Below are positions 1-64,000 of a DNA stretch of 64,000 nucleotides, one piece after another. Source of the DNA: Alphaproteobacteria bacterium HGW-Alphaproteobacteria-1 (GTDB taxonomy: Bacteria; Pseudomonadota; Alphaproteobacteria; Rhodobacterales; Rhodobacteraceae); the NCBI GenBank assembly GCA_002842985.1, contig PHEQ01000011.1:1-64000 (forward strand), written 5' to 3'. The number at the start of each line of letters is the position of its first letter. The first letter of the stretch is position 1. A program made the position numbers and the translations under genes. Under the pieces are notes generated by a model. That model was not told the origin of the DNA, ran no database searches, and saw only the letters and a program-made list of their open reading frames with translations.

Positions 1-1
1 A

Positions 2-136
2 CTGCCATCAAAGCCTCCATCATTTGAAGACAGTGATTCAGATTTTTCTGCAGAAGGGAATCCTCTGCGAGTCAAACAATCAGGCCGTTGGTATAAGTTT
101 AGACGCGCGACAAACGCTCGGCAAGATATGCCGTAA
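2..136 (+). CDS. 3' end of an unidentified coding sequence (partial)
   Basis: An open frame enters from the left window edge and runs 44 codons to a TAA, ending 24 bp before the 3' end of the tRNA. It carries no start in the window, so the ORF track misses it. The visible tail is rich in Ser, Asp and Arg, with WYKFRRATNARQ near the end, and I do not recognise a family. Base composition is visibly more AT-rich than the genes to the right. A foreign-looking reading frame ending against the 3' end of a tRNA gene is the usual position of an integrated element, but 135 bp is too little to prove coding. Confidence 0.35.
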   Translation: MPSKPPSFEDSDSDFSAEGNPLRVKQSGRWYKFRRATNARQDMP

Positions 137-159
137 TATATTGATTTTATTGGGAGTTT

Positions 160-236
160 TGGTAGCGGAGGAGGGACTTGAACCCCCGACACGCGGATTA
201 TGATTCCGCTGCTCTAACCAACTGAGCTACTCCGCC
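160..236 (-). tRNA. tRNA-Met (anticodon CAT)
   Basis: The minus strand folds into a complete 77-nt cloverleaf: a 7-bp acceptor stem (GGCGGAG with CTCCGCT, first pair a G-U wobble), a D arm GCTC/GAGC, an anticodon stem GCGGA/TCCGC around loop ATCATAA, a T arm GGGGG/CCCTC with loop TTCAAGT, discriminator A and an encoded CCA. The anticodon is CAT. I call it elongator tRNA-Met; a lysidine-modified Ile2 tRNA also reads as CAT and cannot be fully excluded by eye. It is not the initiator type, because the anticodon stem lacks the three G-C pairs. Confidence 0.95.
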
Positions 237-311
237 AGACCGGAGGCTAGGTATGCCAGCGGCGTGGAAGCGTCAAGGCTGAAAATGGCCGCGAGAGGCT
301 GCGTCCTCTGC

Positions 312-1259
312 TCAGCCGCGCCAGTCGAAAAACCCCGGCCCCGCCTCGGACAGTAGCCGCGCGGCCATCTCGCGCCCGAGAGCGGCGCCGTCCTCGATGG
401 GGACGGTCGCATCATCACCGTAGCGCGCACCGCCATCGGGGCGCAGGATTTCGCCGCGCAGGCGCAGCGTGGAGCCGTCAAGCTCTGCCAGCCCCGCGAT
501 CGGGGTCTCGCAGGAGCCGTCGAGCGCGGCGAGAAAGGCGCGCTCGGCCGCGAGCCTCTGTCCGGTCGGCCCGTGATGGATGGCCGCGAGCATGTCGGCG
601 GCACGGGTATCCCCCGCGCGCCGCTCGATCCCGATGGCGCCCTGGGCGACGGCGGGCAGCATCACCTCGGGGTCGATCGCGGCGGTCGCCACATCGGCGC
701 GCCCGAGCCGGTTCAGCCCCGCCATGGCCAGGAAGGTGCAGGCCGCCACGCCATCCTCGAGCTTTTTCAGCCGGGTCTGGACGTTGCCACGAAACTCCAC
801 CACCTCGAGATGCGGATAGGCCACAAGCACCTGCGCCTTGCGCCGCAAGGACGAGGTGCCGACGCGCGCGCCCGAAGGCAGATCGGCAAGGCCCGAGGCG
901 CCGGGCGACACGAAGGCGTCGCGCACATCCTCGCGCGGAAGGTAACAGTCGAGCGTGAGACCCTCGGGCTGGAGCACCGGCATGTCCTTCATCGAATGCA
1001 CGGCGATGTCGATGGCCCCCGACAGAAGCGCCTCCTCGATCTCGCGGGTGAAGAGCCCCTTGCCGCCGATCTCCTTGAGAGGGCGGTCGAGAACCCGGTC
1101 GCCGGTGGTCTTGATCACCGAAATCTCGAAGGCGGCCTCGGGCAGGTCGAACGCGGCCTGAAGCCGGCGGCGCGTCTCGTGCGCCTGCGCGAGCGCGAGC
1201 GGCGAGCCGCGCGTGCCGATCTTGAGCGGATGGGTCGGGGTGGGCATATCACGTGTCAT
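312..1259 (-). CDS. hemC: Hydroxymethylbilane synthase (porphobilinogen deaminase)
   Basis: It polymerises four porphobilinogen molecules into hydroxymethylbilane in tetrapyrrole synthesis. The protein opens with KIGTRGSPLALAQA, the family N-terminus, and has the GSCETPIAG motif whose Cys attaches the dipyrromethane cofactor near residue 240. The ORF track extends the frame upstream to 1433, but that would run into the divergent hemE promoter and start region. I start at the ATG at 1259, giving 315 aa, the usual length; a second ATG four codons downstream is possible. It is divergent from hemE, which catalyses a later step of the same pathway, with about 100 bp between them for shared control. 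Confidence 0.95.
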   Translation of the reverse strand: MTRDMPTPTHPLKIGTRGSPLALAQAHETRRRLQAAFDLPEAAFEISVIKTTGDRVLDRPLKEIGGKGLFTREIEEALLSGAIDIAVHSMKDMPVLQPEGLTLDCYLPREDVRDAFVSPGASGLADLPSGARVGTSSLRRKAQVLVAYPHLEVVEFRGNVQTRLKKLEDGVAACTFLAMAGLNRLGRADVATAAIDPEVMLPAVAQGAIGIERRAGDTRAADMLAAIHHGPTGQRLAAERAFLAALDGSCETPIAGLAELDGSTLRLRGEILRPDGGARYGDDATVPIEDGAALGREMAARLLSEAGPGFFDWRG

Positions 1260-1356
1260 GACAGCCGGTTTAGACGCGACAAAGCGGCGTGGCAAGCGCG
1301 CAGCGCCTTGACAAGGCGGGCTGTCAAGTGGACCAACGGTGCAAACGGAGGACCCC

Positions 1357-2406
1357 ATGCCCGACACGACCCCGCCCAAGACCAAGCCGATCCTGCGCGC
1401 CCTTACCGGTGAAACACTGTCCATCCCGCCCATCTGGATGATGCGGCAGGCCGGGCGCTATCTGCCGGAATACCGCGCGACGCGGGCCGAGGCGGGGGAT
1501 TTCCTGTCGCTGTGCTACAACAGCGATCTGGCGACCGAGGTCACGCTTCAGCCGATCCGGCGCTACGGTTTCGATGCGGCGATCCTGTTTGCAGATATCC
1601 TGCTTCTGCCGCAGGCGCTTGGGGCCGATCTGTGGTTCGTGACCGGTGAGGGGCCGCGCCTGTCGACGATCACGGACCGGGCGGGGCTTGATGCGCTGAG
1701 GCCGGTCGCTGATATTCACGAGACGCTCAATCCCGTCTATCAGACCGTACGCAACCTTGCCGGCGCATTGCCGCCCGAGGTGGCGCTCATCGGTTTTGCC
1801 GGGGCGCCCTGGACCGTCGCCACCTACATGATCGCCGGGCGCGGCACGCCCGATCAGGGGCCGGCGCACGCGCTGAAAGAAGCCAACCGCCCGGTTTTCG
1901 AGGCGTTGATCGAGCGGCTGACAGAGGCGACCATCGAATATCTCTCGGCGCAGATCAACGCGGGCGCCGAGGTGGTCAAGCTCTTCGACAGCTGGGCCGG
2001 GTCGCTCAAGGGCGCGGATTTCGACCGCTACGCCACCGAGCCCGCCCGCCGGATCATCGCGGCGCTGAAGGACCGGCATCCGGGCATTCCCGTCATCGCC
2101 TTCCCGCGCGAGGCGGGCGAGAAATACAGCGGTTTCCACAAGCAGACCGGGGCGGATTGCGTCGCGGTGGACGATTCGGTGAGTGCCGAATGGGTGGCCG
2201 CGAATGTGCAGGTCGATGGCTGCGTGCAGGGCAATCTCAAGTCCTCGCACATGGTGACGGGCGGCGAGGCGCTCGTCTCCGAGACGCGGCGCATCGTTCG
2301 CGCGCTCTCGGGCGGGCCGCATATCTTCAACCTTGGCCATGGCATCACGCCCGATGCGGACCCCGACAACGTCCAGCGCATGATCGACGCGGTGAGGGGC
2401 GGCTGA
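1357..2406 (+). CDS. hemE: Uroporphyrinogen decarboxylase
   Basis: It decarboxylates the four acetate side chains of uroporphyrinogen III to give coproporphyrinogen III in the cytoplasm. The N-terminal signature [17 protein letters not shown] and the later [13 protein letters not shown] segment are diagnostic. The ORF track starts at a GTG (1339), but the ATG at 1357 has GGAGG five bases upstream and gives 349 aa, so I prefer it. It is divergent from hemC. In Caulobacter and Rickettsia hemE borders the replication origin; here it lies 39 kb from the proposed oriC, so the hem pair appears to have been rearranged away from it. Confidence 0.96.
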
Positions 2407-2409
2407 GCG

Positions 2410-3024
2410 TCAGCCGACCGGCAGAGCGTCCCGGACCTTTGCCACCGCGGCGGCCACGGCCTCGTCAATGGTCATTTCCGAGGTGTCGAGCAAAAGCGCA
2501 TCGGCCGCTGGCCTGAGCGGTGCCGTGGCTCGCGCGCTGTCGCGGGCGTCGCGCTGGCGCAGGTCGTCGGCCACCTCCTCGAGCGTTACGGCATGGCCTT
2601 TTTGGGTCAGTTCGAGATGACGGCGGCGGGCACGCTCAGCGTCTGTGGCCACGACATAGAGCTTTACCTCCGCGTCGGGGCAGATCACCGTGCCGATGTC
2701 ACGCCCGTCAAGCACCGCGCCACCCGCGCGGCGGGCAAAGGCGCGCTGGAAATCGAGCAGGGCCTGACGCACCTCGGGGATGGCGGCCACACGGCTTGCG
2801 GCCTGGCTGACCTCGGGGCTGCGCAGGTCGCAGGCCTCAAGATCCTCGGCGCGCAGGTTGCGCGCGGCCTCCACCGCCTCAAGCCCGTCGAGCATCCGCC
2901 GACCCGTGGCCCGATAGAGCAGTCCGGTATCGAGATGGGCAAACCCGAAATGCGCGGCAAGCGCGCGCCCGATCGTCCCCTTGCCCGCCGCCGCCGGGCC
3001 GTCGATTGCGATGGTGAATGCCAT
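2410..3024 (-). CDS. cmk: Cytidylate kinase
   Basis: It phosphorylates CMP and dCMP with ATP in pyrimidine salvage. The P-loop [10 protein letters not shown] sits at residues 9-18, followed by LDTGLLYRA and the nucleotide-binding LDGRDIGTV segment near residue 102. The 204-aa length is normal for the family. It ends 3 bp from the convergent hemE stop. The common aroA and rpsA neighbours are absent; the adjacent upstream gene is the divergent DUF952 gene. The start at 3024 gives the family N-terminus [12 protein letters not shown] directly. Confidence 0.95.
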
Positions 3025-3119
3025 GGTCCGCCCCTTCGCTGGACCCCCTTGCTAGCCGATCCACGCCGCGCCCTCAAGCATCGCTTGACGGGCGCGCGCC
3101 TGCGGGGCAAACCCGACCC

Positions 3120-3458
3120 ATGCTGATCTACAAGATTTTCCGTGGCCCCGAATGGGCCGATCTGCGGGCGCGGGGTGAGACGCGCGGCGCGCCGGTCGAT
3201 CTGGGCGATGGCTATGTGCATTTCTCGACCGCCGAACAGGCCCCCGAGACGGCGGCGCGGCATTTCGCGGGCGCCGAGGGTTTGATGCTCGTCGCGGTCG
3301 AGACCGACCGGCTTGGCGACGCGCTGAAATGGGAGCCGTCACGCGGCGGCGCACTCTTCCCGCATCTTTACCGCGCATTGCGGCTGTCGGATGTGGTCTG
3401 GGCGCAGCCGCTGCCGCTGGTGGATGGCGTGCATCACTTCCCGGCGGGGCTGGAATGA
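3120..3458 (+). CDS. DUF952 family protein
   Basis: A 112-aa cytosolic protein beginning [12 protein letters not shown], with the conserved [11 protein letters not shown] core and the FPHLYRAL segment typical of DUF952 proteins. That family is structurally related to small folds that bind phosphate or nucleotide groups, and its biochemical role is not established. The ORF track start at 3018 lies upstream inside the divergent promoter, so I use the ATG at 3120. Its TGA overlaps the pyrD ATG as ATGA, which indicates translational coupling with pyrD. DUF952-pyrD-arsC forms a compact three-gene operon. Confidence 0.85.
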
Positions 3459-4513
3459 CCCCGATCGAGCATCTTGGCCTTGGCCTTCTGCACCGGATGG
3501 ACCCCGAACGCGCGCATGGGTTGGCGCTGCGTGCCCTGCGTCTCGGTCTCGTGCCACAACCCGGGCCGATAACCACCCCGCGCTTGCGCACCGATCTGGC
3601 CGGGCTGGCCCTGCCCAACCCGGTGGGCCTTGCCGCCGGGTTTGACAAGAACGCCGAGGCGCTCGGCCCGCTCTGCCGCGCCGGGTTCGGCTTTGTCGAG
3701 GTGGGGGCCGTGACCCCGCGCGCGCAGGCGGGCAACGCCCGCCCGCGCCTTTTCCGCCTGACCGAGGATCGCGGCGTGATCAACCGTTTCGGCTTCAACA
3801 ACGCGGGGATGGAGACGGCGGCAAAGCGGTTGGCAGAACGTCCGAAAGAGGGGATCATCGGCCTCAACCTCGGCGCCAACAAGGACAGCGCCGACCGCGC
3901 GGGGGATTTCGCCCGCGTGCTGGCGCGCTGCGGCGCGCATCTCGATTTCGCCACCGTCAACGTCAGCAGCCCCAACACCGAGCGGCTGCGCGAGTTGCAG
4001 GGGGCCGAGGCGCTGGCGGCGCTTCTGGCGGGCGTGATGACGGCGCGCGACGCGCTGCCGCGCCCGATTCCGGTCTTTCTCAAGATCGCGCCGGATCTGA
4101 GCGACCCCGAACTGTCGGAAATCGCCGATGTGGCGCGCGCAAGCGGCCTGTCGGGGATCATCGCCACCAACACGACACTGGCCCGAGACGGGCTGCAAAG
4201 CCCGCATAGGGAGCAGGCGGGCGGGCTGTCGGGCGCGCCCCTGTTCGAGAAATCCACACGAGTTCTGGCGCGGCTGTCACAGTTGACGGAAGGCAAGCTG
4301 CCGCTCATCGGAGTGGGCGGGATCGGCTCGGCCGAGGACGCCTATGCCAAGATCTGCGCGGGCGCGAGCGCGGTGCAGCTTTATTCGGCACTGGTCTATG
4401 AGGGAATGTCGCTGGTCGGCGATATTGCACGCGGTCTTGACGCGCTCTTGATGCGGGACGGGTTCGCCACCGTGGCCGGGGCCGTGGGCAGCAAACGGGA
4501 GAACTGGCTGTGA
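3455..4513 (+). CDS. pyrD: Dihydroorotate dehydrogenase (quinone), class 2
   Basis: It oxidises dihydroorotate to orotate in pyrimidine synthesis, passing electrons from FMN to quinone at the membrane. The long N-terminal extension before [16 protein letters not shown] and the catalytic-serine segment [11 protein letters not shown] mark class 2; [12 protein letters not shown] near the end binds the FMN phosphate. At 352 aa the length is normal. The true start is the ATG at 3455, overlapping the DUF952 stop by four bases; the longer track ORF reads back through that gene. It overlaps the next gene by GTGA. Confidence 0.96.
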
Positions 4514-4851
4514 TCACCTATTGGCACAATCCGCGTTGTTCGAAATCGCGGCAGGGTCTGGCCTTGCTTGAGGAACGCGGCGCTGCGGTCACGGTCCGGC
4601 GCTATCTCGAGGATGCGCCCTCGGACGCCGAATTGCGCGCGGTGCTGGCGCACCTGGGCTGCGCGCCCATCGACATTATGCGCACCGGCGAAGCGCGGTT
4701 CCGCGAGTTGGGCCTGAGCCGCGAGAGCAACCCTGAGACGCTGATCGCGGCCATGGCCGAAAACCCGATCCTGATCGAGCGCCCCATCGCCATCATGGAC
4801 GACCGCGCCGTGATCGGTCGCCCGCCCGAGGCGCTGCTCACGCTCCTCTGA
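4510..4851 (+). CDS. arsC: Arsenate reductase family protein (glutaredoxin-type ArsC)
   Basis: A 113-aa thioredoxin-fold protein of the ArsC/Spx family. The N-terminus has [10 protein letters not shown] with the catalytic Cys at residue 10, and [11 protein letters not shown] near the end matches the conserved C-terminus of true ArsC. The family reduces arsenate to arsenite with glutathione and glutaredoxin. The start is a GTG overlapping the pyrD stop (GTGA), so it is translationally coupled. No arsenite pump or ArsR regulator lies nearby, so the physiological substrate is uncertain. It overlaps the convergent SDR gene by 14 bp. Confidence 0.85.
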
Positions 4852-5614
4852 GGGCCGGAAGGCCGATCCCCGTCGCCTCGAACCCGCCATCGACGGCAAT
4901 GATCTGCCCGGTGACATAGCTTGCGCGGTCCGAACAGAGAAAGGTGATCACCTCGGCCAGTTCATCCTCGGTGCCGTAGCGATTGAGCGGGATCGCGTCG
5001 TGATAGGCGGCGATGATGTCGGGGGTATGGACGGCCATGGCCAACTTGGTCGCCACCGGGCCGGGGCAGACGCAGTTGACCCGCACACCATGCTCGCCCA
5101 GTTCCACCGCCTGTTGCAGCGTGAGATGCTTTACCGCCGCCTTGGACGTGCCATAGGCCACCCGCAGTGTCGAGGCGCGCAGCCCCGAGATGGAGGCGAT
5201 GTTGACGATCGCGCCGCGTGCCGTGCAAAGCGCGGCGCGCACTGCCTGCGACATCAGGAACACGCCGTCGAGATTGGTTTCCATCACCGTGCGCCAGCGG
5301 GCGAAATCGGTCTCGGCGATGGGGCCGAAATCGGCGACACCGGCATTGTTCACAAGCGCATCGACGCTTTCGCAGGTTTCGGCCAGATAGGCGGCCATCT
5401 GGTCCACCTGGCCGGGCTGCGACACGTCGCAAATCACCGGATCGACGCCGCTGAGCCCGGCGGCCGCCTCCGTGAGCGCGGGGGCGTCGCGGTCGATCAT
5501 CACCACGCGCCATCCCTGATCGAGAAAGGCCCGCGTGGTCGCCAGCCCGATGCCGCGCGCGGCCCCGGTGACAATGGCGGTTCTTGTGGCGGTTCTTGTG
5601 GCAGTGTCGGTCAT
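4838..5614 (-). CDS. SDR family oxidoreductase
   Basis: A classical short-chain dehydrogenase/reductase of 258 aa. The Rossmann motif TGAARGIG lies near residues 17-24, NNAG appears mid-protein, and the catalytic Ser-Tyr-Lys set is visible as ASISG followed by YGTSKAA. The C-terminus [16 protein letters not shown] is typical. The substrate cannot be told from sequence. The N-terminus contains a small repeat (TATRTATRT), encoded by the direct repeat of ggcggttcttgt at 5577-5602. The gene is convergent with arsC and transcribed away from glmM. Confidence 0.9.
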
Positions 5615-5770
5615 GGCGTGGCTCCCTGCGGCGAATTCCGGCGCATCATGGCCGTGCCTCGACCAAGGTCAAGGCAGACAGTCAGTCGCGGCATTGCACA
5701 AAGACCGCGCACCACGCTAAGAGGCTCGCAACAGACACGGCATTTGACAGGCCCATTTCAGGAGGTCGGC

Positions 5771-7111
5771 ATGGCACGGAAACTTTTTGGCACGGACGGA
5801 ATTCGGGGCGAAGCGAATACCTGGCCGATGACCGCAGACATGGCGCTGCGTCTCGGGGCAGCGGCGGGGCGCTATTTCCGCACCGACAAGGAAGAGCACC
5901 GCGTGGTGATCGGCAAGGACACCCGTCGCTCGGGCTACATGATCGAATATGCGATGACGGCCGGATTCACCTCTACGGGCATGAACGTGTTTCTGCTTGG
6001 TCCGGTGCCGACGCCCGCCATCGGCTATCTCACCCATGCCTTGCGTGCCGATGTCGGGGTGATGATCTCGGCCAGCCACAATCCCGCCAAGGATAACGGG
6101 ATCAAGCTGTTTGGCCCCGACGGCTTCAAGCTGAGCGACGAGGCCGAGGCGGCCATCGAGCGGCTTCTGGAGAATGGGGTCACTCCCTCGGTCCCCGAAA
6201 ATATCGGCCGCGCGCGCCGGGTGGACGATGCGCGCGGACGCTATGTGGAATACGCCAAGACGACCTTTCCCCGCCGCTGCCGTCTGGGCGGACTGCGGGT
6301 CGTGGTCGATTGCGCCAATGGCGCGGCCTATCGCACAGCCCCCGAAGTTCTGTGGGAACTGGGCGCCGAGGTGATCCCGCTGGGGGTAGAGCCGGACGGC
6401 TACAACATCAACCTCAACTGCGGCTCGACCAGGCCCGAGGCGGCTGCGCGCAAGGTCGTCGAGACGCGCGCCGATCTGGGTATCTGCCTTGACGGCGATG
6501 CGGATCGGGTCGTGCTGATCGACGAGGCAGGCCGGGTGGCCGACGGCGATCAGTTCATGGCGCTGATTGCAACGCGCTGGGCACGCGAGGGGCGGCTGGC
6601 GGGCGATACGCTGGTGGCTACGGTCATGTCCAACCTCGGGCTGGAGCGGCACCTGGCGGCGCAGGGCATCGCGCTCAAGCGAACGCCGGTGGGCGACCGG
6701 CATGTGGTCGAGGCGATGCGCGCGGGCGCGCACAATCTGGGCGGCGAGCAGTCGGGCCATATCGTGATGACAGATTACGCCACCACCGGCGACGGCCTGA
6801 TCGCGGCGTTGCAATTCCTTGCCGCGATGGTCGAGACCGGCCAGAAGGCAAGCGATCTGGCGAGGGTGTTCGAGCCTGTGCCGCAGCGCCTTGTCAACGT
6901 GCGTTTTGCCGAGGGCAAGACTCCGCTCAAGACCGATATCGTGCAAAACGCGATGTCCGAGGCGGAGGCGGAGTTGGGCAGCGACGGGCGGCTCCTGATT
7001 CGGGCCTCGGGAACCGAGCCGCTCATCCGGGTGATGGCCGAGGCGATTGATCCGGTCATGCTCGACCGGGTGATGGCGCGTCTTGTGGGGGCGGTCGAGG
7101 CGGCGTCCTGA
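5771..7111 (+). CDS. glmM: Phosphoglucosamine mutase
   Basis: It converts glucosamine-6-phosphate to glucosamine-1-phosphate for peptidoglycan and LPS precursors. The protein starts [16 protein letters not shown] and carries the phospho-serine loop [15 protein letters not shown], the metal-binding DGDADR and the late phosphate-binding [12 protein letters not shown]. The start at 5771 has GGAGG eight bases upstream and gives 446 aa, the family length; the track ORF beginning at 5000 is an extension through antisense SDR sequence. The frequent neighbours ftsH and folP are absent. Confidence 0.96.
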
Positions 7112-7118
7112 GGGCCGG

Positions 7119-7865
7119 TCAGCGGCAGGCCAGCGCCGTGTCGAAGCCTTTGGGGCTGGCCTCTATCGGCAGCCGTCGCGCGGCCAGGGCTTCACCCTCG
7201 AACGCCACGGCGACAAGACGGCGAAAGTCGGCGTCAGCCAGCACGATCTCTGGCCCATGACCGCAATCGCGCAACCCTCCGAAAATCACCTCGTCGCCGA
7301 TCCTGTGATTGGTCACGCCGCGCAACTGCGCGATCTCGGTCAGTCCACCGGCGACCCAGGACCAGACGCGGAGCACCTTGCCCAGATGCGGCGTCTCGAC
7401 ATAGGCGATATCGGTCACGCCGTCGCCATTCAGATCGGCAATCGCCGCCGGGGCCAGCCAGCGAAACGGCGTGCCGATGGGCGGTGTCGCCGCCGCCTTC
7501 ACAAGGTCCCCGCGCCGCAGGCCGTAAATCGCCAGATGCGCACCTGCCTCGGGGCTGGCCTCTACCACCACCGCGTCAATCGCGCCATCTCCGTCAGCAT
7601 CGACAAGGCGCGGCGCGACATCCTCGAAGACATGGGACGGGTTTGGCCCCTTGCGCAGATCGAGCCGGTGGGCGCGCCCTTGCGCGTCGCGCACCACCAA
7701 CACACGGCGCTCAGGGATGCGGCCCATGATCCGGTGGGGATAGCTGTTGTCGGGCTCCTCGAAGCGTGCCGCCACGATCCCCGGCCCCTCGGCGGTCTGC
7801 CATGGCTCCTCGGCCGAAGCCGCGCCAGCAAGGCCAATGGCCAGCGCTGCGAGCCACGCGCGCAT
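7119..7865 (-). CDS. Secreted VCBS/FG-GAP repeat-like protein
   Basis: The protein begins MRAWLAALAIGLAGAASAEE, a clear Sec signal peptide with AxA cleavage, so I start at 7865 rather than the track start 51 bp upstream. The mature part (about 228 aa) carries two calcium-binding-like segments, DADGDGAIDAVVVE and DLNGDGVTDIAYVE, characteristic of FG-GAP/VCBS beta-propeller repeats. It is probably periplasmic or outer-envelope. It lies directly downstream of the ferredoxin gene (4 bp gap), so the two may be cotranscribed, but no functional link is obvious. Confidence 0.75.
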   Translation of the reverse strand: MRAWLAALAIGLAGAASAEEPWQTAEGPGIVAARFEEPDNSYPHRIMGRIPERRVLVVRDAQGRAHRLDLRKGPNPSHVFEDVAPRLVDADGDGAIDAVVVEASPEAGAHLAIYGLRRGDLVKAAATPPIGTPFRWLAPAAIADLNGDGVTDIAYVETPHLGKVLRVWSWVAGGLTEIAQLRGVTNHRIGDEVIFGGLRDCGHGPEIVLADADFRRLVAVAFEGEALAARRLPIEASPKGFDTALACR

Positions 7866-7869
7866 CGGG

Positions 7870-8220
<351 letters not shown>

Positions 8221-8305
8221 TCAACAGGCTACGTAGCCAAGCCCCCGCCCCGAGACCACCCCCATTTGCGGCGTATGTGGAAAAGAGTTGCACGGCAGCG
8301 CGCAT

Positions 8306-8320
8306 GTTCTATCTTTGTTC
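8306..8320 (+). promoter_or_regulatory. Candidate LexA (SOS) box
   Basis: GTTCTATCTTTGTTC is an exact GTTC-N7-GTTC direct repeat, the LexA operator described for alphaproteobacteria including Rhodobacter. It sits in the divergent gap after the ferredoxin gene, ending two bases before the ATG of an ORF that matches the C-terminus of the SOS polymerase DnaE2. A pattern with eight fixed bases is expected once or twice by chance in 64 kb, so it is the position that makes it persuasive. Being so close to the ATG is unusual for an operator. Confidence 0.5.
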
Positions 8321-8322
8321 GC

Positions 8323-8730
8323 ATGTCATTGCCAAGCCCGCCCTCTGCCCTTGTCGCCGCGCGCCTGCCCGAGGTGACGCCGGGCGCCCGCATCGCCGTG
8401 GCCGGGCTTGTGCTGGTGCGCCAGCGGCCCGGCACGGCGAAAGGCGTGGTGTTTCTCACCCTCGAGGATGAGACCGGGGTGGTCAATGTCGTGGTCTGGC
8501 GCAAGGTGTTCGAGCGGTTCCGCCGCGCGGTGATCGCCGGGCGGCTTCTGCGGGTGACGGGGCGGGTGGAACGGCAAGGCGACGTGCTGCACCTTGTGGC
8601 CGAAGAGATTGTGGATATCTCCGACCTGCTCGACCGTCTGGCCGAGCCGGATTTCGTGCCCGCGCCGGATCAGCCGCCATGCACGGCGCGGCTGTCCTCG
8701 GGGGCCTCGGCACGGTCGAACTTGCCATAG
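8323..8730 (+). CDS. OB-fold ORF matching the C-terminal domain of DnaE2 (likely relic)
   Basis: The 135-aa product is a single OB fold. The stretch VAGLVLVRQRPGTAKGVVF, then LEDETGVVNVVVW and a VTGRVERQGDVLHLVAEE segment, corresponds to the last ~110 residues of error-prone DNA polymerase DnaE2. The PHP, palm, finger and HhH parts are absent, as are imuA and imuB. The usual basic DnaE2 tail is replaced by a Pro/Ser-rich end overlapping the convergent monooxygenase gene by 61 bp. It could be a truncated remnant or an expressed ssDNA-binding domain. The start may instead be an in-frame ATG at 8275. The family match is strong; whether it functions is open. Confidence 0.6.
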   Translation: MSLPSPPSALVAARLPEVTPGARIAVAGLVLVRQRPGTAKGVVFLTLEDETGVVNVVVWRKVFERFRRAVIAGRLLRVTGRVERQGDVLHLVAEEIVDISDLLDRLAEPDFVPAPDQPPCTARLSSGASARSNLP

Positions 8731-9017
8731 TCGCGGATCACGCTGACCACGCGCAGGCGGTAATCGTCGAACATCACCTTGCGCCCGGCCTTTTGTGCCG
8801 CGCGATGCGCCTCAAGCTGCCGCCAGCGCATGACCGCCGCCTCATCCTCCCAGAACGACAGCGACAGCAGTTTGCCGGGGTTGGTCAGGCTCTGGAATCG
8901 CTCGACACTGATGAAACCCTCTACGCTCTCGACAAGCGCGCGCATTTTCGCCGCCATTTCCAGATAGGGTTCTTTCTGGCCTTCGCCCGGTTCCACCTCG
9001 AATATGATCGCAATCAT
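8670..9017 (-). CDS. Antibiotic biosynthesis monooxygenase (ABM) domain protein
   Basis: A 115-aa single-domain ABM-family protein, a ferredoxin-like dimeric fold. Supporting features are MIAIIFEVEPGEG at the N-terminus, the VEGFISVERFQS strand and LLSLSFWEDEAAVMRW. Family members include cofactor-free quinol monooxygenases, haem-degrading enzymes and stress proteins of unknown substrate. It is divergent from the TauR-like MocR regulator, which makes it a candidate target of that regulator. It overlaps the 3' end of the OB-fold ORF tail to tail. Confidence 0.85.
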   Translation of the reverse strand: MIAIIFEVEPGEGQKEPYLEMAAKMRALVESVEGFISVERFQSLTNPGKLLSLSFWEDEAAVMRWRQLEAHRAAQKAGRKVMFDDYRLRVVSVIRDYGKFDRAEAPEDSRAVHGG

Positions 9018-9095
9018 CGTGCTCTCCCATGTCTGTCGTTTGCGCGACGATGATCGCTCTTGCAGTCACAGGCAAGTCGCGCGACCGCGGCGCCC

Positions 9096-9105
9096 TACCA
9101 TACCA
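9096..9105 (+). promoter_or_regulatory. Tandem TACCA repeat in the divergent ABM/MocR promoter
   Basis: TACCATACCA is a perfect tandem pair of 5-mers lying 37 bp upstream of the MocR start and 78 bp upstream of the ABM start. MocR-family regulators commonly bind short direct repeats in their own divergent promoter regions. This is the only conspicuous repeat of that kind here. It does not match the CTGGAC-type motif I recall for TauR, so assignment as an operator is a guess. Confidence 0.25.
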
Positions 9106-9142
9106 GATTGCGCGCGCCTTAAGGCCAGCCTATCCTTACCGC

Positions 9143-10633
9143 ATGGCGATTCCGGTCGAGACCTTCTTTCTGACCCCAGAGGGCGAGGGCACGCTTCAGG
9201 CGCGCATAAGGCAGATGATCGCCGAGGGCATCCTGTCGGGTCGGTTCCGCAAGGGTGAAAAGCTGCCCTCGTCGCGCAAGCTGGCCGTTCATCTGGGCGT
9301 AAGCCGGATCACCGTGACGCTGGCGCTGACCGAGTTGCAAGCCAATGACTATCTCGAGAGCCGCGACCGGTCGGGCTATTACATTTCCCGGAACGCACCG
9401 GAGCCGCCGGCCTTCGACGCGCCTGCGCCGCAGCGTGATGCGGTTGACTGGGCGCGCGCGCTCGGGCGGCGCTACAGCGAGGGGGACACGCCGGAAAAGC
9501 CGCTCGACTGGGCGCGCTACCCCTATCCGTTCATCTACGGACAAAGCGATCCGGCGATCTTCGATCATGCCAACTGGCGGCAATGCGCGCTGCGGGCGCT
9601 CGGCCAGAAGGATTTTCACGCCCTGAGCGCCGATCACTACGACCGCGACGATCCCAAACTGGTCGAGTTCATCGCCCGCCACACCCTGCCGCGGCGCGGC
9701 ATCCTGGCACAGCCCGACGAGATCCTCGTGACCATGGGGGCGCAGAATGCGCTCTGGCTGACGGCGCAGGTGCTGCTGACGCAGCGGCGCGTGGCGGTGA
9801 TCGAAAACCCGTGCTATCACGCGCTGCGTGACATTCTCACGCAATCGCGCTGTGCGCTGGTGCCGGTGGATGTGGACCGCGACGGTCTGCGGCCCGAAGC
9901 CCTGCCCGAGCGCGCCGACGTGATCTTTACCACACCCAGCCATCAGGCTCCCACCAATGCCACCATGCCGCTTGCGCGCCGTCGTGCCCTGCTGGCGGCC
10001 GCCGCGACGCGCGACGCGCTCATCGTCGAGGACGATTACGAGTTCGAGATGTCCTTTCTGCGCCCGCCGCTGCCCGCGCTCAAATCGCTCGATACCGATG
10101 GTCGGGTGATCTATGTCGGATCCTTCTCCAAGTCGATCTTTCCGGGGCTGCGGCTTGGCTATCTCGTAGGCTCGCGCGCCTTCATCCGAGAGGCCCGCGC
10201 GCTGCGTGCCTCGGTGCTGCGCCATCCGCCGGGCCTCATGCAGCGCACGGCGGCCTATTTCCTGAGCCTGGGCCATTATGACAGCCTGATCCGGCGCATG
10301 TCACGTATCCTTGCCCGTCGGCGAGAGGTGATGGAGGCGGCGCTGGCACACGAGGGCCTTGAGATTGCCGGACGCGGCGTGTTTGGTGGCTCCTCGATCT
10401 GGATGGCGGCACCGGAGGGGGTGGACAGCGCCTTGTTGGAGCAGCGATTGCGCGAGCAGGGTGTGTTGATCGAGCCGGGCGCGCCGTTCTTTCACGCCGC
10501 GCAACGCCCGCGCAACTTCTACCGCCTCGCCTACTCCTCGATCCCCGAAGACCGTATTCCCGAGGGCATCGCGCGACTGGCAAAGGCCGTGCGAGGCGCT
10601 ATAGGCGCGCCTGTGACCGAGCCGCAACGCTAG
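9143..10633 (+). CDS. MocR-family PLP-dependent transcriptional regulator (TauR-like)
   Basis: A 496-aa fusion of an N-terminal GntR-type winged helix (residues about 12-80, with KLPSSRKLAVHLGVSRITV) to a fold-type I aminotransferase domain. The PLP-binding lysine is in VGSFSKSIFPGLRLGY, and VEDDYEFE supplies the pyridine-contacting Asp. Such proteins sense PLP adducts or amino compounds. The N-terminus MAIPVETFFLTPEGEGTLQ resembles Rhodobacterales TauR (taurine) regulators, but no taurine genes are in the window. The start at 9143 matches family N-termini; the track start lies in the promoter. It overlaps the lectin gene stop by 4 bp. Confidence 0.88.
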   Translation: MAIPVETFFLTPEGEGTLQARIRQMIAEGILSGRFRKGEKLPSSRKLAVHLGVSRITVTLALTELQANDYLESRDRSGYYISRNAPEPPAFDAPAPQRDAVDWARALGRRYSEGDTPEKPLDWARYPYPFIYGQSDPAIFDHANWRQCALRALGQKDFHALSADHYDRDDPKLVEFIARHTLPRRGILAQPDEILVTMGAQNALWLTAQVLLTQRRVAVIENPCYHALRDILTQSRCALVPVDVDRDGLRPEALPERADVIFTTPSHQAPTNATMPLARRRALLAAAATRDALIVEDDYEFEMSFLRPPLPALKSLDTDGRVIYVGSFSKSIFPGLRLGYLVGSRAFIREARALRASVLRHPPGLMQRTAAYFLSLGHYDSLIRRMSRILARRREVMEAALAHEGLEIAGRGVFGGSSIWMAAPEGVDSALLEQRLREQGVLIEPGAPFFHAAQRPRNFYRLAYSSIPEDRIPEGIARLAKAVRGAIGAPVTEPQR

Positions 10634-10983
10634 TCTAGGTCCGACCAGTCATCGGGGTGATGTGCCGTGCCGATCGCCATCCAGGAAACGCGTACACGTG
10701 CAACGCGGGTATCGGCCCAGGTGCGAAACACCACGTCAAAGTTCGTAGAAGTCACGTTCTCGGCGCTGATGTCCATGCGCGCATTGGTGCCGCTGTCGGT
10801 GTCCCAGAGCGAGAGGCCAACATGCACCATCGGCGCGGCGCGAAACGCCTGCGGGAATGTGATGCGCATACGCCGCTCGCGCGCGCCAGTGCCCTTCCAC
10901 ATCTCTCCGTCGTGCTCATAATCGGAAAACAGGACCTCTTCGCCCTGCGCAACGCCGATCGCCTCCCTGAGAAATACCTGCAT
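10630..10983 (-). CDS. H-type lectin domain protein
   Basis: A 117-aa protein whose core, ITFPQAFRAAPMVHVGLSLW through the terminal VSWMAIG, matches the H-type lectin fold found in Helix agglutinin and Dictyostelium discoidins. This fold forms trimers that bind GalNAc-like sugars. No signal peptide is visible, so the protein is cytoplasmic or leaves by a non-Sec route. Its 3' end overlaps the regulator gene by 4 bp. There is no obvious operon partner, and its physiological role is unknown. Confidence 0.8.
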   Translation of the reverse strand: MQVFLREAIGVAQGEEVLFSDYEHDGEMWKGTGARERRMRITFPQAFRAAPMVHVGLSLWDTDSGTNARMDISAENVTSTNFDVVFRTWADTRVARVRVSWMAIGTAHHPDDWSDLD

Positions 10984-11050
10984 GTCCGTCTCTTTGCGAA
11001 GTGGCCTTGGTTAATAGAGGTTTTCAGCGAAAATGAGAACGGAAAAAGAA

Positions 11051-11075
11051 AAGGGCCGCGACGGTCGCGGCCCTT
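11051..11075 (-). terminator. Rho-independent terminator of the atp operon
   Basis: AAGGGCCGCGA and TCGCGGCCCTT form a perfect 11-bp stem with a CGG loop. On the minus strand it is followed by TTTTCTTTTTC, a U-rich tract. It lies about 20 bp past the atpC stop and is oriented to end the atpHAGDC transcript. Confidence 0.88.
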
Positions 11076-11096
11076 CGATCCCTGTAGCCGCACCAC

Positions 11097-11522
11097 TCAG
11101 CGCGCCGAGAGGCCGATCTCGTCGCCCATGGCGACCATGTCAGCCAGAAGCTTGGCCGCATCATCGACAAGGCCCGCCTCGCCCGACTGGCTCTCTTGTG
11201 CATGAGCCAGACGGTCGGTCGCCTCGTCCACCATCGCCTTGAAGGTTTCTGCCGTCATGTCGGCACGTGCAAGGGCACGTTCGGCGAGCACCGATACACC
11301 CTGGGCGTTGATCTCGGCAAAGCCGCCGGTGACGACGAATTCCTGTGTGCCGCCATCCGCCGTGACACGGACGATGCCGGGGCGCAGCGTGGTGATGAGC
11401 GGGGCGTGATCGGCCATCGCCGTCAGATCGCCCTCGGCCCCCGGAATCTGGACCTCGCGCGCAGCGACCGAGGCGAGAAGGCGCTCGGGGCTCACCAGAT
11501 CGAATTGAACTGTCTCAGCCAT
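11097..11522 (-). CDS. atpC: F1 ATP synthase subunit epsilon
   Basis: The epsilon subunit of the F1 central stalk, coupling rotation to catalysis and able to inhibit ATP hydrolysis. The N-terminal beta-sandwich is clear: [12 protein letters not shown], then [17 protein letters not shown] and LRPGIVRV. The C-terminal helical part is present, with [14 protein letters not shown]. The 141 aa length is normal. It is the last gene of atpHAGDC and is followed by a strong terminator; a 50-bp gap separates it from atpD. Confidence 0.95.
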
Positions 11523-11572
11523 TCAGGCCTCCTTTACAGGTGTGGGGCGGGCCGCCGGCCCGCCGCAGTGGC

Positions 11573-13015
<1,443 letters not shown>

Positions 13016-13891
13016 TTACAGCGCCTCGGCGCCGGAAATGATTTCAATCAGCTCGTTGGTGATCACGGCCTGACGCGAGCGGTTGTATTCGATGGTCAGC
13101 TTGTCGATCATCTCGCCCGCGTTACGGGTGGCGTTGTCCATGGCGGACATGCGCGCCCCCTGCTCCGAGGCCCCGTTTTCCAGCAATGCGCTGAAGATCT
13201 GCGTGGCCACACCGCGCGGCAGAAGATCGGCAAGGATCGCCTGCTCGTCGGGCTCGTAATCGTAGAAGCTGTCGGTATCCGTTGCCTCGGCCTCGCCCAC
13301 ATCGGCGGGAATGACCTGCTGCATCGTCGGGATCTGGCTTACCACGTTTTCGAACCGGGCGAAGAAAATCTTTGCCACGTCGAACTCGCCCGCATCGAAC
13401 CGCTTGAGCACCTTGGCCGCGACCGTCTGCGCCTCGGCATAGCCGATGCGCTTGACCTCCGAGAGATCCACATGCTCGATGAAATAGGCGCCGAAATCGC
13501 GCCGCATCGCATCGCGGCCCTTCTTGCCGACGGTGATGATCTTGACCGTCTTGCCCTGCCCAAGCAGCTTGGTTGCTTCCGCCTTGGCGCGCTTGGCGAT
13601 GTTGGCGTTGAAGCCGCCGCACAGTCCACGCTCGGCGGTCAGCACCACCAGAAGATGCACCTTGTCCGCGCCGGTCCCGGCCAGAAGGCGCGGCGCGTTC
13701 TCGGCATCGCCCACGGAGGCGGCAAGCTTGGCCATCACCGCGTTGAAGCGTTCGGTGTAAGGCCGCGACATTTCCGCAGCCTCCTGCGCGCGGCGAAGTT
13801 TCGCCGCGGCGACCATCTGCATGGCCTTCGTGATCTTGCGGGTCGATTTGACCGACGAGATCCGGTTTTTCAGGTCCTTGAGATTCGGCAT
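13016..13891 (-). CDS. atpG: F1 ATP synthase subunit gamma
   Basis: The rotor shaft of F1, made of N- and C-terminal coiled helices. The start [25 protein letters not shown], the [10 protein letters not shown] segment and the C-terminal [24 protein letters not shown] are the conserved gamma signatures. The 291-aa length fits. A mid-protein insertion rich in acidic residues ([19 protein letters not shown]) is seen in related alphaproteobacterial gammas. It is separated from atpA by 15 bp and from atpD by 18 bp. Confidence 0.97.
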
Positions 13892-13906
13892 TGCCTTATC
13901 TCCCCC

Positions 13907-15445
<1,539 letters not shown>

Positions 15446-15986
15446 TTATCCGACCTCTTTCATTGCATTCTGGAGGGAGTCGAGCCGCGAGCGGATCGAG
15501 GTGTCGATCATCTTCGAGCCCACTTTGACGACAAGACCGCCGATGAGGCTTTCATCAACGGTCGTTTTCAGTTTCACGTCGCGCCCGATGCGCGCCTTGA
15601 GGGTTTTGGCAAGCGTGTCGGCCTGCGCCTTCGTGAGCGCCTTGGCGGAGGTCACTTCCCGCGGCAATCATGTCGCCAAGCTGCGCCACGAGTTGCGGCA
15701 GCACGAAGAGGCGGCGCTTGGCGGCCATGAGGGCAAGACCGTTGCGCAGTTCCGGCACGAGACCCATCTTGTCGGCGATGGCCGCAATGGCCGAGCCCTG
15801 CACCTCACGGCTGAGCACCGGCGAGGCGATGAGGGCGCGCAGGTCGGCGCTTGTGTCAAGTGCTGCGGACATGTCATCAAGGTTGCCCTCAAGCTTGGCA
15901 AGCGCTTTGCTCTCACGGGCAAGCTCGAATATGGCAGTGGCATAGCGCGCGGCGATGCCGGAAGAAATCGAAGCTGGTTCGGACAC
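15446..15986 (-). pseudogene. atpH: F1 ATP synthase subunit delta, split by a frameshift
   Basis: The delta subunit (OSCP) joins F1 to the peripheral stalk. The sequence encodes an N-terminal half from a GTG at 15986 ([20 protein letters not shown], with GGAAGG six bases upstream) through [11 protein letters not shown], about 109 aa. The reading then continues in the +1 frame with [20 protein letters not shown] to the normal C-terminus NAMKEVG, about 71 aa. The junction is around 15660-15670. Together the parts give about 180 residues against about 186 expected, so a small deletion that also shifts the frame fits. An assembly or sequencing error is likely, because this subunit is normally essential; a genuine frameshift cannot be excluded. 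Confidence 0.85.
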
Positions 15987-16137
15987 GTCCACCCTTCCGA
16001 TAATCTGGCCCCGGTTCGCGATGCGTGACGAAAGGCCACGACCGGGGACTTTGGTTTGCGATGCGCCTCGCGGAACAACGAAATTCGGCTGGGGTGTAGC
16101 AGAGGCTTTGGGATCGGGCAAGCGGCTTGGAAAGCAA

Positions 16138-16167
16138 TGTATACCATAGAATACAATTTAATTTCAA
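16138..16167 (-). promoter_or_regulatory. Candidate sigma70 promoter of the atp operon
   Basis: On the minus strand TTGAAA (-35) is followed after 18 bp by TATACA (-10), within an AT-rich patch that stands out from the GC-rich surroundings. It lies about 150 bp upstream of the atpH start and is the best match in the gap. Confidence 0.4.
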
Positions 16168-16315
16168 AAGCTTGCTGCAAGTGCGACCTAATGCGCAGCC
16201 CAACACTGAGAAAAAAGATGAGTTTTCGCCGCGCCTGCCCATGGAAAAGGCGGCAAGATTCCCTCTGTAGGCCTAACTGACCGATAGGGGGCGCGGCATT
16301 GCACACGGAGCGGAC

Positions 16316-16362
16316 CGCGAAATCTTGAAAAGATTTCGCGCCGATTTCTTTTCAAGAAATCG
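16316..16362. repeat. Tandem AT-rich hairpins downstream of prs
   Basis: Two perfect palindromes lie back to back. CGCGAAATCTT-GAA-AAGATTTCGCG spans 16316-16340 and CGATTTCTT-TTC-AAGAAATCG spans 16342-16362. The two share a related GAAATCTT/AAGAAATC core. They lie 90-130 bp past the prs stop and could act as a terminator, but no U-tract follows either one. I suspect a family-specific intergenic repeat; this needs a genome-wide count. Confidence 0.6.
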
Positions 16363-16448
16363 TAGCCGAGCCAGCAAGCAGGAGCGCGGTATCCGAAGAT
16401 CGGTCCTCTCAAACGGGTCGTTTCCCGGTCGTCGCACGGATACCTTGG

Positions 16449-17465
16449 TCAGTGAATGAACCGGCCCTCGTAGATCGGCTCAAGGCTGTCGGCTTCGAAC
16501 AGCGACGAAACGCTGGTGCCGTTCCATATGTTGAGGATCGCCTGGGCAAAGATCGGTGCAGTCGGGATGATGCGGATATTTGGCGTGGCCTTGACCTCTT
16601 CGGTCGGCTGGATCGTGTCGGTGATGACCATGGATTTCAGCACCGACCCCGTGATCCGCTCGACCGCCGGGCCGGACATGACGCCATGGGTGGTATAGGC
16701 GTGGACCTCGCGCGCGCCGTTCTCGAGCAGGACCTCGGCGGCCTTGCACATGGTACCCGCCGTGTCGCACATGTCATCGACGATGATGCAGATCTTGTCG
16801 GTCACCTCGCCGATCACGGTCATCTCGGCGATCTCACCGGGCTTCTCGCGGCGCTTGTCGACGATCGAGAGCGGCGCGTTGATCCGCTTGGCCAGCTCGC
16901 GCGCCCGCGCCACGCCGCCCACGTCCGGCGAGACGATCATCACGTCGCCGATGGACGCGCCGAACTGGGCCTTGATGTCGAGCGCGAAGATGGGCGAGGC
17001 ATAGAGGTTGTCCACCGGAATATCGAAAAAGCCCTGAATCTGCGCGGCGTGAAGATCCATGGTCAGGACCCGCTCGATGCCCGCTTCGACAATCATGTTG
17101 GCAACCAGCTTGGCGGAGATCGGCGTGCGCGCCTTGGTGCGGCGGTCCTGGCGGGCATAGCCGAAATAGGGGATCACGGCAGTGATTCGCCGTGCCGAGG
17201 ACCGCCGCAGCGTGTCGGCCATGATCAGAAGTTCGATCAGGTTGTCATTCGCCGGCTTCGAGGTCGGCTGGATGATGAACATGTCCTCGCCGCGCACGTT
17301 CTCGAAGATTTCGACAAAGATTTCCTGATCGTTGAAGCGTTCGATGCGCGCATCGACAAGCCCCACGCTCATGCCGCGATGCACGGACATGCGGCGCGCG
17401 ATGGCCTTGGAAAGCGGCATGTTGGCATTGCCCGAAATCAGCTTCGGTTCGTCATTGGCGGCCAT
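16449..17465 (-). CDS. prs: Ribose-phosphate pyrophosphokinase (PRPP synthase)
   Basis: It makes PRPP from ribose-5-phosphate and ATP, feeding nucleotide, histidine and tryptophan synthesis. Recognisable segments are [35 protein letters not shown] with the ATP-binding flexible loop, the metal-binding [12 protein letters not shown], and the PRPP loop [18 protein letters not shown]. At 338 aa it is slightly longer than the 315-aa enteric enzyme, as usual in this group. It is transcribed alone, divergent from the DsbA-like isomerase gene. Confidence 0.97.
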
Positions 17466-17563
17466 GGCAGTGTCCCCGGATGTCTCTTGTGACAGATTCG
17501 TGATGTTGCGCCCCGCTTAGCACGGCCCTACGGTCAGGCAAACCTCGAAGGGAGCGTGCCGCT

Positions 17564-18163
17564 ATGGCCCATATCGACTATTACTTCTCCACCCTTTCGC
17601 CCTTTGCCTACCTGGCCGGGGACGGGCTGGAACGAATCGCCGCCAAGCATGGCGCGAGCATCGCCTACAAGCCGCTTGACATAATGGCTCTGTTCGCGCG
17701 CACCGGCGGCACCGCACCGGCAGAGCGCCACCCCTCGCGCAACGCCTATCGCGCGCAGGAGATCCCGCGTCAGGCGAAAAAGCGCGGCCTGCCGCTCAAC
17801 CTCAAACCCGCCCATTGGCCGACCAATCCGGCCCCCTCGTCCTATGCCATCATCGCCGCGCAAGGGGCCGGTGGTGGCGATACCGGCGCGCTTGTGCAGA
17901 GCATCCTGCGCGCCTGCTGGGCAGAAGAGCGCGACATCGCCGGGGATGACGTGGTGCGCACGTGTCTCGCAAAGGCGGGGTTCGACCCGGCGCTGGCCGA
18001 TAGTGGGCTTCTTTCGGGCGCCGAGACCTATGCCGCCAACCTTGAGGAAGCGGTGGCAGTCGGGGTTTTCGGTGCGCCGTTCTACGTGGTGGACACCGGG
18101 CAGATGTTCTGGGGTCAGGACCGGCTGGAGGATCTGGACCTGCATCTTGCGGGCACGCTCTGA
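17564..18163 (+). CDS. 2-hydroxychromene-2-carboxylate isomerase family (DsbA-like)
   Basis: A 199-aa DsbA/kappa-class GST-like protein. IDYYFSTLSPFAYLAG contains the Ser that replaces the redox Cys in HCCA isomerases, and GVFGAPFYVVDTGQMFWGQDR is the conserved C-terminal block with cis-Pro. In naphthalene degraders such enzymes use glutathione to isomerise the chromene; here no aromatic degradation genes are nearby, so the real substrate is unknown. It is separated from the next gene by only 4 bp, so the two likely form an operon. Confidence 0.85.
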   Translation: MAHIDYYFSTLSPFAYLAGDGLERIAAKHGASIAYKPLDIMALFARTGGTAPAERHPSRNAYRAQEIPRQAKKRGLPLNLKPAHWPTNPAPSSYAIIAAQGAGGGDTGALVQSILRACWAEERDIAGDDVVRTCLAKAGFDPALADSGLLSGAETYAANLEEAVAVGVFGAPFYVVDTGQMFWGQDRLEDLDLHLAGTL

Positions 18164-18167
18164 CCTC

Positions 18168-18989
18168 ATGCCGCGCGGGTTGAAGGGCGGCTTTGTAACC
18201 CATTGGCAGGTGATGGGGCAGGGGCCGCGTGCGGCCCTTGCAATCCATTGCTCGCTGGCACATTCCGGGGCCTGGGCCGGGGTGGCACGGGCGCTCGGGT
18301 CGCATATGACGGTGACGGCCTTCGATCTTCCGGGGCACGGCAGCAGCGGCGCCTGGAAGAACAAAGGCGAGATTCAGGCCGTGAGCACGGCCATGGCCGC
18401 CGATCTCCTCGACGGCCCTGCCGATATCATCGGCCATTCTTTCGGCGCGACCGTGGCCTTGCGGCTGGCGGCGACGCATCCGCATCTCGTGCGCTCGCTC
18501 AGCCTTTATGAGCCGGTCTTCTTTGCCGTGGCCCTGACCGACCAGCCCCAGCTACGCGCGGACCACGAGGCGGAAATGGCCGAATATCGAGCCGGCCTCG
18601 CGACGGTTGACATGCGCAGCGCCGCGCGCGGCTTTCTGCGGGTCTGGGGGGATGGTGGGGGCTGGGACGCCCTGCCCGGTCCTGCCCGCACCCGCATTGC
18701 CGCGCAAATGCCGCTGATCGACGCCGCCGCATCCGCACTCTACGAGGATGCTGGCGGAATGCTGGCATCCGGGGCGCTTGAGCGCATCACCATCCCCACG
18801 CTGCTGATGCAGGGCGCACGCTCGCCCGCGATCATCGGCGCTATCAACGAAGGCCTTGCCGCGCGCCTGCCCGATTGCCGCTGCGCCACCATCTCGGGAG
18901 CGGATCATATGGGGCCGATTTCACGCCCGCAGGCCGTTGCCAAGCAAATCGCCGACTTTCTCGGTATTCCGGCGCGTTCGCACGGGTGA
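18168..18989 (+). CDS. Alpha/beta hydrolase
   Basis: A 273-aa alpha/beta hydrolase. The nucleophile elbow GHSFGA lies near residues 87-92, the oxyanion area near HCSLAHSGAW, and the catalytic His probably in GADHMGPI near residue 245. The start at 18168 follows the isomerase stop by 4 bp; the track ORF starts earlier and overlaps that gene in another frame. The substrate cannot be inferred from sequence. Its 3' end is convergent with ptsP. Confidence 0.88.
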   Translation: MPRGLKGGFVTHWQVMGQGPRAALAIHCSLAHSGAWAGVARALGSHMTVTAFDLPGHGSSGAWKNKGEIQAVSTAMAADLLDGPADIIGHSFGATVALRLAATHPHLVRSLSLYEPVFFAVALTDQPQLRADHEAEMAEYRAGLATVDMRSAARGFLRVWGDGGGWDALPGPARTRIAAQMPLIDAAASALYEDAGGMLASGALERITIPTLLMQGARSPAIIGAINEGLAARLPDCRCATISGADHMGPISRPQAVAKQIADFLGIPARSHG

Positions 18990-18992
18990 GGC

Positions 18993-21236
18993 TCAGAGTT
19001 TCGAGCGCAGGTAATCCATTGCGGCCGCGCGCAGGCTGTGAGTCCCGCGCGCGCGTTCCTCGTGCAGGATCGTGCGCAATTCGCCCAGATCGGTGCGGCG
19101 CAAGAGGCTCTTGACCGGGCCGATGGAGGCAGGACGCATAGAGAGCGTGCGAAAGCCAAGCGCCGCAAGGCAGGTGGCCTCGATGGGGCGGCCCGCATCC
19201 TCGCCGCAAAAGCTGAGTCGCGTGCCGAGCGTGGCGCAGCGATAGACGATCCCTTCGAGGAAGTTGAGATAACTCACGTCGAGCGTGTCGTAGCGGCGGC
19301 GCACGCGTTCGTTCTCGCGGTCGGCGGCAAAGAAGAACTGCTTGAGATCGTTGCCGCCAATGGACAGGAAATCCACCTCTTCGAAAAAGGCGTCCGGGGC
19401 GAAGGCAAGCGAGGGGGTTTCGAGCATCGCGCCCACCTCGATTTCCGAGGGCACGGGATGGCCGAGAATGCGCTCGCGTTCAAGCGCCTTGTCCATCTCG
19501 GCGCGGGCGGCGCGAAACTCCTGATGCTGTGCCACGAACGGGAACATGACAGAGAGCGGGCGCCCCTTGGCCCCGCGAATGAGCGCCTGAAGCTGCATCC
19601 GCATGACGCCCGGTTTCTCCAGCGCCACACGCACCGCGCGCCAGCCCATTGCGGGGTTCGGCTCGTCGGTGGGCTTCATGTAGGAAAGCACCTTGTCCGA
19701 GCCGATATCGAGCGTGCGAAACACCACGCGGCGGCCCTTGGCCGCGTCCATCACGCGGGCGTAAAGCGCGCTCAGCTCGGCGCGCTTGGGCATGTGGCTG
19801 CGGGTGAGGAACTGCAATTCGGTGCGAAAAAGGCCCACCCCCTCGGCGCCTGAGTTTTCCAGACTGGGCAGATCGGCCATCAGACCCGCATTCATCTTGA
19901 GCCTGATCCGCGTGCCGCAGAGTGTCTCGGCCGGTTTGTCGCGGATCGAGGCATAGCGCTCCTGCGCCTGCGCCTGCATCGCCATCTTGTCGCGAAAGGC
20001 CGAGGTCACGGAATCGTCGGCGCGCAGATGCACGATGCCCTGATCGCCATCGACAAGGATGAAATCGCCGTTGAGCGCCTCGGTGGTGATGCGCTCGGCA
20101 TTGATGACGAGCGGAATCGCAAGCGCGCGGGCGACAATCGACGCATGAGAGCCGACCGCGCCCTCCTCCAGCACGATCCCGCGCAAACCCCGCCCATAAT
20201 CCAGAAGTTCAGCCGGACCGATGTTGCGGGCAACCAGAATCGGATCGGCAGGCATCTCGGCCCCGGTTTCGCGGCCCTGCCCGGTCAGGATGCGCAACAG
20301 TCGGTTGGAAAGGTCGTCCAGGTCGTGAAGCCGCTCGCGCAGATAGGCGTCAGCGACCTGAGTCATGCGGGCGCGCGCGGCGGATTGTTCCTTTTCCACC
20401 GCAGCTTCGGCCGAGAGGCCGCTGTCGATATTAGCCTCCATCCGGCGCATCCAGCCCTTGGAATTGGCGAACATCCGGTAGGTTTCGAGGACGTCAAGTT
20501 GATCCTTGTCGCCGTCTTTCGCCGAGGACAGCATCCGCTCGACGCCGACGCGCAGCACCTCGACCGCCTCATGCAGGCGCTCCAACTCGCGCGCGGGGTC
20601 CTCGGCGATGGGGTTGGTGACGACGACACGTGGCTCATGCAGCCAGACATGGCCCTGTGCCGTGCCCTCCTGCGCGCTTGTTCCCTTGAACATCACCGGG
20701 CGGATGTGGCGTGCCTTCATGGCCGCGCTCTCGCCGGTAAAGGCGCCCAGCTCGGTCATTTCGGCCAGCACCATCGCGACCACTTCAAGCGCATAGACCT
20801 CGTCTTCGGAGAAGAGCCGCGGCTTTTTCGACTGCGCGACCAGCACGCCCAGCTTCTCACCCAGCCGCTGAATGGGCACGCCGACGAAGGACGAATAGGC
20901 CTCCTCTCCGGTCTCGGGCATGTAGCGAAAGCCGGGCGCGGCGGGTGCGTCATCGGTGTTGATCACCTTGCCCGAGCGCGCGACACGACCAACCAGCCCC
21001 TCGCCAAGCCGCAGCCGGGTCAGGTGGACGGATTCGGCACGCAGCCCCTCGGTGGCACACAGTTCCAGCGTTGTCTCGTCGCGGAACAGATAGATCGAAC
21101 AGACCTCGGCGTGCATCTCTTCGGCAATCAGCCGCGTGATGCGATCAAGCCGGGTCTGGCCGCCGCCCTCCTCGGCCATGATCGCACGCAGACGCCCGAG
21201 CATCTGGCGGCTGTCGGTCCTGAACGTCTCGCCCAT
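18993..21236 (-). CDS. ptsP: PTS phosphoenolpyruvate-protein phosphotransferase, nitrogen type (EI-Ntr)
   Basis: It transfers phosphate from PEP to NPr in the regulatory nitrogen PTS. An N-terminal GAF domain (about residues 15-160) precedes the EI-like part. The phosphorylated His lies in GSHASIVARALAIPLV, and the PEP-binding barrel shows FRTELQFLTR and the C-terminal SFCGEDAGRPIEA. The 747-aa length and GAF domain distinguish it from sugar PtsI. It lies directly downstream of lysC in the same direction (60 bp gap), a common alphaproteobacterial pairing. Confidence 0.96.
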   Translation of the reverse strand: MGETFRTDSRQMLGRLRAIMAEEGGGQTRLDRITRLIAEEMHAEVCSIYLFRDETTLELCATEGLRAESVHLTRLRLGEGLVGRVARSGKVINTDDAPAAPGFRYMPETGEEAYSSFVGVPIQRLGEKLGVLVAQSKKPRLFSEDEVYALEVVAMVLAEMTELGAFTGESAAMKARHIRPVMFKGTSAQEGTAQGHVWLHEPRVVVTNPIAEDPARELERLHEAVEVLRVGVERMLSSAKDGDKDQLDVLETYRMFANSKGWMRRMEANIDSGLSAEAAVEKEQSAARARMTQVADAYLRERLHDLDDLSNRLLRILTGQGRETGAEMPADPILVARNIGPAELLDYGRGLRGIVLEEGAVGSHASIVARALAIPLVINAERITTEALNGDFILVDGDQGIVHLRADDSVTSAFRDKMAMQAQAQERYASIRDKPAETLCGTRIRLKMNAGLMADLPSLENSGAEGVGLFRTELQFLTRSHMPKRAELSALYARVMDAAKGRRVVFRTLDIGSDKVLSYMKPTDEPNPAMGWRAVRVALEKPGVMRMQLQALIRGAKGRPLSVMFPFVAQHQEFRAARAEMDKALERERILGHPVPSEIEVGAMLETPSLAFAPDAFFEEVDFLSIGGNDLKQFFFAADRENERVRRRYDTLDVSYLNFLEGIVYRCATLGTRLSFCGEDAGRPIEATCLAALGFRTLSMRPASIGPVKSLLRRTDLGELRTILHEERARGTHSLRAAAMDYLRSKL

Positions 21237-21296
21237 CGCGGTTGTTCCCCGATCGCTCGTGTCGCGGGCATGTCCCGGCCCGACACCATGCCGGGA

Positions 21297-22535
21297 TCAG
21301 GCGGCCTTGTCCAACCCGAAGGCATCATGCAGCGCCTGCACGGCAAGTTCCATGTATTTCCGGTCGATGAGCACGGAAATCTTTATCTCGGAGGTTGCAA
21401 TCACCTTGATGTTGATGCCCTCGTCGCTGAGCGTCTTGAACATTTTCGCCGCCACGCCCGACTGGCTGCGCATGCCGATCCCCACGGCAGAGACCTTGGC
21501 CACATCGGTATCGGCGATGAGGTCGTGATAGTTGATGTGCCCCGCCGCCTTGGCCTCGCTCAGCGCCTTCTCGGCCCGTTTCACCTGATCGGTGGGGCAG
21601 GAAAAGGTCATGTCGGTGCGCCCTTGCTCGGCTATGTTCTGGATGATCATGTCCACATTCACACCCGCTTCGGCTAGCGGGCCAAAGATCGCGGCGGCGA
21701 TGCCGGGGCGGTCGGCGACCGAAACCAGCGTCATCTTCGCCTCTTCGCGGGAATAGGCGATCCCGCTCACCACGTTCGATTCCATGATATCCTCCTCGGC
21801 GCAGACGAGCGTGCCGGCCTCGTCCGATTGTTCCTCGAAACTGCTGAGCACGCGCAGCCTGACATTATACCGCATCGCCAACTCCACCGAGCGGGTCTGG
21901 AGCACCTTGGCCCCGAGCGAGGCCAGCTCCAGCATCTCCTCAAAGGCGATCCGGTCAAGTTTGCGCGCCTTTGCGCTGATCCGCGGATCGGTGGTATAGA
22001 CCCCGTCCACATCGGTGTAGATGTCGCATCGTTCGGCCCCGAACGCGGCGGCAAAGGCCACGGCGGTGGTGTCCGAACCGCCGCGCCCCAAAGTGGTAAT
22101 CCGCCCCTCGGGGCTGATCCCCTGAAACCCCGCGACCACGGCCACGCGCATCCCCTCGCCGAACTTGGCGGAAATGTTGGCGGTCGGGATTTCCTCGATC
22201 CGGGCGGCGGAATGGGCGGAATTTGTCAGGAGCGGCACCTGCCAGCCCTGCCAGCTTCGCGCGGGGATTTCCATCTCCTGCAACACCAGCGCCATGAGAC
22301 CGGCGGTCACGTTCTCGCCGGAACTGACCACCGCGTCATATTCGCGCGCGTCGTGCAGGGGCGAAATCTCGTTCACCCAGCCGACAAGCTCGTTGGTCTT
22401 GCCGGACATGGCCGACACGATGACGATGACGTCATAGCCCTTGGCCACCTCGACGCCGACGCGCTTGGCCGCGCGGCGGATGCGGTCGATGTTGGCGACC
22501 GAAGTGCCGCCGAATTTCATCACGAGAACGGGCAT
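21297..22535 (-). CDS. lysC: Aspartate kinase
   Basis: The first step of Lys/Thr/Met synthesis. The protein starts MPVLVMKFGGTSVANIDRI and has the catalytic-domain blocks SGENVTAGLMA, LGRGGSDTTAVA and DVDGVYTTDPR. Two C-terminal ACT domains follow (VSVADRPGIAAAIFGPLAE and VGIGMRSQSGVAAKMFKTL), the sites for lysine/threonine feedback. The true start is the ATG at 22535 (412 aa); the longer track ORF is an upstream extension. An internal start for a separate regulatory subunit is possible but not testable here. Confidence 0.96.
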   Translation of the reverse strand: MPVLVMKFGGTSVANIDRIRRAAKRVGVEVAKGYDVIVIVSAMSGKTNELVGWVNEISPLHDAREYDAVVSSGENVTAGLMALVLQEMEIPARSWQGWQVPLLTNSAHSAARIEEIPTANISAKFGEGMRVAVVAGFQGISPEGRITTLGRGGSDTTAVAFAAAFGAERCDIYTDVDGVYTTDPRISAKARKLDRIAFEEMLELASLGAKVLQTRSVELAMRYNVRLRVLSSFEEQSDEAGTLVCAEEDIMESNVVSGIAYSREEAKMTLVSVADRPGIAAAIFGPLAEAGVNVDMIIQNIAEQGRTDMTFSCPTDQVKRAEKALSEAKAAGHINYHDLIADTDVAKVSAVGIGMRSQSGVAAKMFKTLSDEGINIKVIATSEIKISVLIDRKYMELAVQALHDAFGLDKAA

Positions 22536-22621
22536 GGGCGCGGTCCTGAGCGGGAATTTCGCGCGCGGTTTACGCGCGGGAAGGTGTCTGTGCAAGGGGG
22601 CGGCAACGGTGTGCGCGCCCC

Positions 22622-23269
22622 TCAATAAGGATGGGCGCGCCCGTCCCATGTCTCGAAACAGCCGGTCGAGGCGGGGCAAAGCGCGTCGAATCGCGCAATC
22701 AGTCCCTCGGCGGCCTCGGCCCCCGAAATCTCGGCCGCAGCGCCGCCCATGTCGGTGCGCACCCAACCGGGGTGATAAATCCCCACGGCGATGCCCTCCG
22801 GGGCGAGATCGGCGGCAAGGTTGCGCCCGAGGTTAAGCACGGCGGCCTTGGAGGCGCGGTAGATATAGCTGCCGCCCGGCGCACGGGTGTGGCTGGCCAT
22901 CTGGCTTGAAATGATGGCGATCTTTGCGGCCCCTGCCGCGCGCAGATTGGGCAGGAGCGCCTGCACGGCCAGGAACGCGCCGGTGACATTGGTGGCGAAG
23001 GTCTCGGCCCACATCGGCGCCGGATATCCCTCATCAAGGCTCTGGCCCTTGTCGGGATAGATGCCCGCATTGCAGATCAGCAGATCGACCGGACGCCCCG
23101 CAAGAGCGCTGGTCAGCGCGGCGAAATCGTCGGGCCGCGTCACGTCGAGCGCCACAAGGCAGCCTCCGCCCGCGCGCGCGGTCCCGGTGACCTCGTGGCC
23201 CTCTGCGCTGTAACGCGCAGCAAGCTCTGCGCCGATGCCGCGCGATGCGCCGGTGATGACGATATGCAT
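22622..23269 (-). CDS. SDR family oxidoreductase (short)
   Basis: A 215-aa short-chain dehydrogenase with TGASRGIGAELA at residues 6-17, LICNAGIYPD mid-protein, and YRASKAAVLNLG carrying the catalytic Tyr and Lys. It resembles C-factor-like/sniffer-type SDRs, which lack the usual C-terminal VDGG block, and its C-terminus ends in a short CFETWDGR segment. The substrate is unknown. It sits 8 bp upstream of the DUF1178 gene stop on the same strand, so DUF1178-SDR is probably an operon. Confidence 0.88.
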   Translation of the reverse strand: MHIVITGASRGIGAELAARYSAEGHEVTGTARAGGGCLVALDVTRPDDFAALTSALAGRPVDLLICNAGIYPDKGQSLDEGYPAPMWAETFATNVTGAFLAVQALLPNLRAAGAAKIAIISSQMASHTRAPGGSYIYRASKAAVLNLGRNLAADLAPEGIAVGIYHPGWVRTDMGGAAAEISGAEAAEGLIARFDALCPASTGCFETWDGRAHPY

Positions 23270-23277
23270 GGACCCTC

Positions 23278-23688
23278 TCAGTTCGACTTGCGGCGTGGGG
23301 TGAAGGGCAGCGGCGCGACCGGGATGCCATCCTCGATCAGTCGGCGCGCCTCATCGGGTCGCGCTTCGCCGTAGATCGCGCGTTCGGGAACCAGACCGTC
23401 ATGCATGTCGCGCGCCTCGCGCGCGAATCGGGGGCCGACGTAATCGGCCGTCTCCTCGACCCGGCGACGCAATTCGGCGAGCGCCTGTTCGGCGGGATGG
23501 GGCGCGGGCGCGGGATCGGGGCGCGTATTCTGCACCTGCGGCGCCATCAGAGCTTTTTCGACACAAGGCGCACCGCAGATCGAACAGGCGAGCATCCCCG
23601 ACGCGCTCAGCTTGTCAAAAGCCTCGGCGGATTGAAACCAACTGTCGAAGCGATGGCCCGCATCGCATTTGAGGGAAAACCGTATCAT
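23278..23688 (-). CDS. DUF1178 family protein
   Basis: A small protein with an N-terminal zinc-ribbon-like domain: LKCDAGHRFDSWFQS and, near residue 35, CSICGAPCVEKALMAP, four cysteines suggesting metal binding. The middle is a Pro-rich linker, and the C-terminal EARPDEARRLIEDGIPVAPLP is the DUF1178 signature. I start at the ATG at 23688 (136 aa), which has AAGG nine bases upstream; the track ATG two codons earlier is only 3 bases from it. Function is not established. Confidence 0.88.
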   Translation of the reverse strand: MIRFSLKCDAGHRFDSWFQSAEAFDKLSASGMLACSICGAPCVEKALMAPQVQNTRPDPAPAPHPAEQALAELRRRVEETADYVGPRFAREARDMHDGLVPERAIYGEARPDEARRLIEDGIPVAPLPFTPRRKSN

Positions 23689-23783
23689 GCCCATCTGCCT
23701 TGTTCCGGCCCGACATATTCATCCCTGCGGGGAAGAACTTCAAGCCGTAGAAACCAGATGGAAAGAATCGGAATTGACATATC

Positions 23784-23798
23784 TGATAGTTTCACTCA
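23784..23798. promoter_or_regulatory. Candidate iron-responsive (RirA/IRO-type) box upstream of hemP
   Basis: TGATAGTTTCACTCA is TGA-N9-TCA, the core of the iron-responsive motif proposed for RirA in alphaproteobacteria, and the flanks extend the symmetry (CTGA...TCAG). It overlaps the region just downstream of a TTGACA -35-like element at 23774 and lies 102 bp upstream of hemP, an iron/haem uptake gene. A six-base pattern is weak on its own; the context raises it. Confidence 0.4.
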
Positions 23799-23899
23799 GG
23801 ATAAAGAAGCCAAGCCACTCCGCCACGGTCAGCCCGGCAGGACATCCACCATGACGGCGGCCCCGTGCCGACCGTTCCAAAAAGACCTGGAGGCCCCGA

Positions 23900-24058
23900 A
23901 TGATCCGCGCCCAGACCGGACCCACGCTTCTTGCCGAAGCCGCTTGCCACGATGCCCGCGCCCTGACCGACGGCGGGCAGATCGCCTATATCGTGCTGGA
24001 CGGGCAGACCTATACCCTGCGCATCACCCGCGCGGGCAAGCTGATCCTCACCAAATGA
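23900..24058 (+). CDS. hemP: Hemin uptake protein HemP
   Basis: A 52-aa protein too short for the ORF track. The C-terminal half, IAYIVLDGQTYTLRITRAGK followed by LILTK, is the HemP signature. HemP is a small cytoplasmic protein linked to haem uptake and, in some species, a regulator of haem receptor expression. GGAGG lies seven bases before the ATG. Its stop overlaps the ATG of the next gene (ATGA), so the two are translationally coupled. The remaining hmu genes are not in the window. Confidence 0.92.
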   Translation: MIRAQTGPTLLAEAACHDARALTDGGQIAYIVLDGQTYTLRITRAGKLILTK

Positions 24059-24495
24059 GACATGCGCGTGACCTTACGGGCGATCTGCCCCTGGCCGCGT
24101 CGCGCGGCCTCACGCCCGTCGCGGCGCTGGTGGTCGCAGCGCTGCGCGGCTGGAACAAGGGCGGGCCGGGGCAGGCGATGGAGGTGCTGCGCGCGCGCAT
24201 GACCGAGCCGCGCGCAGGCGCGGCGATGGCCGCGCTGTGCGATCTGGCCGGGGTGCTGGCGGCGCATCGCCGCCGGCCGCTGGCCTGCCACGCGCCGCAC
24301 TGCACCTCTGTCGGGGCGGACGAGGAAAGCTTTGCCCGTTTTGTCGAGCGCGCAGCACTTGGCGAGCGCGAGGCGGCGCTGATCCTCGCCGGGGGGTTTG
24401 TCGATGGCCGCGCAATCCTGCTGCTGACCGATACGGCGGCGCGCCTCGGACTGCAGCTCTACCGCGCGACGCTCGGGCAGGTGCGGCTCAACTGA
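24055..24495 (+). CDS. Unknown protein translationally coupled to hemP
   Basis: A 146-aa protein starting at the ATG that overlaps the hemP stop; the track ORF from 23401 is a spurious upstream extension. It is mostly helical and rich in Ala and Arg, with three cysteines, two close together (LACHAPHCTSVGADE, residues about 78-92), a spacing that could bind haem or a metal. A C-terminal hydrophobic segment, AALILAGGFVDGRAILLL, is short for a membrane span. I do not recognise a family. Coupling to hemP and the possible iron box upstream suggest a role in iron or haem homeostasis. Confidence 0.7.
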   Translation: MRHARDLTGDLPLAASRGLTPVAALVVAALRGWNKGGPGQAMEVLRARMTEPRAGAAMAALCDLAGVLAAHRRRPLACHAPHCTSVGADEESFARFVERAALGEREAALILAGGFVDGRAILLLTDTAARLGLQLYRATLGQVRLN

Positions 24496-24505
24496 ACCGC
24501 ACCGT

Positions 24506-26422
24506 TCAGCCGCCCTGACCGGACGGTTTCAACCGTGGCGCGGCACTTTGATCTTCGAGTTGCGACAGCAACATGGTTTCCAACTCGGCCTCGAGTTCCC
24601 GGGCGCGCGAGATATAGGCAGCGTTTTCCAGCGTGGGCACGTTCGGATCCCACAGCGCCGCCAATTCGCGCACCGATTCGCGGTCATGATGGTAAAATGT
24701 CCTTTCCGCCTCGGCTGCCTCGTATTCGCTCAGCCCCACATTCTCGAGCACATAGCGCCCCGCGCGCAGCGAACTGTCGAACATCTCGCGCACGATGTCA
24801 TTGGCCCCGGCCTGATAGAGGCGGAACACATGGGTGCGGTCGCGCGCACGCGCCACGATGTGCAGATCGGGCCGCTCCCGACGGGCGAAACTGACCAGCC
24901 GCACGCAGGCATCCGGGTTGTCGAGCGCGGCCACAAGCACGCGCGCCTGTTCAAGACCGGCGGCATGGAGCAGGTCGGGCCGTGTCGGGTCGCCGAAGAA
25001 GCCCTTGACGCCAAAGCGTCGCATCTGCTGTATCGCGCCAAGGTCGTGATCGAGCACAACGGTCTCGAAGCCGCTTGAGCGCACGAGGCGGTTGACCACC
25101 TGTCCGAAACGCCCGATCCCGGCGATGATCACCGGACCCTTGCTGTCGATCTCATCGGGTTCCTGCGGTTCGCTCGTATCCTGCATCCGCCGCGAAAGCC
25201 ACTCATAGGCCAGAAACAGCAAGGGCGTGATCAGCATGGTAAGCGCGATGACCAGCAGCAGAACCTCGCCCATGCCGCGCGGCAACACGTTCTGCTGATC
25301 GGAAAACGCCACGAGCACAAAGCCGAACTCGCCCGCTTGCGCCAGCGACAGGGTGAACAGCCACAGATCGCGCCCGCGCAGGGCAAAGGCGCGTCCGAGG
25401 ATATAAAGGATCATGCCCTTCGCAAGGATCACCGCGAGGGCCATGCCAAGAATCGTGACGGGCGCGCCGGTAAGCACGGTGAAATTTATGCCCGCGCCGA
25501 CGGTGATGAAAAAAAGGCCCAGCAACAGGCCCTTGAACGGCGCAAGATCGCTCTCGAGCTCGTGGCGGAATTCGCTGTTGGCAAGAACCACACCAGCAAG
25601 GAAGGCGCCAAGCGCGGGCGAAAGCCCCACCAGCATCATCAGGAAAGAAATCCCCACAACGATCAGCAGCGCCAGCGCCGTATACATCTCGCGCAACCGC
25701 GCGGTGTGGATGAAGCGGAACATGGGCCGCGTCAGGTAGGCGCCCGCGAGAATGATCGCACCGACCGCCGCGATGGTGACCAGCGTCGCCCCCCAGCCCG
25801 GCAGACCTGCGATGAAATTCTGCGCCGCCTCGTGCGCGCCGCCGCCAAGCTCAGCGGCGGCCGCAGAGCGGCCGCGCGAGGCGTCGAACACCTGTTCCAC
25901 CGTGCGCGGCAGTGTCAGAAGCGGCAGAAACGCCAGCATCGGGATGACCGCGATATCCTGTGTCAGCAGCACCGAGAAGGCCGAGCGCCCGCCGCCGGTC
26001 TGCATCAGCCCCTTCTCGTTGAGCGTCTGGAGCACGATAGCGGTGGAGGAAAGAGCAAAGATCATGCCCACGGCGAGCGCAACCGTCCAGACCTGCCCCA
26101 ACCAGACCGCGACCAGCATCACCGCCAGCGTGGTCAGCACAATCTGAAGCCCCCCCAGCCCCAGAAGCCGGTGGCGCATGTCCCATAGGGCGCGCGGCTC
26201 AAGCTCCAGCCCGATGAGGAAAAGCATCATCACCACGCCGAATTCGGCCACGTGTTGCAACTCGGCGGTCTCGTGCCCGCCAACCAGCCCCAGAACCGGG
26301 CCGATGACGATGCCTGCCGCCAGATAGCCCAGAACCGACCCGAAACCCAGCCGCGCGGCCAGCGGCACGGCAATCACCATGGCCAGAAGAAACACCGTTG
26401 CCTGAAACAGGAATCCTGCCAT
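24506..26422 (-). CDS. CPA2-family monovalent cation:proton antiporter with RCK domain
   Basis: A 638-aa inner-membrane protein. About 12 transmembrane helices occupy residues 1-390, with GYLAAGIVIGP, FLIGLELEP and LSSTAIVLQTLNEKG, the Kef/Rox signature region, and VLLTQDIAVIPMLA. A C-terminal TrkA-N/RCK Rossmann domain follows (VIIAGIGRFGQVVNRLV, about residue 420). This is the KefB/KefC-type layout for K+ or Na+ efflux coupled to protons and controlled by nucleotide or glutathione adducts. No KefF/KefG partner lies next to it. It is convergent with the hemP operon. Confidence 0.93.
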   Translation of the reverse strand: MAGFLFQATVFLLAMVIAVPLAARLGFGSVLGYLAAGIVIGPVLGLVGGHETAELQHVAEFGVVMMLFLIGLELEPRALWDMRHRLLGLGGLQIVLTTLAVMLVAVWLGQVWTVALAVGMIFALSSTAIVLQTLNEKGLMQTGGGRSAFSVLLTQDIAVIPMLAFLPLLTLPRTVEQVFDASRGRSAAAAELGGGAHEAAQNFIAGLPGWGATLVTIAAVGAIILAGAYLTRPMFRFIHTARLREMYTALALLIVVGISFLMMLVGLSPALGAFLAGVVLANSEFRHELESDLAPFKGLLLGLFFITVGAGINFTVLTGAPVTILGMALAVILAKGMILYILGRAFALRGRDLWLFTLSLAQAGEFGFVLVAFSDQQNVLPRGMGEVLLLVIALTMLITPLLFLAYEWLSRRMQDTSEPQEPDEIDSKGPVIIAGIGRFGQVVNRLVRSSGFETVVLDHDLGAIQQMRRFGVKGFFGDPTRPDLLHAAGLEQARVLVAALDNPDACVRLVSFARRERPDLHIVARARDRTHVFRLYQAGANDIVREMFDSSLRAGRYVLENVGLSEYEAAEAERTFYHHDRESVRELAALWDPNVPTLENAAYISRARELEAELETMLLSQLEDQSAAPRLKPSGQGG

Positions 26423-26460
26423 CAGCTCTCCTATCCTTGCCGGGCGGAGCGCACCGCGCC

Positions 26461-28683
26461 TCAGCCCTTGGGCAGACGCAGGACAACATCCCGGCTGCCC
26501 TTGCGATAGCGCAATTCGTCATTGCCGATCGCCGAGACGCGCCCGCCGTCGATCCGGTCGCCCACCTGAACCTTCTGATAGCGGCCATTGGCAAGGCGCA
26601 CCAGCGCGCGGCGATTGGACGGAGCGCCATAGACGCCGATAAGGTTGACCTGTCTCAGATTGATGGCGTTGCGGGTGGTGGCCTGCTGCGCGATCGAGGC
26701 CGAGGTCGGGATGCGCGGCGCGGCGGCAGCGGTGCGGGTGAGTTCCGGCTCGCCGTCGTCCGCCTCGATTGCCGGAGCGCGCTGCGGCGCGGGTGCAACC
26801 GGGGCGGCGGGCGCGGCACGCACCGCAGCACGCTCAATCGATTGTGGCCGCAGGCGCGGCTTGAGCGAGGCGGCAACGGCCTGCTCGGTAGCCTCGTCAA
26901 GGGCTTGCTGGATGGCCTCTGCGTCAGGCTGCGGCACAGATACAAGCGTGGCGGGCCGCAAACGCGGGCGCAGCGTGGCCAGTTCGCTGCGGCTTCGCCC
27001 GCCAAGCGCGCCGCGCTCCTGCTGTTCGCTCAGGTTCTCGGGGCGGGGCCGGGGCCGGATACCGGACAATCGTTCGCGCGCAGCCAGTGCCTCGGGCGTG
27101 GGCGTGAGGTCCGGGATCGGCACCGCGCGCACCGGCATGGTCTCGGGGCGCAGCGGCGGCAGTCCCGCGCGGACGATCACGCCGCTGGGGGTCAGCGCGC
27201 CCTCGGGTGTCGCGGTCACAAGACCGCGCGCGTCAAGCGCGAAGGTCTGGCCAGGTTGCGGCGGGCGCGCAGGCAGGGGCGGGCGCGCATCAACGGCAAG
27301 GGCGCGCTCGGCGGGCAAGGCGACCGCATCGCCGAAACGCAGGGCCTCGTCGATCGAGGTCTGGTAAAGCGCGTCGAGCGTATCGCTTGCCGGTTCGTTC
27401 GGGGGCATGGGGGCAGTTGGCCAGATGCCGGTGGCCGCATAACGCGCCCGCGCCTCCTCGGGGCTGCGCGGCTCGGTCCATTGCGGAATGACCGGGGCCT
27501 GCGGCGTCACTTCGGGCTGCGGCTCAGCCGGCACCTCTGGCGCGGCCACGATCTCGGGGGCCGGAACCGGGGTGGGCGGTGTCAGCCCTGGCGCTTCTGC
27601 GGGGGCAGCGGCAGGCCGGGACGGTTCTGGCGCGGCACTATCCGCAAGTTCCGGGATGTCCGGGGTCACGGCGATCTGTGGCTCCGGTCCACGCAGGAGC
27701 CGACCCAGCCCGCTATCGGGAAAAATCGAGGCAAGGGCGGCGACCCCGACCATCAAGAGCAGCAAGGCCGCGGTCAGGATCAACCCGAGGAACCGTGGCT
27801 TGCCCCGGCGTTCGGCTTGCGACTGGCGCGCGCCGAAGATGGTGAGGCGCTCGGCCTCGCTCTCGGGTGCCACGACCGGCGGGGCGGTGATCCGGGAGGT
27901 TATGATGCCTTTGGACGGCATCGACGACGGCGCCTCGGGCTGCTCCCTCTCTGACGGGGCAACCTGAGGCGCAAGGCTTGCGCGGGCCACGCCCGAGAGG
28001 GTGCGCGCTGCGGTTTCCGGAAGTGGCGGTGCAGGGGTGAAGCGCGCGGCGCCATCGAGTTTCGGCGCGGTCACAGGCAGCCCGCCACGTTCGGCGCGGA
28101 TCGACGCGAAGAGGAACAGAGGTTCCGCTTCCTCTTCCTCTTCCGCTTTCGCAACAGGTTCGGGCGTGGGCACCGGCGCAGGGGTTGCGGCGTGATCCCC
28201 GGCGCTGTCGGTCGGGCCGAAGAACGGCTCGCCTGCAAAGACGCCCGTATCGGGCTGCGCCACGAAGCTCACCGGGTTGAAGCCGTGTTCGAGCGCAAAG
28301 CTCTCGGCCTCTTCCAGGGTCTCGCGCGCGACGGCGGCCACCTGCAAGCGATCCCCTGCAACTGTCCAGTCAAAGGCCAGGTCGTGCAGCGCGTAGGGCG
28401 TCGCCCCGTCAAGCGCATCCGCGGCCGCCGCGTCGTAATCGCCATGAGGCGCAGAGGCGGCGGGCAGATCGAGATAGCGGATCTGTTCCTCGGGGATGAT
28501 CAGCTTGGTCGCCGTGCCCGAGGGCGCGAGCGTCTGCGCCTTTTGGCGCAGCGCCGCCAGCTCGCCCGCAAGATCGCCCGTGTCGAGCGCGACCGCACCC
28601 ACAACGTGCTGATCGGCCCCCGCCGCAAGGTGCAGGAGGGTAATCCCATCGAGCGAGAGGTTGAGGGCGAAATTCGGTTTCAT
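26461..28683 (-). CDS. Bitopic protein with GspL/PilM-like N-terminus and PulC/PilP-like C-terminus
   Basis: A 740-aa protein, not a family I can name. Residues 1-150 (FALNLSLDGITLLHLA, later IIPEEQIRYLDLP and LEHGFNPVSFVA) resemble the actin-like cytoplasmic domain of GspL/PilM. A Pro/Ala/Glu-rich linker leads to one membrane span (FLGLILTAALLLLMVGVAAL, about 297-320). A long Pro/Arg-rich, probably periplasmic stretch follows, then a ~60-residue C-terminal domain (VYGAPSNRRALVRLANGRYQ) like the HR domain of GspC/PilP. Start at 28683 avoids a poor upstream extension. It looks like secretin-system parts fused in one chain, yet no secretion genes are nearby. Confidence 0.75.
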   Translation of the reverse strand: MKPNFALNLSLDGITLLHLAAGADQHVVGAVALDTGDLAGELAALRQKAQTLAPSGTATKLIIPEEQIRYLDLPAASAPHGDYDAAAADALDGATPYALHDLAFDWTVAGDRLQVAAVARETLEEAESFALEHGFNPVSFVAQPDTGVFAGEPFFGPTDSAGDHAATPAPVPTPEPVAKAEEEEEAEPLFLFASIRAERGGLPVTAPKLDGAARFTPAPPLPETAARTLSGVARASLAPQVAPSEREQPEAPSSMPSKGIITSRITAPPVVAPESEAERLTIFGARQSQAERRGKPRFLGLILTAALLLLMVGVAALASIFPDSGLGRLLRGPEPQIAVTPDIPELADSAAPEPSRPAAAPAEAPGLTPPTPVPAPEIVAAPEVPAEPQPEVTPQAPVIPQWTEPRSPEEARARYAATGIWPTAPMPPNEPASDTLDALYQTSIDEALRFGDAVALPAERALAVDARPPLPARPPQPGQTFALDARGLVTATPEGALTPSGVIVRAGLPPLRPETMPVRAVPIPDLTPTPEALAARERLSGIRPRPRPENLSEQQERGALGGRSRSELATLRPRLRPATLVSVPQPDAEAIQQALDEATEQAVAASLKPRLRPQSIERAAVRAAPAAPVAPAPQRAPAIEADDGEPELTRTAAAAPRIPTSASIAQQATTRNAINLRQVNLIGVYGAPSNRRALVRLANGRYQKVQVGDRIDGGRVSAIGNDELRYRKGSRDVVLRLPKG

Positions 28684-28811
28684 CACTGTCGTCTTAGCAC
28701 GCACACACCATTACAGGGAGTCGTCAATCTCGTACCGGACTGTAGCGCAGCCCGGTCCCGAGGCCAACCACACGGGTCGCGCGCAGAGGCGGCGCGCGGC
28801 CCCTTGCGCAC

Positions 28812-30092
28812 TTAGCTGCCTGCGCGGGCGAGCGCCTGATCGAGATCGGCCATCAGGTCCTCGGCATCCTCGATCCCGATGGAGATGCGCACCACGTTCG
28901 GCGCAGCCCCGGCGGCCTTTTGCTGCTCGGGGGTCAATTGCCGGTGCGTGGTCGAGGCGGAGTGGATCACAAGGCTGCGGGTATCGCCCAGATTGGCCAC
29001 ATGGCTGAACAACTCCAGCGAATCGACAAAGCGCACGCAGGCGTCATAGCCCCCCTTGAGCGCCACGGTGAAGAGCCCGCCCGCGCCCTTGGGGCAGATG
29101 CGCGCCACCCGGTCATGCCAGGGTGAGGAAGCCAACCCGGCATAGGTCACACCTTCGACGGCGGGATGTTGCTCGAGCCAGCCCGCGATACGTTCGGCAT
29201 TCTCGCAATGGCGCTGCATCCGCAAGCTGAGCGTCTCGATCCCCATCAGGGTGTAATGCGCCGCCTGCGGGTTCAGCGTCATGCCCAGATCGCGCAAACC
29301 GACCGCGATACCATGGAAGGTGAAGGCGAGCGGCCCGAAAGTCTCGTGGAACCTGAGACCATGATAGGCCGGTTCAGGCTCGCTGAGCGAGGGGAACTTG
29401 TCCGAGGCGGACCAGTCGAACTGCCCGGAATCCACCACGCAGCCGCCCGTCACCGTGCCGTTTCCAGTCAGGAACTTGGTCATGGAATGCACCACAAGCG
29501 TGGCACCATGCTCGATCGGGCGGCACAGGTAAGGCGTGGCCGAGGTGTTGTCGACGATGAGCGGCAGGCCGGCGGCATCGGCAATTTTCGCCACCGCGTC
29601 GAGATCGGCGATATGACCCCCCGGATTGGCGATGGATTCGCAGAAAATCGCGCGGGTGTTGTCATCAATCGCGGCATTTATAGCATCGGCATCGTCGATA
29701 TCGACGAATTTGGCGGACCAGCCGAATCGCCGGATCGTCTGGCTGAACTGCGTGACCGACCCGCCATAGAGCCGCGTGGACACGACCACGTTGAGCCCCG
29801 GCCCCATCAAGGGAAACAGCGCCATGATCTGCGCCGCGTGCCCCGAAGAACAGCACACCGCCCCGGCCCCGCCCTCGAGTGTGGCCACACGTTCCTGCAA
29901 GGCCGCCACGGTCGGATTGGTCAGGCGCGAATAGATATAGCCCACCTCCTGCAGGTTGAAGAGCGCCGCCGCGTGTTCGGCGTCGCGGAACACATAGGCG
30001 GTGGTCTGATAGATCGGCACCTGCCGCGCGCCGGTGGCGGGGTCGGGACGTGCGCCCGCGTGGATCTGCAATGTGTTGAAACCATAGGCCAT
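28812..30092 (-). CDS. metY: O-acetylhomoserine sulfhydrylase
   Basis: A 426-aa PLP enzyme of the Cys/Met metabolism family, making homocysteine from O-acetylhomoserine and sulfide. Family marks are NTLQIHAGARPDPATGARQVPIYQTTA (shown here in parts: IHAGARPDPATGARQ and IYQTTAYVF), YSRLTNPT, and the PLP lysine in VVHSMTKFLTGNGTVTGG. The N-terminus and length favour MetY over cystathionine gamma-synthase. It is transcribed alone, with a GC-rich imperfect inverted repeat (GGGTCGCGCGC / GCGCGCGGCCC) just beyond its stop. Confidence 0.93.
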   Translation of the reverse strand: MAYGFNTLQIHAGARPDPATGARQVPIYQTTAYVFRDAEHAAALFNLQEVGYIYSRLTNPTVAALQERVATLEGGAGAVCCSSGHAAQIMALFPLMGPGLNVVVSTRLYGGSVTQFSQTIRRFGWSAKFVDIDDADAINAAIDDNTRAIFCESIANPGGHIADLDAVAKIADAAGLPLIVDNTSATPYLCRPIEHGATLVVHSMTKFLTGNGTVTGGCVVDSGQFDWSASDKFPSLSEPEPAYHGLRFHETFGPLAFTFHGIAVGLRDLGMTLNPQAAHYTLMGIETLSLRMQRHCENAERIAGWLEQHPAVEGVTYAGLASSPWHDRVARICPKGAGGLFTVALKGGYDACVRFVDSLELFSHVANLGDTRSLVIHSASTTHRQLTPEQQKAAGAAPNVVRISIGIEDAEDLMADLDQALARAGS

Positions 30093-30174
30093 GGGGCGCT
30101 CCTCCTTGCGAAATGCTTGGGTTCCGGGTTACGGCATCGGGGCGCTTCACGCAACGGGCAGGGGGAGAACAGGC

Positions 30175-30588
30175 ATGCCGAATCCGTTTCATCTGGCGAT
30201 CAACGTGACCGATCTTGACGCGGCGCGGGGATTTTATGGCGGGGTTCTGGGCGCGGTCGAGGGGCGATCGACCGCGACATGGGTGGATTTTGATTTCTTC
30301 GGCCATCAACTCTCGCTGCATCTGGGCACGCCCTTTGCCACCGAAGCCACCGGCAAGGTGGGCGATCACATGGTGCCGATGCCGCATTTCGGAGTGGTGC
30401 TGCCGCTCACGCTCTGGCGTGATCTGGCCGCGCGGCTCGAGGCGGCGGGGGTGGATTTCGTGATCCCGCCCTCGGTGCGATTCGAGGGCGAGCCGGGCGA
30501 ACAATGGACCATGTTCTTTCGTGATCCTTGCGGCAACCCGATCGAGGTGAAGGGCTTTGCCGATATGGCGGCGGTGTTTGCGGGGTGA
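30175..30588 (+). CDS. VOC family (glyoxalase/bleomycin resistance-like) protein
   Basis: A 137-aa single VOC domain built from two beta-alpha-beta-beta-beta repeats. The first starts HLAINVTDLDAARGFYGGVLG and the second has FGVVLPLTLW and MFFRDPCGNPIEVKGF. His and Glu at the usual metal positions (HLAINV, IEVKGF) suggest a divalent metal site. The start at 30175 gives the family N-terminus; the track start is upstream. The substrate is unknown. It is divergent from metY and followed by the REP-like cluster. Confidence 0.88.
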   Translation: MPNPFHLAINVTDLDAARGFYGGVLGAVEGRSTATWVDFDFFGHQLSLHLGTPFATEATGKVGDHMVPMPHFGVVLPLTLWRDLAARLEAAGVDFVIPPSVRFEGEPGEQWTMFFRDPCGNPIEVKGFADMAAVFAG

Positions 30589-30627
30589 GCGGGCAGGCCG
30601 CCTGTTCTGTTGACCGTCACGGCAACC

Positions 30628-30784
30628 GTCATCCCCGCGAAAGCGGGGATCTCCTCACACCGAGAAATCCTCGGGTCAGGCCCGAGGATGACCGGGTGGG
30701 TGTGGCCGGAGATCCTCGGGTCGGGCCCGAGGATGACGCGGGCTTGATGGTTGGACAGATCCTCGGTCCAAACCCGACGATGAC
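30628..30784. repeat. Cluster of four REP-like palindromes
   Basis: Four related inverted repeats fall between two gene ends. Unit 1 is GTCATCCCCGCG-AAA-type at 30628-30651. Units 2 and 3 (30667-30692 and 30711-30737) share ATCCTCGGGTC...GGCCCGAGGATGAC. Unit 4 (30758-30784) is a decayed version. Each can form a GC-rich hairpin and most end in GATGAC. They resemble short palindromic intergenic repeats common in alphaproteobacterial genomes. The position between the VOC gene and the 3' end of the convergent glycosyltransferase-like gene suits transcript-end protection or a mobile REP/RAYT-type origin. Confidence 0.85.
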
Positions 30785-30803
30785 GGGCACCCGCGCGCGA
30801 CCC

Positions 30804-31805
30804 TTACCGCATCCAGAACCCGTTGCGCTTGATCGTGTTGCGGATCGCCTGTTCGCGGACAGGCAGGTTCTCGCGGTCGAATAGCGCGCGCACCTTGTCG
30901 CCTCGTCCCTGATAGATCATCCGCTTGATCGGCTCGTAATCCTTGAGCACCTTCTTGATCCGTTGGGGCGCGGTCACGTCACGAAGCACCTCGACCACAT
31001 GATCGCTCTCGCGGGCATACAGCAGCGGCAGCGTCCGGTAATGGCAGGTCACCGCCCCGTCGAGCAGTCCCTCGGGCAGCGTGTCGCGCCCGCCGCCCAA
31101 TCCATGGATGACCAGGGGCAGCGCCACCTGATCGAGCCACGGCTCGAGCGGCTGGCAGACAAGTTCGGGTGGCGGGTCGTCACGGATCGCCACCGCATAG
31201 TCGAGAAACCGCCGCCCGAAGACGCGCGGGCAGCGGTAAAAGAAGAAGCCCGCGTTGAAATAAAGATAGCGCTTCCAGTATTCGTCGGGCTGACCCGGAT
31301 CGAGCGAACTTTCGTAATCCAGCCCGAACCGGTCATAGAGCGATTTCCAGATTGCGCCGTAACCGGGACCGTAAAGCTCGATCTGCGGCCAGGTCCCCTC
31401 GCGCCTCAGAGAGGCCGTCGGACGCGCGAAATCGAAGGGCACGCCTGCCACCTCTCCCGTCACCAGCGTATCGGTGTCGAAGAATACGAACGGGGCGCCC
31501 TCGGGCATCGACAAGAGCGCCTCGATCTTGTTGCCGTAAGGGTAGGCATGGCCGAAATAGCGGCTCTCGAACGGCACGATCTCGGCGCCGAACCCCTCGA
31601 GCAGCGCGCGCGTCTCGTCGCCCTTTATGCGTGGATCGTTTGGCCAGAGCGGCCCCGGTTGTGGCTCAGCCACCAGAAGGCGCCCCGCGAAACCCGGCGA
31701 CATGGCGCGCAGAGAGGCGGCAAAAATCACCGCCTCGTATTGCAGCCGCCCGCCCTGCGCAACGATCACGATGTTGAACGCGTCTGATTTGGCCGGTTTT
31801 GCCAT
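30804..31805 (-). CDS. Putative glycosyltransferase (GT-A type)
   Basis: A 333-aa protein of unknown specificity. FNIVIVAQGGRLQYEAVIFA at the N-terminus looks like the first strand and helix of a GT-A fold, and FVFFDTDTLVTGEV near residue 113 contains a DxD-like metal-binding motif. KRYLYFNAGFFFYRCP in the middle matches the acceptor-side NAGFF-type segment found in GT8-like enzymes. No signal peptide or membrane span is visible. It stands alone, with the REP cluster downstream and the mobilization relic upstream. Confidence 0.7.
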   Translation of the reverse strand: MAKPAKSDAFNIVIVAQGGRLQYEAVIFAASLRAMSPGFAGRLLVAEPQPGPLWPNDPRIKGDETRALLEGFGAEIVPFESRYFGHAYPYGNKIEALLSMPEGAPFVFFDTDTLVTGEVAGVPFDFARPTASLRREGTWPQIELYGPGYGAIWKSLYDRFGLDYESSLDPGQPDEYWKRYLYFNAGFFFYRCPRVFGRRFLDYAVAIRDDPPPELVCQPLEPWLDQVALPLVIHGLGGGRDTLPEGLLDGAVTCHYRTLPLLYARESDHVVEVLRDVTAPQRIKKVLKDYEPIKRMIYQGRGDKVRALFDRENLPVREQAIRNTIKRNGFWMR

Positions 31806-31869
31806 GTCTCTGCCCCCGCCTTTTGAGCGGCACTATACGCGCGGCGGCAGAATGTCAGAAAGGGGAAAG

Positions 31870-31960
31870 TGGTGGACCGAACGGGAGCGGAATCGAACCG
31901 CCTGCTTGAGGTTCTCCGGGAAGCGGGACACCATCTCGCACCTTGTGATCTAACCGGTCC
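31870..31960 (-). other. tRNA-like or oriT-like structured element
   Basis: The minus strand starts GGACCGG and ends TCGGTCC-A-CCA, so the ends pair over 7 bp and carry a CCA tail, and it has a T-arm look-alike GGCGG-TTCGATT-CCGCT. Five extra bases separate this arm from the acceptor strand, and no proper anticodon arm folds, so it is not a working tRNA. It lies 12 bp before the mobC start. Upstream of mobC is where oriT sequences with inverted repeats usually sit, so a decayed tRNA (an old attachment site) and an oriT relic are both possible. Confidence 0.4.
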
Positions 31961-31971
31961 GAGATGCGGAG

Positions 31972-32391
31972 ATGAGCGCCTTAGATAGAAAGTTCAATAA
32001 GTTAGCAAAGGGCAAGCGGCCCAAGTAGCCGCCGCCGTTCCCGCTGCGCTTCACCTTTGACGAGCGGACGATGCTGGACATATTGCGGGGCAACATGCCG
32101 CTGGGACGGTATATCCGCGAGCAAGTGCTCGGGGATGATGCTGCGCCGCGCAAGAAACGTGGGCGCTATCCGGTCAAGGATCATGAAGCCCTCGGGCATG
32201 TCCTGGGCGCGCTCGGCTCGTCGCGCCTGTCTTGCAATCTGAACCAGCTCGCCCGCGCTTCCAAAAGCGGATCGCTGCCGGTCGCGCCGGAGACGGAAGC
32301 CTATCTTCGTCGGGCTTATGAAGACGTGAAGGCCATGCGGCAGGAACTGCTGCGGGCACTCGGCAGCTTGAGCGTCGGGGGTGAGCCATGA
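31972..32391 (+). pseudogene. mobC: Plasmid mobilization relaxosome protein MobC, premature stop
   Basis: MobC assists relaxase nicking at oriT. Translation from the ATG at 31972 gives MSALDRKFNKLAKGKRPK, then an in-frame TAG at 32026. The same frame continues with PPPFPLRFTFDERTMLD and on through LNQLARASKSGSLPVAPET to a TGA at 32391, covering the whole family. A single nonsense change therefore splits the gene; the track ORF beginning at 32071 is the part after it. The 3' end overlaps the relaxase ATG (ATGA) as in intact mobC-relaxase operons. Restart at 32071 could give a 106-aa product. Confidence 0.85.
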
Positions 32392-32507
32392 TCCTGAAAG
32401 GTTCCCAGCGCGGCAATGCGGCCAAGCTCGCCCGTCACTTGATGAACATTCGGGACAACGCGCATGTCGAGCTGCGCAAGCTGCGCGGCGTCGTCTCCGA
32501 GGCGTAG
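32388..32507 (+). pseudogene. Relaxase N-terminal fragment
   Basis: From the ATG overlapping mobC the frame reads MILKGSQRGNAAKLARHLMN and IRDNAHVELRKLRGVVSEA, then TAG. This is the N-terminus of MobA/VirD2-type relaxases that follow mobC in alphaproteobacterial mobilizable elements. The catalytic His triad and everything downstream are missing, and sequence after the stop shows no relaxase similarity, so the element has been truncated by deletion here. It is too short for the ORF track. Confidence 0.8.
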
Positions 32508-32862
32508 CTACTCGATGTTCTGCTCGGACCATCGAAAACCGCACCATGCGCTGCTGGGGAATGCTGAAATGACGACGCGGTCGATGCACCTTGAGGCGGC
32601 GCGTGCAGCCAAACAAGAAAGCAGATCACCCGGAGCCCACAGCCGGTCTCCGCTGTGATGAGGTTCGCAAATCCCACCCACGCGCCTCACGCGATCCCCG
32701 TCCGCGCGGGGATGATGTCTTTTTCATCAGCGTCTCATACCAACGGCGCCGCCCCTTGAGCCCGTCCGGGGCCGCGCAATCGACCGCGACGCAATACCGA
32801 CGCGGGTATGGCCCGCGCGAAAACCGCTTTTCTGTCCCCCCGTTTCACGCGAGGAAGAAGAC
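32508..32862. other. Non-coding stretch after the mobilization relic (355 bp)
   Basis: No gene is supported. It holds the broken end of the relaxase region, one REP-like palindrome, and the upstream region of the MFS transporter. The short overlapping ORFs listed here on both strands have no recognisable features. Confidence 0.5.
32693..32714. repeat. REP-like palindrome, single unit
   Basis: GATCCCCGTCCGCGCGGGGATG forms a stem of ATCCCCG with CGGGGAT around TCCGCG and is followed by ATG. It is the reverse-orientation counterpart of the first unit in the cluster at 30628-30651. Confidence 0.7.
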
Positions 32863-34086
32863 ATGCCGATTCTCGCCTTCCTCCGCGACAATGCGCGCTG
32901 GCTGACGGTCGGCGTTTTGCTGACCTTTCTGTCGAGTTTCGGGCAGACCTATTTCATCTCGGTCTTTGCCGGTGAAATCCGCGCTGATTTCGGGCTAAGT
33001 CACGGGGAGTGGGGCGCAATATACGCGGCGGGCACCACCGCTTCGGCGCTGTTGATGGTCTGGGCCGGGGGGCTGACCGATCTTTTCCGCGTGCGCGTTC
33101 TGGCCCCTGCCGTGCTTCTCCTGATGACCGGCGCGTGCCTCTTCATGGCGCTCAACCCGGTGTGGTGGCTGTTGCCGGTGATCGTCTTCGCGCTGCGCTT
33201 TTCCGGTCAGGGGATGATGAGCCATCTGGCTGTCATTGCCATGGCGCGCTGGTTCGTCGCCACCCGCGGCAAGGCCCTGTCGGTAGCGACGCTGGGCAAT
33301 GCAATCGGCGAGTCATTGTTGCCGATCGTTTTCGTGGCACTCCTGATCACGTATGACTGGCGCACGCTGTGGGTTGTGGCGGGGGTCGCGGCCCTCATCG
33401 GCATCCCGCTGCTTCTTCTGCTCCTCCGAAAGGAGCGCACGCCGCAAAGCTGGGCGCAAACAAGCCAATCCCTTGGAATGCGGGGGCAGCACTGGACCCG
33501 GGGAGAAGCGTTGCGGCATTTCCTGTTCTGGTTCATGGTGCCTGCGCTTTTGGGCCCGTCGGCCTTCAACACCGCGTTCTTCTTTCATCAGGTGCATATC
33601 GCCGAGGTGAAGGCCGTGGCGCATCTGGATCTGGTCGCCATGTTTCCGCTTTACACGGTGGTCGGCATCGGCGCGATGGTGCTTGCCGGGTTTCTGATCG
33701 ACCGGCTTGGCACGTCGCGGGTGCTGCCGTTCATCCAGCTTCCGATGATCGGGGCCTTCCTCGTGTTTTCGGTCTCGGACGGGCCCATTTTGCTGCTCGC
33801 GGGCTTTGTGCTGCTGGCGCTCACCACCGGGGCCAACAGCGTGGTGCCGAATGCATTCTGGGCCGAGTTCTATGGCAGCGCCAATATGGGCTCGATCAAG
33901 GCGATGGCGGCGGCGATCATGGTGCTCGGCTCTGCCATTGGTCCTGGAATTACCGGGATCGGGATTGATCTCGGCATCGGGATCGAGACGCAATTCGTCA
34001 TGATTGCGGCCTATTTCACCTTTTCAAGCCTGATGATGACGATCGGCGTTGTGCGCGCCCGGCCAGAGCTATCGCAACCGCTTTAG
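32863..34086 (+). CDS. MFS transporter
   Basis: A 407-aa inner-membrane protein with about 12 hydrophobic helices, in the NarK/YbfB/monocarboxylate-like MFS group. FLSSFGQTYFISVFAGEIR opens helix 1. The loop 2-3 motif appears as AGGLTDLFRVRVL, close to the MFS motif A, and its counterpart in the second half is GFLIDRLGTSRVLP. The substrate is unknown. It is preceded by the mobilization relic and a REP-like palindrome and overlaps the convergent smr gene by 18 bp. Confidence 0.92.
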   Translation: MPILAFLRDNARWLTVGVLLTFLSSFGQTYFISVFAGEIRADFGLSHGEWGAIYAAGTTASALLMVWAGGLTDLFRVRVLAPAVLLLMTGACLFMALNPVWWLLPVIVFALRFSGQGMMSHLAVIAMARWFVATRGKALSVATLGNAIGESLLPIVFVALLITYDWRTLWVVAGVAALIGIPLLLLLLRKERTPQSWAQTSQSLGMRGQHWTRGEALRHFLFWFMVPALLGPSAFNTAFFFHQVHIAEVKAVAHLDLVAMFPLYTVVGIGAMVLAGFLIDRLGTSRVLPFIQLPMIGAFLVFSVSDGPILLLAGFVLLALTTGANSVVPNAFWAEFYGSANMGSIKAMAAAIMVLGSAIGPGITGIGIDLGIGIETQFVMIAAYFTFSSLMMTIGVVRARPELSQPL

Positions 34087-34653
34087 ATAGACGTAATAGG
34101 CCCCGCCGCCGCCATGCCGCAGATGTGCCTCGGCGATCTGGAGCACGAGCGGCCCGAGGGGCGCCATGCGCAGCCAGTGCGGCACATTGTGGCGCAGCAC
34201 CCCTTGGCGCACCGGTATCGGGCCATCATCATCGCGGCGCTTTCCCTTGCCGGTGACGACAAGAACGAGCCTCCGGCCTTGCCCGTGCGCGCGCAGGATG
34301 AACGCGGTGAGCGCGCCATGCGCCTGATCCAGCGTCATGCCGTGCAGGTCTATCTTGGCCTCAGGCGTCAGTTTGCCGCGCCGCAACCGCTCGAACGCCT
34401 TGCGATCCATCGCGACAGGTGGGGCCGTTCTCCTGTCGGTGAGGCCGGGCAGCATATCGAGACCAGACGTGCCGGGGCGCGCTGCCTGCCCGAGACGGAA
34501 CGGCTCGATGGGCTGTGACGCGGGGTCCTCGCGTGGGGCGGGGTTGGCGAGAAGCGGCATCGCGGGTCGCTGCGGCTTGAGCGGCACGGTGCGGCGTGCG
34601 ACCTCCTGCCAGAGCGCCTCTTCCTCGGGGCGCAGGTGCCGTTTGCGGGTCAC
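34069..34653 (-). CDS. Smr domain protein
   Basis: A 194-aa protein with a disordered, Pro/Arg-rich N-terminus (MTRKRHLRPEEEALWQ) and a C-terminal Smr domain (about residues 100-190). The domain has IDLHGMTLDQAHGALTAFI, VTGKGKRR and the closing HGGGGAYYVYLKR. Smr domains are nucleases related to the MutS2 C-terminus and act on nicked DNA or on RNA. The gene overlaps mltA by 4 bp (34650-34653) and belongs to the origin-proximal smr-mltA-tim44 run seen in related genomes. Confidence 0.92.
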   Translation of the reverse strand: MTRKRHLRPEEEALWQEVARRTVPLKPQRPAMPLLANPAPREDPASQPIEPFRLGQAARPGTSGLDMLPGLTDRRTAPPVAMDRKAFERLRRGKLTPEAKIDLHGMTLDQAHGALTAFILRAHGQGRRLVLVVTGKGKRRDDDGPIPVRQGVLRHNVPHWLRMAPLGPLVLQIAEAHLRHGGGGAYYVYLKRLR

Positions 34654-35687
34654 TGGTCGGCATCCGTCAGCATCGCATAGGCGCGCTGGATCGGCATGAG
34701 CACGACCATGCGCCCCGGATCACGCAAGCGCCCCGCCGCGCGTCCGGCATCCGCGCCGGTGCCGAAAAAGATATCCGCCCGCTGCGGCCCCTTGATCGCC
34801 GATCCGGTATCCTGGGCCACCATCAAACGTCTTATTGGCCCATGACCCTCCTTTTCGATCCAGACCGGCGCGCCGAGCGGCACGTGGGCCGGATCGACCG
34901 CGATCGTGCGCCCTGCCGTCACCGAACGGTTCATCGCGCCAAGCGGGCCGCGTTCCGGCGAGACCTGATCCACGCGCCGGAAAAACACATAGGATGGGTT
35001 GTGAAAAAGCAATGCCTCGCCGGCCTCCGGGTTGCGCCGAACCCAGTTCTTGATCACCTCGGCCGAGACCTGATGCGCCTCGTAAATCCCAAGCCGCACC
35101 AGTTCGGTTCCGATAGAGCGATAGGGATGCCCGTTCGCGCCACCATACCCGACGCGGATCACACCCCCGTCGGGGAGCCGGATGCGACCCGATCCCTGAA
35201 TCTGGAGGAAAAACAGCTCGACCGGGTCATCGACCCAGGCGATTTCCAATCCGCGGCCCGACATCACGTCGCCGGTCAGGATCTCACGCCGTGACAGCCA
35301 TGGGCTTGCCTCGCGGGCCTCGGGCGGCATTCGATAGACAGGGTAGCGGTAGCGCCCGCCGGGTTGCAGCGCGCCGCGCAGTTGCGGCTCGTAATATCCG
35401 GTGAAAAGCGCCGGGTTGCCGTCCGAAATCACCACCGGACGAAAGAAAAGCTCGAAAAACGTCCGCGCTTCCGGTCCGGTTTGCGCCAGGGCGCAGAGCG
35501 ACTGCCAGTCCGGATCCTTCATATCGGCGCAGGTTTCGGTGAAAACCTTGAGCGCCTTGGCATGGTCATCCTCTGCCCAGCCGCGCAGGTCGGAGAAATC
35601 CAGAATCTCGTGTCGAAACTCAGACGCGCCCGCCATGGCCGACCATAGCGTCAAAATGACAGGAAAAGCGCACCGCGCACCGGTCAT
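34650..35687 (-). CDS. mltA: Membrane-bound lytic murein transglycosylase A
   Basis: It cleaves peptidoglycan glycan strands to 1,6-anhydromuropeptides. The N-terminus is a short signal sequence (PVILTLWSAMAGASE). The MltA barrel is shown by FTGYYEPQLRG and FFLQIQGSGRIRLPDG, and the C-terminal 3D domain carries the catalytic region ALMVAQDTGSAIKGPQRADI, where the Asp residues define the family. No lipobox Cys is evident, so it may be soluble in the periplasm. The 345-aa length fits. It overlaps the Tim44-like gene by 4 bp. Confidence 0.93.
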   Translation of the reverse strand: MTGARCAFPVILTLWSAMAGASEFRHEILDFSDLRGWAEDDHAKALKVFTETCADMKDPDWQSLCALAQTGPEARTFFELFFRPVVISDGNPALFTGYYEPQLRGALQPGGRYRYPVYRMPPEAREASPWLSRREILTGDVMSGRGLEIAWVDDPVELFFLQIQGSGRIRLPDGGVIRVGYGGANGHPYRSIGTELVRLGIYEAHQVSAEVIKNWVRRNPEAGEALLFHNPSYVFFRRVDQVSPERGPLGAMNRSVTAGRTIAVDPAHVPLGAPVWIEKEGHGPIRRLMVAQDTGSAIKGPQRADIFFGTGADAGRAAGRLRDPGRMVVLMPIQRAYAMLTDADQ

Positions 35688-36343
35688 TCGCCCGTGGCAA
35701 CAAGCCGCCAGTTCGGATCATCGGCACCCATGATGCGCTCATAAGTCCACAGATCCTTCTGTCTCTTGCTGCGCCCCGGTTCGCCCTCGACAATCTCGCC
35801 TTTGGCATCGCGCACCACCGAAACAAGTTCGGCGACGTAACGCACGTCGATCTCTGCGCGTCGGCTTGCCGGATCGAACCGTGCGTCATTGAGCGCAAGG
35901 TCACGAATGCCGATGAATTCCGACTCGATCTTCAGCCCCTGCTGCTCTCGCGCATCGACGACCTGAGCAAAGGCCTCATAGACCTCGGGCGACAGAAACG
36001 GCGTTACCTCGTCAAGCGTGCCGTTCTCGAAGGCCATGAGGATCATCTCATATGCACCCCGCGCACCCTGAAGGAAATCGGTCACGCCGAAATCCTGTTC
36101 GATCCGCTTCATCTCGGCCAGTGCGGCAGCAGCGTCTGAATCCTCGGGCACATGATCGGTGATGTCGTGATCAGGACCGCCCTCGATCACCTCAAAGCCG
36201 CGCCGCTCCAGCGGTTTTTCAAGCGGTCGCGTCGCTGGTTTGGCCTCAAAACCTTCCCGCGTGCCCAGAACTCTCTTGAGCCGGACAATCAGGAAAATGG
36301 CGATACCGGCGAGAACCAGTAATTGCAGGATCGGCGAATTCAT
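35684..36343 (-). CDS. Tim44-like domain protein
   Basis: A 219-aa protein with an N-terminal membrane anchor (ILQLLVLAGIAIFLIVRL), a charged linker, and a C-terminal Tim44-like domain (about 80-215): VTDFLQGARGAYEMILMAF, then LKDLWTYER-type strands ending WRLVATGE. Mitochondrial Tim44 derives from this bacterial family (TimA). The start is the ATG at 36343 with GAGG six bases upstream; the track start is a GTG two codons earlier. It is divergent from fxsA. In Caulobacter the homologue lies in the same origin-proximal block. Confidence 0.9.
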   Translation of the reverse strand: MNSPILQLLVLAGIAIFLIVRLKRVLGTREGFEAKPATRPLEKPLERRGFEVIEGGPDHDITDHVPEDSDAAAALAEMKRIEQDFGVTDFLQGARGAYEMILMAFENGTLDEVTPFLSPEVYEAFAQVVDAREQQGLKIESEFIGIRDLALNDARFDPASRRAEIDVRYVAELVSVVRDAKGEIVEGEPGRSKRQKDLWTYERIMGADDPNWRLVATGE

Positions 36344-36451
36344 GAGCACCTCGTGTCGTGCGGGGCATGGCAGGCTCTGTCACTTGCCCCTATGTAGGGG
36401 AGGGACGTGGCCAAGTCCACCACAAGCCACGCATATCCAAGGAGGCCGTCC

Positions 36452-36901
36452 ATGTGGCTCTTGCTGGCTTTCATCGCCGTACCGCTGATCGAGATCGCAC
36501 TTTTCATTCAGGTTGGCGGGGCGATCGGCCTTTGGCCAACACTGGCCATCGTGATCCTGACCGCACTCGCGGGCACGGCGCTTTTGCGGCGGCAGGGATT
36601 TCAGGAAATGAACCGGCTGCGCGCTGCACTTGGCGGTGAGGGTGATCCATCAGAACCGCTGGTTCATGGGGCGATGATCCTGTTTGCGGGCGCGCTGTTG
36701 CTCACGCCGGGCTTTTTTACCGATGCCATTGGCTTTTCCCTGCTGCTGCCACCGGTGCGCGCCTGGCTGTTCGCGCAAATCCGCAAACGCATCGTGGTGC
36801 ATGACATGAGCCGTCCACAGCGCCGGCCCGATATCATCGAGGGCGAATATGAAGCCGTTGAGCCGGACAGAAATGATCCCTCGGGCTGGACCAGGCATTG
36901 A
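36452..36901 (+). CDS. fxsA: FxsA family membrane protein
   Basis: A 149-aa inner-membrane protein with hydrophobic segments WLLLAFIAVPLIEIALFI, LWPTLAIVILTALAGTALL and GAMILFAGALLLTPGFFTDAIG, the last being the FxsA signature. In E. coli FxsA overproduction relieves F exclusion of phage T7; its normal role is unclear. AAGGAGG lies 6 bases before the ATG at 36452, which decides this start over the track start. It is divergent from the Tim44-like gene and followed by secB. Confidence 0.92.
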   Translation: MWLLLAFIAVPLIEIALFIQVGGAIGLWPTLAIVILTALAGTALLRRQGFQEMNRLRAALGGEGDPSEPLVHGAMILFAGALLLTPGFFTDAIGFSLLLPPVRAWLFAQIRKRIVVHDMSRPQRRPDIIEGEYEAVEPDRNDPSGWTRH

Positions 36902-36958
36902 GGCGCGGCCACTCCCCTGCTAAGCAATCGCGGACTTCATTTCGATCAGGAGAGCCAG

Positions 36959-37474
36959 ATGGCCGAACACGAGAACGGAGCCGCGCCGGAAACCGCCGGG
37001 GCCACAGAGCAGCAGCCGCAGCCGCAACTCAAGATGCAGATTCTCACGCAATTCGTGCGCGATCTGTCATTCGAGAACGTGCTTGCCCAACGCGGCGCCG
37101 GCGGCGAGGTGCAACCCGACGTGCAGGTGACCGTCAATCTCGACGCCAAGAAACGGGCGGTCGAACATCAGTACGAGGTCGCCTGCAAACTCAACATCAC
37201 CTCGCGCAACAAGGGGAGCGAGGATGCCCTCTTTGTGTTCGAGATGGACTATGTCGGCGTTTTCCACATCGAGGGCGTGCCCGACGATCAGCTCCACCCG
37301 TTCCTGTTGATCGAGTGTCCGCGCCAGATCTTCCCCTTCATGCGCCGCATCGTGAGCGATGTGACACGCGACGGGGGCTTTCCGCCCCTCAACCTCGACA
37401 ATATCGATTTCGTACAGCTTTACCGGCATGAGATCGCGCGCCGTCAGGCCACAGCACCCACTGCCCAGGCCTGA
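36959..37474 (+). CDS. secB: Protein-export chaperone SecB
   Basis: It keeps preproteins unfolded and delivers them to SecA. QILTQFVRDLSFENVLAQRG near residue 27, the VFEMDYVGVFHIEGVP segment and the SecA-binding LLIECPRQIFPFMRRIVSDV are all conserved. At 171 aa it has the extra N-terminal Gln/Pro-rich tail usual in alphaproteobacteria. AGGAGAG precedes the ATG. Its 3' end abuts convergent dnaQ. Confidence 0.97.
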   Translation: MAEHENGAAPETAGATEQQPQPQLKMQILTQFVRDLSFENVLAQRGAGGEVQPDVQVTVNLDAKKRAVEHQYEVACKLNITSRNKGSEDALFVFEMDYVGVFHIEGVPDDQLHPFLLIECPRQIFPFMRRIVSDVTRDGGFPPLNLDNIDFVQLYRHEIARRQATAPTAQA

Positions 37475-38206
37475 TCACCGCGACCAGAGCGCCGCGTCGC
37501 CCATCCGCGCCACAAACGCGTCATGGGCGGCGCGTTCCTCGTCGGTGAGACGCCGCGCAAGCGGGCGCGGTCTTGGATCGGGCCGCCAATCCGTGCGCAC
37601 ATTGCCGCCCGATAAAGCCGTGTTCATCGGCCGTGATGCCAGCGCGAAATCCGGCTGCCGCCCGCCAATCAGTTCAAGATAGACCTCGGCGAGGATCTGC
37701 GCATCGAGCAGCGCCCCGTGCAGTGTGCGCCCGGAATTGTCGATGGCAAAGCGGCGGCACAAGGCATCGAGCGAGGCCGGCGCGCCGGGAAATTTCTTCC
37801 GCGCCATGCTCAGCGTATCTATGGCCCGCTCGAATGACAGGCCGGACAGACCGGCCCATCCAAGCTCTGCATTGAGAAACTTCATGTCGAAGGCGGCATT
37901 GTGGATCACAAGCGTCGCATCGCCGACGAAATCCAGAAACGCCTGTCCCACCGCCGAGAACAGCGGCTTGTCCCGCAGCGTCACCTCGCCCTCGCGCGCA
38001 GCGCGCGGCACGGTCAGCAAGTCGGGCCCGATCCCGTGCACACCAAAGGCATCCTCGGGCATGTCGCGCGCCGGATTGATATACTGGTGATAGGTGCGCC
38101 CCGTCGGCATGTGATTGTAAAGCTCGAGCGCGCCGATCTCGACGATCCGATGGCCTTCGGACGGCTCGAACCCGGTGGTTTCAGTATCCAGAACGATTTC
38201 ACGCAT
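37475..38206 (-). CDS. dnaQ: DNA polymerase III subunit epsilon (proofreading exonuclease)
   Basis: The 3'-5' exonuclease of the replicase. Exo I is IVLDTETTGFEP at residues 4-15, Exo II lies in LVIHNAAFDMKFLNAEL, and Exo III in the HGALLDAQILAEVYLEL segment. The 243-aa length is normal and it includes the C-terminal polymerase-binding tail. I start at 38206, so the first codons overlap the coaE 3' end by 8 bp. The maf-aroE-coaE-dnaQ order is the conserved origin-proximal operon. Confidence 0.96.
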   Translation of the reverse strand: MREIVLDTETTGFEPSEGHRIVEIGALELYNHMPTGRTYHQYINPARDMPEDAFGVHGIGPDLLTVPRAAREGEVTLRDKPLFSAVGQAFLDFVGDATLVIHNAAFDMKFLNAELGWAGLSGLSFERAIDTLSMARKKFPGAPASLDALCRRFAIDNSGRTLHGALLDAQILAEVYLELIGGRQPDFALASRPMNTALSGGNVRTDWRPDPRPRPLARRLTDEERAAHDAFVARMGDAALWSR

Positions 38207-38789
38207 GGGCGATCCGCCTCCTGATATCGGCCAGCACTGCGCGCACCTGATCACGCGCATGGTCTATCGTGTCGGTCTCGATCACGTAATCCGCGCAGGC
38301 GCGTTTCTCACTATCGGGCATCTGTCGGGCAAGGATGGTCTCTAATTCTGCCGCGCTCATCGTTCCGCGCGCCAGAACACGGGCTCGCTGCACCTCGGGC
38401 GGGGCGCTCACCACAACCACGGCATCAAATCCCTTCGCGCCCGTCTCATACAGCAGCGGGATATCAAGAACCGTCACATCTGCCGTCTGCTCAGCCAGGA
38501 ACTCGGCCCGATCTGCTGCCACCAGGGGATGAACGATCTCCTCGATCCGTTTCAGAGCCGCCGGGTCGCGCGCGATGATCTTCTTAAGCCGAGCGCGCCG
38601 CACCTCGCCGCCCTCGACGGCATCGGGAAAAGCGCGCGCCATCGGCGCAACGGCCGCGCCACCGCACGAATAGAGACGATGCACCGCCGCATCCGCATCC
38701 CAAAGCGCACATCCCTCTTCGACAAATAGCCGCGCCGTGGTCGATTTTCCCATCCCGATGGACCCGGTCAATCCCAACCGAAAGGTCAT
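38199..38789 (-). CDS. coaE: Dephospho-CoA kinase
   Basis: The last step of CoA synthesis, phosphorylating dephospho-CoA. The P-loop GLTGSIGMGKSTTARLF is at residues 6-22, followed by VDVPLLYET-like VLDIPLLYETG near residue 110 and the lid segment RQMPDSEKRACADYVIET. At 196 aa it is of normal size. It overlaps aroE by 4 bp and dnaQ by 8 bp, so translation along the operon is tightly coupled. Confidence 0.95.
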   Translation of the reverse strand: MTFRLGLTGSIGMGKSTTARLFVEEGCALWDADAAVHRLYSCGGAAVAPMARAFPDAVEGGEVRRARLKKIIARDPAALKRIEEIVHPLVAADRAEFLAEQTADVTVLDIPLLYETGAKGFDAVVVVSAPPEVQRARVLARGTMSAAELETILARQMPDSEKRACADYVIETDTIDHARDQVRAVLADIRRRIAHA

Positions 38790-39619
38790 CTGAGCGCCGC
38801 CGCCCGCGTCGCTACGTCAACCTCCGGTCGCGTTCCGAACCAGCGCTCGAACCCCGGCACGGCCTGATGCAGAAGCATCCCCAGACCATCGACCGTGACG
38901 CACCCCATGGCTTCCGCCACCTCCAGAAATCGCGTCTTGAGCGGGGCATAAACCAGATCCGTCACCAGCGCATCCTTTTGCAACCCGTCCAGCGGCACGC
39001 GCAGCGCGGGCTTGCCCACCATGCCAAGCGATGTTGTGTTCACCACGGTGGCGGCATGTTCGAGCATGTTGCCAGCCTGCACCCAATCGACCACCCTTAG
39101 CTTGCGCCCGAATTCCTGTTGCAGGGCCTCAGCCCGGAGCCTTGTGCGGTTTGAGATCATTATTTCCGGTGCGCCCGCGTCTCGCAGCGCCACCACGACC
39201 GCACGTGCCGCGCCACCCGCCCCCAGAACGGCTGCGGGTCCTGCGGTGACATCCCAACCGGGCGCGCTCTGCCTCAGATTTTCAATAAACCCATAAGCGT
39301 CGGTATTGTCCGCGTAAATTGTTCCGTCCTTACGAAAGCTCAACGTATTTGCCGCGCCGATGATCGTCGCTTGATCGCTGACATGATCGGCCAATCCCAG
39401 AACGCGCTCTTTATACGGCACGGTGACGTTCACGCCCACAAAGCCAAGCTTGGGCAGGTTGCGCAGCACCTCGGCCAGATCGCCCTCGGCCACGTCCATC
39501 GGAATGTAGAAGCCGCGTATTCCAAGGCTCTTGAGCCAATGCCCATGAAGCTGCGGAGAGCGCGAATGCGAAATCGGCGATCCGATTACACCGGCCAGCG
39601 GAATTCTATCATGGCTCAT
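38786..39619 (-). CDS. aroE: Shikimate dehydrogenase
   Basis: It reduces 3-dehydroshikimate to shikimate with NADPH. The substrate site appears as GVIGSPISHSRSPQLHG near residue 9 and NVTVPYKERV with the catalytic Lys; the NADP site is VLGAGGAARAVVVAL. I start at the ATG at 39619 (277 aa), which overlaps the maf stop by 4 bp; the track ORF extends upstream inside maf in another frame. Confidence 0.95.
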   Translation of the reverse strand: MSHDRIPLAGVIGSPISHSRSPQLHGHWLKSLGIRGFYIPMDVAEGDLAEVLRNLPKLGFVGVNVTVPYKERVLGLADHVSDQATIIGAANTLSFRKDGTIYADNTDAYGFIENLRQSAPGWDVTAGPAAVLGAGGAARAVVVALRDAGAPEIMISNRTRLRAEALQQEFGRKLRVVDWVQAGNMLEHAATVVNTTSLGMVGKPALRVPLDGLQKDALVTDLVYAPLKTRFLEVAEAMGCVTVDGLGMLLHQAVPGFERWFGTRPEVDVATRAAALR

Positions 39620-40215
39620 TGCGGCAAATCTCCTCGCAGCGACAGAAAGGCCAGCAGGTCGAGCAGCGGCAGGCCCAATACCGTGAAATAATCGCCTTCG
39701 ATGCGGGAAAACAAGCGCACTCCTTCGGATTCGAGTTTGTAGGAACCGACGCACCCGGCAATATCCGGCCAGTTCCGGTCAAGATAATGGTCGAGCCAGG
39801 CGTCGCTGAACGCTCGAACCGTCAGACGCACCCGCCCCACATGCCGCCAGATCGGCGCACCGTCCAGGCAAATGACGGCCGCCGACAAAAGATCATGTGT
39901 CCGTCCGCGCAATCTCAGAAGTTGCGCGCGGGCCTCCTCGACGGTGCCGGGCTTTGACAGGATCTCGCCGTCGAGATCCAGCACCTGATCGCAACCAAGC
40001 ACAAGCCGCGCGCCCTGCTTCAGGCTGACCTTGGTCGCCTTCATCTCTGCCAACGCGTCCGCGATATCGCGCGTTGACATGTTCTCGGACAACAAGGCAT
40101 CCCGCAAAGTTGATTCGTCGATCCGGGCGGGAATCACCTTGATGGACAGGCCCGCATTTTCCAGAAGAGTCCGCCTTGTGGGTGATGCCGAGGCGAGAAC
40201 AAGCGGGTGAGCCAT
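39616..40215 (-). CDS. maf: Maf family nucleotide pyrophosphatase
   Basis: A 199-aa Maf protein, a housekeeping enzyme that hydrolyses non-canonical or pyrimidine nucleotides, earlier linked to septum formation. LVLASASPTRRTLLENAGL at the N-terminus, the DQVLDLDGEILSKP catalytic region and GSYKLESEG are the family marks. It is the first gene leftward of the proposed origin. A perfect DnaA box overlaps its start codon, so DnaA binding could also affect its expression. Confidence 0.95.
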   Translation of the reverse strand: MAHPLVLASASPTRRTLLENAGLSIKVIPARIDESTLRDALLSENMSTRDIADALAEMKATKVSLKQGARLVLGCDQVLDLDGEILSKPGTVEEARAQLLRLRGRTHDLLSAAVICLDGAPIWRHVGRVRLTVRAFSDAWLDHYLDRNWPDIAGCVGSYKLESEGVRLFSRIEGDYFTVLGLPLLDLLAFLSLRGDLPQ

Positions 40216-40223
40216 GTGGATAA
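40215..40223 (-). promoter_or_regulatory. Perfect DnaA box overlapping the maf start
   Basis: TGTGGATAA on the plus strand is TTATCCACA on the minus strand, the high-affinity DnaA consensus. Its first base is the last base of the maf start codon complement. Confidence 0.75.
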
Positions 40224-40640
40224 CTCCATAACAAGTTTCTTGAACCGGCCGAGATCAGGGCGGCGCCGCATTGCTCTTCCGAGCTTCGCCGCGTTCCACG
40301 GCTCAACATCTTGGTTTTTCCCCTTGTGGACAAGGATGAAACTTGAATGGGCATAAACGTGAAGATGACGATTTATCAACATGATAAAAGATTATTCGAA
40401 CACCGTCATTATCATTAAATGATTGATTATAATAATAAATTTTTCAATCTTTGCAGTTATACCGAAATCGCGCGGTATTGCTCACATACTTATCCATATG
40501 TGGACGATATCGGGCAAAACTGCCTAATCCACAGATCGGGGCGGCCCTACATCATCATCATTCTTTCTATATTTCTTAATTATTCAGAAGGAATCATGGG
40601 TCGCCCATAATGGTTGACGCGTTCAAACGAGACGCCTAAG
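40216..40640. other. oriC: Proposed chromosomal replication origin (oriC)
   Basis: A gene-free stretch between divergent maf and rho. DnaA-box-like sites are: TTATCCACA (minus, 40215-40223, perfect), TTGTCCACA (minus, 40325-40333), TTATCAACA (plus, 40373-40381), TTATCCATA (plus, 40490-40498) and TAATCCACA (plus, 40525-40533), the last four with one mismatch each. AT-rich candidates for unwinding are at about 40381-40450 and 40555-40595. One GANTC (CcrM-type) site is at 40591. Maf-aroE-coaE-dnaQ on one side and rho-mnmE-mnmG-rsmG-parAB on the other is the conserved order around alphaproteobacterial origins. Boundaries are approximate. Confidence 0.78.
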
Positions 40641-40727
40641 AGGGATCGAGGTGCCGTCCGGTGCCCTGTGTCCCCTTGATAAATCCGTTAAAGCCCGTTG
40701 CACGGGCTGAACCTCTTGAGGTCTCTC

Positions 40728-41999
40728 ATGTCTGAAGAACGCGTCTATCTGTCCGATCTCAAGGCCCTCACCGCCAAGGATCTTCTGTCCATCGCGGAGG
40801 AGCTGGAGATCGAGAACGCTTCGACCATGCGCAAGGGCGAGATGATGTTCTCCATCCTCAAAGAGCGGGCGGAGGATGACTGGCTTGTTTTCGGTGACGG
40901 CGTTTTGGAGGTTCTTCAAGATGGGTTCGGTTTCCTGCGTTCGATCGAGGCGAATTACCTGCCCGGGCCGGACGATATCTACGTGTCTCCGGACATGATC
41001 CGGCAATATTCCCTGCGCACGGGGGATACCATCAAGGGCGAGATGCGCCAGCCGGACGATACCGAGCGCTATTTTGCGCTGACCTCTGTCACAGAGATAA
41101 ATTTCGAAGAACCCGAGCGCGCACGTCACAAGATTGCGTTCGAGAACCTGACACCCCTCTATCCCGATGAGCGGCTCAAGATGGAGGTCGAAGACCCCAC
41201 CATCAAGGATCGTTCGGCACGGTTGATCGATCTTGTCGCCCCGATAGGCAAGGGTCAGCGGTCGTTGATCGTGGCGCCGCCGCGCACGGGTAAAACAGTC
41301 CTCCTGCAAAATATTGCCTACAGCATCGAAAAGAATCACCCGGAGTGCTTTCTCATTGTTCTTCTGATCGATGAACGCCCGGAGGAGGTCACCGATATGA
41401 AACGCTCGGTGAAGGGTGAGGTGATCAGTTCAACCTTCGATGAGCCGGCAACGCGCCATGTCGCGGTATCCGAAATGGTCATTGAAAAGGCCAAGCGGCT
41501 TGTTGAACACAAGCGCGATGTGGTCATTCTTCTGGATTCGATCACTCGTCTCGGACGTGCGTTCAACACCGTCGTTCCGTCTTCCGGCAAGGTGCTGACA
41601 GGTGGCGTCGATGCCAATGCTCTTCAGCGGCCCAAGCGGTTTTTCGGGGCCGCGCGCAACATAGAGGAGGGCGGTTCTCTGACGATCATTGCCACGGCTC
41701 TGATCGATACAGGCAGCCGGATGGACGAGGTCATCTTCGAAGAGTTCAAGGGGACCGGCAATTCGGAAATCGTTCTCGATCGCAAGATCGCCGATAAGCG
41801 TGTGTTCCCCGCCATCGACATTTTGAAATCCGGGACGCGCAAGGAAGATCTTCTCATCGACAAGCTTGACCTGCAAAAAACCTTTGTTCTGCGTCGCATC
41901 CTCAATCCGATGGGAACGACCGATGCTGTTGAGTTTCTCTTGTCGAAGCTCAAACAAACCAAGTCCAATTCCGAGTTCTTCGATTCGATGAATACCTGA
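40728..41999 (+). CDS. rho: Transcription termination factor Rho
   Basis: A hexameric RNA helicase ending transcription at rut sites. The N-terminal helix bundle ([18 protein letters not shown]) and RNA-binding OB fold with DGFGFLRS occupy residues 1-130; the ATPase domain has Walker [29 protein letters not shown] and the Q-loop/R-loop region [15 protein letters not shown]. It is 423 aa from the ATG at 40728, which has GAGG seven bases upstream. It is the first gene rightward of oriC. Confidence 0.98.
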
Positions 42000-42013
42000 G
42001 CTCGGCGGGCACG

Positions 42014-43297
42014 ATGGAGACGATCTTTGCGTTGTCTACCGCCCCCGGCAAGGCGGGCGTCGCCGTGATACGCGTCTCAGGCCCCGAAGCATCGGCGGTT
42101 TGCCGGGCGATGTGCGGGGGCCTGCCAGACCCTAGGCGGGCTGAGCTCAGGGCTCTGCGGGACCGGTCGGGGGATCGGATTGACGATGCTCTCGTGCTTT
42201 TTTTTCCTGATGGAGCAAGCTTTACCGGGGAAGCGATTGTCGAGTTTCAAACGCACGGCAGCCCGGCCGTCGTAGCGGCGGTCTTGCGTGAATTGAGTTG
42301 TTTTCCCTCGCTTCGTCCGGCTGAGCCGGGTGAATTCACGCGCCGCGCCCTTCAAAACGGGCGTATGGATCTTACCCAGGTTGAGGCGCTTGCCGATCTT
42401 CTGGAGGCCGAGACCGAGGCTCAGAGGCGTCAGGCGCTGCGGGGGGTCTCGGGAGCGCTCGCGCGTGAGTGCGAGACGTGGCGCAAGGCGCTTCTCAGGG
42501 CGGCTGCACTACTCGAGGTCACGATAGACTTTGCCGACGAAGAAGTGCCGGTCGATGTGATGCCAGAGGTGAAATCTCTGTTATCGGATGTCACGATGCG
42601 CCTCGATGGACAGATCAAGGGTGTGGGTGTGGCCGAACGTCTCCGTTCGGGCTTTGAAGTGGCCATTGTGGGCGCGCCCAATGTCGGAAAATCCACGCTG
42701 CTCAATCGGCTGGCGGGGAGGGAAGCGGCGATTACCTCGGAATACGCCGGAACGACGCGGGATGTGATTGAGGTTCGAATGGACCTGGGCGGCTTGCCGG
42801 TCACGATTCTCGATACGGCTGGATTGCGAGAAACGGCAGACGCGGTCGAGTCCATCGGCATCGGGCGCGCGCTGGAGCGGGCGAGGGCGGCAGACTTGCG
42901 CGTTTTTCTGTGGGAAGGCAGTGTTCGCTTCGAGGATTTGTCTCAGGATGGCGATATTCATCTTCGTGCGAAGGCCGACCGTTGCGGCGGTGCGGATGGT
43001 ATATCCGGTCTCACGGGGGAAGGAGTTAATACGCTGATCGCTCGGATGACCGAGATCTTGCAGCGTAGGGTGGTGTCTGTTGGTTTGGCGACTCGTCTGC
43101 GGCATGAGGCTGCCATGCGCAAGGCCATCGAGGCACTCAGAAGGGCAAGTATCCATCTCGACGCTGGGGAATCTGCAACGGATCTTGCGGCCGCCGATGT
43201 TCATACGGCTATTCGGGCCCTTGATTCTCTGGTAGGACGCATCGACGTAGAGGCGGTTCTGGGAGAGATCTTTGCCAGTTTCTGCCTTGGCAAGTGA
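42014..43297 (+). CDS. mnmE: tRNA modification GTPase MnmE
   Basis: With MnmG it installs the (carboxymethyl)aminomethyl group on U34 of certain tRNAs. The N-terminal formyl-THF domain starts [20 protein letters not shown]. The inserted G domain has G1 [14 protein letters not shown], the TTRDV G2 region, G3 DTAGLRET and a divergent G4 area. The protein ends in [15 protein letters not shown], the catalytic C-x-G-K tail with its Cys. At 427 aa it is a little short of the usual ~450, mainly in the G domain after DTAGLRET. It is followed by mnmG after 3 bp. Confidence 0.96.
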
Positions 43298-43300
43298 GGG

Positions 43301-45172
43301 ATGTTTCACGTGAAACAATTCGATGTTGTGGTTATCGGTGGTGGTCATGCCGGGGCAGATGCGGCCCACGCGGCGGCGCGCATGGGCGCGGACACCGCGC
43401 TGGTCACACTTTCCCGCGCGGCCATTGGTGTCATGTCCTGCAACCCCGCGATTGGCGGCCTAGGCAAGGGGCACCTTGTGCGCGAGATAGACGCGCTGGA
43501 TGGTGTAATGGCGCGCGTTGCAGACAGGGCCGGGATCCAGTTTCGACTTCTCAATCGTCGGAAGGGCCCCGCCGTTCAGGGTCCGCGCGCGCAGGCAGAT
43601 CGCAAGATCTACCGTGAAGCGATGCAGGCAGAGCTGAGCGCAACGCCGAATCTGACGATCATCGAAGGCGAAGCCGCCGATTTCAGGGTCTTGGGCGAGC
43701 GCGTTCAGGGTATCGTCCTCGCGGATGGCACAGAACTTGCCGCGCGGGCGGTGATTCTGACGACGGGAACCTTCTTGCGCGGCGTTATTCATATCGGAGA
43801 TGTTTCCCGCCCCGGTGGACGCATGGGTGATCCGCCAAGTATTCGCCTGGCGCAGCGAATCGACGGCTTCGATCTGCCGCTAGGCCGCCTCAAAACCGGT
43901 ACGCCACCGCGCCTTGACGGGAGAAGCATCAATTGGGAGCGGCTGGAAAGCCAGCCACCGGATGAGCACCCGGTGATGTTCTCGTTCTTGTCTCGTGCGC
44001 CGTTTGCGCGGCAGGTGTCTTGCGGAATCACGCATACCAACGAGCGTACGCATGAGATCATTCGTGCGAACCTTTCTCGTTCCGCCATGTATGGCGGTCA
44101 CATAGCGGGGATTGGTCCGCGCTATTGTCCATCCATCGAGGACAAGATCGTGCGATTTGCCGACAAGGCATCGCATCAGATTTTCCTCGAGCCGGAGAGC
44201 CTGTCTGATTCCGTGATCTATCCGAACGGCATTTCGACTTCCTTGCCAGAGGATGCGCAGGAGGCCTATGTGCGGTCCATCGAAGGATTGGAGAGCGCCA
44301 TTATCCTTCAGCCAGGGTATGCGATCGAGTATGATTATGTCGATCCGCGTGCGCTTGACAGCAGCCTGGCAGTGGCTGCCGTTCCTGGTCTTTTTCTGGC
44401 GGGTCAGATCAACGGGACCACTGGCTATGAGGAGGCGGCCGCTCAGGGTCTGGTGGCCGGTCTCAACGCGGCGTGTTACGCGCAAGGCAGGCCGCCGATA
44501 CACTTCAGTCGCACCGAAAGTTATATCGGGGTGATGATCGACGATCTTACCACGCGCGGTGTCTCCGAGCCCTATCGCATGTTCACATCGCGGGCGGAGT
44601 TCCGGCTTTCGCTTCGGGCGGACAATGCCGATCAACGTCTTACGCCGTTGGGATTGACCGTTGGCTGCGTTGGCGAGGTTCGGCAGCGCGCATTCGAGGA
44701 GAAGATGGATCGCCTCAACGCTGGCCGCAAGCTGTTGGAAGAAGGCACCTATACACCGCGGGATCTGGAGCGCGCGGGCATCGGGGTCAATCAGGACGGG
44801 GCCCGGCGCACCGGAATGGAAGTGCTCTCGTTTCCCGAAGTCGAGGCTGTCGATATGGTTACGATCAACCCGGCTTTGGCGGAAATCGACCCCGAGACGA
44901 TGGCGCAACTCAAGCGTGATGCAACTTATGTCAATTATATCCTGCGGCAGGCGCGAGACGTGGAAATGCTGCGCCGGGATGAGGCTGTGGCGATCCCGTC
45001 GGATTTTGACTATGGCGGCATTGCCGGGCTGTCTAACGAGCTGAAGGCGAAGCTCATCGCGGCACGCCCCGATACACTTGCCCAGGCGTCGCGCATAGAA
45101 GGAATGACCCCCGCGGCGCTGTCGCTTGTCCTGATTAAATTGCGGCACCCGGCACGGACGCGCAGCGCATGA
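43301..45172 (+). CDS. mnmG: tRNA uridine-5-carboxymethylaminomethyl(34) synthesis enzyme MnmG
   Basis: The FAD-dependent partner of MnmE (GidA). The FAD-binding [18 protein letters not shown] lies at residues 13-30, and [37 protein letters not shown] and the C-terminal [15 protein letters not shown] helix are all typical. It is 623 aa, full length. Codons 1-6 (MFHVKQ) contain a complete parS palindrome starting at the second base of the ATG. The stop overlaps the rsmG start. Confidence 0.97.
43302..43317. promoter_or_regulatory. parS centromere site 1
   Basis: TGTTTCACGTGAAACA is a perfect 16-bp palindrome identical to the chromosomal parS consensus for ParB. It lies inside the first six codons of mnmG, 3 kb from oriC and 2.5 kb upstream of parAB. 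Confidence 0.95.
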
Positions 45173-45771
45173 TGCTTGCGAATGTTTCACGTGAAACAGC
45201 CGGGCGGCTCGAGGTTTACCGCGCACTTCTCGAAAAGTGGAATCGTCGGATAAACCTTGTCTCGCGCGCCTCGCTGGTCGAGCACCCGACCCGTCACTTT
45301 GAAGATTCGGCGCAACTCTATGATCTTGTGACGCATCCTGTCGATCATTGGGCAGACCTTGGCAGCGGCGGCGGATTTCCCGGCCTCATCATTGCGATCC
45401 TCGGGCAGGAGAGGGGCTCGCCTGCCCGTGTCACCCTTGTCGAGTCCGATGCCCGCAAATCCGCCTTTCTCAACACGGTGATACGGGAGACCGCGGTTAA
45501 CGCTACAGTGGTAACGGCAAGAATCGAGACGATCCCACCGCTTGATGCCGATGTCCTCTCGGCGCGCGCTCTGGCTGACCTGAGCACGCTTCTTGGTTTC
45601 GCCGCCCGGCACATGCGTCCGGATGGCCAGGCAGTTTTTCCCAAGGGCAGGACGTGGCAGGAAGAGCTGGCCGTCGCGCAAACGGCGTGGAAATTCTCTC
45701 ACCGGGTTGTTAAAAGCAAGACTGAAACCGGCCCCGTTATCCTGCATGTCAGAGGTATTTCCCGTGTCTGA
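45169..45771 (+). CDS. rsmG: 16S rRNA (guanine(527)-N(7))-methyltransferase RsmG
   Basis: It methylates G527 of 16S rRNA; loss gives low-level streptomycin resistance. The SAM site is [16 protein letters not shown] near residue 64, followed by [14 protein letters not shown] and the [15 protein letters not shown] strand. At 200 aa it is full length. Two ATGs are adjacent (45169, 45172); the first overlaps the mnmG stop. A second parS is embedded in codons 5-10 (NVSRET). The 3' end overlaps parA by 8 bp. Confidence 0.95.
45183..45198. promoter_or_regulatory. parS centromere site 2
   Basis: A second exact TGTTTCACGTGAAACA, 1.9 kb from the first and about 580 bp before parA. It is read in a different codon frame here (NVSRET) than in mnmG (MFHVKQ). 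Confidence 0.95.
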
Positions 45772-46573
45772 TCCACTCCGCCTGACCAGTCCACGAATCA
45801 TCGCGGTCGCCAATCAGAAAGGCGGCGTGGGCAAGACCACGACGACGATCAACCTGGGGGCCGCGCTCGCCGAAAGTGGTTCGCGTGTTCTTATTGTCGA
45901 TCTCGATCCGCAAGGAAATGCATCGACCGGTCTCGGCATAGAGGCGGACTCTCGCACCTACACCACCTACGATTTCCTCCTCGACGAAGCCCCGTTCGCC
46001 GACATCGTGCAACAGACGGCGCATGAGGGGCTTTTGATCATTCCAGCAACGGTTGATCTCTCCTCGGCGGATATCGAGCTTCTTGCCAATGAAAAGCGAA
46101 GCTTTCTTCTCCATGACGCGCTGCGTCAACCCGCGATGGACGGCCTTCTGCTCGATTACATTCTGATCGATTGTCCGCCCTCGCTCAATCTCCTGACGGT
46201 CAACGCGATGGTTGCGTCCCATTCGGTGCTGATCCCGCTCCAAAGCGAGTTTTTTGCGCTCGAAGGCCTGTCGCAGCTCATGCTTACCATTCGCGAGGTG
46301 CGCCAATCCGCCAATCCCGATCTGCGTATCGAGGGAGTGCTGCTGACCATGGTTGATGCGCGCAACAATCTCTCGGCCCAGGTCGAGAATGACGCGCGCG
46401 AAAACCTTGGTGATCTCGTGTTTCAGACCCGAATCCCGCGCAATGTTCGGGTAAGCGAGGCGCCATCCTATGCCTTGCCGGTGCTGAATTATGACCCGGC
46501 GTCGAAGGGGGCGCAGGCCTATCGTGAGCTTGCCCGTGAAATCGTGCAGAAACACGCGCGCGCTGCGGCATAA
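45764..46573 (+). CDS. parA: Chromosome partitioning ATPase ParA
   Basis: A Walker-type ATPase that moves ParB-parS complexes to segregate the origin. IIAVANQKGGVGKTTTTINL carries the deviant Walker A (KGGVGKTTT), VLIVDLDPQGNAS the A' motif and YILIDCPPSLNLLT Walker B. I choose the GTG at 45764, with AGAGG eight bases upstream, giving 269 aa starting [11 protein letters not shown]. An ATG 18 bp upstream (45746) is in frame but has no ribosome-binding site. parB follows after 16 bp. Confidence 0.96.
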   Translation: MSDPLRLTSPRIIAVANQKGGVGKTTTTINLGAALAESGSRVLIVDLDPQGNASTGLGIEADSRTYTTYDFLLDEAPFADIVQQTAHEGLLIIPATVDLSSADIELLANEKRSFLLHDALRQPAMDGLLLDYILIDCPPSLNLLTVNAMVASHSVLIPLQSEFFALEGLSQLMLTIREVRQSANPDLRIEGVLLTMVDARNNLSAQVENDARENLGDLVFQTRIPRNVRVSEAPSYALPVLNYDPASKGAQAYRELAREIVQKHARAAA

Positions 46574-46589
46574 ACAGGGAGTCGGGGCT

Positions 46590-47486
46590 ATGAGCATGAA
46601 AAGCAAGCAGGGGCGCGGCCTTGGGCGCGGTTTGTCGGCGTTGATGGCTGATGTCAAAGACAGCGCGCCCGCGCCCGACGCAGAGCGCCGGATGCCCGAC
46701 ATGATGGTGCCGGTGGAAAAGGTCCATCCGAATCCCGATCAGCCGCGCCGTCATTTCGATGTCGGAGCGCTGGAGGATCTGGCCCGTTCGATCACTGAAA
46801 AAGGCATCATTCAGCCGCTCATCGTCCGTATCAGCCCGCGCGAGGCGGGATGCTACGAGATCGTCGCGGGGGAACGCCGCTGGCGTGCCGCACAGATGGC
46901 GCAACTTCATGAAATCCCTGTCCTTGTCCGTGATTTCACGGATACGGAGGTCTTGGAAGTTGCCATTATCGAGAACATCCAGCGCGCCGATCTCAACCCC
47001 GTCGAAGAGGCCGCCGGATATAGCCAGTTGATGACAAAATTCGGCCACACCCAGGAAAAACTGGCCGAAGTGCTGGGCAAGAGCCGCAGCCACATTGCCA
47101 ACGCGGTGCGTCTGCTGAACCTGCCGGACGAGGTGCAGGGCTATCTCAGGGACGGCCGTCTCTCCGCCGGTCATGCGCGCGCCCTTATCACGGCGCCTGA
47201 CGCGGTGGCGCTGGCGCGCAGCGTGATCCAGAAAGGGCTATCGGTGCGTCAGACCGAGAAGCTGGCCAAGGTGGTGCCGGGCGAACCGTCGGAAAAAGCA
47301 ACGTCGACTCCAGGAAGAAAGCCCGAAAAAGACGCCGATACCAAGGCGCTCGAAGCTGATCTTGCCGCTGCGCTCTCGATGAGCGTCAGCATTGACCACC
47401 TGCCGGGCAACGAGCATGGCGCGCTGACGATCCGCTATCAAACGCTTGACGATCTCGACCGGCTCATGGCGCTACTCAGCGCCTGA
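46590..47486 (+). CDS. parB: Chromosome partitioning protein ParB
   Basis: A CTP-dependent clamp that loads at parS and spreads. The N-terminus GRGLGRGLSALMAD is the ParA-interacting region. The CTP-binding signatures are VAGERRWRAAQMA and EVAIIENIQRADLNPVEEA. The parS-binding HTH follows in LAEVLGKSRSHIANAVRLL, and a C-terminal dimer domain closes the protein. It is 298 aa from the ATG at 46590. The target sites are the two parS palindromes upstream in mnmG and rsmG. Confidence 0.97.
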   Translation: MSMKSKQGRGLGRGLSALMADVKDSAPAPDAERRMPDMMVPVEKVHPNPDQPRRHFDVGALEDLARSITEKGIIQPLIVRISPREAGCYEIVAGERRWRAAQMAQLHEIPVLVRDFTDTEVLEVAIIENIQRADLNPVEEAAGYSQLMTKFGHTQEKLAEVLGKSRSHIANAVRLLNLPDEVQGYLRDGRLSAGHARALITAPDAVALARSVIQKGLSVRQTEKLAKVVPGEPSEKATSTPGRKPEKDADTKALEADLAAALSMSVSIDHLPGNEHGALTIRYQTLDDLDRLMALLSA

Positions 47487-47488
47487 GT

Positions 47489-48643
47489 TCAGGGTATCAG
47501 GTCAAAGATAACCGCATTGAGCACCGCGCGTCCGGCGTTTGTGGCACGGAGTCGGCCGTTCTCGACCCTGACCATACCGATCTCTGCCAGATGCCTCAGG
47601 GCGTGGGCATCAAGCGGGGCGCCTGACAGGCGCTCGAATCGGGTCATGTCGATCCCTTCGGAGAGGCGCATTCCCATCAGCAGGAACTCCGTCGCCTGCT
47701 CCTGTGCGGGGAGGCTCTCACGCAGCGAGTCCCCAGATCCGCACTCGGCGCGCGCAAGCCATTCTCCTGGCATCCGGTAGGCCTCGGTCGCATGGCGCAC
47801 CCCGTCAATTGTCAGCCGTCCATGCGCGCCGGGGCCGATTCCCACATAATCACCATAGCGCCAGTAAATCAGGTTATGCCGCGATTCCGCACCCGATTTT
47901 GCATGATTAGAGACTTCATAAGCGTGAAGGCCCGCTGTTTCGCAGATCTCTTGCGTTGCATGATACATATCTGCGGCCAAGCCCTCTTCGGGCAATCCAT
48001 GAAGCTTGCCCGCAGCAAACCGATCACCAAAGGCGGTGCCGCCTTCTATGGTCAATTGATACAAGGAGAGGTGATCAATCGCCAGATCGAGCGCGCGATC
48101 GAGTTCCGCCTGCCAGTCTCCCAGCGACTGATCCTGTCGCGCATAAATCAGGTCGAAACTTGTTCTTTGAAAGTATTGCCGAGCGATTTCATACGCTTGA
48201 AGCGCCTCTGCCGCGGAATGAAGCCGTCCAAGCCGCTTCAAATCAGTGTCGTTGAGCGCCTGAACGCCAAGAGAGACGCGATTCACGCCAGCCTTGGCAT
48301 ATCCGGCGAAGCGCGTCGCCTCGACCGAGGTCGGATTGGCCTCAAGCGTGACCTCCAGATCGTTCGCCGACGGCCAGGCCGCGCGGGCCGCCGCGATGAT
48401 CGCGGCGACCGTCTCGGGCGGCATTAGGCTTGGGGTGCCGCCACCAAAGAAGATCGAGTTGAGCACGCGATGTGGCACCAATTCCGCCTGACGCGCGATT
48501 TCACGCAGGAAGGCTGCGCGCCAGCGACCGTGATCCACCGACATTGAGACGTGACTGTTGAAGTCGCAATAGGGGCACTTTGCCTGGCAGAACGGCCAAT
48601 GCACATAAAGCCCAAAGCCCCCTTCCTGCCAGTCCTCAGCCAA
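47489..48643 (-). CDS. hemW: Radical SAM protein HemW (coproporphyrinogen oxidase-like)
   Basis: A 384-aa HemN-like protein; the HemW group is a haem chaperone rather than the oxidase. The radical SAM cluster motif CQAKCPYCDFN (CxxxCxxC) is at residues 19-27, and GGGTPSLMPPE follows. The extra N-terminal Cys of true HemN is absent, which supports HemW. rdgB-hemW lie together on the minus strand with an 8-bp overlap, a conserved pairing with rph. Confidence 0.94.
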   Translation of the reverse strand: MAEDWQEGGFGLYVHWPFCQAKCPYCDFNSHVSMSVDHGRWRAAFLREIARQAELVPHRVLNSIFFGGGTPSLMPPETVAAIIAAARAAWPSANDLEVTLEANPTSVEATRFAGYAKAGVNRVSLGVQALNDTDLKRLGRLHSAAEALQAYEIARQYFQRTSFDLIYARQDQSLGDWQAELDRALDLAIDHLSLYQLTIEGGTAFGDRFAAGKLHGLPEEGLAADMYHATQEICETAGLHAYEVSNHAKSGAESRHNLIYWRYGDYVGIGPGAHGRLTIDGVRHATEAYRMPGEWLARAECGSGDSLRESLPAQEQATEFLLMGMRLSEGIDMTRFERLSGAPLDAHALRHLAEIGMVRVENGRLRATNAGRAVLNAVIFDLIP

Positions 48644-49244
48644 AGCAACCTGCGACGAACTTGCGGAAGGCCTCGGCGCGGTGGCTGATCCGGTTCTTTT
48701 CCCAGCGGTCCATCTCGGCGAAGGTCACGTCATGGCCTTCGGGTTGGAAAATCGGATCATATCCATGACCCATTTCCCCGCGCATGGGCCAGACAAACCA
48801 GCCATGGATCGTGCCCTCGAAAACCTCGTCATGCCCATCAGGCCAGGCCAGCACCAAAGTGCAGCAAAATCGCGCTGTCCAAGGCTGTCGCGCCTTGCTT
48901 GCCACAAGCATGTCATGGGCCCGCGTCATCGCCATGGTAAAGTCTCGGTCAGTCTCTGTTTCGGCCCAATCCGCGGTATAAACGCCCGGCGCGCCGTCAA
49001 GCGCGTCGATCGCGATCCCGGAATCGTCCGCGAGGGCAGGCAAGCCCGTGGCCTGCGCCGCGGCGTGGGCCTTGATCCGGGCGTTTCCGACAAAGCTTGT
49101 CTCGGTCTCTTCCGGCTCGGGGAGGTTCTGTTCGGCCGCGCCGATCACCCGCACGCCATAAGGTTGAAGAAGATGCGCGATCTCCTCGAGCTTGCCCGCG
49201 TTATGGGTTGCGACCAGAAGCGTGTCGCCCGCGAATTTACGCAC
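48636..49244 (-). CDS. rdgB: XTP/dITP diphosphatase (non-canonical purine NTPase)
   Basis: It removes ITP, dITP and XTP from the nucleotide pool. The N-terminal [18 protein letters not shown] binds phosphate, then [20 protein letters not shown] holds the catalytic Asp, and [10 protein letters not shown] closes the family. The best start is the GTG at 49244, overlapping the end of rph by 8 bp (202 aa); the track ORF is extended to 49295 inside rph. An rph-rdgB-hemW operon is typical. Confidence 0.94.
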
Positions 49245-49953
49245 CGACCGCCTCGCGCTGTTTGGCGACCAACGCGCCCACGCCCGTTTCGGCAAGATCG
49301 AGCAGGGCGTTCATTTGATCCCGGCTATAGGTTGCGCCCTCGGCGCTCATCTGCACCTCGATAAGGCGACCGGTGCCGGTCATGATGAAATTGCCGTCGA
49401 CGCCCGCCGCGCTGTCCTCGGGGTAATCGAGATCAAGCACCGGCTGGCCCGCGTAAATCCCGCAAGAGACTGCTGCCACCGGATCCACCATCGGATCGCT
49501 GATTACGTCGCCCGCCTTCATGAGCTTGCCCACGGCCAACCGAAGCGCGACCCAGCCTCCGGTGATCGAGGCACAGCGCGTGCCGCCATCGGCCTGAATC
49601 ACGTCGCAGTCCACGGTGATCTGCCGTTCGCCAAGCGCGACCCTGTCAACACCAGCGCGCAAAGCCCGACCGATCAGACGTTGAATTTCCACCGTGCGAC
49701 CGCCCTGCTTGCCCAGGGCGGCCTCGCGTCGCATCCGGCTGTTGGTCGAGCGGGGCAGCATCCCGTATTCCGCCGTCACCCAGCCAAGGCCGCTGCCCTT
49801 GACAAACGGTGGAACGCGGTCTTCGATTGTGGCGGTGCAAAGAACGTGGGTATCGCCCATCTTGATCAGGCACGAGCCCTCGGCATGTTTCAGAACGCCG
49901 GTTTCGATTGAAACCGCCCGCATCTCGCTTAAATCCCGTCCCGAAGGTCGCAT
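49237..49953 (-). CDS. rph: Ribonuclease PH
   Basis: A phosphorolytic 3'-5' exonuclease that trims tRNA 3' ends. [19 protein letters not shown] at the N-terminus, [21 protein letters not shown] with the substrate-binding Arg residues, and [20 protein letters not shown] are diagnostic. The 238-aa length is standard. It is divergent from hrcA across 118 bp and overlaps rdgB by 8 bp. Confidence 0.97.
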
Positions 49954-50015
49954 CTTTGTCCCCTTGTGCTATCAGGGCGGGGATACATGGCGGCGGGCCC
50001 CGATGGCAACCCCGA

Positions 50016-50043
50016 TTGACCTTTGGCCAAACCCGTCTTTAAT
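50016..50043 (+). promoter_or_regulatory. Candidate sigma70 promoter of hrcA-grpE
   Basis: TTGACC is followed after 16 bp by TTTAAT, 28 bp upstream of the hrcA ATG. I see no CIRCE inverted repeat near it. Confidence 0.35.
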
Positions 50044-50071
50044 GCTCGATTGACCAAGAGGAACCGTGTGA

Positions 50072-51142
50072 ATGTCCGACGCCAGCACGATTCTAGATCA
50101 GCTCAATGACCGCTCGCGCGAGGTGTTTCGCCGCGTGGTCGAGGGATATCTCGCCACCGGCGAGCCGGTCGGGTCGCGCACGCTCACCCGCGACTTCAGC
50201 GAAAAGATCAGCGCGGCGACGATTCGCAACGTGATGCAGGATCTCGAGTATCTCGGCCTGCTAGGTAGCCCGCATATCAGCGCTGGACGTGTGCCGACGC
50301 AGAGCGGCCTAAGGATGTTCGTTGACGGCTTGCTAGAGATCGGGGGTCTTGAGGATACCGACCGGGCGCTCATCGATGCGACCGTGGCCAGCAACTCCAG
50401 CGATGTGACCGGTTTGCTGGACCGGATCGGGTCCGCTCTGTCGGGCGTCACCCAGAGCGCCTCGCTTGTTCTTGCGCCGAAACACGAAGCCCCGATCAAG
50501 CATATCGAATTCGTAAGTCTGGGCCATGACCGCGCGCTGGTGGTGCTGGTCTTTGCCGATGGTCATGTCGAGAATCGCCTCTTTACCCCGCCTCCCGGCC
50601 AGACGCCAAGCTCCATGCGCGAGGCCGCGAATTTTCTCAATTCCCTGGTCGAGGGCAGGACGCTTTCGGATATGCAGCGCCGCATTGCGCAGGACATCAC
50701 AGCGCGGCGTCAGGAGATCGATCAACTTGCCCATGCGCTTGTCGAGAGCGGGCTTGCCGTCTGGCAGGATGAAGGAGCCCGCCACGAGCGGCTGATCGTG
50801 CGGGGCCGTGCAAATCTCCTCGATAGCGGCGTGGACGAGGTGGACCTGGAGCGGATCCGCATCCTTTTCGATGATCTTGAGCGCAAGCGCGACATAGCCG
50901 AATTCCTCGAACGCGCCGACGAGGGCGACGGCGTGCGCATTTTTATCGGCTCGGAGAACAAACTTTTCTCACTTTCGGGTTCCTCTTTGGTTGTCTCTCC
51001 ATATATGAACGCAGACCGTAAGATCATTGGCGCGATCGGGGTTATCGGACCAACGCGCCTCAACTACGGGCGCATCGTGCCGATTGTGGATTACACGGCG
51101 CAGCTTGTGGGCAGGCTGATCTCCGACCGGAGTGAGAGGTAA
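50072..51142 (+). CDS. hrcA: Heat-inducible transcription repressor HrcA
   Basis: The repressor of CIRCE-controlled chaperone genes. The N-terminal winged helix shows ATGEPVGSRTLTRDFSEKISAATIRNVM (in parts ATGEPVGSRTL and AATIRNVMQDLEYLG), with SPHISAGRVPTQSGLRMFVD following and the C-terminal GVIGPTRLNYGRIVPIVDY. It is 356 aa, full length. grpE follows after 3 bp. The CIRCE targets (groESL) are not in this window. Confidence 0.96.
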   Translation: MSDASTILDQLNDRSREVFRRVVEGYLATGEPVGSRTLTRDFSEKISAATIRNVMQDLEYLGLLGSPHISAGRVPTQSGLRMFVDGLLEIGGLEDTDRALIDATVASNSSDVTGLLDRIGSALSGVTQSASLVLAPKHEAPIKHIEFVSLGHDRALVVLVFADGHVENRLFTPPPGQTPSSMREAANFLNSLVEGRTLSDMQRRIAQDITARRQEIDQLAHALVESGLAVWQDEGARHERLIVRGRANLLDSGVDEVDLERIRILFDDLERKRDIAEFLERADEGDGVRIFIGSENKLFSLSGSSLVVSPYMNADRKIIGAIGVIGPTRLNYGRIVPIVDYTAQLVGRLISDRSER

Positions 51143-51145
51143 AAG

Positions 51146-51706
51146 ATGGCAGAGCCGAAAGAAGACAGCTTTCTTGACGATATCGAGGAGGCCGCCACCG
51201 AAGAACAGGAGCTTGGCGAGGTTGATGTTCACGATCACGCGTCCGAGTTGGACGCGCTCAGGATCGAGCGCGACGCGTTTCAGGACCGATTCATGCGCGC
51301 GCTCGCAGATGCCGAGAATGCACGCAAGCGCTCGGAAAAGGATCGCCGCGAGGCCGAGCAATACGGCGGCTCGCGGCTTGCGCGCGACATGCTGCCGGTG
51401 CATGACAGCCTCAAGCGCGCGCTTGAGACCATAACCGACGAACAGCGCGCCGCTTCTGCCGCGCTGGTAGAAGGGATCGAATTGACGCTGCGCGAGCTGG
51501 TCAACGTGTTTTCCAAGCACGGTATCACCGTGATCGACCCACAACCTGGCGACCGTTTCGATCCGCGCCATCACGAGGCCATGTTCGAAGCCCCCGTTCC
51601 CGGCACCACTGCGGGTGAAATCATCCAGGTCTCGGCACAAGGCTTCATGCTGCATGACCGTATCCTGCGGCCGGCGCAGGTTGGCGTTTCGTCCAATCGA
51701 GAATAG
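51146..51706 (+). CDS. grpE: Nucleotide exchange factor GrpE
   Basis: The DnaK nucleotide exchange factor. An acidic N-terminus is followed by a long coiled coil (about residues 35-80, RDAFQDRFMRALADAENARK) and the C-terminal beta domain with GERFDP-like GDRFDPRHHEAMFEAPVPG. It is 186 aa, full length. It is in an operon with hrcA and convergent with mutS across 15 bp. A short inverted repeat (GGGGC / GCCCC at 51717-51732) spans this gap and the mutS stop. Confidence 0.95.
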   Translation: MAEPKEDSFLDDIEEAATEEQELGEVDVHDHASELDALRIERDAFQDRFMRALADAENARKRSEKDRREAEQYGGSRLARDMLPVHDSLKRALETITDEQRAASAALVEGIELTLRELVNVFSKHGITVIDPQPGDRFDPRHHEAMFEAPVPGTTAGEIIQVSAQGFMLHDRILRPAQVGVSSNRE

Positions 51707-51721
51707 CGCGTCGGGGCGGGG

Positions 51722-54373
51722 CTATTCGGCCCCGTCCAGCATTGCCTTCAACTCATAGACAAGGTCGAGCGCGGCGCGCGGGCTGAGCGTGTCAGGCATG
51801 ACCTCAGCCAACCTTTGTTCAATCCCCGATTCGAGGCGCTTGGCGGCCGCAGGCGCAGGGGCTGCCGCGGCAAACAGGGGGAGGTCGTCAATCAGCGCCT
51901 TGCGCGCGGCACCCCCCTCGCGTTCGCCCTTTTCCAGCGCGTCGAGCACCACCCGTGCGCGCGCGACCACCGCTTCGGGAAGTCCCGCCAGACGCGCCAC
52001 CTGAACGCCATAGCTGCGATCCGCCGCGCCGCGCCGCACCTCGTGCAGAAAAATCACCTCGCCACCATGTTCCTTGACGCTCACGGTGGCGTTGGCCACG
52101 CGGTCAAGCCGGTCGCTCAGCCCGGTCAACTCGTGGTAATGCGTGGCGAAAAGCGCGCGGCAGCCGTTCACGTCATGCAGATGCTCAAGCGTCGCCCAGG
52201 CAATGGAAAGACCGTCATAAGTGGCCGTGCCGCGCCCGATTTCGTCAAGGATGACCAGCGCACGCGCGTCGGCCTGATTGAGGATCGCCGCCGTTTCGAC
52301 CATTTCCACCATGAAGGTCGAGCGTCCGCGCGCAAGATCGTCCGAGGCCCCGACGCGGCTGAAAAGCTGGCTCACCATGCCGATATGGGCTGACCGCGCG
52401 GGCACATGGCTTCCCATCTGGGCCAGAAGCGCAATCAGCGCGTTTTGTCGCAGAAAGGTGGACTTGCCGGCCATGTTCGGCCCGGTCAGAAGCCAGATAT
52501 CGCTCTCGCCGCCAAGATCGCAGTCATTGGCAATGAAGGGTGTGTCACCCTGCGCGCGCAGGCTGCGTTCCACAACAGGATGCCGCCCGCCCGCGATCAT
52601 GAGTGCGCGGCTGTCGTCCACCCTCGGCGCGCACCAATTCTCGGTCACCGAGAGGTCGGCAAGCGCCGTCACAAGATCAATCTCCGCCAGTCCGCGGGCA
52701 GCTTGCGCAATCTCCCCCGACTTCTCCAGGATTGCGGCTTTCAGGCTACCATAGAGCCGTTTTTCGATCTCGATCGCACGCCCGCCGGCGTTCAGGATCC
52801 GGCTTTCCATCTCGGTCAGGCGCGGCGTGGTAAAGCGCAGTTGGTTGGCTGTGGTCTGCCGATGCTTGAAGCTCTCGCTCAGCGGCGGGGCAAGCATCCG
52901 ATCCGCGTGGGTCGCGGTTACTTCGATGAAGTAACCCAGCACGTTGTTGTGCTTGATCTTGAGCGAGGCGATGCCGGTTTCCTCGATATAGTCGCCCTGC
53001 ATCGCCGCGATGACGCCGCGCCCCTCGTCGCGCAATTGCCGCGCCTCATCGAGATCCGCGTCAAGGCCGGTTGCGATAAAGCCGCCATCCCGCACCAGAA
53101 GCGGCGGTTCAGTCACCAGCGCCCGATCAAGCAGATCATAAAGCGCATCATGTCTGCGCAACCCCTCTGCCGCATCGCGCAACAGGTCCGGCAGGTCCAG
53201 GCCCTCCATCCGCGCCGCAATCTCGGACGCTTGTCCAAGCCCGTTGCGGATTGCTGCCATGTCACGCGGCCCGCCCCGATCCAGAGCCAATCGCGACAGC
53301 GCACGATCAAGGTCCGGCACGCGCCGTAACGCGTCGCGCAGGTCGGCCCGCAATCGAGACTGTTCCGCCGCAAAATCAACGGCCGCCAGCCGCGTTTGCA
53401 CCACCTCGAGCACAAGGCTCGGGCTTGATAGCCGTCGCTCCAGAAGACGCCCTCCGCCCGCCGTCACGGTCCGGTCGATGGTCGCCAGCAGCGATCCCGC
53501 GCGCCGCCCGTCAAGCGCGTGGGTCAGTTCCAGATTTCGCCGCGTGGCGGCGTCGATCTGCATGACGCGGCTTGCCTGTTCGCGCACCGGCACCTGCAAG
53601 AGCGGCAGCTTGCCTTTATGCGTGATCGTGAGCCATTCCACGATGGCCCCCATCGCAGCAAGTTCCGGTCGGGTGAAGGTGGCGAACCCTTCCAGCGTGC
53701 CGACCCGAAACAGCGCGCAAAGCCGGCGCTCGGCTGCGGTGCTGTCAAAGGCCGCTGCGCCAAGTGGGGTCGTTGACGCACCGATTTCGGTCACTGTTTC
53801 GGCCAGAACAGCCTCATCCGCCTCGGACACGACCACTTCGCGCGGCATAAGCCGCGCCAACTCCGGACCAAGCCGCGCAGGCGAGAGGGCCATGACATGA
53901 AAGGCACCCGTGGAAATATCAACCCAGGCCAGCGCCCCCTCGCCCCGCACCTGCGCGTAACCCGCCAGATAGTTGTGCCGCCGCGCGTCAAGCAGGCTTT
54001 CCTCGGTCAGGGTTCCGGGTGTCACGAGGCGCACGACCTCGCGTCGCACGACGGATTTCGAGCCGCGCCTCTTTGCCTCGGCGGGGTCTTCCATCTGTTC
54101 GCAAACGGCAACCCGAAACCCCTTGCGAATAAGTGTCAGCAAATAGCCCTCGGCCGAGTGCACCGGCACCCCACACATGGCGATATCCTCGCCCAGATGC
54201 TTGCCGCGCTTGGTCAGCGCAATATCGAGCGCCTCGGCCGCCGCCGCCGCATCTTCAAAGAACAATTCGTAGAAATCGCCCATCCGGTAGAACAGAAGCG
54301 CATCTGGATACTGCGCCTTGATCTCCAGATATTGCGCCATCATCGGCGTGACGGTTGATCCGGCCTCGCTCAA
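51722..54373 (-). CDS. mutS: DNA mismatch repair protein MutS
   Basis: It recognises mismatches and starts repair. The N-terminal mismatch-binding [11 protein letters not shown] (F-x-E wedge) is at residues 32-42. The C-terminal ATPase has Walker [18 protein letters not shown], Walker [18 protein letters not shown] and FATHYHEL. It is 883 aa, full length. It stands alone, divergent from maeB. Confidence 0.98.
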
Positions 54374-54508
54374 TGTTGCTCCCCCTTTTCGCTGCTGCGG
54401 ACCTTACCCACCGCTCCGATCTGGCGAAAGCCCCTTCGCGCCTTTCAGTTGAGCCAGGGCGCGTCCGTCGCTATGCAGGTTCAGCCCCTGTTTGTGAAAG
54501 GCCCGGCC

Positions 54509-56764
54509 ATGAGCAACCCCAAATACACCCGCGAAGAGGCGCTTGCCTTTCATCTCGAGCCGATGCCGGGAAAATTCGAGATTCAGGCTACTGTTCCGAT
54601 GAACACGCAGCGCGACCTGAGCCTTGCCTATTCCCCCGGCGTGGCCGTCCCTTGCGAAGAAATCGCGGCCAATCCGGAGCTGGCCTATGACTATACCAAC
54701 AAGGGCAATCTCGTCGCGGTCATTTCGAACGGCACCGCTGTTCTGGGCCTCGGCAATCTCGGCGCGCTCGGCTCCAAACCGGTGATGGAGGGCAAGGCGG
54801 TTCTCTTCAAGCGGTTCGCGGATGTCAATTCCATCGACATCGAGCTTGATACCGAGGATCCCGAGGCGTTCATCAACGCCGTGCGCCTCATGGGGCCGAC
54901 CTTTGGCGGTATCAACCTCGAGGACATCAAGGCGCCCGAGTGTTTCATCATCGAGCAGCGGCTCAAGGAAGTGATGGATATTCCGGTTTTCCATGACGAT
55001 CAGCACGGAACGGCGGTGATCTGCGCGGCGGGCCTCATCAATGCACTGCACCTGTCCGGAAAAAGAATCGAGGAAGTGCGCATCGTGCTCAACGGCGCGG
55101 GGGCGGCGGGGATCGCGTGTCTGGAGTTGCTGAAATCCATGGGCGCGCGGCATGACAACTGTCTCATGTGCGACACCAAGGGCGTGATCTGGCAGGGCCG
55201 CACCGAGGGCATGAACCAGTGGAAATCCGCCCATGCCGCCGCCACCGACCTGCGCACGCTGGAAGAGGCGATGACGGGGGCGGACGTGTTCCTCGGCGTT
55301 TCCGTCAAGGGGGCTGTGACGCCCGAGATGGTCGCCTCCATGGCCGATAACCCGGTGATCTTCGCCATGGCCAACCCCGACCCAGAGATCACCCCCGAAG
55401 AGGCCCAGGCCGTGCGGCCCGATGCGATCGTGGCCACCGGGCGCTCGGATTATCCCAATCAGGTCAATAACGTACTGGGGTTTCCCTACCTCTTTCGCGG
55501 CGCGCTCGACGTGCATGCGCGCGCGATCAACGACGAGATGAAGATTGCCTGTGCAGAGGCGCTGGCGCGGCTCGCGCGCGAGGACGTACCCGACGAGGTG
55601 GCGATGGCCTATGGCCGCAAGCTCAGCTTTGGTCGCGACTACATCATTCCAACGCCGTTTGATCCACGCCTCATCCATACCATTCCGCCCGCCGTGGCGC
55701 GCGCGGGCATGGCGACGGGGGCGGCGCGGCGTCCCATCGTCGACATGGAGAGCTACGAGCAATCGCTCAAGTCGCGCATGGACCCCACTGCCAGCATCCT
55801 GCGGGGCATAAATGCCCGCGCCCGACGCGCTCAGGCGCGGATGATCTTTGCCGAGGGCGACGATGTGCGTGTGCTGCGCGCGGCCGTGCAATATCAGCGC
55901 TCCGGGCTGGGCAAGGCCCTTGTCGTCGGTCGCGACGAGGATGTGAAGGCCAAGCTGGACGCCGCAGGCATGGGCGATGCCGTGCACGAGTTGGAGGTGG
56001 TCAACGCCGCCAAGACCGACCGGCTCGATGACTACAAGGCGTTTCTATATGCCCGCCTGCAACGCAAGGGGTTTGACCGCCACGACATCCACCGTCTGGC
56101 CGCGCGCGACCGGCATGTGTTTGCCGCGCTCATGCTGGCGCACGGTCATGGCGACGGGCTGGTGACCGGGGCCACCCGGAAATCTGCCCATGTTCTCAGC
56201 CTGATAAACCATGTTTTCGACGCCGATGCCGAGCATGGTGCGGCCGGTGTGACAGCGGTCTTGCACAAGGGGCGGATCGTTTTGATTGCCGACACGCTGG
56301 TGCATGAATGGCCCGACGAGGAGGATCTGGCCACCATCGCGATGCGCGGCGCGGACGTGGCGCGCCATCTGGGGCTGGAGCCGCGTGTCGCCTTTGTCAG
56401 CTTCTCGACATTCGGCTATCCCAAATCCGAGCGGGCCGAGAAAATGCATCGTGCGCCAAAGGTTCTGGAACGGCGCGGCGTCGATTTCGAGTTCGAGGGC
56501 GACATGACCGTCGATGTGGCCCTCAACCCCGCTGCGCAGGCCGGTTATCCGTTCCAGCGCCTCTCGGGTCCCGCCAATATCCTTGTCGTGCCCGCCCGCC
56601 ATTCCGCCTCGATCTCGGTCAAGCTGATGCAGGAGATGGCAGGCGCGACCGTCATCGGTCCAATCCTGACCGGTGTCGATGCCTCGATCCAGATCTGTTC
56701 GTCGAATTTCACCACCAACGATATCCTCAACATGGCGATTCTCGCCGCCTGCAAGGTCGGCTGA
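54509..56764 (+). CDS. maeB: NADP-dependent malic enzyme with phosphotransacetylase-like domain
   Basis: It decarboxylates malate to pyruvate with NADP. Residues 1-430 are the malic enzyme: LAYSPGVAVPCEEIA, VFHDDQHGTAVICAAGLINAL and VLNGAGAAGIACLELL (NADP site). Residues 430-751 are a phosphate acetyltransferase-like domain (RMIFAEGDDVRVLRAAV, later DGLVTGATRKSAHVLSL), which acts as an allosteric module in MaeB. I start at the ATG at 54509 (751 aa), since the family begins MSNPKYTREEALAFH; the track start is upstream. Confidence 0.97.
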   Translation: MSNPKYTREEALAFHLEPMPGKFEIQATVPMNTQRDLSLAYSPGVAVPCEEIAANPELAYDYTNKGNLVAVISNGTAVLGLGNLGALGSKPVMEGKAVLFKRFADVNSIDIELDTEDPEAFINAVRLMGPTFGGINLEDIKAPECFIIEQRLKEVMDIPVFHDDQHGTAVICAAGLINALHLSGKRIEEVRIVLNGAGAAGIACLELLKSMGARHDNCLMCDTKGVIWQGRTEGMNQWKSAHAAATDLRTLEEAMTGADVFLGVSVKGAVTPEMVASMADNPVIFAMANPDPEITPEEAQAVRPDAIVATGRSDYPNQVNNVLGFPYLFRGALDVHARAINDEMKIACAEALARLAREDVPDEVAMAYGRKLSFGRDYIIPTPFDPRLIHTIPPAVARAGMATGAARRPIVDMESYEQSLKSRMDPTASILRGINARARRAQARMIFAEGDDVRVLRAAVQYQRSGLGKALVVGRDEDVKAKLDAAGMGDAVHELEVVNAAKTDRLDDYKAFLYARLQRKGFDRHDIHRLAARDRHVFAALMLAHGHGDGLVTGATRKSAHVLSLINHVFDADAEHGAAGVTAVLHKGRIVLIADTLVHEWPDEEDLATIAMRGADVARHLGLEPRVAFVSFSTFGYPKSERAEKMHRAPKVLERRGVDFEFEGDMTVDVALNPAAQAGYPFQRLSGPANILVVPARHSASISVKLMQEMAGATVIGPILTGVDASIQICSSNFTTNDILNMAILAACKVG

Positions 56765-56790
56765 CCGGTGCGCCTGTGGCTGTGTCGAAA

Positions 56791-57684
56791 ATGAGTATTT
56801 CCGGAACAGTGAAGCCGGGGCGCGTCTGGTGCCTGGGCTCGATCAACGCGGATCATATCTATCGCCTGCCTCGGCTGCCCACACCGGGTGAGACCTTGCC
56901 CGCCATCGGGTATAGGCGGATGCTGGGCGGGAAGGGCGCGAACCAGTCCATAGCGGCGGCCCGTGCCGGGGCCGAGGTGCACCATCTGGCTGCGGTTGGC
57001 CATGACGGCGCGTGGATGGTGGCCGCGCTGGCCGATTGCGGGGTCGATGTCAGCGGCGTTGTCATGTTGGACGAAGCCTCGGGCCATGCGCTTGTGATGG
57101 TCGATGACGCGGGCGAGAATGCCATCGTGATTCATCCCGGCACCAATCGCGCGCTGGATCTGCCGCAGGTCACGGCGGCGCTTTCGAGACTGGCACGGGG
57201 TGACTGGCTGCTTTTGCAGAACGAAACCAACCTTCAGGCCGAGGCTGCCCGTCTGGCCCGGGACGCCGGCGCGCAAGTCGTTTATTCCGCCGCACCGTTC
57301 GAGGTCGAGGCGGTGAGCAGCGTTCTGCCCTTTGTCTCGCTTCTGATCCTCAACGCCGTCGAGGCGGCGCAGCTGGAGGCGGCGCTCGGACCGGTCGACG
57401 TCCCGCATTTTCTGGTGACGAAAGGGGCCAGGGGCGCGGTCTGGAATGACCGGAAAAGCGGCGAAACCGTCTCTGTTGACGCTCATTCCGTGCCTGTTCG
57501 AGACACAACGGGCGCCGGCGACTGTTTCGCGGGTTACGTGGTCGCTGCCCTTGCCATGGGGCGCACGGTTCGCGCGGCACTCCGCCTTGCCAATGCCGCC
57601 GCCGCGCTTCAGGTGATGCGCGATGGTGCGTCAGAGGCGATCCCCACTCTGTCCGAAGTCCGGGGTTTTCTGGCTCAGGACTGA
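56791..57684 (+). CDS. Ribokinase-family (PfkB) carbohydrate kinase
   Basis: A 297-aa PfkB-family kinase. CLGSINADHIYRLPRLPTPGETL and GGKGANQSIAAARAGAEV are ribokinase N-terminal signatures, and the anion hole/catalytic Asp lies in VRDTTGAGDCFAGYVVAAL near residue 236. It is closest to ribokinases, but ribose genes are absent, so the sugar is uncertain. I start at the ATG at 56791; a GTG at 56776-56781 upstream is possible. It follows maeB by 26 bp and may be cotranscribed. Confidence 0.85.
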   Translation: MSISGTVKPGRVWCLGSINADHIYRLPRLPTPGETLPAIGYRRMLGGKGANQSIAAARAGAEVHHLAAVGHDGAWMVAALADCGVDVSGVVMLDEASGHALVMVDDAGENAIVIHPGTNRALDLPQVTAALSRLARGDWLLLQNETNLQAEAARLARDAGAQVVYSAAPFEVEAVSSVLPFVSLLILNAVEAAQLEAALGPVDVPHFLVTKGARGAVWNDRKSGETVSVDAHSVPVRDTTGAGDCFAGYVVAALAMGRTVRAALRLANAAAALQVMRDGASEAIPTLSEVRGFLAQD

Positions 57685-58343
57685 CCGACAAAAGGCGCAG
57701 CCTGTCCCCAAAGTTCCTTTACCCGCTCATCGCGCCCACAGGCCTCACGATAGAGTTTGTAAGCGCTTGCCTTCGGTCGTGGCCCGAACCGCGTCAGCAC
57801 GATATTGCGGCCTTTGTAGTAATCCTGATGATAGGAGTCAGCGGGCCAGAAATCTCCGAGAGCCAGGACCGGCGTGACAATGCCCTGGCCAAGATCCTGC
57901 GCCGCCTTCGTGATGGTCGCCTCGGCGAGCGCCTTTTCAGATGGATCAGAGACGAATATCGCGGTGCTGTAGCTCTCGCCGCGATCACAGAATTGCCCGC
58001 CCGAGTCGGTCGGATCGACCGACCGCAGGAACATGTCCAGAAGGGCCTCGCGTGTTACCGCGCCCGGATCGAAGGTGATCCGCACAGCCTCGAGATGCCC
58101 GGTGCCGCCGCGTGTCACCTGTTTGTAGGTTGGATTGGTTACCGTGCCCCCGGTGAACCCCGATTCGGCCTCGATGACGCCGCGCACCTTCTCGAAATCG
58201 GCCTCGACGCACCAGAAACATCCCCCCGCGACCACCAGGGTCTCGCGCTCCGCCGCTTCGGCGGTCCTGCCCTGAAGGCAGAGCGCCGCCACGATCAAAA
58301 GCGCCAGCATCGCCACTTTCACGTCCCGCAATCTGATGACCAT
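57675..58343 (-). CDS. msrA: Peptide methionine-S-sulfoxide reductase MsrA, exported
   Basis: It reduces Met-S-sulfoxide in proteins. The catalytic motif GGCFWCVEADFEKVRGV is near residue 40, with SYHQDYY near residue 180. A hydrophobic N-terminal segment (VAMLALLIVAALCLQGRTAEAA) looks like a signal peptide, so this MsrA is probably periplasmic. It is 222 aa and overlaps the kinase gene by 10 bp tail to tail. Confidence 0.94.
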   Translation of the reverse strand: MVIRLRDVKVAMLALLIVAALCLQGRTAEAAERETLVVAGGCFWCVEADFEKVRGVIEAESGFTGGTVTNPTYKQVTRGGTGHLEAVRITFDPGAVTREALLDMFLRSVDPTDSGGQFCDRGESYSTAIFVSDPSEKALAEATITKAAQDLGQGIVTPVLALGDFWPADSYHQDYYKGRNIVLTRFGPRPKASAYKLYREACGRDERVKELWGQAAPFVGQS

Positions 58344-58574
58344 GGCCTAACCCTCCTTGCTGGAACCAGCATGCGGCGAGAGCCCCGCACACCCAAGCGA
58401 CAAATCCGTGAGCTCACGCCCTGTTGAGCGCGGTTTCAATCTTGGTCCCGCGCTGTGCGCTCAGCGCGCAAAACCTGCTTTCAGGCGCGCATCCTGCCGG
58501 GGTGAACATGCCCGCGCGCTTGCGCAGGCGCGCCATGCGCGGTAACTCGCCCATGACAGAACGGGGTGACGGAT

Positions 58575-59648
58575 ATGAGCGATCTGCGCGAGACCTATCT
58601 GAAAGCGATTGCCGGGGCGGGTGACGAGGCCACGCTCGAGGCGCTGCGCGTGCAGGCGCTTGGCAAGAAGGGCGAGATCAGCCTTGCCATGCGCGAGTTG
58701 GGCCGGATGAGCGCGGAGGAACGGCAGGAGGCCGGCCCGCGCCTCAACGCGCTCAAGGATGAGATCAATTCGGCGCTGGCCGCGAAAAAGCAGGCGTTGG
58801 CCGATGCTGGGCTGGATGAGCGGTTGCGGGGCGAATGGCTGGATGTGACGCTGCCCGCGCGACCGCGCAGGCAGGGCACCATCCATCCGGTGTCTCAGGT
58901 GACCGAAGAGGTCACGGCGATCTTTGCCGATATGGGTTTTGCCGTGGCCGAAGGCCCGCAGATCGAAAGTGACTGGTATAATTTCGACGCGCTGAACATT
59001 CCCGGCCATCACCCGGCGCGCGCCGAGATGGACACGTTTTACACGCATCGCGCCGACGGCGACGACCGCCCGCCCCATGTGTTGCGGACCCACACGAGCC
59101 CGGTGCAGATCCGCACGATGCAGGCCGAGGGCGCGCCCATCCGGGTGATCGCGCCGGGCCGCGTCTATCGCGCCGATTACGACCAGACCCACACGCCGAT
59201 GTTCCATCAGGTCGAGGGGCTGGCGATTGACCGCGATATCTCGATGGCCAATCTCAAATGGGTGCTGGAGGAGTTTGTGAAGGCGTTCTTCGAGGTGGAC
59301 ACCGTCGATCTGCGGTTTCGCGCCTCGCATTTCCCGTTCACCGAACCCTCGGCAGAGGTGGATATCCGCTGTTCCTGGGAAGGCGGCACGCTCAAGGTCG
59401 GCGAGGGCGATGACTGGCTGGAAATCCTTGGGTCTGGGATGGTGCATCCCCATGTGCTGCTGGCAGGCGGAATCGACCCCGAACAATGGCAGGGCTTTGC
59501 TTTCGGCATGGGGATCGACCGGATCGCGATGCTGAAATACGGAATTCCGGACCTGCGGGCGTTTTTCGATTCAGACCTGCGCTGGTTGCGGCACTACGGC
59601 TTCGCGGCGCTGGACGTGCCGACGTTGCATGGCGGGCTGAGCAGGTAA
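58575..59648 (+). CDS. pheS: Phenylalanine-tRNA ligase alpha subunit
   Basis: The catalytic alpha subunit of PheRS. The N-terminal coiled coil (residues 1-85) is followed by the class II core: motif 1 near [14 protein letters not shown], motif 2 [20 protein letters not shown], motif 3 [19 protein letters not shown], and [10 protein letters not shown]. At 357 aa it is full length. I prefer the ATG at 58575 over the GTG three codons upstream. pheT does not follow, since a BLUF gene comes next, so pheT must lie elsewhere, which is less common. Confidence 0.97.
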
Positions 59649-59737
59649 ACCATGTCCGTCGGGAGCGTACCACCAATCCCAGGGGCCATCGACGCGAGGC
59701 GGTGGACCGGCTAGGGTGACGACAAAGGAGCCACCCC

Positions 59738-60154
59738 ATGCCGCTGATCCAGCTTGTCTATGCCTCGCGGCCTTTCGGGTTCGATGAGGCCACCCTCTCG
59801 GCGATCCTGATGGATGCACGCCGCGCCAATGCCCGGGACGATATCACCGGGGCGCTGATCGCGCGCCACGATCTTTACCTGCAACTGCTGGAAGGGCCGC
59901 GCGACAAGGTTGCAGCGGCCTATCAGCGGATCCGTCGCGACGACCGGCATGTCGAGGTGACGCGGCTGGTGGAGCGGCCTGTCGAGGCGCGCATGTTCCC
60001 CGGCTGGGCGATGCGCGATGATCCGGCGCAAAGCTGGGTCTGGAGCATCGAGGCGGTCAATGACGGTGCCATCGAGCGGGCCGATGCAACCGAGGTGCTC
60101 GGGTTTTTCCGGCGCATCGCGGATCAGGGCGTGGTGCCGCCGCGCAGGGTGTGA
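59738..60154 (+). CDS. BLUF-domain blue-light sensor
   Basis: A stand-alone 138-aa BLUF domain that binds FAD non-covalently and switches its hydrogen-bond network in blue light. The key residues are all present: Tyr8 (LVYASRPFG), Asn31 (ANARDDITGAL), Gln49 (LYLQLLEGP), and Trp90 and Met92 (FPGWAM). About 45 C-terminal residues form the usual helical cap, with no output domain fused. A good ribosome-binding site (AAAGGAG) precedes the ATG. It lies 106 bp upstream of the peroxiredoxin/oxygenase fusion on the same strand. Confidence 0.93.
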   Translation: MPLIQLVYASRPFGFDEATLSAILMDARRANARDDITGALIARHDLYLQLLEGPRDKVAAAYQRIRRDDRHVEVTRLVERPVEARMFPGWAMRDDPAQSWVWSIEAVNDGAIERADATEVLGFFRRIADQGVVPPRRV

Positions 60155-60260
60155 TTCACCGACGTTGCTTGGCGGGGCGTCGCGGTGGTGCGCGAGGCTT
60201 GGCGATCTCCGCATGATCGCATAGACTTCTCTCGATTTTGGGCAGACGTGGATCGCTTGC

Positions 60261-61382
60261 ATGGAAGATACGGGGGAAAACTACCGGGAGTTGCAGCCTG
60301 GTGATCGCGCCCCGCAGTTCAGAGCGCGCACAAGGAGCAATCCGGCATTCAGATTCGATTCGATCGCAGGGCGATGGATTGTTCTGGCATTCCCCGGCTC
60401 CCTTGCGGCCGACGCGGTGCGCCACCAGATTGACACTGCCCGTTCGGCCACCGGGATTTTCGACGACAAGACCGCGAGCCTTTTTGTCGTGAGCACCGAC
60501 CCGGCGGATGAGTCGGAGAACAGGATCACCGATCGCATACCCGGCTGCCGCGTATTTTATGACCACGACGGGCGGGTTGCCCGGCTTTATGGCGCATTGC
60601 CCAAGGATGGCGGGGGTGCCGACAGTCTGCGACGGATGTGGTTCGTTGTCGACCCGTCGCTGACCCTGCGGCGGGTGGTGCCGATGAGCGAAGACGGAAC
60701 GTGTCTTGATGGCGTCCTTGTCTTCTTGCGCACAGCCCCGCCCCCGGCGCACTTTCTGGGTTTCGAGCTTCCGCCGCCGGTGCTTGTGCTGCCCTATGTG
60801 TTCGAGCCGGACTTCTGCGATCACCTCATCACCCAGTACAAGGCGCATGGCGGAGAGGCCTCGGGTTTCATGCGGGATGAGAAGGGCAAGACGGTCGCCG
60901 TGCTTGATCCGGGCTTCAAGGTGCGTCGGGATTACGTGATTTCGGACCCGGCGTTGATTTCTGCCACTCAGGCACGAATCCTGCGCAAGGTGGTGCCGCA
61001 GATTTCGCGCGTACACTATTTCCAGTGCACCCGGATGGAACGCTATATTGTCGGATGTTATCCGGCTGATGAAGGTGGCCATTTTCGGCCTCACCGCGAC
61101 AATACGACCATCGGCACCGCTCATCGACGCTTTGCGGTCTCGATCAACCTCAATGACGACTTCGAGGGCGGCGAGGTCAGTTTTCCCGAATACAGCCAAC
61201 GCGGGATCAAGGCCCCTAAAGGTGCCGCTGTCATCTTTTCGTGCTCTCTGCTGCATGCGGTGGCCAAGGTTACGAGCGGCACACGCTACGCGTTCTTACC
61301 GTTTCTCTACGACGATGCTGCCGCCAAACTGCGCGAGCGCAATGCCGCAAGAGTGCCGAACTCGGCGGGCTACCGCGCTTGA
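60261..61382 (+). CDS. Peroxiredoxin-like/2-oxoglutarate-Fe(II) oxygenase fusion
   Basis: A 373-aa two-domain protein. Residues 1-160 have an AhpC/TSA-like thioredoxin fold (LQPGDRAPQFRAR, WIVLAFPG, RMWFVVDPSLTLRRVV) but no Cys where the peroxidatic Cys should be. Residues 170-355 are a prolyl-4-hydroxylase-type oxygenase: iron ligands His278 and Asp280 (FRPHRDNTT) and His332 (SLLHAV), and 2-oxoglutarate-binding Arg342 (SGTRYAFLPF), with VSINLNDDFEGGEVSFPE. The first domain may have a binding role only. The substrate is unknown. It follows the BLUF gene. Confidence 0.88.
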   Translation: MEDTGENYRELQPGDRAPQFRARTRSNPAFRFDSIAGRWIVLAFPGSLAADAVRHQIDTARSATGIFDDKTASLFVVSTDPADESENRITDRIPGCRVFYDHDGRVARLYGALPKDGGGADSLRRMWFVVDPSLTLRRVVPMSEDGTCLDGVLVFLRTAPPPAHFLGFELPPPVLVLPYVFEPDFCDHLITQYKAHGGEASGFMRDEKGKTVAVLDPGFKVRRDYVISDPALISATQARILRKVVPQISRVHYFQCTRMERYIVGCYPADEGGHFRPHRDNTTIGTAHRRFAVSINLNDDFEGGEVSFPEYSQRGIKAPKGAAVIFSCSLLHAVAKVTSGTRYAFLPFLYDDAAAKLRERNAARVPNSAGYRA

Positions 61383-61391
61383 CGGCGCGCC

Positions 61392-61550
61392 TCAGGGTTT
61401 GGGCCGGTCATCCCATTCATTCGAAAGGATGCGCCGCGAATCGCCTTCGGGATCGTCATACTGGTTCGAGCGCACCGTGTAGACAAAGGCCACGAGGCCC
61501 ACACCCCCGAGGATCAGGGAAATCGGGATCAGATAGGCGAGAATGTTCAT
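61392..61550 (-). CDS. ccoS: cbb3-type cytochrome oxidase assembly protein CcoS
   Basis: A 52-aa single-span membrane protein missed by the ORF track. It starts MNILAYLIPISLILGGVGLV, then AFVYTVRSNQYDDPEGDSRR and ends DDRPKP. One transmembrane helix followed by the conserved QYDDPEGDS segment is diagnostic for CcoS, needed to insert cofactors into cbb3 oxidase. It lies 3 bp after the ccoI stop, at the end of the ccoGHIS operon. Confidence 0.94.
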   Translation of the reverse strand: MNILAYLIPISLILGGVGLVAFVYTVRSNQYDDPEGDSRRILSNEWDDRPKP

Positions 61551-61553
61551 CGG

Positions 61554-63737
61554 CTACCTCAGTCTCAGGGCATTGAGGGACACGGTAATCGAACTGAGCG
61601 ACATGGCCAAGGCGGCGATTAGCGGCGAGCAGAGCCCGGCCACCGCCAGCGGCACGGCGATGATGTTGTAGACCGTGGCGATGCGAAAGTTTTCGCGGAT
61701 GCGGCGGGTGGCGGATTTGGCGGTTTCGCAGGCCGCACCGATCGTTGACAGGTCATTGCCCAGAAGCACGATATCCGACGCCACCCGCGCGGCATCGAGC
61801 GCCGAGGCGGGCGAGATCGAGACATGGGCGGCGGCCAGCGCGGCGGTATCGTTGAGGCCGTCGCCCACCATCAGCACGCGCGCGCCCTGATCCCGCAGGG
61901 CGGTCACGCGCGCGGCCTTGTCGGCGGGCAGCGCCTCGGCCATCCACTCGGTTATTCCCAGCCGTTCGGACAGCGCCTCGACTGCGGGCGTGGTGTCGCC
62001 CGACATGAGGATAACGCGCTTGCCCTGTTTCACCAGCGCGGCCACGGCTTCCTCTGCGCCGGGACGCAGGGCATCGGCAAAGGTAAAGGCGACCGGCGCG
62101 GCCTTGCCCCGCCTGAGATAGGTCGCGGTCTCGGGGCGGGGTGTCGCGCCAACCCAGCTTGCCCGGCCAAGGCGCACCTCTTGCCCGTCGATCACGCCCT
62201 TGGTGCCGTATCCCGGCACCTCGGTGATATCGGTGACCTTCGCCGCTGCGACACCACCCTCGCGTGCCGCGCGGGTGATCGCCTGCGCCAGCGGATGCGC
62301 CGACGCCTGCGACAGTGCCAGCGCCAGCTCCATGGCATTGCGCGGCAGCCCCTCACCATTGGTCAGGCGCGGCGTGCCGGTGGTGAGCGTGCCGGTCTTG
62401 TCGAATACCACCGTGTCCACCTGCGCCAGCCGTTCCAGCGCGGTCTCGTGCTTGATCAGCATTCCGCGCCGAAAAAGCCGCCCTGAGGCCGCCGTCGTGA
62501 CGGCAGGCACGGCAAGGCCAAGCGCGCAGGGGCAGGTGATGATCAGCACGGCGGCGGCGATGTTGAGCGCGGTGCGCAGATCCCATGTGTAGAGATACCA
62601 GCCGATGAAGCTCAGCCCCGAAAGGATATGAACCCCCGGCGCATAGAGCTTGGCCGCGCGGTCCGCCAGCGAGGTATAGCGCGAGCGTCCCGATTCCGCG
62701 ATGGCCACAAGATCGGCCATGCGGTGCAGCGAGGTTTCCGCCCCGACCGCCGTCGCGCGGATCGTGAGCGGCCCGGTGAGGTTTACCTCGCCCGCGCTAA
62801 CCGCCTGCCCCTCACCCGCGAAGACGGGCAGCGTCTCGCCAGTCAGGAGAGAGCGGTCGAGCTCCGACGTGCCGCTGACAACCTCGCCATCCACCGGCAT
62901 CCGACCGCCGGGGCGCACGAGGATCAGATCGCCCACGGCCAGTTCCGCGATCCCTACCACCTCTTCCACACCGTCCCTCAGCCGCGTCGCGCGCGGCACT
63001 TCGAGCGCGGTCAGCTCCTCTGCGGCAGAACGGGCGATGGCGCGGCTGCGATGATCGAGATACCGCCCCGCCAGCAGGAAGAAGGTGAGTGCGATGGCCG
63101 CGTCGAAATAGGCATGTTCACCCGAAAGCGAGGTCTCCCAGAGCGACATGACCACCGCCAGAAGGATCGCCAGCGTGATCGGCACATCCATGTTGAGCCG
63201 CCCGTGCCGCAGCGCGGACCACGCGTTGCGAAAGAACGGAACACCGGCAAAGGCGATCGCGGGCAGGGTGATTGCGGCGGAAATCCAGTGAAAAAGATCG
63301 CGCGTCGCGGCCTCTGCGCCGGACCAGACCGAGACCGACAGCAGCATGACATTCATGCTGGCAAACCCCGCCACGGCAAGCCGCATCAGCAGATCGCGCC
63401 CGGCCTTGTCGGTTGCCGTGGCGCTGAGTGTGCCCGCGTCCAGCTCATGCGCCTCATAGCCCAGCCCCTCGACCAGCGTGCGCATGTCCTCGGCCGTCAC
63501 TTCTGGTGCGGCGTCGATGCTGGCGCGCTTGAGCGTCAGGTTGACGCGGGCCGAGCGCACGTCCGGGTGCGCATTCAGCGCAGTCTCGATCTTCGAAATG
63601 CAGGCCCCGCAATGGATCGTCGGCAGCGACAGCGCAATTCGCGCATCGGGCAGGGCGCGCGCCGCCAGCGCCTCGGCCGCCGGGGCGGCGGCGCAGGCCG
63701 GGCAGGCCGACGGGGTCGGGCGCAGCGCTGCGGTCAT
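61554..63737 (-). CDS. ccoI: Copper-exporting P-type ATPase CcoI/FixI
   Basis: A P1B-type ATPase that supplies copper for cbb3 oxidase assembly. It has an N-terminal heavy-metal domain with HCGACISKIE (CxxC), eight predicted spans, the membrane metal site TCPCALGLAVP, the phosphorylation motif VFDKTGTLTTG and the hinge VGDGLNDTAAL. It is 727 aa. An extra N-terminal CPACAAAP motif may bind metal too. It lies between ccoH and ccoS in the standard order. Confidence 0.97.
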   Translation of the reverse strand: MTAALRPTPSACPACAAAPAAEALAARALPDARIALSLPTIHCGACISKIETALNAHPDVRSARVNLTLKRASIDAAPEVTAEDMRTLVEGLGYEAHELDAGTLSATATDKAGRDLLMRLAVAGFASMNVMLLSVSVWSGAEAATRDLFHWISAAITLPAIAFAGVPFFRNAWSALRHGRLNMDVPITLAILLAVVMSLWETSLSGEHAYFDAAIALTFFLLAGRYLDHRSRAIARSAAEELTALEVPRATRLRDGVEEVVGIAELAVGDLILVRPGGRMPVDGEVVSGTSELDRSLLTGETLPVFAGEGQAVSAGEVNLTGPLTIRATAVGAETSLHRMADLVAIAESGRSRYTSLADRAAKLYAPGVHILSGLSFIGWYLYTWDLRTALNIAAAVLIITCPCALGLAVPAVTTAASGRLFRRGMLIKHETALERLAQVDTVVFDKTGTLTTGTPRLTNGEGLPRNAMELALALSQASAHPLAQAITRAAREGGVAAAKVTDITEVPGYGTKGVIDGQEVRLGRASWVGATPRPETATYLRRGKAAPVAFTFADALRPGAEEAVAALVKQGKRVILMSGDTTPAVEALSERLGITEWMAEALPADKAARVTALRDQGARVLMVGDGLNDTAALAAAHVSISPASALDAARVASDIVLLGNDLSTIGAACETAKSATRRIRENFRIATVYNIIAVPLAVAGLCSPLIAALAMSLSSITVSLNALRLR

Positions 63738-63740
63738 GGT

Positions 63741-64000
63741 CTATTCCGTCACCAATACGACGCGTTGCTGAAACGCGGTGCCGTCCGACGCTTTAGCCAC
63801 CATGCGGATATTCCAGTTGCCGGGGGCAAGCGTGACCGGCGCGACATAGCCCCGCCCGTCAAAGTGGAAATCGGGCCGCTGATCCTCGGCCACATGGGTG
63901 GCGCGGCCTACCGTCGCGTCAAGCGAGGCCACCCGCACCGGTTGCCCCTCTGCATCGATGATCGCCAGCCGCAGCACCCCGCCGCCATGGGTGGCGCGCA
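63741..64000 (-). CDS. ccoH: FixH/CcoH family protein (partial, cut by window edge)
   Basis: The C-terminal 86 or so codons of a FixH-like protein. The visible part reads LRLAIIDAEGQPVRVASLDA, DFHFDGRGYVAPVTLAPGNW and RMVAKASDGTAFQQRVVLV, the periplasmic beta-sandwich of FixH. The membrane anchor and start lie beyond 64000. It ends 3 bp before ccoI. CcoH is required for stable cbb3 oxidase assembly. Confidence 0.88.
   Translation of the reverse strand, partial: RATHGGGVLRLAIIDAEGQPVRVASLDATVGRATHVAEDQRPDFHFDGRGYVAPVTLAPGNWNIRMVAKASDGTAFQQRVVLVTE

Follow-up and report, generated by a model that had tools for sequence, protein, structure and literature searches.

A 20-base gap breaks the reading frame of atpH in the ATP synthase operon of a Roseovarius-group genome

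The F1 operon and the atpH locus

The window, a stretch of 64,000 nucleotides, comes from a genome that belongs to the Roseovarius group of marine bacteria. On its minus strand it encodes an F1 operon in the order atpH-atpA-atpG-atpD-atpC, with prs (16449-17465) upstream of it (Table 1). The atpH locus (minus strand, 15992 to 15446) lacks a single uninterrupted reading frame for the delta/OSCP subunit (PF00213). In a profile search, the Pfam OSCP family matches it in two minus-strand pieces that are in different frames. Both pieces score above the curated cut-off, and nearly the whole 172-position profile is covered (1-98 plus 106-172). The first frame (frame A) opens with a GTG start at 15992 and stops at 15555-15557, and the second (frame B), which is +1 relative to frame A, ends with a TAA at 15446-15448, immediately ahead of the atpA start codon (ATG, 15445). 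Read along the minus strand, the junction is ATTGCCGCGG followed by GAAGTGACC, which places the confirmed frame break between 15658 and 15659 of the plus strand, with one base ambiguous. A ribosome that does not shift would make a product of 145 residues, the last ~34 of which are unrelated. Chance is of no concern for this break because it disrupts a conserved gene, not a weak motif.

Table 1. Positions of the F1 operon genes, the two parts of atpH and the matches to the OSCP profile
Feature	Positions	Strand	Description
atpH 5' part, frame A	15659..15992	minus	codons 1-111 (...QLGDMIAA); OSCP 1-98; collinear with intact relative L034
OSCP profile 1-98	15660-15956	minus	N-terminal domain
atpH junction	15658..15659	minus	net 20-nt deletion versus relatives, +1 frame change; alignment gap, genus-wide span excess
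Out-of-frame tail of frame A	15555..15658	minus	~34 residues (...ETENDR); premature stop 15555-15557
OSCP profile about 105-172 (start at 105 or 106)	15461-15661	minus	C-terminal domain
atpH 3' part, frame B	15446..15658	minus	70 codons (...NAMKEVG); C-terminal domain and signature; OSCP 106-172; conserved residues
atpA	13907..15445	minus	alpha subunit; intact, 512 aa
atpG	13016..13891	minus	gamma subunit; intact, 291 aa
atpD	11573..12997	minus	beta subunit; intact, 474 aa
atpC	11097..11522	minus	epsilon subunit; intact ORF, 141 aa; name based on position and sequence

A preliminary description of this DNA had proposed that the N- and C-terminal domains of atpH lie in frames offset by +1 within an otherwise complete atpHAGDC operon. 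The two OSCP pieces in frames A and B confirm the offset, and the intact atpA, atpG, atpD and atpC agree with the remainder of that claim. The Fo genes, on contig C18, also have intact open frames, and a sign of decay was found in none of the other atp genes (atpA, atpG, atpD, atpC and the Fo genes). The genome searched is a draft of 4.02 Mb in 85 contigs that is 96.6% complete. A whole-genome OSCP search for a second atpH gave no other match, and a second F-type ATP synthase was rejected because the genome has only one subunit a gene (atpB). The break thus hits the sole delta gene of the sole F-type ATP synthase in the assembly.

Two further features adjoin these genes. Between atpH and prs there are two adjacent perfect hairpins (16316-16362; CGCGAAATCTT-gaa-AAGATTTCGCG and CGATTTCTT-ttc-AAGAAATCG). 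The palindrome of the first occurs at seven places in the genome, with none for a reversed-pattern control, and we read it as a small dispersed palindromic repeat or a shared terminator. On the plus strand, an open frame of 1396 codons (11540-15730) lies antisense to all of atpD, atpG and atpA and reaches into atpH. Relatives have long antisense open frames at the same place, and the frame probably arises as a side effect of GC-rich codon usage.

The locus in relatives and selection on its two halves

The genus was placed through two relatives whose alignments are identical to those of Roseovarius gaetbuli and R. pacificus, respectively. The closest relatives are 84-86% identical in DNA over the region, and alignment with them shows a single 20-base gap at 15658/15659. 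The gap site corresponds to the short linker between the two delta domains, where relatives carry, for example, ACAAGGGCGAGGTCAGCGCC. The lesion had been anticipated at this position as a loss of 6-8 residues, a deletion of about 20 nt rather than a single-base error, and alignment with close relatives had been suggested as a check; that alignment bears out both the place and the size, with an intact gene in the relatives and the 20 bases absent only here.

The missing bases are present in ~80 genomes of the same genus, and in the genus genomes with match coordinates checked the target is longer than the query by 19-21 bases. In the profile check, each of the 35 same-genus relatives gave a single OSCP match that spans the full profile (1-172) in one stop-free frame. 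When the relative is more distant, BLAST sometimes divides the 20 bases into 8 + 12, because the relatives carry an imperfect 12-bp tandem repeat in their linker (GGC GAA GTG ACC / GCC GAA GTG ACC in many of them). A shared ancestral lesion is ruled out, since every relative examined has the gene intact. The lesion is therefore confined to this genome, and its most likely source is an error of sequence or assembly, with a very recent mutation as the alternative, rather than a new biological device.

The signal of purifying selection on both halves of atpH is the same as in relatives. Compared with the intact relative L034, dN/dS is 0.095/0.557 for the N part and 0.026/0.243 for the C part, and the values are similar when intact relatives are compared with one another (e.g., 0.129/0.680 and 0.036/0.234). 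In the C-terminal part, 65-67 of the last 70 residues are identical to those of relatives. L034 is itself collinear over all 188 residues with the nearest solved chain, 5dn6_H of Paracoccus denitrificans. Normal purifying selection on both sides implies that the break either postdates the species or is not real; full maintenance of atpH either lasted until shortly before the break or continues today.

Origin of the gap

We lean towards the 20-base gap being a consensus error of the 85-contig draft, through local misassembly or a miscall, with atpH intact in the cell. The living cell would then carry an ordinary intact atpH and the gap would exist only in the consensus. This reading follows from the expectation that an F1Fo without delta would be uncoupled, from the essentiality of the ATP synthase in related bacteria and from the maintained appearance of both halves. 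Delta ties the b stalk to F1, and in E. coli the assembly of b2 with the other subunits depends on it (PMC6131620); Tn-seq classed the ATP synthase genes of the related Rhodobacter sphaeroides as essential (PMC5513736). The occurrence of the missing bases in ~80 genomes, the lack of a backup gene, the intact state of the other atp genes and the normal dN/dS all support an error. Against it stand a clean loss of 20 bases outside a homopolymer or long repeat, which is not the commonest type of sequencing error, and the apparently clean state of the rest of the assembly. In a survey of ~166 genes (159 kb compared, within 618 kb of the genome; tblastn against relatives with a coding filter) we found six candidate frame changes, and only that in atpH joins two pieces of one real gene. 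The other five were judged from ORF position and codon-position GC to be open frames that run into intergenic DNA or lie antisense to real genes. With no other convincing frame break in these genes, the assembly is not generally error-rich. The atpH break therefore stands alone, and this weighs either not at all or mildly against an artefact.

The few other frame breaks and the clean nature of the event are instead consistent with a real, recent 20-bp deletion in the strain or the sequenced culture, which we regard as the second most likely reading and which would probably be very deleterious. The cell would make the N-terminal domain with the 34-residue out-of-frame tail and lose the C-terminal domain, which docks on the b/b' stalk. 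F1 would not be held to Fo and oxidative phosphorylation would fail, so that the cells would depend on substrate-level phosphorylation or represent a minority selected in culture. The imperfect 12-bp tandem repeat of the relatives at this site makes replication slippage plausible, and according to a metabolic model R. sphaeroides would grow slowly if it lacked ATP synthase (PMC5513736), but by experiment the genes of that organism are essential (PMC5513736). A mild effect in air upon knockdown of the atp genes in Zymomonas (PMC10746277) indicates that atp essentiality is not universal among alphaproteobacteria. A real deletion is also at odds with the lack of decay in the other atp genes and with the absence of a similar loss from every relative examined.

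It is very improbable that the gap is real and delta is still made, either by a ribosomal +1 shift at GCG-GGA or as two separately started fragments split at the domain boundary. The break does lie where one folded domain of delta gives way to the other, and a TTG and a GTG are present in frame B at the junction, but no clear Shine-Dalgarno sequence was seen before these starts. A hypothetical +1 shift would fuse IAA to EVTSAKAL and give a product seven residues short at a spacing that is effectively invariant: from RRLF in the N-domain to DESL of the C-terminal signature (DESLIGG) there are 60 residues in 97 distinct relatives (a few values of 59 and 66 stem from the anchoring of the search pattern) and 53 here if the junction is bridged. 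We found no slippery run or nearby stop in the junction sequence, and its predicted RNA fold is no better than that of shuffles (z = 0.14). A programmed frameshift gene was accordingly rejected, as the break occurs in no relative and has neither a slippery site nor a stimulator. One fused product, which the preliminary description had raised as a possibility, is therefore unlikely.

Consequences and comparison with known systems

If the gap is an error, as we favour, it matters only for annotation: automated pipelines will label atpH a pseudogene and may count an essential gene among the missing ones. A true deletion would be a natural test of the life of an aerobic marine alphaproteobacterium without a coupled ATP synthase.

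In support of an error, frame breaks of this origin are well documented among deposited bacterial genomes; in Vibrio fischeri, 75 of 82 suspect loci were errors, mostly frameshifts (PMC2330054). As in the error frameshifts of strain ES114 (PMC2330054), a gene is split here into two adjacent ORFs that match one full-length homologue, whereas atpH shows a net loss of 20 bases, not of one base. Compared with the ATP synthase delta/OSCP subunit (PF00213), atpH lacks 20 inter-domain bases and its frame is broken, but both domains are present in order and in the usual place before atpA.
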